A DNA stretch of 64,000 bases from Panorpa germanica. Lineage: Eukaryota; Arthropoda; Insecta; Mecoptera; Panorpidae. Position numbers and translations under genes: made by a program. Location: contig OY783207.1 in NCBI GenBank assembly GCA_963678705.1, positions 6,448,001-6,512,000 on the forward strand, written 5' to 3'. Shown in pieces: positions 1 through 64,000 of this stretch (positions are counted from its first letter, which is position 1; each line of letters begins with the position of its first letter). Below the pieces are notes generated by a model. The model was not told the origin of the DNA. It searched no databases and saw only the letters and a list, made by a program, of their open reading frames with translations.

Positions 1-568
1 TCTTCGTTTAAGGAATCAAGTAACGATCAAACTTGAAGTCTTCTTTAAAATACACAACTCTTAAGAACGTCTTTAATTATTATTGTCAGGAATATTTACG
101 ATCTACTAATTACAAATCATAAGCCGAACATAATATTGGTAGAATAGTATTTATTAACAAATATAAGAACTGTATACAATGCAAAGAACTGTATATCTCA
201 ATGACTATTATATTATTAATATCGTCTGCAGTGCATTAGACCCTTTCACTCCCTTCCAAGGTTCAGGTTACTACTCTCTCAGGCAGAGCAGACCAATATG
301 CATTCCAGAGTTGTTTATGTTAAGATAAGACTGAAGCCAGAGTAGCATCAGGGTTGTACTTGGAATCTTAGAGCGTAATATCGCTAAGATTATCTAAAAC
401 TGAGTTTTTACAGTTTTGCATTATTCCAAAGCTGACAATTGTTGAACGTTGTTAGAATGTTCCACCAGATTTAGATGCTATAGAGTATAAAATCTAACTG
501 CCTATAACCGCTATTAAATACTTATTCGACAATATTACATTTTTATACATAATTATTTATCTATAATA
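1..568. other. AT-rich non-coding sequence
   Basis: I see no exon, RNA gene or clear repeat here. Reading frames are short and closed on both strands. It is probably upstream or intronic sequence of echinoid. Confidence 0.5.
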
Positions 569-822
569 CCCAGTAAACAATTTGGTGAAGTGCCCTATTT
601 AGTGACGTTTCTATCACTATTTCACTTCAATTATAGTTCGCATCAACTTTATCTTCATTTGTATTTCGACAGGTGGAGTAATTTCGCCACTTGTAACCGA
701 TAAAGTAGACATTTTATATGAAAAAATGTGAGAAACTAACCTATAAATGAACTCTTTCATGACAAAAAAATTATGACGCATCTTCAATATGATGTCAAAG
801 TGACTCCAAAATGTTTACTGGG
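569..822. mobile_element. MITE with CCCAGTAAAC terminal inverted repeats (copy 1)
   Basis: A 254-bp element begins CCCAGTAAACAATTTGG and ends CCAAAATGTTTACTGGG, so the termini are inverted repeats of about 17 bases with one mismatch. A second copy with the same ends and similar internal sequence lies at 14049-14272. There is no coding capacity. No clean target-site duplication is visible, so the superfamily is undecided. Confidence 0.75.
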
Positions 823-3800
823 TAAATAAATAAGTAATAAATATATATATATATTTTTACCTATTAAATATTTCCATTTATTTTATTGTAATATATTAAT
901 GATGATATATTTGTTAATTAAATTTTTATTTCTTTATTATAGCCACAATAAAAAAAACGTTTAGTTCGACATTGCATTACGGTCACCTTTTAAAAGCAGT
1001 CGCACAAGACATCAGGACCACACCTGGATCATCATATCATTTAGATGTTTACTCTGGCTACGTTGTTGTCTGTATCACTCATGCAAATCCGCCATTCATA
1101 CCACCACAGTTTAATAAATTCATACATTTTATATATTTGTTTCACTTCAACCAACATATTCCACATTAACGTAAAAGAAACAAATATATATTTATACCGC
1201 AGCCTGTGTTTTTTTTATATATAACACGATTAATGCAACTGTGTTAACACACTTTTTTACTTTTTAAATTCCTCGACATCATTGACGAAGTATGTATGTC
1301 AAGTGTAACTGTTTTACTGAATGTATACATAAAATTACATTTTACAAATAATCAACAAGTTCATTTAATATTCATAATTGTCATTATTTCAAATAATTAT
1401 TTTATTACACTTGTACGTATACACCTATATGTTAATTTTACACGTTGCGACAATAAAAAACTTTATAATATTTTCTAGTATTATTCTATGCACGTACTTT
1501 AGTAACATAATGGTAATAGAAAGTTTGATATATGGTTTTTATGGTTGTCAGTATCATTTACGTAACATTTACATTGTCATCTTTTAACGACAATCTTAGA
1601 AATAAGAGAATGCCTTGACCGTTTTATTTCTTCAAGTATTGTAAGTAGTTCATTTGTCTAATAATGTCTCTAAAAAATGTTACCTTTTGTTTACTTCAAT
1701 AAGTTTTACACCCTTAGGTTTTTTTTCTAAAGATTTCTAAAAGAAATAAAGCAGGTAGATTACAATGATTTATCTGGAGTTGTATTTCTTAGAAAAGTCT
1801 CAAAAAACACATTCCAATGGTTTAGATTTTGTAAAAGAAACATTTATTTTCTAAAATTCTGTTCTTAGCTGTAAGTATATAATAATGGTGCCGGCAGGTG
1901 CAAAATCATGCACCTTGAAAACAAAGTCTTTTAGAATACCTAGTCAAAACACGAAAAGGGATCTTTTCTTTTTACAATAGGCACGCTGAACATGAAACGA
2001 TATATTATTATTTTACTACATTTTGACACAATTTTATCAACAGAATTTAAGAAAATTTAAATTATGAATTGAAATATAAATATTAATAACAACTTATTTT
2101 TCGAAATATTCTTCTGTCGTTTTGTGAAAGAATCTGTTTTATATAAAACAGCTAATATTCAAATTGATAAGATTTCTTCAGTGTTGCCAACGTAATATTT
2201 TATTAAAATTTCTTTACACAAATCACACACACACACACACATTTAAAAGAGAGCTATTGTTTCTGTACATCATTTATTCTATTGTTTTTCTTTTATTACC
2301 GTTATTTATGTTATATACATTCATTTTGCAAAATAAATTATCACTTTTTTTCTCATTATATGAAAATTAAAAACGATACAGCACTGAGAGAACTAAAGAA
2401 AGAAATTCTATGTAACACAATCAGGTGAACAAACTATGTAAGAATAATCAATTTTTGTAATAAGAAATATAGAAAATAATCAAAACGTAATGAACTTCAG
2501 ATTTTATGTTTTGCTGCTAATAACATTTTCTAATAATAAAAAAAAATTCTTCTTTTTTGTATAGTGGAATTATTTTATGTTCTATTGTAATTTCGGGTAT
2601 ATTTATTCGGGATAATATGCTATTTGTTACTACAAGATTAAAATAATGGATTCTGGCAACCCTGATCTGTCAATCCCCAGCGCCCGCCGTCTACAAGGAA
2701 TGCGGGTACCTAGACTAAAGCGTTCAAGAATCCCATCTATCTCTTTAACGCAACTATCCTTACTATCGCATGGAAAATTATATTATTATGTGTTATTAAT
2801 ATTATTGAAAGGAAAAATATATTCCTAACATTACAAACAAATAGTTCAACATCAATCTGTCAATTTGATTGTTTTTGTTTTTAAAAAATCATTAGGCAAT
2901 GTAGTACCGTATAAAACATAAGTATGAATTTTGTAATGTTGTAGGAGTATATCTTGGTACATATAATAAAAAAATGAAATTAGAATATCTGTTCATTGAA
3001 CGTTCAACCTACAATAACATCGCAACAGGATCCAAAAACATAAACCAGACATTTCCAAAACGAATAAATATACAATACTCGTAAAATTAGTGGGTGCGTA
3101 AATTTAGTTTTTTTATATAGTATACACAAAACGAGTAATAAAGTAAACCTCAAAATTTCACAATATTTACATTAAGTAGTAAGTCAGTAGTAAGTATATT
3201 AAAGTTGAAATTTTAATTTTAGTTTATGTTGTATTGCACTGTTTGTCGATATTTCAAACGTTTGACTATTTGGTTTGAGATTAAGACGGAAGGTGGCGCA
3301 GCATGTGTTTTAAAACAAAGACTACTCATGCTGTGCGACCCCGATTCAAACCGAATCAAAATCACTTTAACGCCATCTGCTACGGATACAGTCTGTTATT
3401 TTAAGCTTGAAAAATAAATATTTTAGTCGTAGATGTTGTTTAATTAAACAAAATTTCAGCTAGTTCGCTGTATATGTTACACATGTACTTCAACATAAAA
3501 ATATTCTATATTAAGAAACAACATACATTGAACAAAAATAAATGTAATACACTCGCAAATATAACTGTAGAAAATCCATAAATGAATAACTTTTTAACAA
3601 TTTATCATATGATATAGAAATAGAGTTCAGTTTCTTTTCAATTTTTAGATTTGTTTTACAAATTAGAAAGTTCCTGGTAACGTCAGTATCCCATCGTAGT
3701 TATAATATATTTTCATTCAGTTTCAGTTCAATGCAAAGAATTTAAATAACGATATATCAATGTCTACATATTTCTTTTGATATGAAACTGCACGAATAGC

Positions 3801-4149
3801 GACCCTCCGACATGTAAGCATTGAGCAGGCTCACCTATTAACCCCTATGATGTATTGGTTTTTTTTACTGGGTATTTTTGGAACGTATTTATATTTACAC
3901 CCCTATGATTTTTAACAATGTGGAATTCTTTAGCTGTACTCACACAAAAAAATGTTTAAGGTAACATTATTTTCGTTTATTTATTAATGTTGAGCTAGGT
4001 TCATAAAGAAACATGTTTAAACGAATTAGAAGATGTGAAATATGGTCTATAGAATACACAAATATGTTTAAGTGTTTTAAAAAATTTAAATTCTAATGAT
4101 CACAAATCAAATAATAATATTTTGACATGCAAAATTAAGGAGCTGTATT
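823..4149. other. Non-coding AT-rich stretch with simple repeats
   Basis: No gene is supported. It contains a short (AT)n run near 841 and a (CA)n run at 2224-2240. The more GC-balanced patches near 2645-2770 and 3285-3380 look like transposon debris. The second patch carries GGTGGCGCAGCATG and, about 35 bases on, CATGCTGTGCG as an imperfect inverted repeat, followed by CGCCATCTGC. Confidence 0.45.
2224..2240. repeat. (CA)n microsatellite
   Basis: A pure CA dinucleotide run of about 17 bases, seen directly. Confidence 0.9.
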
Positions 4150-4770
4150 TCAATATAATAAATAAAAATAATACCATAAAATTTATGACATTGTGGAATA
4201 AGAGCAAATGAAATTGCGGATAAATTGGCAAAGGAATCAATAAATTTGGAAATTGAGATGAAAGTGAAATTACCTTCATATTAAATTTTTAATATAATCA
4301 AAAAATTAAACTTCAAATAAACTTCTTTAAATTTGAGAAACCGAGATTTCATTAACAAAAGTCAGTTAAAAGAAAGAGATTATTATATGTTACATCCAAA
4401 TTTAAGTAAGAAGAGATGGTTTAGAAATGAGTCCCGCAAAATTATATAAACTATAATCAGAATCAAAAGTAATCATTGTAAAACTCCAGCTCACCTGTAC
4501 AAAATTAATATTAAATCCGACGACAGAGTTCAATGTGGTGAAGAAGGAACTTTGGATCATATTATATTTGTTTAGAAAAATCAAAATTCAATAGTGAAAT
4601 ATTAGATGTGATTAAAACTTTTCCTGTTAATACTAAATTTTTGTTAAGTGATTCAAAATTAATTAGTGAATTACTTAAATATTTAGAAATTTGTAAAATA
4701 GAATATAAAATGTGAAATATATATAAAAAATGTTTGATGCCAAGTCAAGGCAAATAAATATGCAAATTAA
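4150..4770 (+). mobile_element. Decayed 3' end of a non-LTR retrotransposon (LINE, RNase H and zinc tail)
   Basis: At 4189 one frame reads HCGIRANEIADKLAKESI, the end of the RNase H domain found in I/Jockey/R1-type LINE ORF2 proteins. Around 4425-4575 another stretch gives RRWFRNESRKI, then CGEEGTLDHIIFVC, the Cys-rich motif that follows RNase H in these proteins, and the trace continues to near 4715. Several frame breaks and stops separate the pieces, so this is an old, dead 5'-truncated copy. Clade assignment beyond an RNase H-bearing LINE is not safe. Confidence 0.75.
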
Positions 4771-7700
4771 ACATGATTAGCACATACAAAATATTACGTT
4801 CCGAATTTTTTTGTTTTAAGTTTCTCCTGCAATCGCTTACCTCACAAAGACTAACTAAATACGAAACCTGTTTTCTCAACTTACAACATAAATTAAAAAT
4901 ATTCTTTTAATACTTTAAACTGGAGTATATAAATTAAATATATAATATTATATACACACGCACGCAGCCTCTGACCACATCGCATGCACACACACATACG
5001 TACATATGGATTGGAAATATGTTTTCTTTTTATATTCTATAAAGGTATATAGATATAAATATAAAACTAAAACATGCGGACGTCATTATCTGACATGATG
5101 ACCTAAGGCGAGTTCTTGTAAACAAAATGGCCGCCATTAGACAGACGGTAAGCCTGAGGACCTAAAGGGCCGACCACGTCACCTTTCTATTGACCCTGGA
5201 AACAAATTATACATCGAACACACTCGTATTATGACGAACAATTAGTAAATTATTGATTACGTTATTAGAAATTAATGTTTTCTTTTTTTAAATATAATAT
5301 TAATATCTTATTTTGTATACAGAGGTCAATAATTGACCCAACAACTTCTTAACTTCTTTGTATTTTTATTATTTTATTTTAATTACTAGTGTACGTGTTT
5401 ATAATTATGTAAATTTTATAACAATGTGTGAAGTTCTTTGTTTTGAAATATGGCCATGTCATGCAATTGTAAATTATTAACAGCAAATTAGTTTAAAGTA
5501 TGAAACTCATTTATTTTTATTTGTTGCAAACCTTTTCAAATGATTAATGATGGAAAAGCTGAGCAGTTGCATTTGAAACATTTTTAAATTACGATATTCT
5601 TAAGCTATTTTTGTAGGGTTTGTAATATTCTTAATTTAAATAAACATACACGCCTAATTAAAAAGTCGTGACACTTGCTAGCTTACTACAAGCTAATTCT
5701 TATGGCATCATATAATTTGTGTAATGTTAAAAGTGATTACATGTTTTTAAAGAAGATGTTCTTTTAACATAGATTATACATTTGAAATTTAAACCGATTA
5801 AAAGCCTTCATTTATTACATTTCTTTGTAACACACTTTAGCGATCCTTTTTTCCCCAATTTTCTAATACTACGTTGGATAATAACTAACTAACAAATGCA
5901 TTCCTGGTTTTCAAAACAAAATGTTTTAAGCAACAGGTAAAGCTTATTATTTTAGTCTTTCATTTTAATCCAGCAGGCTGTGGTTAGTGCAGGTATTCTT
6001 AAATACTAGAAGTTGTAGTTTAAGTTTAAGTTCAACCATCCAGGTAAATGAAACAGGAGAAGTAGTATTGAAATTGAACTGCTACACAGACACAGACACG
6101 CCTAAATGTCTATGTAGTGGTGTAGTGCTGAGTATGCACTCTTAAAACAGCTTTAAAACTAGTTTTTGTAGTAAGAAAATAAACACAAGCGTTGCCAGAT
6201 GTAAGAATATTTACTAATCTACCTGAATAATATAAAAAAAAACTTAAAATATTATATTACAAACATGTGGTGGTATCTTAAGTTTCGTTTAAATTTTGGA
6301 ACCATGAATTGGGTTTTCAATGTTAGGTTTTTAAAGTAGTGGCAGGTGGTCAACTGCTGCAGTTGTAAGCTTGATTTGACCTCGGAGGAGTTGGCAACGG
6401 TGCATATACTCGTATGTACGTACGTCGACTCTCTGGAGTTGGTCTCGAAGCTGGTTTTGTCGTGATGGCCGTTACCTGATTCCAGTTTTATTACAGAGTA
6501 CAAACCAAGACTGCAGTTTTGTACTTCCTTGTGTACACAATGAAAAATACATTTGTCTTTTCATAAAATTAATATTTGGAACAGAAGAAAAGTTATTTTA
6601 AAAGTTAAAAAAGAAATTCACTTCATTTTCTAAAAAGGTTAAGGTCAAAACGATAAAAAAGAAGCAGTGTGCAATGCAAATGAAGTGTTCGAGAAAGAGT
6701 GTGCAAAATTTCAAAAGAATCAGTCCAGTAGATTTTGAGTTAAAGAGGACACCGACTCTGAAAAAGCTATGTGTGAGAAACCGCATTTAAGTTTCAAAAT
6801 AACACGAAATCAGACCAGATAGGTGAAGACTTAAAACTCTATATCTCCGACAGTTTTACTCCAATCGATTTCAAATTTTTACACAATAATCTTAATATGT
6901 TGTACAATAATATAAATAAATAAAAAAAAGTTGAAACCTTATACACCCCCCATAAGGTCCTTAGGTCCTTAGTGAAACAGTTGATATTTTTATTATTTTT
7001 TAAATCTAACGGAAGCTTAAATGCGAAGTAAAAGCTACAACATATCCGGAATATCTGAGACTCGCTTTTAAAGTGCACAATGTTTGTAGCAAAAATCTTT
7101 ATTTTTGTATTGTAAAGTCACTGCCAAAGAGATCTTTAAACTCATATGTTAATAAAAAAACAATGTACACTAAAAGAAATTGTATGTAGAATAGAATAAA
7201 ACTATTGTGTGTAAGTGTACAAACGATTTGCTATTCTCGTTGGAGTTGTATCCCCTTCCAAGATAATTCTCTCCTTCCTTCGTTCGTTAAAACCACTTCT
7301 TCAAAACACAACAAATATAATTACGGCTGGAACCTGAATACCTAAGAACAGGCAACACCGAACACAGCATACAACCGCAGAAGCATTTCTTGAAAGAGCC
7401 AAGCCTTCTTTAGCCTGTTGCTTTAGCTGTTCAAGTCCCCTTACCAGTTGCCACTAACAGCGACTCAAACTTCTTCGACTTTGGATCTGTTGTACAATCT
7501 CTTCACGTTTTCTTGAAATAAAGAAGCTAGTAGGTTTTAGTTACGGCATCAAAACGTTGCATTACAAAACTAGTCAGTCTGGTTTGTATTTCTGTATGTA
7601 CTAGGTTTTTAATGGCATTGAAAATATTATTTTACATTCAATACTTGTGTACGTATTAAATATGTACATATCATTATTTGCGTTTGATATATTGATTATT

Positions 7701-9388
7701 TAGTTTTGTAATATTTAAATTGTAATTATTTAATGTCATACCTTTACAATTTATTTTATGGTCAATAATTATTCCACTTTAATATGGTTATTAGTTTTTG
7801 TTAAAATAAATACATAATTAAACAATATTATGATTCAACAAAATGGAAATTACCGAAATTCTTCTTCATTCCCTTATACTTAGTCACTTAAGCAATATAA
7901 AGTTCAATTTAATGACTCATATAATTCAGACCTTGTAGAATCATTGTTCCTGGAAATTCGCTATTCTGGTCGATGAAGAAACAGATCTTCATTTATTTTC
8001 TAGTGTACACAATACACATATCTCTCTAAACACAAAACGTAAACTTATGTAATATTTAATGTAATATTTTTTACTTAACATTACGTTTTATTATTTATTA
8101 ATGTTCTGAACATAATTTTGTTGTATTCCCGAGTAGAAATTTTAGACCTACCCTGATCTTAAAATGGATCTTTGCTCCTCTTTTCGAAAACAGTAACGTG
8201 AACCTCGTCTCATACTAAACATTATTATATGACCCTCGCTTGATCCTAAATGAAATCATGATTCTCGTCCTATTTCAAGTTTGTGTGAACCTCATTTAAA
8301 CCTGGGATGGACCATAGCACGCTTAATAACAACAATATTTATTTACATTATTTTTTATGGGCTTGGTTTTTATTCCTCCAAAATATTTATTCCGATTGAA
8401 CATTAATTTATACTTAACATATGCATCTTATAATATTCAGATAATAAACTTCTTTCTCTGTTTAACATATTCTGAATAAGTATATTAATATATATTGCTA
8501 TCTCTTTTACTCACTTTGAACAAAGATGTATAATTAAACAAGTTTTGCAGCATATTTAAATCTTTTATATCCTCAGTGGATTATTACGCGGAAACTTGGC
8601 GCGTAATCATAAACTCTTAAAAAAGCCGGTTTTACACTAGTATATATTTGTCAGTTACTTTGTGTTTGTTTTAGACATAAAATAATATACAGTTATAATT
8701 ATACTAGCTAATAATATCCCGCCAAATTGACAACTAATACAGAGAGATAAAATCAATACATACTTGTAAATGTTAATATTTGTTGACGGTTATGGAGAAG
8801 GTATATAATTAATTTCTATTTTTAGAAACTTGAAATATAGTAGTTAATCTATTAAGCTCCATTCTCACCTACCATTTTAATTTTAAATGTACTTAGTGTG
8901 CATTTTTATTTCTTTGTATTTCACACACTGAAACTACTACATTTAGAGTTAAACTATAAAATCAAAACATGATTTAATATTAGTTATGGGAAAAATTAAT
9001 TTAGAATTTGTTGCCCCTTTGTAAATCGTACTTTTTTTTGTATATGGAGACTGCAATGAGAGACTTGAACACAGAAGCATTATTGCCCTCGTACGAGTAC
9101 ATGATACGCCTGAACGATGATTATATTTTTGTTAAAATTAACATATAAATTATTCTTTAACTCTGGGACGCCATGCGTTGTACCTAATTAGGATTACATA
9201 CTCAGCGGCGGATTCGCCCGAATGTTATGGGGCCCTAAAATTATAGGGTATGTAGATTTAGCAATTAAAGTTTTAAGATGTGCTGCTTTAATATAATACA
9301 TGACGTCACAGTGGACGATAGCATTGATGTTCGACATACCACTAAAATTTTCAACATAATACCACCTATCAATTAAATTTAAAAAAGT
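4771..9388. other. Non-coding stretch, probable 5' or intronic region of echinoid
   Basis: No confirmed gene. A GC-richer patch at 5080-5190 includes a GCCGCCAT motif and CRE-like TGACG/CGTCA words and could be regulatory. A more balanced patch at 7230-7560 has no convincing frame. A small ATG frame at 7612-7648 could be the signal-peptide exon of echinoid (see findings). Confidence 0.4.
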
Positions 9389-9820
9389 ACTCACTGTTTT
9401 AATTTTGAATTTAATTTTAATTGTATAGCATATAGAATATGTTGAATGTTCATTCTTTGCACCATTTTTAATTTAGAATTTAATTTAAATTTTCTTTGTT
9501 TTTTCTCCAAATTAAAAATACTTCCAAAATAAAAACTGTCAAAATGCAGTAGGATTTATTTTTAAAAGAAGTTCAATGTCAGTTTGTCAAAAATAAAGTA
9601 GTAAAAACAATTTCTATTACTAATTGTTATTAAAAAAACAGCAATTTTCCACATTCTATTTTGTCCAATTGTCGAACTGTCAAAATTTATATTACTAACG
9701 ACGCATGCGCACCAACTGAATAAACTAAACTTAAATTAAAACACTAATGTGACAAAGAAAACTTGAAATCTAGATTAAAATATTAAATAAAAACGTAAAT
9801 TAAATACCAAAACAGTGAGT
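9389..9820. mobile_element. Dispersed element with ACTCACTGTTTT inverted ends (copy 1)
   Basis: A 432-bp unit starts ACTCACTGTTTTAATTT and ends AAAACAGTGAGT, giving short terminal inverted repeats. A diverged second copy is at about 39580-40052. Both share the words GTCAAAATGCAGTAG, ATGTCAGTTTGTCA and CTATTACTAATTGTTATTAA in the same order. It is non-coding and looks like a MITE. Confidence 0.7.
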
Positions 9821-12474
9821 TTAAATGAGGCTTTTTGTATTTATAATTATATACCTCCTCAAGATATTAGTTTCATTTTTACTGTAGTGTGAAGGCACCC
9901 TTATTTAATTCTAAATACGGCACTGGGTATAATACAACATGAAGCATAACATAATAACAGACTTCCACTTTACAACAATAGAATATAATAAAAATATAAT
10001 GCATTGTTGTATGACTGGGCTCAAGAGTCGAAGACACTAATGTGTGGGAGAATTTACCAAACCAGTTTTACTAAAGTTTTTATAAAAAAGTATAATGAAG
10101 ACATTTTATAAATTAAATTTAATATACACCTAGTATATTTCGGATTATCAGATGTTAATAAATATTCGTGTACCAAAATGTAACGCAAGATATACTTGTA
10201 ATAACCGTTACATTATATTACTAACATTCTAGAAAGTTTCCTTCAAGTACAAATGTTTCGCTATTTAAAGTTCTGAAATTTGAAGCTATGTTTCATATTA
10301 TTATATGTACATAGAATAGGGACATTAAAAATTATGTAAGTATTGTACTTTGTATGTTAAAAGCAGTTACAGTTTACGATTTCATAAAAAGTTTAACATT
10401 TTATAGATTTATAAATTTATCAGGATCTACTTTATTCTCCATATAACGGAGTGGGGTGTCAACCGAGTTTTTATTTCTATAAAACTGTACTATATCTATA
10501 TTGATGAATAATGCCATAGAAGATATTAACAATTAAATAGACATTTTTGTTCCTTTAATCATTAAAGAGATTAAAATATATAATAATGTAATCTTTAACA
10601 GTTATGGAAACTTCCTACCCTTTTCCCTTCTTAAACAGTGCCATCTCTTTTATAGAAAAGAGTGTAAAAAAGGTGCTTACGAGTGCATACTCGAACGGCA
10701 GAAACTACCTTTTTAGTTTTAGTTAAAAATTAAACGTTAATTTAAAATATTCATAGTATTAGAATTGAAAGCTATATCAACGTTATCTACAGTTAAATAA
10801 CATTTACGTAATATTTACATAAAAACGAACCTAAATGGTAATCGAGAAAATTGTATTTTTTAAATTTAAAATAATTTATAATTAAACCCCTAATAAATAT
10901 GCAACACAACTTACACTTCAATATTTTTGTGCCTTTTCACTAGTTTACAATTACATGTGATACTACGTAAGACTTTATTTCGAAAATTCGTTTTATCCTT
11001 TCTATCCTTGAATTAATTATTGAAGACTCCGTCAGCTACTTCATCGTATTAAATGAGTTTTTTAATACTCAAGAAATTAAAACACTTCCAAGTTTTTTGT
11101 AGGCACGCTATATAAAAACTTTTGTGAAATGTCTTGTTGAGAAACAGAAATAGTTATAATTATTTTTCTTGCAGCGCGGCTTAGACTAAAGCACCAGCAA
11201 TTTTTTTTTTATTTCAAGCATTACAAAAATTTTAAGTTTTAAATAATATGTTTAATACTGCTTTGTCATTCCTTTCAAGGAATGCTTAGAATGTTTTAAT
11301 ACAGTGTAATTTTTTTAGAATAAATTCACAGTCTAACATAACTGAAATATTTTGTTACGTTTTAAAAATTTATAGCAATTTATCAAAGTAATAGTTTAAA
11401 TCACATCCGTAACCAGTGAGCCCCCCAAAAAAAATAGCATTATTCATCGAGTAAAAAGCATTGAGATGAAAATGAGATTCGTACGCACCAACCCATAACG
11501 AAAATGCAATATAGCTATAATAACAAAATATATATTGACTTATCCATAAAATAAATAAAACAAAATAGTTTAAATTGAGGCTTAGAGAAGCGTAACTGTG
11601 GTCACGTGCCCCTTATTATATGCAGCCCGCGGCACAAACTCATGGAGAGTCACGAGTCCATAAGTCGCGCGACTCGCGCGCCAATCACTGGACCGAAGCA
11701 CAAAAATCAAGGCACATTCGCTGATATTATTCGCTCTAAATTGCTTACGGGGTATTACTTTTAAAATAAATCCTGTTTCGTTCATTAAACTTAAAAAAAA
11801 AAAAACAGGCATAAGTAATTGGTGCATATAATTAGAAAAATATAATGGATTGTTTCTTTCTGGTAAAAGTTACTTTGTTAAAGTGATTTTGGGTGCGGTG
11901 TAAAATTGATAGCCCTGTAATTATATTACATTACAAAAACAATCTAACAGAAACTACTACGGCTTCTTTAATAACTCTGGTATAAAAAATGAGTGGTTTG
12001 AAACTAGTTTCAATCCAAATTTGAATCTTGCGTGTATTTAATTATATCTAGTACCATTTTTTTGCTGGACACGATAGCTAAGGTATTAAATTTCTTTAAT
12101 ATGTTCGCAAGATAGAACACAGTCAATTATTAATCATTAGGCGCAATTATTAGTTAGGCGCACGTTAGAGACAAAACTGAAAAAACTATTTGAATCAGTT
12201 GACCACAGTCTATTCGCAAGTTTGCGGGTTCAGTGTGCGCCAAGCTTTAAGTGACTAATCTCTTTTTGCGCCCCTTCCATAAAAAGGTTAACTTGAAATT
12301 ATTCTGTTCGTTTTTATTTTGGTTACATTAAAATCTAAATTCGTTATATCATTTCTTGCAGTTTGGCGAAATAATTTTGCATAGTTTTATTTATTATATT
12401 ATATATAACAAATTTCTATTAAAAGTGTAAATATAGTGAAGAAGAAAACTATATCTTATTTTATTTTGTTACAG
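9821..12474. other. Non-coding stretch upstream of the first confirmed echinoid exon
   Basis: No gene is supported. A short GC-rich island at about 11595-11700 (CCGCGG, and the palindrome-like GTCGCGCGACTCGCGCG) stands out from the AT-rich background and may be a repeat fragment or a regulatory patch. Confidence 0.4.
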
Positions 12475-15400
12475 GTATATTAACAATAGCAAAATGTGGC
12501 GAGGAAGATGCTATAGACACAAGGGAAGGTGAGGACGTGTCACTACAATGCAGATTTCAACCGCAACCGCCATCAAATTTAACATATTATTGGTCAAGAA
12601 GCAATAAACAAAATCACGATAATGTCGCTATTGGGAATGTACCACTTGATAACAATTACAGGTAAGAAATCTCGAATTTTTCATTTATTAATTTTAATTA
12701 TTTGTTACTATCATTCTAGAAATATTTCGCACTAATTACAGACCTTGTGTTAGTTGCACAACATTCTCTGATTGTGAGACAATATTTTTCTTAGAATGCT
12801 GGTTTTTTTAAGAATGTTAATTACAAGTTTTTTTTTTATTAAAAATTGTTGTAAACTGAAGATAAATTATCATTCTTATATCACTAACTTAAAACGAAAT
12901 AAATGTGAAAAATTTTCCCATTAAAAAGCAATGCTTTATCGACACACTTTTAAAAAATAGCGTCTCTAAAAACTCTGTGCTTTATACACTAATGATCCGA
13001 ATATCATGAAATTTTGACACATATTGTTTGAAGGTTGGTACTACCTAAAAATCATATGGATTTATCAATAGTGGCGCCATCTATATGAAATCGAAGGAAC
13101 TTATTGAGTCATGTGATATGCAACGTAATTTAAAAAATATTGCTTATTTTTACCAATGTTTTATGTAAAATTTTATAATCAATAGAAAACGTTTTTTACT
13201 TCACAATGAATGCTTTTCAACATTATTTGATTTTTGGTTAAGAAAATGAAATTTTCTGTAGTTTTTGTTTTTGTTTTCTTCAGAAGTTTTACTACAATTG
13301 GTAACTATTTGTACAACCATACTCGTAACACTTAGGGCAACAAATTTATTGTTGATTCTATAATCAATATCTTATTGTTACGGATTATCATAGTTCAGAA
13401 ATATTGATTTTATTCATACTTGCTTTGTACTAAAAATATATTTTTACATATGTAATTTTAGTTTCTTTTTATGAAGCAAGTTAGAGGCTAATAAATCAAC
13501 GACGTATATACGAGAATAATACTTATTGTGTTTTGTACCAAGAAATATGCCCAAAAGGAGTTTGATATACAGCAAATAATAGCACCTTTGCAGAACACAA
13601 AATTCAATCCGAACAGTTGGTCAGTAATCACAGTAATTATAATATACTCCTAGTTCAACTGCTCCATGCCGTGTATAATCAATGAGATAGGATCGCATAG
13701 TTAAATCTATCTTACGTGTAGACAATCTCTTAACAATATTGTAATCCATTAGGTTGGACTATCATCCAGAGCAAGGAAGGTATGATCTTCTTATCTCGAA
13801 TGCTTCATATGATCGCGATAATGGCAGGTTCGAATGCCGCGTCAAAGCAGGCGGTAGTGGCACAAATCTTCATGCGCAGAGCTTCACATTGACCGTCCTG
13901 ACAGTACCGCAGCAGCCTCTGGTTGCTCCTGGTAATCAGGCTGTTGCTACAGAAGGAAAGAAACAGGATCTGACTTGCAGCAGCTTGGGAGGCTCACCAG
14001 ATCCCACAATCAGGTATAGTAAAATTTCTAAATTTACCCATATTATTTCCCAGTAAACATTTGGTGAAATAGAATGGCTAGGTGAAGTTCTAGTCACTCG
14101 TACATTTCAATTCTAAAGTTTTACAAGTTGGAGCAACACACAGAAAATCAATTTTAGTTCAAATTGACTTCTTACCTGTCACAGGAGTCGCTTTTATTCA
14201 ACAGTGAGCAGACAAAAAACTCATGAAAAGTAATAGAAATGAAATAGAATTTACTCCAAAATGTTTACTGGGTTGTTTTGCCATTTTGGCATTAAAAATG
14301 AATACGTAGATTTTAGAATAATCTTTTCGCGGATTAGTTACGTATGAGGGTGTTTCATTACTAGAACGAAAGAGCCTATAACACGTGATTTTAAAAGGGT
14401 AAGCACCCTACAAAATCTTAACAAGATATTGCACTATAAAGACCAGGATCATCATCTCGATATAATGAATAAGTTTTACGCTATATTTGGCATTAAAATA
14501 ATGGCATAAAACGGAACTTTATGTGACAATAAATGAGGGAATTACTTTGTTTACATCATAAAAAGAACCTCCATTAAAAAAATAATGACCTTTTTATATT
14601 CATTATTAATCTTTTTTCGTATCGTAGGTGGTATCGGGATGGTTCCCCTCACCCCTTGGAAGCTTCTGTCAAATATGGCGGATCACGTGATCAACCCACG
14701 ACTAGTACGCTGAGCATTATCCCAAAACGTGAAGATGATGGAGCTGTATTTCGATGCTCGATATTAAACAGGGCTATGCCCCAGGGCACCAAGTTGGAGA
14801 CCACTGTGGCCCTTAGCGTTAATTGTAAGTACCTTTTTTCCTTTTTATTCAATATAACATATTTAGTATTGATGTTACGTTTCTTAATTCAATTAAATAC
14901 CTTTATTATGTTGGCAACACTGGATTACTACAATGTGTTAATACCAACCTCTGGGAAATATATTTTTCTGCCGTTTCACAAATTAATGATGATAAAGCAT
15001 AGACGAGGCGTCAAAAAAATTAAAAATACGTGACAATATTATCTTTATGAGAACAGAAATAGAAATTTCTAAATGTACGTGATATAAATCGGATCCTGCT
15101 CATAAAAAATAAATCCTGTATATTGAGAGATCGAAAGAAACAACTTGTTTTTTTTACATTTTGCAATACTTTCCATATGGCACATTTTTATATATTATAC
15201 TGTCAATTCTTATTTTTTTATTTATTTAACTTCTGAACCCGAAAACACAGTAGCCTGGCGTCAAGCTTAAATTTTCTCGGCTACTGTGCCGTCAAGACAT
15301 ACATAAACCTCAATTTATGTAGCATTTACATATCATTAATATACAAATGTAATCTCTTCTCTCGGTATGTTATAAAACACTAAGTACAAACGAAATAATG

Positions 15401-18400
15401 AAAGTATTTTATATGAAATGTAAATTAATTATAAAATAAATTCTATCCATAAAAATGATCTCGTTAATTCAACATTTTTACTGTGCAGTGATTCATACGT
15501 GTCAATATATAATTACACTTTATTTTTAATTAACATTTCAAACGTATTTTAATAAAGAAGTTGTTGACATTTTATTGTTTGCAATAGAATTAATTTATTA
15601 GAGCAGTTCAACATTGTTAACATTTAAAAGCTGACTATAGCTTGTTCACCTCGATTGATTTTTTTATTATATCCACATCTAGTATGCAATTCATGCTGAC
15701 ACAATGTTGTTATTAAATTTAATATTTTATACAAGGTTACCATACAATTTCTTTAGACAAGTATTTTCACTAGTTGTCGATAAATGTAGAATCCTATGTA
15801 GACTAGAACGAGCCGAGGCTTAAATAAATAAAATGTAAATTAATAAATGTATAAAACTATCTGAGTGAATACGTAGTACCGACAAAGCTAACCGATATAT
15901 AAAGCGACGCGTTTGTTTTCCAACAAATGTTGGATGTCTCATGCTGACACATACAGAAATGTACATAAGCGTATGTTTTTACTATCAATATTTTTTTAGC
16001 CAAAAAAATCTGTCCGCACACTTGTTTCCAGACTTCATAAAAACGTAAAAACATCCTTTTCTTGCACTCGTCTGACTTATCTGTTTTTTTGTATGAAATT
16101 TGTTTACGTGAGGTATTAATACCAGTTTTTCTAAACAAGTGTGCGTGTCTAATACCCTAATAAATACTTTAGCGAGTTAATAGATTTTTTTGTTATCTTA
16201 TGTCTAAAAAATGTCTATATATAAAACAGTGGATGCTACATTTCGAGATATTTTACAAAGTACACTCTGTTAAACAACTGTGACGTTTTAATTATACAAA
16301 TGTATTTCATTTATTAATACTTTGTGTTTAAAAATAAATTTGGAACTGTAATTATAAACATTTTGGGTACAATAAATGTATATTCCAAAGAAGATGAATC
16401 GTACGACAATTACACAGTTTTTGGTTTTTTTAATATAGTTTCTCGGGCTTCCTAGGCACGTAGCCTTTTATCGCCCCTAATATTGTTCTGCTTCTTCTTA
16501 TACGCTATATCCAGACAACAAGAATGATCTATTCATGGCTACTGCAGTTATAAATTTCGGTTTCTCAATCAAAAAGGAACTGTAATAACTGTTAACAGGA
16601 AGCGTCTGCGAAGTCTGTAGCACCGTCCTTTGGATTCCATTTCTTGCCATTGCTGTATTTTTATATTGCCACAGAATGTGGTAAAGTTACACAGTTTACA
16701 TAACATAAGTTACATAGATATAACATAAAAAACATTACCTCTTACATAATATTTTTTAGGTTATATAACAAAAGTTATCTTTCGACATAAATCGACATTT
16801 TTTGAGAGTAATTAGACTTTATATGCAAAATTATCACAAGAATTTTGATTCTTAACAATTTTCAAAACATTACATAAATCGTAGATAAAAATTAATTAAT
16901 TTCCAGATAAACTCGTTCTTTTAATAAATGTTTAATATAAATATTTAGACAAAAGTAATTTAAATCTTCTTAAAAAATTAAACAGATCAACACAGTCTTA
17001 ACTCTGTAATAATTTAAATAATATAATATAGTTTTTGACTTATAACGTCTATCATAATTAACAAACGTATAAAGAAAGTCTTATGTTTTTAATTTAGGGA
17101 ACCATTTGACGCCAGAGTCGCGCTGCGGCCCGGCCCGGCCTGGCTTAAGTTATTACTTTCGAGTTCTAAACATAAACCTCAGCGAGATAAGTAAATCTTT
17201 GAATTGCGTTAACCAACATAGAAAGGGCGGTGTGCTATATATTTAACCAACGAGTTGGATTTATTATCTATTGACTTTTATTCAGCCCATGTAGTTACTT
17301 CAAATGTTAAGTTTACCACAATCTGCATAACAAATCATTTAAGAGCCATGTGCACCAATTAAAATTTGCTATAAATTTAGTCAATCATTTCCGAATATTG
17401 AATATACGATTTTAAGTAGGATCGTAAATAATTTTAGGACGATAATAAAAGTTAAATGTAGTCCATTATAAAATAGGTGAGTTCTAAGAAATGAAAACAC
17501 GTGTGTGTGGATCTGAATCTGGATCCCAGTCACTGAACTTAACGCTGTTTGTTTTATCAGTCTGACTGGAATATAAACCTTTACGCGTTGTATACAAATG
17601 TGCTAGACACATATGTCTCACGACAAACTAAAAATAATTCTAATATGCTAGATTACTAGACGCATCAATAAACAATTCCGTTAGAAATGGTTTTGGACAT
17701 TTGTGGGAAAGAATTAACACATGACTTGTTCAGAATTATAAAAACAAACATTAGTAACTTCGAATGTGTTCAAAATAAACCTATAGCAATATAATTTCTC
17801 TAAATGACAAATAAACATAAGTATACTAAGTGTATTTATCCAAAGTTGTTGGTGTGTCAGCTGCTATTGTTGTTCACACATACATGTTAATTGATTAGAT
17901 TCCATTGTGGTTGCTGAAGCTGACTTATTTCGTTGTGTTACAGATTTCCCCCGTGTCGAGGTTGGTCCTCAGAATCCTTTGAGTATTGAACGGGACGCCA
18001 CTGCAACTTTAGAGTGCCGTGTCGATGCAAAACCGAAAGTAACGAGCGTTAAATGGATCCGAAATAATCGTGTCATAAGCACAGCGATGACTTACAAGAT
18101 TAATCGTGTTTCGCTGCAAGACGCTGGGAAATACGCCTGCTCAGCTGACAACATGCTTGGCAAAGTCGATGAGAAGGAAATAACGCTAGATGTCTTATTT
18201 CCACCGGTAGTTGTAATAGAATCAAAAACTTTTGAGACAGAAGAAGGCGAGATGGTCAATATAAAGTGCAATGTAACTGCTAATCCACCCCCAGAATCTG
18301 TTGAATGGGTAAAGGAAGGAAAACCGGATTTCCGACAAACTGGAGAAGTGTTGAGATTAGCACGCGTGACAGCGGAAACAGCTGGAATGTACATGTGTCG

Positions 18401-21400
18401 CGCAACAAATGTTATGATTTCATCTACTGGAAAACGTATGGAGAAAATTGGAAATTCGACGGTAGCTTTACTTGTCCGTCATCGACCTGGAAAAGCACGG
18501 ATTAGTCCGAATAAACCCATCGCTCAAGAAGGGTCTGGGGTTACTTTAACGTGTACAGCGAATCCTCCAGGCTGGCCAGCACCAGGTTACAGATGGTTCA
18601 GGGATGGCGACGCGGAATCTCCATCACAAACTGTTCTGCAGAGCGGAACGAAGTTCACCATTCCCAGCGCCCATTTGGGAAGCGAAGGCATGTACCATTG
18701 TCAGGCGACGAATGAATTAGGTGTTGGAGAAATGGCTAGCATCCATCTGGAAGTGCATCAACCACCTAGATTCCTCGCAAAGCTCCAGCCTCACATGACC
18801 CGCCGTGTTGGCGACAGTGAATTCACAGTAACTTGCAGCGCTCAGGGCAAACCCCGACCTTCCGTCCGATGGTTGAAAGACGGTGTCGAAATTACCCCAG
18901 AACCAAATCTGTACGAAGTTAAAACAGATATGAGTGAAGGGCGCAATTCCGTTGTCACGGTGGTGAGTATGTTGCGATTCATGGGTCGAGCGAGACCTGA
19001 AGAGAATCAGCTGGTTGCCAAGGATCGCGGGGTGTATTCCTGCATCTACGAAAATGAAGTACGCCGTGCTGAATCCAGTATGCACCTGCGCATTGAACAC
19101 GAGCCTATTGTTCTCCACCAGTACAACAAAGTAGCGTACGATGTTCGAGAAACAGCTGAGGTTATTTGCAAAGTGCAGGCATATCCCAAACCAGAGTTCC
19201 AATGGTCATTTGGAACCAACACAGCCACCCTGTACATGTCCTCCGATAAGCACTATGAAATCAATACGACAACAGACAACAACGATGTCTACACCAGTGT
19301 CTTGAAGATTGATCACATTAAGCATCAAGATTACGGGGAGTACAACTGTCGGGTAGCCAACGGCTTAGGCACCATGAAAACACCCATCCGTTTACAGCCA
19401 AAAGGAGCCCCTGAGAAACCCACCAACTTACAGTACGAGAATTACGGTTCGAGTTTTGTGACTTTGATGTGGAAACCTGGTTTTGATGGCGGACTGTCAA
19501 ACACTAAATTCTTCGTTTCTTATCGTAAAATTTCTATTGCAAATGACGAGCAAGTTTCTGGAGATTGTGGGGTAGTATCTGCCAGGAGTAGTGAATGGTT
19601 GGAATTTGATTGTCAGAGAAACGTGCCGTGTAACGTCACGTCGTTGGATCAACATCAGCGGTACGTCTTCAAAGTTAAAGCACTCAATACCAAAGGAAAT
19701 AGTGAGTACTCTAATGAAATCGACGCAACTACAAAAGTTGACAAGATTCCTGCACCTCAGCATGTTACCTTCGATCCCACCACACGTACGTTGTCAGTTA
19801 GTCTAGGAGCGACATGCCTATCGTTGGTGGCAGTTGTTGAAACTATAGTCAACGGCATCACACCGATGTGGCACAAAGTGGATGAGATACCGATGCAAGT
19901 ATCTGGAAGTGGACCGACCTACAAGGAGACCGTGATCGAACATCTAGCGTTTGGCCGTTCCAAGAGTAGCGGTAGATCGTTGTCCGAGGATGATATGAGA
20001 AACGATATGGACGACGATCTGAATCCCAGAGTGCAGGTTAAGCTGTGTCTTCGAGCCAATAAAGAACACTGCGGAGAATATACGGAAGCAGACAGTAAGT
20101 TAGAAAATCATGTACTTTTGTTACTAGTAATAAATACATATTAAATATTTCCATTTCCTTTTCAGTTGGAGCTTCTTACATAAAGGAAGCATCTGCGCTG
20201 GCAACACCGACATTAATTGCAATAATTGTGTCTTGTGTCGTCTTTGTCTTATTCGTTGGTCTTCTGTTAATGTTCTGCCGTTGCAAACGTAATCAAACGA
20301 AGAAGCAAGCCGCGAAGGATTATGAAATGGATTCAGTACGACCTTCTATCGTTACCCAACAAAATCAGGCCCCTCCCCCTTATTATCCGACAACTGGCTT
20401 AGAAAATAAAGCATTGGAACATTCAATGGACCTGGCATTGGCAATGGAGGATCCTAAGAACTCTGTCTATGCGACTCAAAATGGATACGGGTACCACCCC
20501 AATCCTAACATGCAACACACTGGACAACACAATATCAACGGCAACGAGTGTAAGTAACGATTTTAAACCGATCGACGACTTGGATCGTTTGTTGGATCTT
20601 TGCAATTACTAAAAGAAGACAACAAATTATTAGTTATGAAATTATGTTTTCGCACAAATTAATTATTTATATTTTAATCATCTGCAATCATTTTATTTCC
20701 GTATTTACACCTTTCTTTACTAAATCACTCCATTTTATTATGATTTATCCATCTTAAAGCATTTTGATTTATTTTTCTAACATGCTTCAATCATATCAGG
20801 ACTAGATGGCCCTCTAGATTTTCCAGGTAAAAGTAATTAAAAGTAGCACAGTGTTTTATGTGGTTGTCCCCTTTGTTACATTTATTTTCTTTGTTTAGGA
20901 CCACCCTCATGCTAGTGTATATTGTGACACGTTCATTATTTTTACAGGGGTAAATATGGGATACATGGATAACAGCTATTCAAACTCAAACAACGGCGGT
21001 AGCGTTAATTCACAAGATTCTTTGTGGCAAATGAAAATGGCTGCAGCTGCTAATAACAGTGTAAATAATATGCCTGCTCATCATATGGTTGACAGACAAA
21101 ATTCTTATGGATACGATCCCTTGACACATGGAGGCTACGGTGCTGTGGACGACTACGCCCCGTATCCTCACATTACAACGCAGAGCAACCACGGGGACGA
21201 TTATCACATGAGGAGTAGTCAGAATCCTTCACGACAAGAATATTGCAGTGATCCTTATGCAGCTGTTCACAAACCCAAGAAAAGGCTTGAACCACATTTA
21301 GGTAAGAACCAGTTCCTCCCTAATAGTTTTCACTTCCAATGAAGAACGCTGCACCAGGTTATAAGCAGAGCACACGGAGATTACATTTAGTTTTTTCTGT

Positions 21401-21586
21401 TTTTCAGATTCCCCATACCATGATGTTAGCGGTCTTCCGGATCCGTACATGGAGCAAATGGACCAGGAGCCCTTGGAACAGAAACCTCCTCAACACATGT
21501 CCCTCAGTTATGACGAGAGCCTAGAGAGTGGATACTCAACACCGAATTCTCGTAATCGTCGAGTCATTCGGGAAATTATTGTGTAA
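12475..21586 (+). CDS. ed: Echinoid, immunoglobulin/FnIII cell-adhesion receptor (5' exon missing)
   Basis: Coding exons, each with GT-AG borders and matching phase: 12475-12661, 13753-14013, 14628-14824, 17944-20094, 20166-20549, 20948-21301, 21408-21586. They give about 1236 residues, near the ~1330 of Drosophila Echinoid. Seven Ig domains are visible as Cys pairs (for example CRFQ...FECRV, LTCSS...FRCS, LECRV...YACSA, VICKV...YNCRV). One clear and one degenerate FnIII domain follow, then a membrane helix (about 20205-20278), a basic stop-transfer run and a cytoplasmic tail ending REIIV. EIIV is the known PDZ ligand of Echinoid, which binds Bazooka and Canoe at adherens junctions and modulates EGFR, Notch and Hippo signalling. 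The first exon in the window starts in codon phase 1 just before ILTIAKCGEED, so a signal-peptide exon lies upstream. Confidence 0.93.
12662..13752 (+). other. Echinoid intron with a GCGCCATCTA-bearing repeat fragment
   Basis: Intron of 1091 bases. At about 13072 the word TGGCGCCATCTATATGAAA occurs, a CTCF-like core inside what looks like transposon-derived sequence. No other feature seen. Confidence 0.6.
14049..14272. mobile_element. MITE with CCCAGTAAAC terminal inverted repeats (copy 2)
   Basis: A 224-bp copy lying in an echinoid intron begins CCCAGTAAACATTTGG and ends CCAAAATGTTTACTGGG. It has the same termini as the copy at 569-822, with a partly shared interior (GGTGAA near the left end, ACTCCAAAATG at the right). 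Non-autonomous. Confidence 0.75.
14825..17943 (+). other. Echinoid intron, 3.1 kb
   Basis: Long AT-rich intron separating the second from the third Ig domain. It holds an 11-bp perfect stem (CACAGTAGCC / GGCTACTGTG, about 15247-15290), a dispersed repeat at 16457-16681 and a GC-rich run near 17115-17150. No coding frame is supported. Confidence 0.6.
16457..16681 (-). repeat. Dispersed ~220-bp repeat, copy 1 (inverted relative to copy 2)
   Basis: The reverse complement of this stretch matches 52597-52814 nearly base for base over long runs, for example GACTTCGCAGACGCTTCCTG and ATGAATAGATCATTCTTGTT. Both copies sit in introns. I could not find a tRNA-like promoter or terminal repeats, so SINE, MITE and LINE-tail origins remain open. 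Confidence 0.8.
20806..20826 (+). other. ed: Possible 21-nt cassette microexon of echinoid
   Basis: Between the exons ending at 20549 and starting at 20948, a segment flanked by AG and GTAAAA keeps the phase (1 to 1) and would replace W with YGPLDFPG in the cytoplasmic tail. The acceptor context is weak. The open phase is the only support. Confidence 0.25.
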
Positions 21587-23520
21587 ATGTTGAACAAATA
21601 ATTCGAATCGAAGCTAAGAAACTAAAACTAACGCTAGTTAAACGAATTCATTGAAGTTGCATTCATCTATGTGTTCTTGATAATAAAAGATAGTTATTTA
21701 TTAAAACAAAAAACTACTTTAAAAAATTTCACGTTTAAAATGTATATAGCTATTCATGTCGCACAAGTGAAAAATGCATTGTAAAATAAAACACTTATAT
21801 TATATTCGAATTAATAAAAATTAAAAAAGGTGAATAAACGAACGAAGTACTAGCAGTTGCACAACGTCAGCAATGAATCATACTTAATCTTACTACTGCA
21901 TCGGAATTGAAGACTGCCTGTATAAAATCTTCTTAAAAACGTTAAGAAGAATATTGTGTACAAAAACTCATATATATAAAGAATTAAATTAAATTTTTTA
22001 TTTTATATTATATAACGGCGAATCTCCCATTTTAAAGATGGACGTCATCATTTGATGCAATATAGAAACGTAAATGCCGCGATTAATTAAGCTTTTTATT
22101 TGACGTGACTAAATTTAAACAAATAATATATTTATGAATGATACAGACATTCGTTAAAAATAAAAGTGATCAAATTTAATAAATGTTTTTAGTGATAATG
22201 ACTGAATGATTTATTTATGATTAATAATCATTCTGCAATATTCAGAACAATTATGTAGATGGCACTAGTATATTATTATTATTATAAGTTTGAAATGTAA
22301 AACTTGCCATTTTTTTTCAGTGATTGTAATTCAGTTATTTTTTATTTTTATAGGATTGGAAAGATATATTGTGTTCGTAATCATGTTTTACTATTATTAG
22401 TAACTTTTTTATTTTTAAATAGAACATACCTTAATTTTCATTATGTTTTTAATTAATAATTCCTTAATGTTTGTGTGTTTGTAATAAATGGATCCATATT
22501 ACGTAAAGGGTTCTAAATTATTTGTTAATTATTTATTTTACAAAATATAATTTGGATTCGTTGATGTTAAGATAGCATAATAGTTCTTAAAGAAATGTAC
22601 ATTTTTCAGTGACAAAAGTGCCAAAATAACAATCACTGATCAAAATAATATTGTATATTTAAATACAACTGGAACAAGACCTTGCTTCTGTAACAATATT
22701 TGTCCTCGAAGTACTTATGATCCTTGAACGTAGAAATAAGTCACAAAATATTTCATTAACTTCTAGTTTCGATATTAGTTTTCCGACTTATTTTTCGTTT
22801 AAGAACTTCTTGTACTCATTTTGCCATAGCAATATTTTTCTATAATTCTCTTAATGTCTATTTATTATACGGATAAGGGCTTAATTGTGTTCATTTGTTA
22901 ATAATTATGACTAATTACTATGTTTCATTAATATTTTAAATAATTTAACATAGTTTTTATTTGTGAAGTGAAGTTGTAATGTTAAACAGTATTTCTATGT
23001 CCTTTTGCATTTAGTGTTTATATATATTTTTATTGAAATTTAATGTACAAATCATCAAAAAAATTTCATTATTATTGTTATTTTATTTGTTCATTATAAC
23101 TTTTTTTAAATCATGAAAAAAATACGTTTATAGATCTCCCGCACAAATTGTTACATTCAAGAGTAATAATTTTTGAACGATTGCAATGTATATCTGTACT
23201 TACATGAGATCGAGAATAAATATATATATATAATTGTATATATTTAAATATATTTAACACATTTATATATAGGTATATGACAGACATATTATTTTTAACT
23301 TTTTAAGTTAGGTTCTCAAATATAAAATATAATATAGTTTAATTTTTTTATTAATAGTGTGTATGAGATGTTCTATGTTTTACTTTTAAAATGATATTCA
23401 TTTTTATATAATTATTAAACTGTTTAATGTATTTTGCTGTAAATAAAATAAATTTATTATATGTGTACAGAATGTTTGAAAAATAAAATAATAAAATAAA
23501 ATTTTAAAAAGTTATTAAAG
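21587..23520 (+). other. Echinoid 3' UTR and downstream sequence
   Basis: Very AT-rich sequence after the stop codon. Several AATAAA signals occur (around 22483, 23215 and 23440-23500), so more than one poly(A) site is possible. No coding frame. Confidence 0.5.
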
Positions 23521-24109
23521 TTTTTTTGTTGTATATTTTAATTTATATATGTTATATTCCGACGCTACTGTAGAAGGTGGAAGGACATAACCAGTATCAA
23601 ATCCTAGATAAGTATAAATTAAATATGAGCAGTATACATCCTAGTGTTGTCGGAGAAGCTAACATTCTGGTTACTTAAAGTTGCATGCTGCAAATAGTAA
23701 AAATATTTTAGGAAATCATTATTTAAATTAATTAGTAGGTCACAACGTATCAGCGCCATCTATTAAATAGTAGCCGAAACAACAATGCGGTTCATTATTT
23801 ATTCAACAGATGGCAAGTTAATTTTAGTGCGCCGAGATAGTATGCAACCTAAGTAACTTGAGCAAATTAGAATAAAAAATTATTAAAATTAAAACGCAGA
23901 TTATACCAAAACCATAACAGATATTTAAAAATAGTTTTCAATTTTGGAACCAGCATTAAAAATTACGTTAGAAAACATATATCACGTGGCGAAATAGAAA
24001 AAGGGTTTTTATAAAAATTGAAGAAAAAAATTTGTCGATTTTTTAATGGGTTTTAATGTAGTTATGAATGCTGATTTCAAATCTGGAATTCATTTTTATT
24101 TAAGTCTTT

Positions 24110-25070
24110 TGGTTCCTGTTTCATTACTTTTTAAATATCTACGCGTGTCCGGCTTTTATGCGACCTATTTAAAATTCATGGAAATTATTTTCTAATTTTT
24201 TTTTTTGATTCCTTGAAATATTTTGATGCAGTTATGTTCGTTAGGCTTTAAAATAAAGAACTGTTTCAATACTTTTTATATATCTACGCGTGTCTGGCTC
24301 TTATGCAACTTATTTTCAATTCATGGACTTTTTTTTTCTAAAATTTTTTTTTTATTCTTTGAAATATTTTGATGCAGTTATGTTCGTTAGGCATTAAATT
24401 AGAGAACTACTTCATTACATTTTAAATAGCTAAGCAAATCCGGCTTTTATGCGACCTTTTTTAAATTCATGGACTTTTTTTTCTGAAATTTTTTTTTTGA
24501 TTCTTTGATATATTTTAATGCAGATATATTCGTTAGGCTCTAAATTAGAGAACTGCTTCATTACATTTTAAATATGTAAGCATATCCGGCTTTTATGCGA
24601 CCTTTTCAAAATTCATGGACTTTTTTTTTTGAATTTTTTTTTGGATTCTTTGAAATATTTTGATGCAGTTATGTTCGTTAGGCTCTAAATTAGAGAACTG
24701 CTTCCAAACATTTTAAATATCTTAGCATATCCGGCTTTTATGCGACCTTTTCAAAATTCATGGACTTTTTTTTCTGAATTTTTTTTTTTTGATTCTTTGA
24801 AATATTTTGATGCAGTTATGTTCGTTAGGCATTAAATTAGAGAACTGCTTCATTATATTTTAAATATCTAAGCATATCCGGCTTTTATGCGACCTTTTCA
24901 AAATTCATGGACTTTTTTTTCTGAATTCTTTTTTTTTGATTCTTTGATATATTTTGATGCAGTTATGTTCGTTAGGCATTAAATTAGAGAACTGCTTCAC
25001 TACATTTTCAATAACTAAGCTTTTCTGAATTTTTAGCGACCTTTTTTAAATTCATGGACCTTTTTTCGTA
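24110..25070. repeat. Left tandem array, six ~146-bp units
   Basis: Each unit contains GATGCAGTTATGTTCGTTAG, a TTAAATAT-type spacer, CCGGCTTTTATGCGACC and AATTCATGGAC followed by poly(T). Units differ by point changes and poly(T) length. Confidence 0.9.
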
Positions 25071-25919
25071 AAACTAAAATGTTTATATTTTTTGAAATTG
25101 ATTTATGTTTTCTAACGTAATTTTTTATGCTGATTCCAAAATTGAAATCCATTTTGAATTTTCTGTTATAGTTTTTGAGTAATCTGCGTGTAAAGTTGAC
25201 TATTTTTTTACTTTAAAATGGTCATATCTCGTAAACCAAAAGACTTACATAAAAATGAATTCCAGATTTGAAGTCAGCATTCAAAACTACATTAAAAACC
25301 ATTAAAAAACCAACGAATTTTTTTTTTTAATTTTTATGAAAAGTAAGAAGACTATACTCTTCTTACTTTTCATAAAAATTGAAGGAAAAAATTGTTGATT
25401 TTTTAATGGTTTCTAATGTAGTTTTGAATGCTGATTTCAAATCTGGAATTCATTTTTATGTAAGTCTTTTGGTTTACGAGATATGGCAATTTTAAATTAT
25501 TTATCAAAAACTTTACACGCAGATTATTCGCAAACCATAAGAGATAATTAAAAATGGATTTCAATTTTGGAATCAGCATAAAAAACTACGTTAGAAAACA
25601 TGTATCATGTGCCAAAATAGAAAAAGTGTTTTTTGTGAAAAGTAAGAAGACTAATACTCTTCTTACTTTTCATAAAAATTGAAAAAAAAAATTCGTTGGT
25701 TTTTTAATGGTTTCTAATGTAGTTTTCAAATCTGGAATTCATTTTTATGTAAGTCTTTTGGTTTACGAGATATGAGCATTTTAAATTAAAAAATAGTCAA
25801 AAACTTTACACGCAGATTATTCAAAAACCATAACAAATAATTAAAAATGGTTTTCAATTTTGGAATCAGCATAAAAAACTACGTCAGATAACACAAATCA
25901 TTTTTCAAAAATATAAATA

Positions 25920-27190
25920 TTTTAGTTTTAGAAAAAAAATGTCCATGAATTTAAAAAAAGTTGCATAAAAGCCAAACGCGCGTAGATATTTAAAAAGTAA
26001 TGAAGCAGTTCTTTATTTTAAAGCCTAACGAACATAACTGCATCAAAACATTTCAAGGAATCAAGAAAAAAAAATTTTAAAAAAAAGTCCATGAATTTTA
26101 AAAAAGTCGAATAAAAGCCAGACACGCGAAGTTATTTAAAAAGTAATGAAACAGTTCTTTATTTTAAAGCCTAACGAACATAACTGCATCAAAACATTTC
26201 AAGGAATCAAGAAAAAAAAATTAGAAAAAAAAGTCCATGAATTTTAAAAAAGTCGCATAAAAGCCAGAAACGCATAGGTATTTAAAAAGTAATGAAGCAG
26301 TTCTTTATTTTAAAGCCTAACGAACATAACTGCATCAAAATATTTTAAGGAATCAAGAAAAAAAAATTAGAAAAAAAGTCCATGAATTTTAAAAAAGTTG
26401 CATAAAAGCCAGACACGCGTAGGTATTTAAAAAGTAATGAAGCAATTCTTTATTTTAAAGCCTAACGAACATAACTGCATCAAAACATTTCAAGGAATCA
26501 AGAAAAAAAATTTTAAAAAAAAGTCCATGAATTTTAAAAAAGTCGCATAAAAGCCAGACACGCGAAGTTATTTAAAAAGTAATGAAACAGTTCTTTATTT
26601 TAAAGCCTAACGAACATAACTGCATCAATACATTTCAAGGAATCAAGAAAAAAAAATTTTAAAAAAAGTCCATGAATTTTAAAAAAGTCGCATAAAAGCC
26701 AGACACGCGAAGTTATTTAAAAAGTAATGAAGCAGTTCTTTATTTTAAAGCCTAACGAACATAACTGCATCAAAACATTTCAAGGAATCAAGAAAAAAAA
26801 ATTAGAAAAAAAAGTCCATGAATTTTAAAAAAGTCGCATAAAAGCCAGACACGCCTAGGTATTTAAAAAGTAATGAAGCAGTTCTTTATTTTAAAGCCTA
26901 ACGAACATAACTGCATCAAAACATTTCAAGGAATCAAGAAAAAAATAATTTAAAAAAAAGTCCATGAATTTTAAAAAAATCGCATAAAAGCCAGACACGC
27001 GAAGTTATTTAAAAAGTAATGAAACAGTTCTTTATTTTAAAGCCTAACGAACATAACTGCATCAAAATATTTCAAGAAATCAAAAAAAAAAATTTAGAAA
27101 GAAAATGTCCATGAATTTTAAAAAGGTCACATAAAAGCCAGACACGTTTAGTTATGTAAAATGTAATGAAGTAGTTTTTTGTATTAGAGC
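25920..27190. repeat. Right tandem array, eight ~146-bp units, opposite orientation
   Basis: Units are reverse complements of the left array: GTCCATGAATTTTAAAAAAG, CGCATAAAAGCCAGACACGC, AAAGCCTAACGAACATAACT. Copies are more alike within this array than to the left array, which suggests separate homogenisation in each arm. Confidence 0.9.
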
Positions 27191-27480
27191 ATACCGAGTG
27201 TAACTGCATGAATCGTCTATGTATTGAGACCAGATTGCAAAAGAAAAGGGTGGTAGTTCATGGATTAAATAGGTATAGCGGTTTAAGAAAAATGCATTTC
27301 AAATAAGCAAATATTCTTTGTTTGAATTTTAGTATATATATTATTTCATCTTTTATGACATTTATTATGCAGTGTTAATTAAGTTGCATACCGTCTCGGC
27401 GCAACAATTTTGATGTGCCATCTATTGAAGAAATAATGAACCTTGTTTATTTTTTCATCTACTTATTGATAGATGTCGCT

Positions 27481-28794
27481 TATAAAAACTTAAATGTTTG
27501 ATTAGTTAATGCTGCATTAATAATTATGTTCGAAAATGAATTTGTAATTGATCTAGTATTAACTTCATACGACAGGCCATGGCTTTGTTTACATTGAGGT
27601 TTTACTTAACCAGTATCCAGTATTACTTAACTTAATCCTTGCTCTACTATTATAGTGGATCGAATCCTTGCTATGTTTTAGGACCCTGAAATTTTACCGT
27701 TGAATTATGTTATTGTCTTTACACACATTTAGTTTTTGTTACAGATCCATCCAGTTTTGACACAGAATCGTTGTTATGGATTCTAATGCAAAAGTGCAGC
27801 ATCCTGGTGCCAACACATTCTTTAACACTTCAACATTGAATCTCAATTAGTTTTATTAATTATGAAAGTAGTATTTATGTAACATTTACAGACGTACAAG
27901 CCACATACATAGCAAATAGAAAGATTAACAAACAATAAATGAATATTATTTATGCTTACATTGTTTCTGCGAATATTCCAATTGTAAAACAAAATTAATT
28001 TGAATAAATTAATAGCTGAATTATTTATGTAAATTAAATTAATTGGAATGTGCAAAGAATTTTGATTTATTAAAATTAGAAAAAGGTATGGGGGATAACG
28101 TTGGTATGTGTATAACTGTAAAGTTCTCAATGGTTGAAAATTAATGAAACAGGTATGAATTATGACAATGATAGACCTAACAGCTTTTCATGGCATACTG
28201 TTGAAAACCGCGCTATTCCTAAAATAGATGTGCGCATGTTCTGTTAAATTAATGTTTACAGCAAATGTCAGTGTAACCAGCCTTGGCTTTGCTTGTGATA
28301 ATAACATGACCTTTGAACGCAGATAATTATTTGTTGATTGTATAGACGAACTACACTTGTACAATGAAGCCAATGGTTACAGGCCAAAATTCACTTTAGT
28401 ATTGTCCGTATTGTCCCGTAGTTGCAATGAACAATTTAAAGATACTATTTATTATTTTCTGTCATTGCCATTCATTCATTGATTTCTGTGAGATGCAAAA
28501 CGCACGCGCAAGATAAACGCCTGAAGGCCGACGCTGTCCTTGGACGTCGGTTTGTGCAGTCGTCTTGTTTTGTGAGAAATCATATCGCATTCTATCCATA
28601 AGTGTTATTTATATGTTCGCGTTAGTAAATCATATTTTGTAAATTATTTGTTATGGCCGTAAACAACAGTACTTGTGCAAATGTTACAAACACTTTAACC
28701 GAACGATCATTAACAACAGAAGTATTTGACAGCTGTTTAATAAATTAAAAATATAAATTTTAAAGTGAAATTGTGAATAAAAAATACAACTAAA
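27481..28794 (+). promoter_or_regulatory. Upstream region and 5' leader of cappuccino
   Basis: No frame is supported. A locally GC-richer patch at about 28498-28560, 240-300 bases before the ATG, contains GTGCAGTCG (initiator-like CAGT) and is the likeliest promoter. This placement is inferred from composition only. Confidence 0.35.
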
Positions 28795-31700
28795 ATGGGT
28801 AATATTCAAGGCGGTGACAACAAGTCATCAAAAACAGGAAAATCACCAGCTCGCGGAAAAACATTAATGAAAAACTTTGGTAATAAAAAGTCTCCAGGTA
28901 AGGAATCTCAAAAAACAATATTATCAAAAAAGTCAGAGTTATCATTTACAAATTTACTTGAAGGTGATGAGAAGCATTTAAATATTTCAAACGTAGAATC
29001 ATCTGGCGGAGACAAACAATCGCCTCGAGACGCTCGAGATGTTGGCGCGGAGCCGCCCGAATGGCTAACGGTAAAACCGAACCGTCGGTCAGTGTCCGAC
29101 ACCGCATGTTGCGCAAATGGTCACAACAATACAGAGAGTATCGTGCAAGCGTCACCTGAAGATGCGAGTCAGTTCCATAGTTTTACATCTACAGGTGGCC
29201 AGGGTGACACCACAAGTTATTTAGTTACGGACTCGTGGAATCAAGTTAAGAATTTAAGTGATAAAGGTGACGGTTCTACATTAAATCAGGGGGGTGAACT
29301 GTTGTCACCCCCTAGCGGAGACTCGAGCTCCGATTCCGTGTTCGAGGACCCTTTAACACCAATAGGGTTTGCTGCGGAAATAAACCAGTGTTATTATTCA
29401 GAAGAGAGTGTTAACAACGATGAGTCACAGTGTGAGGACAATCCCGCACGATATCTTTACAAATCAATAATAAATCGCAGCGATAAATCGAGAGGCGATT
29501 CCATCGACAGAATTAACAAACTGGGGTACTCGAAAGTTAGCCAAATTAGTGTAAACAGTTCCTTGTATGATGACAGCGATGACAATGCATCGGAAGTTCA
29601 GAATGAGACTTTGAATGGTGTTTACGACTTGAGCGAACCGGAAATCGCTACAGAAATGAACCGAAATCGTAACTTGATGGGCGTGTTGCCTATGGAACCC
29701 CTTAAACGTTTGACTAGTGACCCCGGGATTAACTACGAACAAATTAAATTTGCTGAAGATGTTGACAAAGGCGTCCGGCGAACTGAATTGCTGGAAACGC
29801 ACATGGATGCGGAAGTTCTGGCGGGGAACAACAAACGAAACAGTGCAGCTGGACCATTCACGGTTACGAGGCATCGTAAGGTCGAACTCGGACCTGCGAA
29901 ACCCGCGGAAGCTGCAAATATTCAAGGTAGGCGACTGACCTCTTAATGTTATCTCACGGTTTTTAATTATAAAACTATATGGTAAATCACTGTGAACTAG
30001 TTCATCCACAAATTCCTTCAACTAACGACAACAGTGTTGATGAACCTCAAATGGCGAAACTGTGGTTTTGTAAATGTTGTCAAATATTCTCTGCATCAGC
30101 ATTGCTTTAATTAGGTTCCATTCCTATTTTTACGTTTTATTGATTCCCAATATTAAAATTAATAGTTTCTGCAGATGTTTAGTCCATAGGTAAATACTGT
30201 ACAAAATAAATAAAACCTCGCACGCTACAAAATATTAATAATTGAACAAATATTGCAATCTGCAGTTTGTCAATAAAATTCCGAAGTGTATTTGAAAATA
30301 AATTAGCAATATAAACAAATACATTTTTGCTTTTGTCAACAGTTTATAAAATTAAACATATAATAAATAATAAAACTAAAATGTTTATTTCCTATATTTG
30401 TTATTTATTATTTGGATAATTATAAATTCAAATTATAATTCGAAATTATTTTTTATCTTGTTCCGCTCTTTTCAAAAATTTTCCAATAAAGAAAATAATA
30501 ACAAATGCTCTATTATTGCTAATATTATTATTGATAAACCTTATCTGTTATAGATATAAAATGATTTTTAATTAAAATATGTAAAATTATGACTATATTA
30601 ACAGAAGAGGTACATATTATATTTTACAACAATTATGTTGATGAAGAGCCACCAAATGAGAACTGGAACTCATTAAAACATATTTCATTTTTCATGTTTA
30701 ATTATTATTCTAACATAAACAATATTCATTGTCACTTGTTACTCTTCGCTTTATAAGAATAAATGTATCTCAACCTCATGGCTACTGAAGTGGTTGATTA
30801 CTACGTTATGTCATAAGACTGATAGAATTAAAAATAAGATAATTGCTTACAAATATATCAATTCAATTTAATTTTTCTTATGTATTGTTTTCAAACTTAT
30901 TTGATAACTGTGTAAAATTTAAGACGCTGGGTTCTCTCTCATTCTTTGTACCCCTGCGACTGACAGGGACGTCATTGTTTCAAACTAACAATGGTGAAGT
31001 ATTATTTCGATGCACCTGTTGCTTTCAATAAATTGTGGGAACGTCCTTTATTACTAAATTGGTACAACCGGCCAGCGTGCAGGCTTAATAGCGGATATGC
31101 GCTTCGTGTATTATGAAGGAAATACGAATAATTAAAAAGAATCTACTTGATTATGTAATTTGCTGTCTGTTCAACAAGTATACACGAAGACAGGGGCGGA
31201 TTTCTATATAGTATAACAAACACCTATTTCAAGAAATTTCTTTCATTGCTCTAGTTAACTCAAACTGAATTCGCAGCATTATGAACTCTTCTTTAAAGGG
31301 CACTTCTTTAAAAATTACAATATTTTTGCCCATCCTTAATTCACTACTGTAAATACAAAGTTAAATTAATCTTGATTATGTTTTATTAGATGTTATCTTT
31401 CTTCTGCTTGAAACTAAACTTCACTTAATATTTTCTTGCGAGTTTATATATGCAAATAAAATATTCACAACGCCTACAACATGCAACCATAATTACACTA
31501 TTTACATAAATCTACTTCAGTGCAGAGGCAACTGGCCGAACTAATATGTAATGTTTATTCGGTGAAGCCATTACGTTTGATGAGAGACTGCGGATGCTTA
31601 CCTTTAGCTAAGAACATTGTCATAGATACACACTCTAAAGATATAGAACCATGCAACAGTATCATTAGTTCTTTAATGTTCTTCTAGTTGAAAACTTTTA

Positions 31701-34700
31701 TCGCTAAAGACGAAGACTAGCAAGCAACAATGGGAAGCATATATAGGCTTACTATCAGTGACGTACATTAAAGGAATAGATTATCTTAGCAGGGCACCTA
31801 CAGAACCGTATTAACCTTTTTGTAGACTTGTATGCAAAAAAAAAGTTCTGACGCGAAAAAAATCGAATGTATGCAGCACTTTACAGCATTTTTAAAGATT
31901 CTTAGTAGTATTTACATACCTTTAAAATGTTTGTTTTATTTTATTTAATTGTATCCTTCCTTCTTACAAGATCCCTACGCTACTGTTAACAATAAATATA
32001 TTGTTTCAGTTTAAATGGGAAATGGATATTTATTACCAAACAAAGCACGGAAATGACGTAATGACTGACACGACACTGAGCAATTAAATTAGCTGATTCA
32101 GAATTAATATTTTTAGTAACTGAGTAAAACTCACTTTAATTCTATAATCTCTTTGTTAAAACAAAAGTAATCAAAAAAATTCCCACGTTACTTCGGTATG
32201 TGCGAAGTCCGATATCTCCGAAACCGTAACACTATGTTATTTATTTTTTTAATTTTTTTTAATGTTTTTGCCATTTGGCACTACATTCATCTGCTTTAAC
32301 TCATTAAATTACATATCATTATGCTTAATTCATTTTTGAACCTTATTATATCTAAACATTCTCACTCTTACCAAAAGAAAAAAAAATATCCTTATAAAAA
32401 TACGCAATATGAAAGCTTTTTTTTAGGTTCCCCACGTAATAAATTGTATCTAGTCATAATAGAACTTTGAATAACCAATTTTTCTAGATTTAATTTTTAA
32501 ATGTTGTTTCGGGGCAAAAAGCGGACCGCCTCGCCCTTGGTACGCCTCTGCCTTTAGACTTCCTCCAAATAATTTTGAAGATTATTACTCATTAAAATGC
32601 CTAAGATCAGCTGGTGTATCACGGTCAGTGCAAAGTTTTAAATGGATTTTTTTTTCTATCGATTTTCTGAAAAATAAAACCTGGGTGTTTACTTTCCAAG
32701 AATTCAATTGATTTTTTGATCTCACTTCAAATTCTTCTATATCCTATGTATCCTTTTGGAGGGCCTAAAGGCTGAGTCTTTTTATCCTCCTCGTTAATCC
32801 GTATATTTTACATTACGTGATATATCTGCTCTATTAAATTTACTTACGTGAATGTTACATTGTTGAAATTTAATTTTTAATAATCTAAATCGTTTTTTGT
32901 AAGCGAAGAAATGATTTTGTATTGTTTTTACAATTGTGTACTATAGATAAAATTAAATTCTTTAACAATATGATGTAAGGTGAGATAAGAACTTAATCTA
33001 ATAAGATATTTTACATTTAAATTATAATTCTTATTTATGATAAACTGAACCTACCTTTATGTCCTTTCTTGTACCTGTGAGAATACTACGAAACAAAAAT
33101 ATGCTAATATTTACATATCTTTTAATTTTCAGGACAAGGCGACGGGAGACGTCATTCATCCTTAAGTGACACACCCTATGGTGAATCTAACGTGCTTCGG
33201 AAGGTAGCTTCTCTAACGTTGGATAGAGCAACAATAGATTCTAAGATACTAAAACCAAAATTTGTACCTGAAAAATTAGATTTTCAAATTTATGAGAAAT
33301 TTGAAGGTAAGTTATTTATATTATATTATACAGTTTAAATATAGCCCCTTACTAAATATCTTAGGCAATTATAATTACAGTATTGTATTGCGTAGTATGT
33401 AAATGTAGTTTAATTATTAAAAAGATCCATTCACACGCTATATTTTATACTCTTGAGTATTTTGTTTGTACCACATTTAAAAATTTGCGGGATCCTTGTA
33501 TGGGATTTTTTTTGTTACATTGTAACACCTCGGCAGTTATCTGACCTTAAATTGCATACCTCTCGTTCGCCGAAACAGGTTTCAAACTTATGTAATGGAA
33601 AAATGAATTGGGGTTGTATTTTTTGAGAATCGTTTTGAAGGTTACAACGATTTTAGCTAGCATTTTGTGCTGACAGTTGTCTACAAATTATATTATGATA
33701 AAAAGAGTGTTATCAAATAAATGAATATATTGTGTTGTTATTTGATCTCAAACGCAGTTATGAGATTATCTTATTTATCTTTTCGGTGAGTAATTTGTAT
33801 ATACTGTTGTAAGTATATTCGAAGGCGGATGTTACACCTGACATCAATGTTGTAAAAAGAGGTCGGATTGTCGTTCTAGAAGGAGATTACTCAGCTTGCT
33901 AATACATTCCGCAGGGATGCTAGTTTCTGGAAGTAGACTCTTCAGTTGACGATCATCCACCTTCTTGAATTACTCACGTTGATAAGAATTAACTCTTTTA
34001 AGATGATTAACAGGATTCTTGTTAAGACGGTGTATTGTTGCAATTTGAGAATACTTGAGCGGCCTAAAGTATAACCTCGTTGCAACATACGACGGTTGAA
34101 CAATTAGTATCTTTTAATTACTATTAATACAAACACTTTTATTAAAATATATCATTTATTCGTTGTAATATTATATCTGCGTACTTAATTACAATAGTAT
34201 TTTATTGGATTAATAAAGATGCCAGATATAAAACAAAATGTAATTCTAGTGTTATAATTTGATTAATAGTTAAAATGTGCTCACTATTGAATACTTAGAT
34301 GTTACAATTGGAGTAATGTACGAACGAAGTACAATTAGTAAACACTTGGTTGAGACTCCGGAGAAGACTGACTTTCTGACTAGCGTGCAGATTAATATAT
34401 AATGATTTATTTCACATCACAATGTGCCAATACTGAGTTACCAGCATTAAAATAATATAAAATCTCCACAGACCAGAGTCAATGTTTACAAGCGCTAAAT
34501 ACAAATAATTATTTATTACAATATTAATACTAAAATTAAAGATAACGTAATATAATTCTTATAAAATAAATAACATTTATATTAAAAATAGGAAGGATAA
34601 GTACGACTTATGCGTACTTACAACACCCTTCAACCCTAAAAAAGGAACGCATATTAAACAAACATATGCGTTTCTTTCCAAGAAAAAGAAAAAGGAAGAT

Positions 34701-37700
34701 AGGACGATGTCGTACTATCGCAACACCCCCTTCCAAAAAAAAGGGACACGTATAAAAACAAAATATACGAGTTACAATTCTGGAAAAAAACAAAAAGAGA
34801 AGCAAAGTGTCGACAACGATTCTGATCCCATCGTATAGAGTTGACACTGCCTCACAAAACAATCATCCCTGACAAAATCCATCTAACACGTCAAGGTTTT
34901 GTTGATTGGTACAAAATCTCTTTAATCTATTCCTATTAACTACCGTATACTTTCTAGGTGAAAAAAAAGAATTGACCCTTCTATCAAAATTTAATTTAAA
35001 TTTTGGTTTATTACTAGTAAATTTATTTGTAGCTAAATCAATCGTAGAAGAATATTTTGCACCACTAAATTGGTCTAGTATGTCATGTACGAGAGGCAAA
35101 GTATAAACATCACTTGTCGTCTGTTCATTAAGTTTACGATAGTCGATTACAACGCAAAATTGTTTGTTCCCCGACACATCTGCTTTTTTAGGTACCATTA
35201 ACAGAGGTGCGTTAAACTGTGAGTCGCATTTTTCAATAATGTTGTTAGCCAACAGTTCTTGAATATGCTTCTCAACAATTTCTTTATGCGCATGAGATAA
35301 TCTATGCGGCTTAATGTTTACAGGGTTAGGTGAGTTACTCAGTGCACTCGCACAAGATAACTTATCTACCGGGAAAAAAAATATGTTATTAAAATTATTA
35401 CAGATTTCCATTAAATCTGTTAAGTATTTTGAATTAACATTTGAAAAATCTATATTATTAAATAAAAGATGTCGTAAGGATCTTTTAGGATCGTTAGGAT
35501 TTCTTTTCAAAAAATGGTAAAAATTAAATTTATTTATTGGAATAATATTTGGTTTAAAATTGTTAAGTATTACATCTTTTGCTGAGGAATTAGTTATTGA
35601 TATATAAAAAGTATTATTAACAGGATTAATTAATGCGTTGGCTAAAAAAACTTCAGGTAGCAATTCCTTGGCTACACAAACTCCTACCGTAGAACCCGAC
35701 ATAGGAATTAATTTCCTAGTACGTGCTGGAACTATGATAATACTGTTTATGTTCAATAATGGTAATTCAAATATTTTGCCATGTTGTGAGAATTGTACGC
35801 TGTTTGTTTCCAAATTAATTACTGCTTTAAATGTACGTAAAATATCTAATCCTATAATTCCATCGTGTTTAATGGGGAAATCCTTTGACACAACCTGAAA
35901 AGTATGTTTCGACCTAGAACTATCTAAAATTATAGAAGTTTTTAGTGAACCTAAAGTATAAGGCGTGCCTTCAGAGATTCCCTTTAATAACACTTTAGAT
36001 GTACTATCTATTTTGATATTATTTTTTAAAATATTTTGTTTAATTAAAGAAATTTGAGAACCAGTGTCCAATAAAAATGATACAGTCTTTGCTTTGGCTG
36101 CGACTATTCTGAATTGAACAGTGTCAGCTGTTTGCTTGTCAATAACATTTTCATTGTTACAGTTAAAATTTGTTATATCATTGGTATTTTGTATTTCTTT
36201 AATCTCAATATTTTTATTTAAACTATTAAATTTACGTAAATGGTGATTATAAAAAGAACGTGAATTTTGTTTTGTATTTTTAGTAAAAGATACTTGAGGA
36301 CCATCAGATTCAAGATGTCTCGATCTTTTACAATAAACAGAAGGTTTTGAAAATACCGTATCTCTCCTACAAATATTAATTTGCGCGACAGGATATACCG
36401 TATCCGCATTTTCCTTCTTGATAAAACAATATTTCTCTAAATGACCATTTTTTTTACAATAGTTACAAAAAAAAGTTTTAAATTTTGTTTCGACTTCGTT
36501 AGCAAATTGTTCACTTGAAACTGGTTCACTACTAGAAATAGAATGACTTGAATCTGTTTTAAATTCAACATGCCTTCTTCTTTCTAGAGTGCGCCACCGT
36601 GTTTCAAGAAAATTCGTAAAATCATTTAGGGTTGGTAATTCAGAAGTATTTCTGTTTTCCCATTCCTTTAATGTGTTAAAATCTAACTTGGTCTTTAAAA
36701 AATGTATAAAAATAAAATCTGAATGATTAGAATATATTCCCAACTCGGTTAATGCTCTAATCGATTCATTAATTTCGTCTAAAAAATTTTTGATATTAGT
36801 TTCTGATTCTAAACGTATAACATTGTAGTTTATCAAATTGTTTAAATAGGTTTCAATAAGTGCTACCTTGTTATCATAACGTTTACAAAGGATGTTCCAA
36901 ACAATTTCATAATTATCGTTTGTTAAAGGATAATTCTTTATGAGTTTGAGTGGTTCTCCTGTCAAATTTAATTTTAAATAATGCATTTTTTCAATGTTTG
37001 ATAGTTTGCTATTATTACGAATTAAATTTGTAAATAATTCCATGAAACTTTGCCAATTAGTATATTCTCCATCAAAAACGGTTAGTTGCATTGGACTTAA
37101 GTTCAGATTTTTTATTGAATCTATGCTTTTTGAGTCGTCTACAATATGTGTATCATTCTCAAATGTTTGCTTATAATTCAACAAGTAAATAAGAGTGTCG
37201 TCATAAATACTTTCAACTTCCATAGACTTACTAACGATAGCCGTAGCTTCTTCATTTTTTAGAATTGGAAGCAGTGCTTCTACGATACTACTATATTTAA
37301 CCCAAGCTTTATCTAAGTTTTTGATTTTTAATTCAACTATTGTTAAGGATGTTGATTGGACTTCTAAATTTTTTGAAAACTCATTAATTAGATTGATTGT
37401 ATTCTCAACTAATGTGAGGGAATGAACGTTCGGTGCCATTGTACTTAATTAAAGTTATATATAATATACAGACTAAAGATTATTTTGTACCAATAAACGA
37501 CTCTCCGAAAAATAGGATTCTGACAAGGAAAAATTGTTAGCGAAAACAGTAACTCACAGGAAATTTCCGATGGGGCTCAGACACCGCAGTTGTAACAGGA
37601 AGGTAGTCTCTCTGATTGAACAGACTGCTATCTAACTGCTTCAGCTCTTTACTTCTCCTTTTCAAAATTCCCTCTCGTTCAAAAAAAGATGTTGTTCTAA

Positions 37701-40700
37701 AAAAATATTAACATAAATTAGTATAATTGCGGAAACAATTATAAAAAAAATATTATAGTAAATATTCAAAAGTATTGGAATATAATACTAAAAAAATTAA
37801 TAGCTTCAATGACAAACAATGATGCTACAAAAAAGTTAGGTTATAGCAAATATTCAAAAGTACTGAATATAATACTAAAAAAATTAATAGCTTCAATGAC
37901 AAACAATGATGCTACTAAAAAAAGTTAGGTTATAGCAAATATTCAAAAGTATTGAATATAATACTAAAAAAAAATTATAACCTCGTTAATAATGATGCTA
38001 ATAAAAAATACTTGGATTATAGCAAATATTCAAAAGTACTGAATATAATACTAAAAAAAATGATAGCTTCATTAATAACGTTGCTATATAAAAAAAATAC
38101 AATTATCAATTTATAGTAATAATTATATACAAAAAAAAAGATACTGTCTTATTATACTTAAAGATTTTCTTATCAGTGATTATGATCTATAAACAGCTGT
38201 GTGCAGGGCTCTGGAGACGATTAACATCGATTTAGATTATTCCATGTGTTCTAGAAGCATCCATCCATTCGCTGGGGGCAAAAGATTTCTTTTTTCTGAT
38301 TCAGCGGGCTGTAGTTTTGCATCCACCGGACTTGTAGAAAATTATGAGAAATACAGATGAATTGACGTTCTATCTCGTACTCTTCGGCAATCTTGGAAAT
38401 AATCGATCGACGTAGTGGTATCCAGAATAATTGATCTGCATCCAGGTGTAGAATATATAGAAAAAAATTTTGGGCGTACCTCTTGGATATTTATGTGTAG
38501 GAATATCTCTTCGAGACCCCACCTGACACCATTTGTTGTAAGTATATTCGAAGGCGGATGTTACACCTGACATCAATGTTGTAAAAAGAGGTCGGATTGT
38601 CGTTCTAGAAGGAGATTACTCAGCTTGCTAATACATTCCGCAGGGATGCTAGTTTCTGGAAGTAGACTCTTCAGTTGACGATCATCCACCTTCTTGAATT
38701 ACTCACGTTGATAAGAATTAACTCTTTTAAGATGATTAACAGGATTCTTGTTAAGACGGTGTATTGTTGCAATTTGAGAATACTTGAGCGGCCTAAAGTA
38801 TAACCTCGTTGCAACATACGACGGTTGAACAATTAGTATCTTTTAATTACTATTAATACAAACACTTTTATTAAAATATATCATTTATTCGTTGTAATAT
38901 TATATCTGCGTACTTAATTACAATAGTATTTTATTGGATTAATAAAGATGCCAGATATAAAACAAAATGTAATTCTAGTGTTATAATTTGATTAATAGTT
39001 AAAATGTGCTCACTATTGAATACTTAGATGTTACAATTGGAGTAATGTACGAACGAAGTACAATTAGTAAACACTTGGTTGAGACTCCGGAGAAGACTGA
39101 CTTTCTGACTAGCGTGCAGATTAATATATAATGATTTATTTCACATCACAATGTGCCAATACTGAGTTACCAGCATTAAAATAATATAAAATCTCCACAG
39201 ACCAGAGTCAATGTTTACAAGCGCTAAATACAAATAATTATTTATTACAATATTAATACTAAAATTAAAGATAACGTAATATAATTCTTATAAAATAAAT
39301 AACATTTATATTAAAAATAGGAAGGATAAGTACGACTTATGCGTACTTACAACAATACATATATCGCATTTACGTAACAATTTGTTTTGGTTACATTTAA
39401 TTGTAAATTTTACTTAAATAATACATAACTGTGTTTAAAGAAGTACACGTACCAGAGAGCGTAAAATTAAATTCGTTGTTTATAAATCTTTTGTAGTCAT
39501 TTCTTAATTTATGTTTAATTTTACAATATTTGTAGTAATTTTTATCGAGCCTTAAGTATCATTCCTACACACTGCCTTTATTTAATTTTGTATTTAATTT
39601 AAATTGTTTAGCATATGGCAATACGCGTAGTCATTCACAGTATTTATTTTTTAGGTTTTCTTAGTTTTTGTGGAACCTTACAAGGTCCAATGTTTTAAAT
39701 TAAAAATATTAAATTAAGAAAAACTATATTATATTATAACCTCCAAAATGTGACAATCTGTCAAAATGCAGTAGATTTTATATTTAAAAGATGTTTAATG
39801 TCAGTTTGTCAGAAATAAAAACAATATCTATTACTAATTGTTATTAAAAACAGCAATTTAATTATTTCACCTTCAATTTTGTCAAACTGTCGAAGTATCA
39901 AAATTTATATAACTAACGATGCATGCACACCAACTAAATTAACTAAATTCAAATTAAAACACGAATGTGACTCGGAATGCCTATTCCGAAAATCTTAAAT
40001 CTAGATTAAAATATTAGATTAAAACAGTTCATTAAATATCAAAACAGTGAGTTTGCTGAACGCTTTAAAATTATTGATGTTTTATACTAATCGGAATTAC
40101 TGTAGTTGAGTTAGTTTCGAGAAAATCTCGTTCAAAATGTTGACGCGATACATGGAGTTAAACAAATAGCACAGTTGTACCAATATCTTTCTCATGAGGC
40201 TTATTAATTATTTATTTTATTATTACCTGTTAATTTTTAATTTATTTAAGGATCAGCCTACAATAAATTGAGAGAAAAGATCAATTTTTTATAAAGGTCA
40301 AAAATTTGCAACAGATTTTTAATTTCCTGATAAACTATCGTTTTGAATGGCAATGCAATGTGGTACAATAAAATTCTTCTATAAAATCATTCCTAAAATT
40401 TTTCTTTTCAACTTTTGTGTTAAATTTTTCGTGCAATGGTAGTTCTTGTTTTATTTGATATTTACACAAAAAAACTATGTAATCTCTATGTAAATTTTAC
40501 TACTGTTTTACCATTAATGTAACATCTATGCAGCAAATACAATTATATTACGTAAACGCTACATAACTCTGTGTTAATTGACAATTAACCTATGAAATTA
40601 ATAGGAGATTTTAAACTAAAATATTTGTGATCAATATGGTTTTGTTATGCATAGGCGCTTGCAGAAATTTTGATTTCTAAATGTGTGTCTGTGTATGTGT

Positions 40701-43700
40701 GTGTGTAGGGGGTACTTTTTACGTTTACCTTGAGGACGCCCATGTTTATATGCATATGTGTAGCAACATAAGTAGTATATAGGTAGCATGTAGGTATATA
40801 AAAAGGAACAGATGACATAAAAGTGTAATATGTACATACTAGTAAATATTTTATACGTATAATTGTATATCTTATGTATATATATATCAGGAGTATCTGC
40901 ATATAGAACCAATTCTAGGACAGTCATAAAATTGTTACTTAACGTGGATTATCATTTCGAAATCACGTGCTGGTGCTACATTGCCGGCTCACGGACGGGG
41001 CCCATGCCCATGTACATGTCCATGTCATACCTTGTTAAGAAGTTACCGAAGGTGTAACTGGAATCATTAGACATGTAAAACTAGTGCTTATGTGCCGCGT
41101 TACTTATCTCGCGTCGGTCTTAACTTAGATAACACTCAAAGAGGTCGTTCAGATAAAAGACTATTCGTAAATACACAAAAACAAGACGTACATATAAAGA
41201 TACAACCATCTGAAAATGTACTCATAAAGATATAAGTACGATACCAGAAAATTACAAGAAATCACTTTCACATTCGTCTACTTAAATAGAAATTCAATAA
41301 TGTGTATCATGGAGAGTATGAAACTAAGTTTAGTTTTTAAAAACTATAGTAATATTTTGAGGTTAGATAACCTTAAAAGTGATAAAATAATAGTGAGAAA
41401 TAATCAAAAAGTGATTTTAAAAATGTGTTATTCTTATTTGATATTATCTAAATATAGATCTGATAGTAGAGTGTTTACTAAATTTAATTCTAAAAATGGT
41501 GAAAAAATAAATATGGATTTACTTTATGGGAAAAGTTTTAATATGAAATTAGTTTTTGATATTAAAAGTGGATTAGTTTTTGTTGATATTTGTGAGAATC
41601 ATAATAATTTTGTGTTTTGTTTGAAGATAAATAGTGGGAAAGCGATGAAAACAGAAACAGGTATGATTTTGTAATATTAGACTAAGCGCACACGATAGAA
41701 ACTCATTGAATAAATAGAGAAAAAGTTTAGAAAATTAAATTTTGTATTACTCATGGCTTCATTACTAAAATCGTGATATTTCTCACGTACAAAACAGTTC
41801 AAAATTCAAATATTAATCAATAAGCGTCATGTAAGTGATTTAATCTCTGTTGTCTTATCAATAAGATCGAAACTGAGCTAAAAATATAACTGAATACGCA
41901 ATAATATCATAATTCTTTAAAAAATAACAAATTGCATCATTTATTCTTCTTAGAGCCCGGGAAAGTTTAGTTTCAAATCTATTTAGAAATAACTGTTTTC
42001 TAAGAAATTACAAATTTTCACTCAGAGGCGAATTATGTCCCAATAACACGTAGAATTCGAACCACAATTCAGTTGTGACTGGATACAATTAAATTTTAGC
42101 GCACCGTCTGTGACGTTTATAAATAGTGAATTGACAGAAAAACGTCTTAGATAAATTGATATCTGTCTTTGCGTCCTTGACAAAAATGTACCAATCAACC
42201 AACCGCCTTTTAATCTAAGATTAGTTCCATGTGTACTTGCTAAATACAAAACATAAATTGTTTACCAATATTTTATGTATTATTTATATAAAAACGTTAC
42301 CTTACATAAAATATTGAGTGTCCCAATAACCTTGATACAACTTATATGGATGTACAAGGTTTTATATGAGACGATACTAAATTCGGCGCACTTATTGGGA
42401 GACTCTATACTTATGAAAAAATATTTAACATAAAAACCTTACATAAAAGTTTGTATGTAAAATTTATTAAATAAATATAACGACATTTTTACATAAAATT
42501 TTGAAAGAAAATTTCTTCACTATGTTTAGCAAGTAAGAGTAAATTTCTATGTACTTTACCACAAATAATGGCATTCGGGAAAGAAAATTTATACTAGATA
42601 GAATAGAATATGTGACAAATTAATATTGGTGTGTCTAGTCAACTTACAAATCCAAAGCTTGTGATATAGAAACATCAGATGTGCCTAATTTTTTTCCTTA
42701 GCAACAGAGATATTAGAAATATATTTTATTTGAGTGATTCTATATATCAATATATGACTCACAAACTAATAAAGTTCTCAGCTGTACCGCAAGGAAGAAA
42801 CAACCAACTCCGATACACAAAATCATTGAATCATATTTTAAAATAATTTAAATAAAATAATAAGGAAACATTTTTGTTAACATTTGCACTTTGATAATTG
42901 ATCATTCTGTGTAATACGAGTATCTTAAGAAATGATACCGGGCATTACCGTAAAATTTAACACATCTTATAAAGCAGTAAACGTGAACGTTGTGGTTATG
43001 TAATATTTACCGTAAAATCTTGATTATAACGCGCACCTGCGTATAATATTGTATACTTAGTTTATTCTAAAACTGACTAGTAATGCTACCATACCACTGT
43101 TAAAGATTTTGTTTAGACTGTATAAAATATCTGTCAACAAAAGTGTTGCCAACCCCTGTCAGTATAGTTATAGGTTATAACTATACTATATTGACAGGGT
43201 CATAGCTATAACTTATAGCTATGACTAATATTTTAAATGATTAGCTAGCAATTAATACTATTTACTACTAGTTAAAAAAAATAGCCATGGCAGTGACAAA
43301 TACCATAGATGTAATAGAGCAAACAACATTATTTTAATAGGGGTTGGAAAATAAATAATTAGGAAAATGAGTAACTGCTTAATATGTTAACTGCACAGAG
43401 CTGTGATTTTCTTATAGAATCCTCACTGTTTAAATATTAAGCCAATAGAAAAAATAGCAAATCAGTTATTTTTATATTTAAATTTAAAAAATTAATCACA
43501 CTCACTGAGTTTTAGTGTAATTTAAGCTATTAACCTAAAATGTAAGTTTCAGCTTATAAAATATAAAGAAATAAAATTATTTATATTAAATAAAATAATT
43601 TGTATTAAATAAAGATAGTAATTATTACAAAATAATGTTAGGATTAAAAGTTTAAATTAAAAATAAAAACAGTGAATGGGAATGTGGTTTAATACTTATA

Positions 43701-46700
43701 ATTACTGTGTACTAAGCTTTACTGTGTCTTAGGGTTCGATCCCTTGAGCAGCGCTATATTTTTTGGGTCCTATCATATAGAAATTATTGAGAAATCATTA
43801 TCTCTAGTAAAATGTACTTAATATATTATTTGGAGAGTTTTAAAGAAAGAATATATCTTCCAAAATGAGGGAAATGTGGTCTATTTTCAAGGTGTATCAT
43901 TTATTTCAATTGCTGGCTTACTTAAAGATATCATTTACACACATAAATAAAAGGAGAAATTACTTCTTTAGAAGAGATAAAGACTTCCTTTTATCACATT
44001 TATTGTGATGTGTTTAGTAATTCTAATTACTTGAATATAATCTTTTTATGTTTATTAAACATCTTTATCTTAAACTAGTGATCATTTTTATTACTGTTTA
44101 TTCTTTTTCCGTAAATATCCACACCAAGAAAGTGTCAGTTTTTTTTCAATAAGTTATTTTACAAATTTGATGATTCACAACTGATAACTTTATTTATTTA
44201 ACACTTTTTTATAGGGTAATAGCAAATATTTGTCTAACCTAACCAAACATAACCAAATTCTATAAAAAAGGGCATATTAATTACAGTAATTTAATATTTC
44301 TCATTGGTTCGACGTTCCCACGTTGCTAGCAGCATAATTTCAAACTCGTTATCAAGGTGCGAATCTATGTATGATTCACGACTGTCCATTTTGGTCCAAT
44401 CTACAGATAACAATCCAGATCTAGTTCTCTTTCGTTAACGATCATTGTATAGCGAGTTATGTTGAGAAATTATTTCTTGTATTTCCTAAATTTAGTAGAT
44501 TCCCAATGATAAAAAGTGTTAAGTGGTTGAATGTATCAAAAGTAATTTTAATATTGTTATAAGCATAGTGATTCAAATTATCTAAAGAAAAAGAAAGTTG
44601 AAAATTATTTAAGTTTTTTATTGAAGTATAGTTATAATAGTTCTTGTAAAAATTGTTCTTAAAAACTGCCTCAAGAATGTTATCTAATATAATGTTAAGT
44701 GACCTTTTTTATTATTAGAATCATAAAATTACCTTATTTAGGATTAAATGCTAACTGTTGGTTTCTATACAAAGATATCGAAGAAGCCCTAAATTACAGA
44801 AACGTTACGCAATTGCCGAGACAATAATTTAATTAAAATTATTTGTCATAAATAACCGGAAGGTGTACTCTTTTGAATAAAGTGACAATCAATTAAAAAT
44901 ATTCATCGGTGTAGTTTTAACGGCAGTTTCAAAAAGAAACCACCAGATGGCCCACTTCGTAAAATCATAAAACGTTTTTTGTGTTATTATACATATTTAA
45001 AATTTTAACAGTATTTAAGGTAACATTAATATTTTGCGTTTATCGGGGCATGTTATTTGATCCAATTACAAAACCTTACATATTATTATCTTGCAGTTGT
45101 CAAAAATATATAGTTTTATGATTCAGCAAAAGAATTATTAAAGACTTTGTCGCGCAAAGATTATATCTCAAAGAGAATGGCAATTCATGTAGCCAATAAC
45201 AATAAGATAAACAATGGTACTTGATGACCTTATTTTTTAATCCATTTAAATGAGTCATACGAACGACAATTACATAAACAAACTGTTTGTTGATCAACAT
45301 CAACTATGGTTCGAATGTGGGCTCAACGGGGGTAGGCGTTTGATACTTTGCATTTACTTTTGTTCTCAATATCCGCCTTATTAATCAAATTTTAAGTAAA
45401 ATTATCATTGGACAAAAACATGCATCAAAATAAAATTATAATACAGGGTGTCCAGAAAGGGTATCGGGTATTTGTTTTCGCGCCATATTCGAAACGGGGC
45501 GTCTAAAGGGTGCGGGGAGGGGTTCGTGGCGTCCGCCATTCTGTGGAGTTTTAGTCACGATGGAACAGTACTCGGGGATGCATCGCGCATTTTGCGTACG
45601 AGCGTATTATCGTAATGGTGATTCAATAGTGACTGCTCAACGTCTATATCGTACACGCCACGCGCCAAGTGACGATAGCATTAGGAAATGGATCAGGATG
45701 TTCGAGAATACAGGTGCGACAGTTAAAATTCAAAACTCTGGTCGTCCTCGTTCAGTTCGCGATGAAAAAACAATTGAAGAAGTTGAGGCGTCGGTTCGTC
45801 AAAATCCGTCTGTATCCATCCGAAAGCGAAGCCAAGCGTTGAACATCAAAAAATCGTCTTTACATTACATTTTAAAGAAAGACTTACATCTAAAAGCCTA
45901 TAAAATTCAATTGGTTCAAGAATTGAAGGATACGGACTAAGAATATCGATAGCTATGTGTCAACGTGTTATCGCCAATCTTCGTTTCCGTTTAGAAGAGT
46001 GCCAGCAACGTAACGGTCATCATTTGGATAACGTCATCTTTTCCAAATAATTCTCCAATTCATATGCTAATAATAAACAATAAACTTTTTTATTGCATAC
46101 AAATAATTTTTGTTTCATTGAACTTACAAATACCCGATACCCTTTCTGGACACCGCAGAATGAGCAGTCACTATTGAATCACCATTACGATAATACGCTC
46201 GTACGCAAAATGCGCGATGCATCCCCGAGTACTGTTCCATCGTGACTAAAACTCCACAGAATGGCGGACGCCACGAACCCCTCCCCGCACCCTTTAGACG
46301 CCCCGTTTCGAATATGGCGCGAAAACAAATACCCGATACCCTTTCTGGACACCCTGTATAACTTAATTTTACATGTTTTTAAGGCAAAAGTGTAAATGTA
46401 CTTTAGTGAGTGCCGCCTGAACATTTTGATGTGTGATGTGTAAAACCAGCCTTACAGGGTACCCTCACTCAGTGTACAATTATTCAATGTCGCTTTAGGC
46501 GCCAATTTTGGAATAGTGAACTAAGATGCTCGGCGACTCAATGTCGCTTTAGGCGCCATAAGTCGCCTTTTTTGGAATAGTGAACTAAAATGGAATAGTG
46601 AACATAAATCTTATCTTTTTGCACATAGCATATTTATGAAACGTTTTTAAGTAATTTTTTAAACGTTTTTAAATAATAACATAAGAGCCTTTTAGATTAA

Positions 46701-49700
46701 ATATTACCTTATTTTCCTTGATGAAATATTTTATCAAAGTAATGTTTTGTACACACTAGTGCGACCTAACATTTGTTGGAAAAAGTTGTGCAGCACGTCT
46801 TCACCGGTGTAACATGTGACTTAATACATTGGCATCCTTTGTAGTTTGTACGAATCATTAAGCCCATTTCATATGTTTAGAACAAGAAAAATGGGACTTT
46901 GAAAATAAAGAAAATAATACATATATATATACTCGTATGTCTCGTAGAGTTAAATGAATCTCGCATACTGGAGTCCCACCAGTTTTTACGGGACTTAAAA
47001 TCCATGCTTTATATATTGTGAGTGGTAATCGATTCTTTTTAACAGTAAGTTTATCTTCTTTCAGGTCAGATGCTTATCAATTGGTTCCTATCCGCTTTTT
47101 CGGATGATCATAGCGGCAGAGGAAATTCGTCCGATCAACAACTTCGTCTGATGGTGGTACAAAATTGTTCTTATTTATTAGCTGCTGGTGTACTTAGACA
47201 AATCCCTGATAAACAAGAACCGTTGACACCTACATTTAGAGTAAGTATAATATTTTAACCGGGGAAGTAATGAGATATAGATATAAGTATCCTTGAGTCT
47301 AAATTATGTGTTTTTCTTTTTCAGCCAGACTTAATGTACTATTGGGCTCATGCGGAGACTCCAAGCGCTACTCCAATAACTCCTGGACGTTTGGAGTCAA
47401 TGTCCTGGCCTCCAACGTCTGATCAAATAGACGAAGACTCTAACAACAGACTGAACGAACAACAAAATATGAAAACAGCAAGTAGATTAACTTCCAGTAA
47501 ATCGGAATCCTTTGCACTTACAACATTCATAGAAAAAGCAAAAACAGAAAACCAAAGTTCCGATTCTTTTTTAAGAATAATAGATTTAAACAAGTCCCCT
47601 CAAAATTTTCAAAATCTACCAAGATCATCAGTGAGTACACCAAAAAAATCAGATGACTTTGCGACAAAACGGATATTGGAATTAGAGGAAACAGTTTCTA
47701 GTCTTCGCCGTGAATTGGAAAGGATAAAAACTCTTGCAGATATTCAGTCTTTAACCAGAAACGCTTTAAAAGACTTTGGATCTCCTGAAAGTGAAAAATC
47801 GGATTTAATATTTATTGGAAATGTTAGTGATAGTGATAAAAGCAATAAAACTAAATTTAGTAATAGAACAGATGACTCTGGCATTAGTAGTGCGGGGGGC
47901 TCGGATAAATCCAGTCTTTTAAAACATAATTCCTCATGTAGTGAAATTTCTTTAAATAAACAAGGATCAAGTGAAAGTAGTGTAAGTTTTTCTTCGTCTT
48001 TAAGTTTAAATACTGTTGATTCTAGTAGGGAAATAATATCTTCCAATAACTCAGTGCATTTACGTAAAGCAGTTATTCCTAAAACTTCATCACCGGAGAC
48101 TTTATCTAAGGATCATGATGAATCGCAAGTGTCAGTGAATAATATTTCTGTTATTGATAAGGACCAATCTCATATGGCAAGTTTCTCTGAAAATAATAAA
48201 TCATTGAATACAAAAAATGAAATAAATTCAGATTTGTCAAAACCGGAAAGTACAACAATCTCAACTCGTGCAACGAAAGAGTTAATATCTCCAAATAGAT
48301 TAGACGTTATTGAAGAAACATTGCAGCCAACTTCGATATCAGAAACAAATAATGAGATACCAACAGCAAAACCATCTTCAATGCCACCAATTCCTCCTCC
48401 AATGCCTGAAATGTCTCCTGGTATGCCAGGACTAGCAGGACCTCCGCCACCGCCAATGCCAGGAATTACAGGACCACCACCACCTCCAATGCCTGGAATA
48501 GCAGAACCACAAGCACCACCAGTACCTGGAATGGCAGGACCTCCACCACCACCAATGCCTGGAATGGCAGGGCCACCTCCTCCTCCTCCTATGCCTGGAA
48601 TGGCAGGACCACCTCCTCCTCCAATGCCAGGAATGGCAGGACCTCCACCACCTCCTATGCCAGGAATGGCAGGACCTCCTCCTCCTCCAATGCCAGGAAT
48701 GGCAGGACCTCCCCCACCTCCTATGCCAGGAATGGCAGGACCTCCACCCCCTCCTATGCCTGGAATGGCAGGACCCCCTCCTCCTCCTCCTATGCCTGGA
48801 ATGGCTGGACCTCCTCCTCCTCCAATGCCAGGAATGGCAGGACCGCCTCCACCTCCTATGCCAGGAATGGCAGGACCTCCACCTCCTCCGCCTCCAATGT
48901 TTGGTATGGGAGGTCCGCCTCCACCACCAATGATGAATATGGGTGGTCCGCCACCGCCACCACCAATGGGAGGACCCCCACCACCGCCTCTTCAAGGACA
49001 TCTGCCAAGTCCTTTCCCTACACCGCCTGTTGGAGGATGGAATCCTCCAGGAAGAGCATGTAAGAATAGTATTTTTCTTTTCAGTTTTCAGTCAGCGTTC
49101 TAGACTAAACTAGTTTTTCAATGTAACAACGCATGGAATTTTAGGTTGAAGGAACTAGAAATTTCAGCATGCTAAAAATAATATTTCAAATAATTTTCCG
49201 AATAATCACTTGCTTGTTTCCAAATCATTAACATAGGGAATGCACTTAGGTACCCTCTCACTTTACACGTTATTTTTTTCCCTCAGCGGTTACGTGTCCC
49301 GGAATATTCCCAAGTAAGTGTTTATGACAGTCGTCTTCATATTGATGTCTTGATATAGTTAATTTTTGGAAACAAACGTCTTGTTGTTAGTGTCTACTAA
49401 TTCGGATAATGATAATTATATCTTTTCCATAATTAGCGTTGCGAAAAGCACCTATAAACCCAACTATTCCTATGAAGCCCCTATACTGGACGAGAATTTT
49501 GGCTGCTCCGACTCCAGCACCTTGTCCTGTTGCGTCCAAGGCTAAACCGCTGTGGTTGGTATGTAACTTATTCACAATTTTCTGCATTGGGGATTTAGTT
49601 TATACTTAGATGCATTTATAATTATACCTGTTTCTTTCAGGAACTTGAAGAAGCAAAGCTTGATAACTTGACGGAATTTACCAATTTATTTTCACGTCAA

Positions 49701-51229
49701 GTTATAACTAGGAAACCAACTGTGAAGGCGGTACAAAAACCATCCAAAATTCAAGCTGTCAAAATACTAGATAGTAAACGTTCACAAAATGTTGGAATTC
49801 TTGCACAAAGTTTGCATGTAGAGTTTTCGGAAATTGAACACGCAATTTATAATTTTGACACTTCCGGTGTGAGTTTAGAAGCTCTGCAACAAATTTATGA
49901 AGCTGTAAGTAGAGGATACTGAAAGTACCAACGTTTTTGTCGAACTAGACTCAGTATTAAACATTTTCTTTTTGCAGAGAGCTACAGCGGAAGAACTTCA
50001 GCAAATTCGGGATCATGTAACATCTGGAAAACCTGAACCTTTAGATCGACCAGAAAACTTTTTACATCAATTATCGGAAATTGGCTCCTTTGCTGAAAGA
50101 ATATCCTGCTTCATGTTTCAAGCTGAGTTTGATGATGGCATCACTACAATTTCAGGGAAACTTTGCAATATTAAGTCAACTTGTGAAGTAAAGATTTCTT
50201 ATCTATTAGCTATGATTTATTTAAATTCATGTCTACGATTAATTGTTACTCTGTATTTTAATAGTTTCTTACAACGAGTGAGGATTTAAAAAAAGTATTT
50301 GCAATAATTCTGACACTTGGAAATTTTATGAATGGAGGAAATATGTCAAGGGGACAGGCAGATGGATTTGGCCTTGAAATTTTATCTAAATTGCGGGACG
50401 TGAAATCTAAAGATTCGCAAGTAAGGAAAATGAATTGTTATAACTAATAGTCTTTAACAGTCAATTCTTATGTTTAATTTCTGCTTTTCGCAGACCACGT
50501 TACTGCACTTTATCGTGAGGACCTTCATGCGTAATTTGGAAGACCCCTTTAGTTCAAACGTCATGCTACCGATTCCAGAACCGGGAGACATTGAGAGAGC
50601 TGCTGTAGTTGATTTTGACGATATTAACGGAGAAATTCAACGACTACAACAGCAACTGAATGGTAAATAGATTACATTAACTACGAGTATAATATATTTC
50701 AAATAAATAAATCAAAATTTAACTCTTTTTCTCTTAGCTTGCAAAACAAAGTCGGAGAAAGTTATAAAAGAATCAACTGAAGAAAATTTGCAACCATTCA
50801 AAGATAAAATGGAGCAATTTTTACAAACTGCTTCGAAAGCAATTGAAAGTGAAATAGAAAATCTCCAGCAGTGTAAAGAGAAATTTCTTCTTACGATGCA
50901 ATTTTATCAGTTTTCCCCAAAATCCGGAAAAGTTGAAGACTGCTCCCCTAAAGATTTTTTTGTTTTATGGTCAGCATTTTGTCTGGACTTTAAGGATATC
51001 TGGAAGAAAGAACAACAAAGACTGTTGAAGGAAAGGTATGTAATACTGACGATAAACGATTTTCTGCTAGTTGCCAGTAGTGACAATTAAGTTAATTTTA
51101 TAATATTGTTCTAGCTTGAAGAAAATAGTACGGAAAAATGATTGCAAACCGATACAAGCAACTGGAAGAAAAGCAAATATGCAAAGAAGATCACTGGAAA
51201 AACAAAAGACTCAAAACACTAGCAGTTAA
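28795..51229 (+). CDS. capu: Cappuccino, FMN-family formin (actin nucleator)
   Basis: Exons, all with GT-AG borders and matching phase: 28795-29926, 33133-33306, 47065-47240, 47325-49059, 49437-49558, 49641-49904, 49978-50187, 50265-50420, 50494-50662, 50738-51035, 51115-51229; about 1516 residues. The N-terminal third is Ser-rich and low complexity. It starts MGNIQGG, which could be N-myristoylated and recalls the MGN start of FMN2. Next comes a conserved block ([12 protein letters not shown]...[13 protein letters not shown]...DLMYYWAH), a long FH1 region of [11 protein letters not shown] repeats (about residues 860-1050), and an FH2 domain from KPLYWTRI, with SQNVGILA and the LGNFMN signature. 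A basic tail follows, of the kind that binds Spire and actin. I find no KIND domain in these exons. Formins of this class nucleate cytoplasmic actin with Spire and set oocyte polarity. Confidence 0.92.
29927..33132 (+). other. Cappuccino intron 1
   Basis: A 3.2 kb intron. A patch at 30930-31120 has more balanced composition and an ATG frame of 41 codons at 30991-31116. A patch near 32510-32565 (GCGGACCGCCTCGCCCTTGG) looks like transposon debris. No further gene seen. Confidence 0.5.
33805..34625 (-). repeat. LTR (3' LTR in element orientation)
   Basis: 821-bp direct repeat matching 38534-39354, with TG...CA ends and short terminal inverted repeats TGTTGTAAG / CTTACAACA. Confidence 0.95.
34863..37439 (-). 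pseudogene. gag-pol remnant of the LTR element
   Basis: This holds the gag, zinc knuckle, protease and the start of the reverse transcriptase of the element at 33805-39354. The gag part resembles the DUF1759 family best known from BEL/Pao, whereas the polymerase part ([10 protein letters not shown], followed by a LPLV...ILDQF motif) is Gypsy-like. Treated as a fossil; it is incomplete. Confidence 0.85.
37750..38100. repeat. Tandem repeats in the LTR element leader
   Basis: The word AAATATTCAAAAGTA recurs near 37760, 37848, 37938 and 38023, followed each time by GAATATAATACTAAAAAAA. This gives about four copies of an 83-90-base unit. Confidence 0.85.
38534..39354 (-). repeat. LTR (5' LTR in element orientation)
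   Basis: 821-bp direct repeat matching 33805-34625. The adjoining primer-site-like sequence lies just left of 38534 on the plus strand. Confidence 0.95.
39355..41299 (+). other. Cappuccino intron 2, segment after the LTR element
   Basis: Contains the second copy of a dispersed element (about 39580-40052), a (GT)n-rich run near 40680-40710 and a small GC-rich island at 40945-41055. Otherwise AT-rich with no supported exon. Confidence 0.5.
39580..40052. mobile_element. Dispersed element with AAAACAGTGAGT end (copy 2)
   Basis: A diverged copy of the unit at 9389-9820. The right terminus AAAACAGTGAGT and the internal words GTCAAAATGCAGTAG and CTATTACTAATTGTTATTAA are kept. The left terminus is eroded and there are small indels. 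Confidence 0.65.
41300..41660 (+). CDS. capu: Candidate alternative first coding exon of cappuccino
   Basis: An ATG frame stays open for 120 codons and meets a GTATGA donor after ACAGAAACAG, leaving codon phase 1. The next confirmed exon (47065) needs exactly phase 1 from upstream, and the joined codon GGT gives G, the same residue as in the long form (TETG-QMLINW). It would replace the Ser-rich N-terminus encoded by 28795-33306 with a ~120-residue hydrophobic/basic segment (start [13 protein letters not shown]). I recognise no domain in it. Formin genes of this family use several promoters, which fits. Chance is not excluded, because the region is AT-rich and no promoter motif stands out. 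Confidence 0.45.
41661..45443 (+). other. Cappuccino intron sequence
   Basis: AT-rich and without supported exons. It holds a 199-bp MITE-like palindrome at 43149-43347 and a tRNA B-box-like word at 43733. Patches near 42020-42240 and 44290-44420 have balanced composition but no convincing frame. Confidence 0.5.
43149..43347. mobile_element. Small MITE-like element with CCAACCCCT ends
   Basis: Starts CCAACCCCTGTCAG and ends TAATAGGGGTTGG, giving inverted ends of at least 9 bases. Two strong palindromes lie inside: AGTATAGTTAT/ATAACTATACT at 43163-43189 and CATAGCTATAA/TTATAGCTATG at 43201-43223. No second copy in the window and no clear target duplication. Confidence 0.4.
45444..46356 (+). 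mobile_element. Mariner-like (Tc1/IS630) element, internally deleted and rearranged into a foldback form
   Basis: A 913-bp element is flanked by TA on both sides and begins CAGGGTGTCCAGAAAGGG. The outer 196 bases (45444-45639 and 46161-46356) are inverted repeats that I read as identical. Just inside the right repeat, at about 46123-46154, lies what looks like the element's original right end (TACCCGATACCCTTTCTGGACACC), so the right arm seems to be a secondary inverted copy of the left end. The element is non-autonomous. Confidence 0.9.
45560..45940 (+). pseudogene. Truncated mariner-like transposase, N-terminal HTH part
   Basis: The 126-residue frame matches the DUF4817/HTH DNA-binding part of insect mariner-like transposases ([54 protein letters not shown]). 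It stops before any catalytic residue. After the stop, 45960-46050 still encodes the usual C-terminal trace ([20 protein letters not shown]), so the whole DDE/D domain in between has been lost. This copy cannot supply transposase. Confidence 0.85.
46484..46602. repeat. Short tandem duplication beside the mariner element
   Basis: The words CAATGTCGCTTTAGGCGCCA and TTTTGGAATAGTGAACTAA occur twice in order (46484-46524, 46538-46588). A third partial TGGAATAGTGAAC follows. Confidence 0.85.
48430..49000 (+). repeat. capu: FH1 minisatellite in the cappuccino coding sequence
   Basis: A ~33-base unit encoding [11 protein letters not shown] is repeated about 13 times in near-identical form, with 5 to 7 prolines per block, flanked by more diverged copies. 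It is in frame throughout. The units bind profilin and SH3/WW proteins in formins; copy number is likely to vary between alleles. Confidence 0.9.
49287..49313 (+). other. capu: Candidate 27-nt microexon of cappuccino between FH1 and FH2
   Basis: A segment flanked by TATTTTTTTCCCTCAG and GTAAGTG, both strong splice sites. Its 27 bases preserve phase 1 to 1 and would insert nine residues reading SVTCPGIFP, followed by T in place of S, right before LRKAPINP. Skipping it gives the default join 49059-49437. Confidence 0.5.
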
Positions 51230-52482
51230 AAATATAACAAGCAAAATGTGTATGCAAAATAATTTGCTTGTTTACATAGTAGTGTTTTATTAAGAAAAAT
51301 ATTACGTTAAATATTATTTATCAAGCACAAACACTATAAATAAAGATTATAAATTATGTTAATTTATTTAAAGAATACATTTTATATAAATAAAGTTATT
51401 CATTGACATTGTTTGAATATTTTTTATACGAAACATGTAGTTACATTTTTTTACAAATATTTAAAACTTAACTTATTAGATTATTACTAGATATTTATTA
51501 TATTCATATTGTTACCGCTATCGTTGCATATTATGTATATATCATCAAATGGCGCTAATAAAATATATATTTTTTGAAATACTTTTTTATTATTATTTTG
51601 TACATTATTTATAAGAACATTTTATAAAAACATTATAAAAAACCGTAAACTTAATCTAATTCTACTGACCAGCACAAGTATTGTGTATTAATAGTAGCAT
51701 ACTAATTAGGCGTATTGATAAATATCATTGGACAAATTCATACGAATAAGAAAATGGAATATAATCATACACTCCATGAGCTCACCTATATTTTATATAA
51801 CAAATATATAAACTGATTCGCTCATAGACTGTCTAGGCTAGAATCTAACGCACCAACTTAATAAGGAGCAAATACAAAAGATATTAGAGATAGAGTAACT
51901 GACAAAACAAATACCTTTTTTAAAATCGGTAGTAAAGGACTTTAGTAAAATGTAAAATTGTAATTCTTCTCTAGTTTTGATGTAACATTTTTTTTTTAAC
52001 TTACATAAATATTTTGAAAACATTGGTATATACTCGTATAACTGAATGATATGTGAAGTAATTAATTAAATTAATCATTTTATGCAAATTTGACGTCATA
52101 TTAATTGAAGTCGTTGAACAATAATTATAATTAACAATAAATAAAATGTGTCTTATGTTTCTCCGGAAGTTCTTGCTAACTTATCAATGGGGCTATCAAT
52201 AGAAATATACATATATAAAAATGAACAATTATGCAAAAAATGTCCCAAATATAAATAAAACTCGATTTTCGTGTTTTTGTAATATGATAAATACATATGC
52301 ACAAGGTACATTGTTACCATCGAAAATAAATTTTACAATAAATAATATACAGTGTAACAATTCAGCAAGATAACAGAATTCAAATAGTGTATATATATAC
52401 AAATAGTCTAGCAGTAGAAAATATTAATAGCTGCTAGAGTTTTATTCTTTAGTTTCAGTTCAGTGCAAAAAGAAGTTTTAAA
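51230..52482 (+). other. Cappuccino 3' UTR and spacer to the lipase gene
   Basis: AT-rich. AATAAA-type signals follow the stop codon near 51340 and 51390. Just before the next gene, AGTTTCAGTTCAGTGC (52451-52466) contains two arthropod initiator-like TCAGT words, and an AATATTAATA lies about 35 bases upstream, so a lipase promoter here is plausible. Confidence 0.45.
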
Positions 52483-54083
52483 ATGTTGCGGAGTTTCTAC
52501 TTCATCCTTTTCTTCAGGATATGTATGTATTTTTTTAAATTTTCTTTGGTGTTTGATTCATGTAACCATTGCTTGGTTAACGTTAGTGGGACCTGACCAC
52601 ATTCAGTGGCAATGTAAAGATAGAGCAATGGCAAGAAATAGACTCCAAAGGGCGGTGCTACAGACTTCGCAGACGCTTCCTGTTAACACCGCCTTTTTGA
52701 TTGAGTAACCGAAATTTATAACAGCAGTAGCCATGAATAGATCATTCTTGTTGTCTGGATATAAAGTATAAGAAGAAGCAGAACAATATTAGGGGCGATA
52801 AAAGGCTATGTGTCAAAAGAAACGTTAGTGGCAAAACGCTATTTTCGATTGATTTTCTTGTTACATTAGTTTCAGGTTCTGCATTCGAGTTTGACTATTT
52901 CAATAACTTTACGAACCTTGATTCGGGATACGGGAAAACGTGGTTATATTTTCCTGATGGAGATTTAAATCTTAAAGTCATGATACTGCAGGAAACCAAC
53001 GAGACAGATGAAACTCGAATAACTAACAAAGAAGTAACTATACAATACCGTTTGTATACCAGGTACATTTACCAGCGAATTAATATTTAGGTAGTGAATT
53101 AGTTTAAATATATCAAATTTAATTCTGTGTTTATAGAAAGAATATGAAGAAACCTGTAAATTTCATCATGGATGGTGACAAGAACAATATGGAATCTTTA
53201 AATAAGAAGGCAATTTCAATGTTCAATCCAAAAATGGAAACAAAAATAATTTGTCACGGTTGGATGTCTAGTGGGGAGAGTGTAACGGCTTCTGCTATCA
53301 AAAACGCTTACTTGGAGGATAGGGACGTCAATGTCATTGTGGTTGACTGGGAGGAATTAGCATCCAATGTAGTCTACACGTATCCAATGAGAGATACGAA
53401 ACTCGTTGGCCAGCAGACAGCTAAACTTATAGACTACCTTATAAAATCTCTTGGTGCTAAAACTTCCCAATTTCATGTCATCGGACATAGCTTGGGGGCT
53501 CACGTAGCTGGATACACAGGGTCGTTTGTGAAAAGTGGAAAAATTGCTCGAATTACAGGTACCTTCTTGTCTACATTTATTTTCTCCTTCCATCTCGAGA
53601 TATTTATCAGTATGAATTGTTTATTTTGTAGGTTTGGATCCTGCATTACCTGGCTTCAAATATAGAGTGAGTTCCAAGGATCGCTTGGATCCTACAGACG
53701 CTTCTTTTGTGGATGTGCTTCACACATGCGGAGGAACATTGGGCTACGCAGATCCCTTAGGGCACGCAGACTTTTATCCCAATGCAGGAACCGCGACCCA
53801 ACCAGGTTGTTGCTGCTTTACAGAAAATATGCTAGCGTGCAGCCATGGAAGAGCTCATGAATTTTTTGCCGAATCAATTGGTTCTAAAATAGGATTTCTA
53901 GCTTATAAATGTGATAACTGGTTGAGCTTCAAAATGCAGCAATGTTCTATGGATAATCCTATCCACATGGGGGATAAAACTCCAAAAACAGCTAAAGGGC
54001 TCTACTACTTAGAAACAGATGGAAGGAAACCTTATGCTATGGGGAATTTTGTCAGTGCTCCTTATTCAATAAACTTTGTATGA
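52483..54083 (+). CDS. Secreted lipase of the pancreatic-lipase / phospholipase A1 family
   Basis: Exons 52483-52522, 52876-53062, 53137-53558 and 53632-54083 join in phase to about 366 residues. The first exon encodes a short hydrophobic start (MLRSFYFILFFRI), so the protein is probably secreted. The nucleophile elbow GHSLGAHVAGY places Ser at about residue 194. The acid is the D of GLDPALPGF and the base is the H of CSHGRAHEFFAESI, all in the spacing of the AB-hydrolase lipase family. The lid region is short and many Cys flank it (CGGTLGYADPLGHADFYPN, GCCCF), typical of insect lipase-H/PLA1-like enzymes. Likely action: hydrolysis of acyl esters of glycerides or phospholipids outside the cell or in gut or haemolymph. 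The exact substrate cannot be told. Intron 1 carries a dispersed repeat. Confidence 0.88.
52597..52814 (+). repeat. Dispersed ~220-bp repeat, copy 2, in lipase intron 1
   Basis: Matches the reverse complement of 16457-16681 (echinoid intron), from CCACATTC to GATAAAAGGCTA. The overlapping ATG frame at 52463-52708 is an artefact of reading the first exon through into this repeat. Confidence 0.8.
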
Positions 54084-54379
54084 ACAAATTAAAGAAAAAC
54101 AAAATTATATCCAAATCAAATTAATATTATTAAAACCCAAACTAATTCATTTGTTATTTATACATAAAAAATGGTTTAAAATATAATAAAGTTGAATGAA
54201 GTTAAATTTGCGTTTCATTCAAAAAGTGCACTATTGTAAATACTTGTTTTATGGGTTTTTAAGTCTTCAGAAAAACTTTTACACAATCAATGCAAAAGCT
54301 GCGTTAAAAATTCGATGTTTATTAATAATTTAATTGCTTCAATGAAATAGTAATTTATCTACTAACTAATAAAATTAAA

Positions 54380-57300
54380 ATGGGGAAGAAAAAAGGTAAA
54401 ATTTAATGCAAAATATTTTTTTCTGTTCTTTTTTTTTGTTAATTTAATTTTTATAAAATCAGTTGTTCTACTGCATGAAATATCTACTAATCGAAGAGCT
54501 CTGATAAAACTAAAAAAAATTAAATAGCAACATTGTTAGCAACAATTGTTATTATTTTCTGATAAGTTTTTTAACAGCGTATCTATTACATATAATCGAA
54601 ACACAGCTAATGAATTAGTAATAATTACAAGGTTAATAAATATATTTAAAAAAAACTAATAGTGAATAACATATAAGAAAATGCCGTCTAATTTTCGTAA
54701 TGGTATTTAATTAATCATTAATTACCTTAAGAATTAGTACTTTCACATTTAAAATACTTATGTAACTATTATATCATTTTCAGATTTTGTATTTTTTCTG
54801 ATCATTTAATTTTCGTTTTATTAATATGTTTTAATTGAAATTATTTCAGGTAAAAAAGTTAAAAAGTCTGAAGCAACTGACAAAAATGTTATAGAGATGC
54901 AGAACGACGCAGAAGTTGAAACCAGTTCTATTCCTTCTCCGAACGACCAGGTATAGTTATAGTAATAGGCAAAAGTATAGTCTGATATTAAGTAAGTACA
55001 AACGTTACTCTTACTGCACAAAAGAAGTATGACTTAAATTTTATTGGATACGGGGCGGGAGAGGAGTAACTGCAGTAGTTCTAAGTTTGTTTTATAGTTT
55101 TAAACAGATTGAACTTTTTCTTTTTCTTAATCCCGTGAGAGTAGTATTTTTACTAATGTCGATTTCTTTCCTATCAGGAAACTACTGCTGCATTAGCTTT
55201 ACCTCCTGCAAAGCTCTCTGAAGAATCCATAGTAAAAATATCAGACGCAGAATGGCCAGATTTAGAGACTGCTAGCACTAGTAAAACCAGAGTGGATGAC
55301 ATGAAAAGTTCGTCAAATCCATGGTTTCCAAATACGTTAAAAATTGGAAAGATTCAAGGTTTTAATTATTTTATAAAATAAATATAGCAACACAGAAAAA
55401 ATATTTTTATTTTTATTCAAAAATTTTAGTATCACAACCAGTAAATGTTTGGCAGAGAAAATCGCAAAGCCTCAAGATATTGGATGTTCCAGCTAATAAA
55501 GAATTAAGTATCAGTATCGACAGAATATCAAGTCAAGGTAAGCCTAAAAATATATGTGATATCCTCTTCCCTACTTTTGTTTGAAATGATTTTAAAATCA
55601 GAAACTGATTGTCGTGCCATCTATTCGATGCTATTTAGTGCAATGTATATAGTGGTTGTTCTTAATAATTTGTAAAAATATTTTTACATTTTTTATAGAG
55701 CAACTTATTTCTGAAGAAGTTGACCAACAAACTGTAGCAGCTGGCGAAGGAAGTATGTTAATTATTTTCGCGATTTTAAATTGAAATAGAATGTTATTTC
55801 CTAATTTCACATATATTTATAGGTCAAATACTTATTTCAACAAACGACAACCTTGGCTCGTTGCCTTCATCTGCGGGACCCAAAGGAGATGGTTGATATA
55901 TATATTTTTTTCACCTTTACCTCATTTTTTAGTTTACTTTAAATTATTATTGATTTAAAACTTTTTTAAAAACATTTAAGCACCTTTGGAGTTTGCAATA
56001 CCAAAACGAAATATTACAAAGTGTGGCCGGAGAGGGCGCCAAACTGCCGTTGAAGTAAACTTTTTAAGTTTAAATATATTAAAACTAGCAAAAACCGCAG
56101 TAAGAACATATTTATTTAATTGTAACATATTTGTATATTTTTTGGTACATTAATATATATTTTATAGATACATTACGATGTGGTTTTTGAACCTGACAAA
56201 CCAAAACCGATTCTGAGATATGTTTTTAATAAAATGTGTCTAGAATATTTTCCTGGTCGTTATCCAATTTTTGATGGTAATAAAAATGTTTACAGCACTG
56301 GTCCTCTGTTTACTAGTAATGCTTTTATTATGGATGTAGGTATATTTCTCTTGCTTTTTGGATAATATCGCATTTCTGATTTTGTAATGTTTTATTATAT
56401 AAGATTGTTTGCAACTTTGCAAGCGGAAAATCGGCGCCGGTCGTAAATCATTCGAAGAAAAGTGGCGCCCAAATATTGTAAAAATATTTGAATTAGAAGA
56501 AAATAAAAGAATTCCTTACAAATACTTATTTATAAAATTATATACGTAACACGTTATGTAAATAATTATTTTTAAATATATTTATGCTGAAAAATTACAA
56601 AAATTATGACAAAAAATAACGCAGAACCTATTCGATGCGGAATAAAGCAAGTCTGCCATATGCACTAATTTGGTTTTCTCCGATTTTCCGGCTTACAAAG
56701 TTGTTAATATAAACGCAGTATAATATAAAATAACTCTTTTTAGATGACAATTACAAATATTGAAAGTGAACAAGAATTATGTTTTAAAGTTACAATGACA
56801 CCAACATCAGAAGTTGATTTGACATCACTCTCAAAGTAAGATATTAATTGCATATATAACTGAACTAAAATTTGAAATTAACAAACTTAATAACTAATTT
56901 CCTCTTCAGATATATGACATGTGAGAAGTCAATCAAGATGCCCCAGGACGCGTTACAATGCATCGACATAATTTTCAGAAATTGTCTAGCAAATAGATTC
57001 GTTCAGGTATATTATTTACATACACTTATAGTTCCAGCTTGTTCCACAGTGTAGCAAAATTTCCAATCAAAATTTATATAGCAGCTATATTCGGAAAGAA
57101 ATTCTCCGTTTGCCTATAAATAGACAAACATTTGTGAATTTGATATCAAAATAGTGTATCTAAACCGAACATTCTATTGACTCTAATTATATTTTCTATA
57201 TCATATTTTTTTATTGCAAGGTTGGACGTTCATTCTTTAAAAAATCATGCACTCAGGCAGCAAGTTTAGGAGAAGGAATGGAAATTTGGCATGGGATGTT

Positions 57301-60300
57301 TTCGAGTTCTGTATTAGGATGGAAACCGTTCATAAATATTGATGGTAAATCAAGAAATTTAGAATATTATATTTATCATATAAAAATAATTTAAATAATA
57401 AATAGTTACGGTTATGTTACTGGACACATACCGTGGAAGATATCGCAATAAAAATAAATCAAATGCGTCAATAAATTTTTAGTTGCCCATAAAGGTTTTC
57501 CTACTGCACAGCCTATAACAGAATTAATAAAAGAATTAAAGTTACCGCTAGAAATGCCTTATAGTGACGGACACTTGAATGCCCTAAGAAAACACGTCAA
57601 AGGTTTAAAGGTAAAGGTTAATCCTATAGCAATATTTCATCAAATTTTAGTTTTCATTATTTTCAATTTAATAAATAACAGGTCCGATATGAAATTCCTA
57701 ATGTCATTAAAAGAAATTATCGAATAAATGATCTGGTACTGAATCCTCAGGATTTAAAATTCACAGATGATACAGGTGATTGAATCAAATTATAACCTAA
57801 AACTAAATCTATTCTAGTTAAGTATATGATGAAATACCTTCCCTACATGTTACACTGCATTTTTTTTTATTATTTTGCAGGCAAACAGTTTTCTGTCAAG
57901 GAATATTATGAGAAAACAAGAAAATACAAATTATTATATCCATTCCTTCCATGTTTATGGGTTGGAAGTCTTAAGAAACAAATCTATGTGTTATGTGAGC
58001 TGTGCACCATTCTGCCTGGACAGGTATAAGAATTATAATATTAAGATGGATTTAGAGACACTAGACATAATTGTAGACGAAAGTATAGTCAAGTGTTTGT
58101 ACTAGTGAACTGCCTTATATAAAATAAATACCATCTCATATCTTTCATCTTAGTCCCATGATTTTTAAATCTCTAAACATGCCTGTAATTTAAATAATAT
58201 ATTTTTTATTTAATAGGTTGTAATGAAAAAATTATCGGAGATGCAAACCAGGGTTATGATCTCTGAAACAGCCACATCAACAACAGTACGCAAAAAGAAA
58301 ATTTTAGACGCATTTAAAGAGGTAAATTTCTTTTAAATTATTAATAAATATTTAAAAACTATTTCCTATTTTCTTTAACTACGTTTTGCAGAGTGGAATC
58401 CAAGGTGATTTGAGTCTTAAAGAATTTGGAATATCCATCAATAACGAATTTGAAAAAGTTCCCGCTAGAGTATTAGAACCACCAATGATTACTTATAGGA
58501 ACAATACTACAGTTCAACCTAAGTACGAATTGATAGTCCAAAGACAAAGTCTGTAAATTGACCCCTTGTATAAACAGACCTTTCTTTTAATTCAATTTCC
58601 ATCCAGTCAATATTTTGCTCCAAATAATAGGCCACTGTTAATCCTACTACAGTACTGTAATAATTATGTTAGAAGACTGATAATTAAATAATTTTTCTAG
58701 AAATGGCGTGTGGTACCCCGAAAAGTTCTTTAAAGGGGCTAATTTAGAAAAGTGGGCAATTTTTAATACCGCTTCAAGATCCATACAAAATGATCAGTTA
58801 CGAGAATTTGCAAAAAATGTACGTAAATAATTTTCATATTTATATAAAATATTTTATAGAATGTAACGTTTTTTATATAAAATATAAATAACTGTGTTTA
58901 AAGGGTAATTAATTTGATTATATTTAATTTTACAGATAGTTCTAATAGGTAAAAAGATGGGAATGAACATAAAGGACTTACCTGTTGTGCCTCTGACCCT
59001 AACAAATTGCAGCAATAAAGAACTTGAGTCATGTTTTGATAAAATTAAACAGAAAAATCTTCAGCTTGTGTTTGTTATAATATCCGACACTGGAGAACTG
59101 TATAGCAAGGTACATAATTAACAAACAATCATTTAATTATAATTGGCATTATCCCCACTTATTCATCAAATGAATCTGTTGAAAAAAAATAATACATATA
59201 TCAATATTATTGAATAATGTTTTTATTATTGTTAATTTATTTTAAAGTTATTTTTGTTTTAGATAAAACAGTTTGCTGAACTGAGGTATGCGGTATTAAC
59301 ACAATGCATTAGAGTTAAAACCGCTATAAAATTGAATGCCACCGCTATTTCTAATCTTCTATTAAAAGTAAGATTTTCACAACCTTGATATGTTTAAGAT
59401 AACCATTATACTCCTTGATTTGATACTTTAATTTAAGGTGAATACAAAATTATGTGGAGTTAACCACAAAACACCAATTCTAAGCGTTCGTCCAGCTATT
59501 TTTAAAAATCCGGTTATGATTATAGGAGCCGATGTCTCTCATCCATCACCTGAGCAGGTAAATGCAACAAATAATAATAAAACAGAACAAATTTACACTG
59601 GATAGATTTGAATTCGTGTTCTTCGGCTTTGTTCTGTACTATTGTTAATAAATTTAGAGTCTCTTAGAACAATTAAATAATTAAAATGAATTTTAATATT
59701 TAAAATTATAGTTTTTATAGTAAAAAATTATTTATTTAGACAGAAATTCCAAGCATTGTGGGTTTAGCAGCTTCGTATGATCCTACTGCTTTTAGATATA
59801 ATATGGTCTGGAAATTACAACCACCAAAGGTAATCCTTTAATAAGTTAGATACATTTTAATCAGAAATTAATCTCTTCTTACAATAAAAGCACAGATAAT
59901 ATTATTTTACTATTATATTTATTATTATATATTATATAAAATAGGTAGAAATTATTGAAGAATTGGAAAGTCTAATGGCAGGGTTGTTATTCGATTTCTA
60001 TGATAAAAGCGGTATTAAACCATCTGCACTAATTTTATATAGAGATGGAGTTTCAGAAGGCCAATTTCGGCAGGTATCTTAATCCATTATGATACTAATT
60101 TCATCTGGTAATGCATATATATTTTGAACCTAATTGTTTCCTAAATAAATACAAGGTTCTTAATTCTGAGCTGACTGCTATTCGCAGAGCTTGTAGCAAA
60201 ATGAATTTGAACTACAAGCCAAGTATCACAATAATGGTAGTTCAGAAAAGGCATCACACTAGAATGTTTCCTACTAAACAAGAAGATATTGTGGGTAAAC

Positions 60301-61040
60301 CATTGTAAGATTTCTTTTTACTTCCATTAATATTTTAAAATAATTTTAATACTAAAATTAATTACTACAACTGGAGTTAAAATATTTTAAAATATAGAAA
60401 TGTTCAACCAGGCACTGTTATAGATACAGTAATAACACACCCTACAGAATTGGAATATTATATGGTATGGTATATTTGTTTTTAATTTAAATCATAATTA
60501 TTTGAAAGTAATATGAGCTTACTTTACTCACCGCTTGTAGATGTCTCATCATTCTATTCAAGGAGTTGCAAGGCCTACTAAATATCGTAGACTTTGGGAT
60601 GATAATGATATGAGCGAAGATGAACTGCAACAATTAACATTTTATTTATGCCATATGTTCAGTCGATGCACTAGGTCAATTTCTTATCCAGCTCCAACAC
60701 TTTACGCTCATCTTGCCGCATATAGAGGACGTGTATATCTTGAAGGGTAAATTAATCTTCCAGACCTCCTTTAGCTTGACATGCTCTTACAAAATTAATG
60801 CTAGCTTAAACAATGAAAGAATACTTAAATAATACGTAAATTATATTTTTCGTGCTTTCTCTGCATAGAGTTGCAAAAATCCTATTATATATACTATTTA
60901 TACATACATATATGTTATTTTTAGTTACCTTAATAATATTTTTCAGGAGCAAAATTGATCTGACTGATTTAAAGCGCGAACAGGAAAAGCGCTCATCATG
61001 TATGAAGTTTTGGAAAACTTCTCCCATGTATTTTATATAA
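54380..61040 (+). CDS. AGO2: Argonaute protein of the AGO2 (siRNA) type
   Basis: Twenty-six coding exons with GT-AG borders and matching phase, from 54380-54395 (MGKKKG) through 54850-54950, 55178-55358, 55430-55537, 55699-55752, 55823-55891, 55981-56099, 56168-56335, 56744-56835, 56910-57006, 57221-57344, 57483-57610, 57682-57775, 57881-58023, 58217-58321, 58392-58522, 58701-58818, 58936-59109, 59263-59367, 59438-59557, 59740-59829, 59945-60073, 60156-60304, 60398-60464, 60541-60746 to 60947-61040; about 993 residues. Order: Lys-rich acidic linker, N domain, PAZ (about 345-500), MID, PIWI. MID keeps the 5'-phosphate pocket (LYSKIK, TQC, VNTKLCG). PIWI keeps DEDH: D741 (GADVSHP), E781 (VEII), D813 (YRDGVSEGQ), H951 (YAHLAAYRG), so it should slice. 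Divergence from the near-invariant AGO1 sequence supports AGO2. The first exon is tiny. Confidence 0.92.
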
Positions 61041-62726
61041 TATTTGCTGTAACTTATACAATTTTACAATTTTTTAGCAATATTTTTTATTATCAATTTT
61101 AACAATATTTTATTATATTTTTCTGCGACTGGTTTTAAATTACTCATTCCAAGAGTATATAATATGTTCCTTTGACTAAAATCTTTATATGTCACAAAAT
61201 TCTCTGAAAATATAAATAAAATAAATTAAATTTTTTTATATGTTTATGTAAATTTTATATTGGTTTCAATTTTGTATAATAATAAACTTTGACTAGAACC
61301 GTCTTCATGTAAAAACTGAGAAATAAATAAAAATCAATTTACATGTCTTAAATCATTTATTTTTAGTTAATAGTATTTTAATTTTTATAGTATAATTCAT
61401 CTTTATTAAAAAATACTAGTACTAGAAAAATTGGAAAACATGTATATGATTAGTCTTCCAATCTATTTTGTGTAAACAATAATAAAAGAACAAACATTTT
61501 CATTTAATAATGAATTCATAATATTATAAAATCTATCGCAATATTAGCGAAGATTTACTTATATTTTATAATTAAATTTGATCATTAGCTCGTTGGGAAT
61601 ATAGAAAACAATAATAATACTAAGAAGTCATATCTCTTTAAAAATACTGTTTCAACAACTAAAAATTAATAGATGTTCTTTTTTGTTTTTTATATAATAT
61701 TTTGTACAGAGCATTTAAATTCACGAATTGATTACACATTTTTAAAAATCTCACATTACAACCACAAATATCTTAAGATCCTCTACTTTTAATTAAATTT
61801 TAAGAAAGAATTCTTTGGCAATTTTCCATATTACTATTTTTCTTGCATTTGAAAAGAATGAATACTACTTTTATAAGTATTTATTGGAGGCTGTATACAT
61901 ATATAATAATAAAATTAAGTTTTGAATTGGCAATTATTGTATACTGTACAATAAAACCTAATAGTAAGTAGATCATTTCTATAAATAACACACATATTAA
62001 TTTTGAATAAGTTCCAGTGACTTTTATAAGTGTATAATGGCATCATAGTAAACCGCTATATGAATTTGATTGTAAGTAGAACCAGCAGACAAAAAAATAC
62101 CTATTTGAGTTACTATTTTATTGAAAAAACAGTCTTTAAGTAAAAGTCACTTAAACTACGGTCTAACCAAATTACTGTCGTACTAATGAAATTGCTACAT
62201 TTTTTATTTGTAATAACTTTTTAAGGTACAGATAATACTTGTTAGAATTTTTGTTAAATAATACTTATTAAAAATTTATATATAGATAGAGATATCATTA
62301 GTCTATTTGAACCTATGTTTCTACATCTGCATCTGACAAATGCATCAATTTCGGTTTAGGATTATTCTTTGGAATTGGACGGAAAGTATTTACCAGATAT
62401 TTTACAATTTGATAAATTCACTGACAATATTATTAAATTTAATAGATCGTCTAATAATGTAATTGTTTAAATTATTTTTTAATAGTTAACAAAACCGTCA
62501 AACACTAATATTAGATAATGCATAATACACAGCAAAAGTAATAAACTTTTTGTAACGGTTCTGTTAATAAGGAAAACTGTATAAATTTCACGAATAGGAC
62601 AGTACTTACTTATTCCTAATAATATTTTAAATTTATATTATATAATTAATTAATTTCCTATGTAAAGTTCATACTCTGTTGTTATTTATGTGTGGCCTTG
62701 ACTACACATTCCCAAAGTTACGATTG
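61041..62726. other. Convergent spacer and 3' UTRs of AGO2 and the DESI2-like gene
   Basis: AT-rich with no frame. AATAAA signals for the plus strand lie near 61213 and 61281. TTTATT words that could serve the minus-strand gene are common. No element recognised. Confidence 0.5.
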
Positions 62727-63588
62727 TTATATGGGTGTAGTGTCCGCAGTATTGTGCACAGAGCTGTACTCTTCATTATGGGAAGTTAGAGATTGCTGAA
62801 GAGCCATGGGTGTCAACCACTCACGAGGTAAGCATCGTTGGAGAAATGGCACGCAGGAACTGAAATAGGCTAAGCGGTTCACCCAACTGGGAATCTCCTG
62901 ACCGCAAAGTATCTGAACAATAAAATGGAATGATTATTTACGTCTACTACTATTTTTTGGAATTCACTATTTTTTCTAAGACTTACTTGCGTCAGAGCAC
63001 CGCTGAAGTGATTACAATTATTATTCATCAAATGATACCGATCTCCACGGAATTGCTTCCCAAGTTCTGAAACAATACGTCGGACGTCCTGTTCTGTAAA
63101 GTCTGTGCATCCAACTTGAACACTTTGGCTGAAATAATGTATTGTAATTTATATATAAGTACAAAGATAATGAAAAAAGGTGTATGCATATACATTTTCG
63201 AATATATACCGAAATCTAAACTGCTCTCCCAATTCTTCATGATCTCTAGGTGAAATTTCAAATATTCCAGTAAATGGAAAAGGATGACCTCCATAAGCAA
63301 ACTCAGTACCATATATTTCAACACCAGAATGAAAAACTCCAAGTCCCAAAGACGTTGTGTACTCATTAATCCAATACTATTAAATAATTAATGTATTCAT
63401 TAATGGTGGCAGAGATGTTAAAATATTTATTTTTGATAGGTTATACAATTTTATCTTACCATGTCGTAAACATTCAATATAATAGGTTCACGAGCCATTT
63501 TAGGCAATAATTCGTCTGATCCGGGATCTCTAGGAATGCTGAGGCAACTAGGGAATGGTAAATTACAAGGTAGTCCGTTGGAGAACAT
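62727..63588 (-). CDS. DESI2: PPPDE-family isopeptidase, DESI2-like
   Basis: Minus-strand exons 63588-63460, 63376-63210, 63128-62987 and 62912-62727 join in phase to about 207 residues. The sequence follows vertebrate DESI2/PPPDE1 closely: VLNVYDM-like start (ILNVYDMYW), [84 protein letters not shown]. The catalytic pair of the PPPDE fold is present: His in VFHSG and Cys in NNNCNHFS. The family removes ubiquitin or SUMO from substrates in the cytosol. I chose the ATG at 63588 because the 30 codons before the second in-frame ATG (63498) look coding ([20 protein letters not shown]) and an in-frame stop lies just upstream. Start at 63498 would give the vertebrate-like length. Confidence 0.93.
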
Positions 63589-64000
63589 TGTAAGTTCCAA
63601 AATAGATGTACTACATTACACACAACACAATTTATGAATAATATATAAAACTTTTCTAGTAAGTTTAAATATATATTTACACACTATATTTAGAATTTAC
63701 ACTGAGAAGGAACATAGTAAAAATTTATTTATTTATAAACTTATTTCTTTTGTGTTTCAAATATTTTACAAAAATTTATCCTTTGACATTAGTGGCCTTG
63801 GCATTTTAGTTTTTAGTGCTACCACCTTAAAAGTAATTTATTAAAAAATGATTCACGAAAGATGACTCTGTAAAATATTTATATTTATAATACGGAATTT
63901 AAAAATTGTTGAACGGAATTTTAGAAAAAGATATCACTCAATTTATAGAGTTATTAATTTAATAATAATGAATTATTTTAAAAGAACTAATTAAATCATT
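63589..64000. other. Upstream flank of the DESI2-like gene
   Basis: AT-rich sequence that should hold the 5' UTR and promoter of the minus-strand gene. No motif stands out. Confidence 0.35.

Follow-up and report, generated by a model that had tools for sequence, protein, structure and literature searches.

A palindromic satellite element in Panorpa germanica and its probable carriage by Helitrons

The window analyzed here is a stretch of 64,000 nucleotides from Panorpa germanica (contig OY783207.1, positions 6,448,001 to 6,512,000), in which eight of the 14 open reading frames (ORFs) of at least 110 amino acids were scanned, giving Ig/fn3, lipase and retroelement fragment matches. An earlier note, made from the sequence alone, had described a 3.7-kb foldback element between the 3' end of echinoid and the promoter of cappuccino; the part of this gene context that was checked shows an Ig/fn3 ORF at 17,907-20,144 (+) and formin-like exons at about 47.3-51.1 kb (+), the latter read by eye. 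Within the proline-rich part of the formin-like gene, 33-bp repeats (48,423-48,990) correspond to units of 11 residues. The window also holds an 858-amino acid ORF with DUF1759 and a retroviral-type protease (34,863-37,439, -), presumably a BEL/Pao-like retroelement fragment, exons that read by eye like an Argonaute protein (58,918-60,750, +), and a short coding piece present twice in opposed orientation about 0.2 kb apart (45,434-45,940, +; 46,124-46,451, -), read by eye as probably the remains of a DNA transposon. A minisatellite with a period of ~87 bp lies at 37,753-38,071, and minisatellites of similar period adjoin several of the array and module loci described below.

The element itself (Table 1) consists of two opposed arrays of a 146-bp unit that flank a palindromic centre of ~0.85 kb and are themselves enclosed by inverted end modules. 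Tandem Repeats Finder assigned a period of 147 with 88% matches to the left array and a period of 146 with 92% matches to the right; mapping of a reference unit placed six near-full units and one partial unit on the minus strand and eight units and one partial unit on the plus strand, so the opposed arrays of six and eight units in the earlier description are real. That description lacked the centre, which is built of ~293-bp units. The arms, ~1.2 kb long (24,116-25,355 against 25,654-26,881), align with 1,075 identities, 141 mismatches and 36 gaps, a similarity far above chance, while inverted pairs within the window show 78-90% identity, the longest spanning 604 nt at 85%. The inverted ends of roughly 100 bp that had been reported are likewise present, as ~107-bp segments (23,752-23,857 and 27,374-27,480), and no ORF of at least 110 amino acids overlaps the element, in agreement with the reported absence of a transposase. 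The proposed extent, 23,752-27,480, delimits a real structure with soft boundaries: on the left, similarity begins at AGCG, and on the right, similarity to the module consensus continues 22 bases beyond 27,480. Read outward, the left end module gives ...GGCGCTGA followed by T, and belongs to a dispersed repeat of roughly 110-190 bp.

Table 1. Parts of the palindromic element, in window positions.
Feature	Position	Strand	Basis
Left end module (AGCGCCATCTAT...)	23,752-23,870	+	23,752-23,857 matches the right end in inverted orientation at 77% identity
Pieces of the central ~293-bp unit, left end to left array	23,885-24,114	.	Repeat families and unit matches
Left 146-bp array, 6.5 copies	24,116-25,066	-	Repeat detection and unit mapping
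Palindromic centre, ~293-bp units both ways, short palindrome (hairpin tip) at the axis near 25,356	about 25,080-25,930	.	
Right 146-bp array, 8.8 copies	25,931-27,209	+	Repeat detection and unit mapping
Right end module	27,370-27,502	-	27,372-27,502 corresponds to consensus positions 4-133, 79%

The end module, marked by AGCGMCATCTAT, is a dispersed repeat in its own right. A 22-base end pattern has 283 matches with at most two mismatches, against none for the control, so that other copies with these ends exist, as the earlier note had supposed; its worry that a general satellite had been assembled here by chance is not borne out, since 33 of the 54 distinct places fetched via the two ends of the window element also include 146-bp units in the ~1.5 kb of sequence read to each side (near-identical loci L020, L021 and L024, and both window ends, each being counted singly). 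A genome search with the left end scored 40 matches of 65 first-look candidates. Among the 33 array-associated places, the module is oriented as in the window in 24, reversed in eight and unclear in one. Modules also occur in tandem, at a spacing of about 170-280 bp (L015, L028, L033, L040, L067), as well as alone, without arrays, or near other minisatellites. In 16 of 55 modules, a conserved ‘A-flank’ extending outward past AGCG reaches a score of at least 14 of 21, where controls reach at most 13. Because similarity passes AGCG in this subset and the module faces either way, we do not accept AGCGMCATCTAT as clean transposon ends: these ends are common to the family without behaving as clean termini. 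In a module-consensus search whose query itself included the A-flank (400 candidates, 40 scored), module starts fall into two classes, at the A-flank or at AGCG, so AGCG may be the true edge in some copies. The module was also considered as a Helitron 3' end and rejected, its short hairpin showing no covariation (199 of 280 Watson-Crick cells, against a shuffled mean of 200.4). After CGCT, 21 of 55 modules have RRT (0-12 at slid positions), a count that the conserved flank past AGCG could raise on its own.

These observations bear directly on whether the element is a Foldback- or Tetris-like transposon with terminal inverted repeats, in which AGCGMCATCTAT modules would be ends recognized by a transposase, the arrays would lie within long terminal inverted repeats, and movement would depend on a cut-and-paste enzyme encoded elsewhere. 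We consider this unlikely. Having arrays inside the long inverted repeats and distinct domains outside them does match Tetris as set out in the available text of its description (PMC4079207), the module adjoins arrays at 33 of 54 places, and one locus (L013, bases 1498-1996) has the module at each end of a 493-bp stretch, together with a 138-column inverted repeat starting from ACTAGCG, in a 3.1-kb locus holding no 146-bp units. Such ends do not sit well, however, with a module found in both orientations, in tandem and solo, or with the similarity that runs beyond AGCG in a subset of modules. Nor was a target duplication of 5-10 bp, which the earlier note had proposed to define, found at any of the three two-ended loci (the window, L013 and L023) by a loose test that is positive in 253 of 1000 random pairs; and the genome-wide protein search, made for the Helitron Rep domain only, gave no autonomous partner with these ends. 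The same features give no support to the Foldback/Galileo-type element bounded by AGCGMCATCTAT ends that had been put forward as one of two possibilities.

The 146-bp unit is a general, abundant satellite in this genome: its 25-base core has 9,067 matches with up to three mismatches in 464 Mb, against none for the reversed control, and a search with the whole element returned at least 260 matches, 150 of them listed (33 of 1,860 candidates scored). Among the first 100 exact core matches listed, which form 24 clusters, six clusters are on both strands, all in the order minus then plus, and the remaining 18 have units on one strand only when exact matches alone are considered. The order of minus array, centre and plus array, with the same centre unit, is found in the window and in the larger loci read; exceptions in order are L031, where a partial plus unit precedes a minus unit, and the ambiguous L046. 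Since this inverted order and the same centre unit recur on several chromosomes, we conclude that the palindrome itself was copied.

A possible vehicle is indicated by the edges of the arrays. The flanks of array loci on C15, C21, C9 and C19 stop together at ...GTTGCAACGGGTCGAACAGCTAGT (the C15 read ending inside it), where an 8-bp-stem hairpin is followed by CGAACAGCTAG and then T, with 12 bases between the stem and the printed end. Young carriers thus display the features of a Helitron 3' end (CTRR, T next, hairpin 10-12 nt upstream). The stability of the hairpin is unexceptional relative to shuffled sequences (z -1.05), and the end is therefore identified from its sequence and position and by comparison. 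The base after CTAG is T in all 16 array-type ends read, of which eight have mutually dissimilar flanks (L005, L006, L084-L089) and the other eight fall into two groups of related flanks (L008/L074/L075 and L077/L090/L091). Genome-wide, the array-type end has 47 matches with at most one mismatch (control 0). When the matches listed were combined manually into 33 array loci and these were compared with the 40 ends listed, at least 17 had a Helitron 3' end at an array edge, facing outward in 19 of 19 such ends, and 16 had none among those 40 ends, the positive counts being lower bounds. Loci found through the AGCG module have this end in few cases (L020/L021/L024, L058 and partly L050), so most old copies are unexplained by a Helitron route. 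On C4, a helicase-like frame, which reads like a helicase C-terminus with a Pfam match below cut-off only, lies between two opposed Helitron Rep domains and is followed by hairpin-like sequence and CGGGTCAGCTAG before T, an end resembling the array-type CGAACAGCTAG.

A 1.44-kb block beside the left array, 94-100% identical across six copies (query included) and shared in part by others, reveals a second, inner end. Directly ahead of this block, the copies at C9:17.04, C21:43.37 and C21:37.84 Mb carry a different hairpin and CTAG before T, while at C15:7.57 and C21:46.25 Mb this inner hairpin and CTAG end is damaged. The copy at C4:1.45 Mb instead reads ...CATTAAATA/TAATTGATAT..., with A/T where the others carry the inner CTAG/T end; judged from its sequence, it would represent the expected pre-insertion site of the inner Helitron, a comparison made at one site, with the 5' junction of that Helitron outside it. 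Upstream, the copies at C21:46.25 and C9:3.66 Mb start, after an A, with TCTTATATTATAATGTCCGAGG, also read as TCTTATATT after A; the C15 carrier has T, not A, before TC, leaving the TC after A of a Helitron 5' end in two of the three carriers. The TCTTATATTATAATGTCCGAGG start has 2,006 matches genome-wide with at most two mismatches (control 0), one of which sits 3.5 kb ahead of a 1,489-amino acid frame with a Helitron Rep domain.

By coordinates, the carriers span about 4.1 (C9), 5.7 (C21) and 7.0 kb (C15). Two of the carrier loci (L004 and L005) contain no ORF of at least 90 amino acids, and the carrier part of L070 has a single ORF of 90; lacking a Rep/helicase protein, the young carriers are non-autonomous, and the young relatives are probable non-autonomous Helitrons carrying the palindromic satellite. 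Among 150 Rep matches listed (893 candidates), none lies within 200 kb of the listed array loci, compared by eye. No copy read combines the A/TC start with both an intact inner 3' end and the outer one; the start was read on three copies and the intact inner 3' end on three others. Bypassed inner 3' ends, and one copy reading as a pre-insertion site, are nevertheless each seen on some copies. By analogy with known capture, the layout of the carriers is that predicted if a Helitron bypasses its own 3' end, captures the flank and stops later.

The repeated architecture, Helitron-type 5' ends and 3' ends at array edges likewise each occur on some copies, and the reading we favor is that the palindromic satellite element has probably been carried by Helitrons through read-through capture. 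Palindromes of opposed 146-bp arrays would, on this proposal, move as Helitron passengers: a Helitron would insert beside a palindrome at an A/T target and later fail to stop at its own 3' hairpin; copying would take in some 1.5 kb of host DNA as well as the entire palindrome before halting at an older Helitron 3' end (hairpin and CTAG) on the outer side of the array; and the joined Helitron-palindrome unit would then spread by rolling-circle transposition. We infer the order of these events, how the palindrome first arose, and that the window copy would stem from an earlier round of this process.

The window copy has the long inverted repeats holding tandem repeats of a foldback element. Its ends read CTGA and CTTA, each before T, of which CTTA does not conform to CTRR; an exact search with two short motifs did not find the Helitron 5' core in it, and no match to the Helitron 3' end lies within the element. 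As the copy has neither Helitron end, the evidence for the route comes from its relatives, and its own movement is inferred. Since no target duplication supports a foldback transposon and the copy has no Helitron end, we class it only as a palindromic satellite element; taken together with the passenger route, our moderately confident view is of an old, non-coding copy of a dispersed element of this kind. Of the hairpin-satellite alternative offered in the earlier note, half holds: the 146-bp unit does form a general satellite in this genome, and the younger copies resemble cargo of Helitrons.

At three loci the array-type 3' end is present on each side (L074 and L075 on C19, and L090/L091 on C6; palindromes at C19:4764537-4768002, C19:6248395-6251125 and C6:1044085-1047041). 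The flanking sequences of these loci are inverted as well, and no 5' end was seen in them; for L075, almost the whole 4.5 kb fetched is palindromic. L074 and L075 share flanks and so may represent one event, duplicated. Simple Helitron transposition does not produce two-sided loci with inverted flanks, and an inverted duplication before or during spread is likely. A related arrangement is found on C4 (L092, C4:2036600-2037600, bases 1-1001), where two Helitron 3' ends, both CTAG, form a tail-to-tail mirror around TATATATATATATA; lying between opposed Rep domains, they look like an inverted dimer.

Such loci would also fit a more radical scheme, which we regard as doubtful, in which Helitrons themselves make mirror-image products. 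A replication fork might turn back at a palindrome or a TA tract, giving inverted dimers with Helitron 3' ends facing outward on both sides; the window element would be an old product of this kind (A/TCAGCG...GTCGCTTA/T), and the AGCG module an eroded 3' end from an older Helitron lineage. The three two-sided loci (two of them related), the mirror at L092 and the RRT count of 21 of 55 lead in this direction. They are set against a module hairpin without covariation and an A-flank, in 16 of 55 modules, that could raise the RRT count. Were the scheme true, the foldback shape would be a by-product of rolling-circle transposition.

We rate two further explanations as improbable compared with carriage by Helitrons. 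That an ordinary satellite was locally inverted by breakage and repair, with nothing mobile, would suit the abundance of the 146-bp unit and the 18 of 24 listed clusters with one orientation only (exact matches only), but the recurrence of the same inverted order and centre unit on several chromosomes counts against it; we hold it to be quite improbable. Retention of the palindrome as a hairpin-RNA or satellite-RNA locus, whose transcript would fold and be cut into small RNAs, is slightly more improbable still, for although the 1.2-kb arms and short palindromic tip suit it, a unit present in thousands of copies across many loci resembles a selfish repeat and the inverted pairs of the window have drifted to 78-90%.

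Several known systems offer partial parallels to a palindromic satellite carried by Helitrons. FB and Galileo, foldback elements of Drosophila, share the foldback shape and tandem repeats in the arms; unlike in these elements, target duplication was not found here (three loci, loose test). DINE-1 is a satellite-carrying non-autonomous Helentron. Tetris of Drosophila virilis, according to the available text of its description, is a foldback with ~220-bp tandem repeats in long inverted repeats and target duplications of 8-10 bp (PMC4079207). The present element resembles it in being a modular, non-coding foldback whose tandem repeats also form satellite arrays and which has outer flanking domains, but it differs in that no such duplications were found at three loci, and in that its young relatives carry Helitron ends, an association not seen in the available part of the Tetris account (PMC4079207). 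As in the non-autonomous Helentrons of the oyster (Cg_HINE), short satellite arrays are dispersed on rolling-circle elements with a 3' palindrome; the available text reports Cg_HINE arrays as always in one orientation relative to their flanks, in contrast to the two opposed arrays around a palindromic centre found here (PMC7492417). Read-through beyond the 3' hairpin with capture of flanking DNA was shown experimentally for Helraiser, in the part of that report available (PMC4778049). The carriers share with it a 5'-TC after A, CTAG-3' before T, a hairpin ~11 nt upstream and uptake of flank at a bypass (PMC4778049). They differ in having an entire palindromic satellite as their captured cargo and, for a new stop, what resembles an older Helitron 3' end.

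Among the best literature matches on palindromic or inverted Helitrons, foldback satellites and lepidopteran foldbacks, in a collection with most subscription journals outside its coverage, no title or abstract opening describes this structure. The origin and spread of palindromic satellites are poorly understood, and young relatives with Helitron start and stop signals suggest a concrete route by which such DNA may spread. A single genome here holds likely steps on different copies, namely an old foldback satellite, a bypassed Helitron 3' end, and fresh carriers with a Helitron-type start or stop. This connects foldback elements with dispersed satellites and with Helitron capture, subjects commonly kept separate.

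The sequences involved are unevenly placed among the matches listed. Among the first 100 exact 146-bp cores, every one on C1 or C2 is located past 20 Mb, and the 150 listed Rep matches (893 candidates) include C1 members below 10 Mb, C2 members below 19 Mb and many on C5, a large number of them having an identical score and a 1119-amino acid frame.
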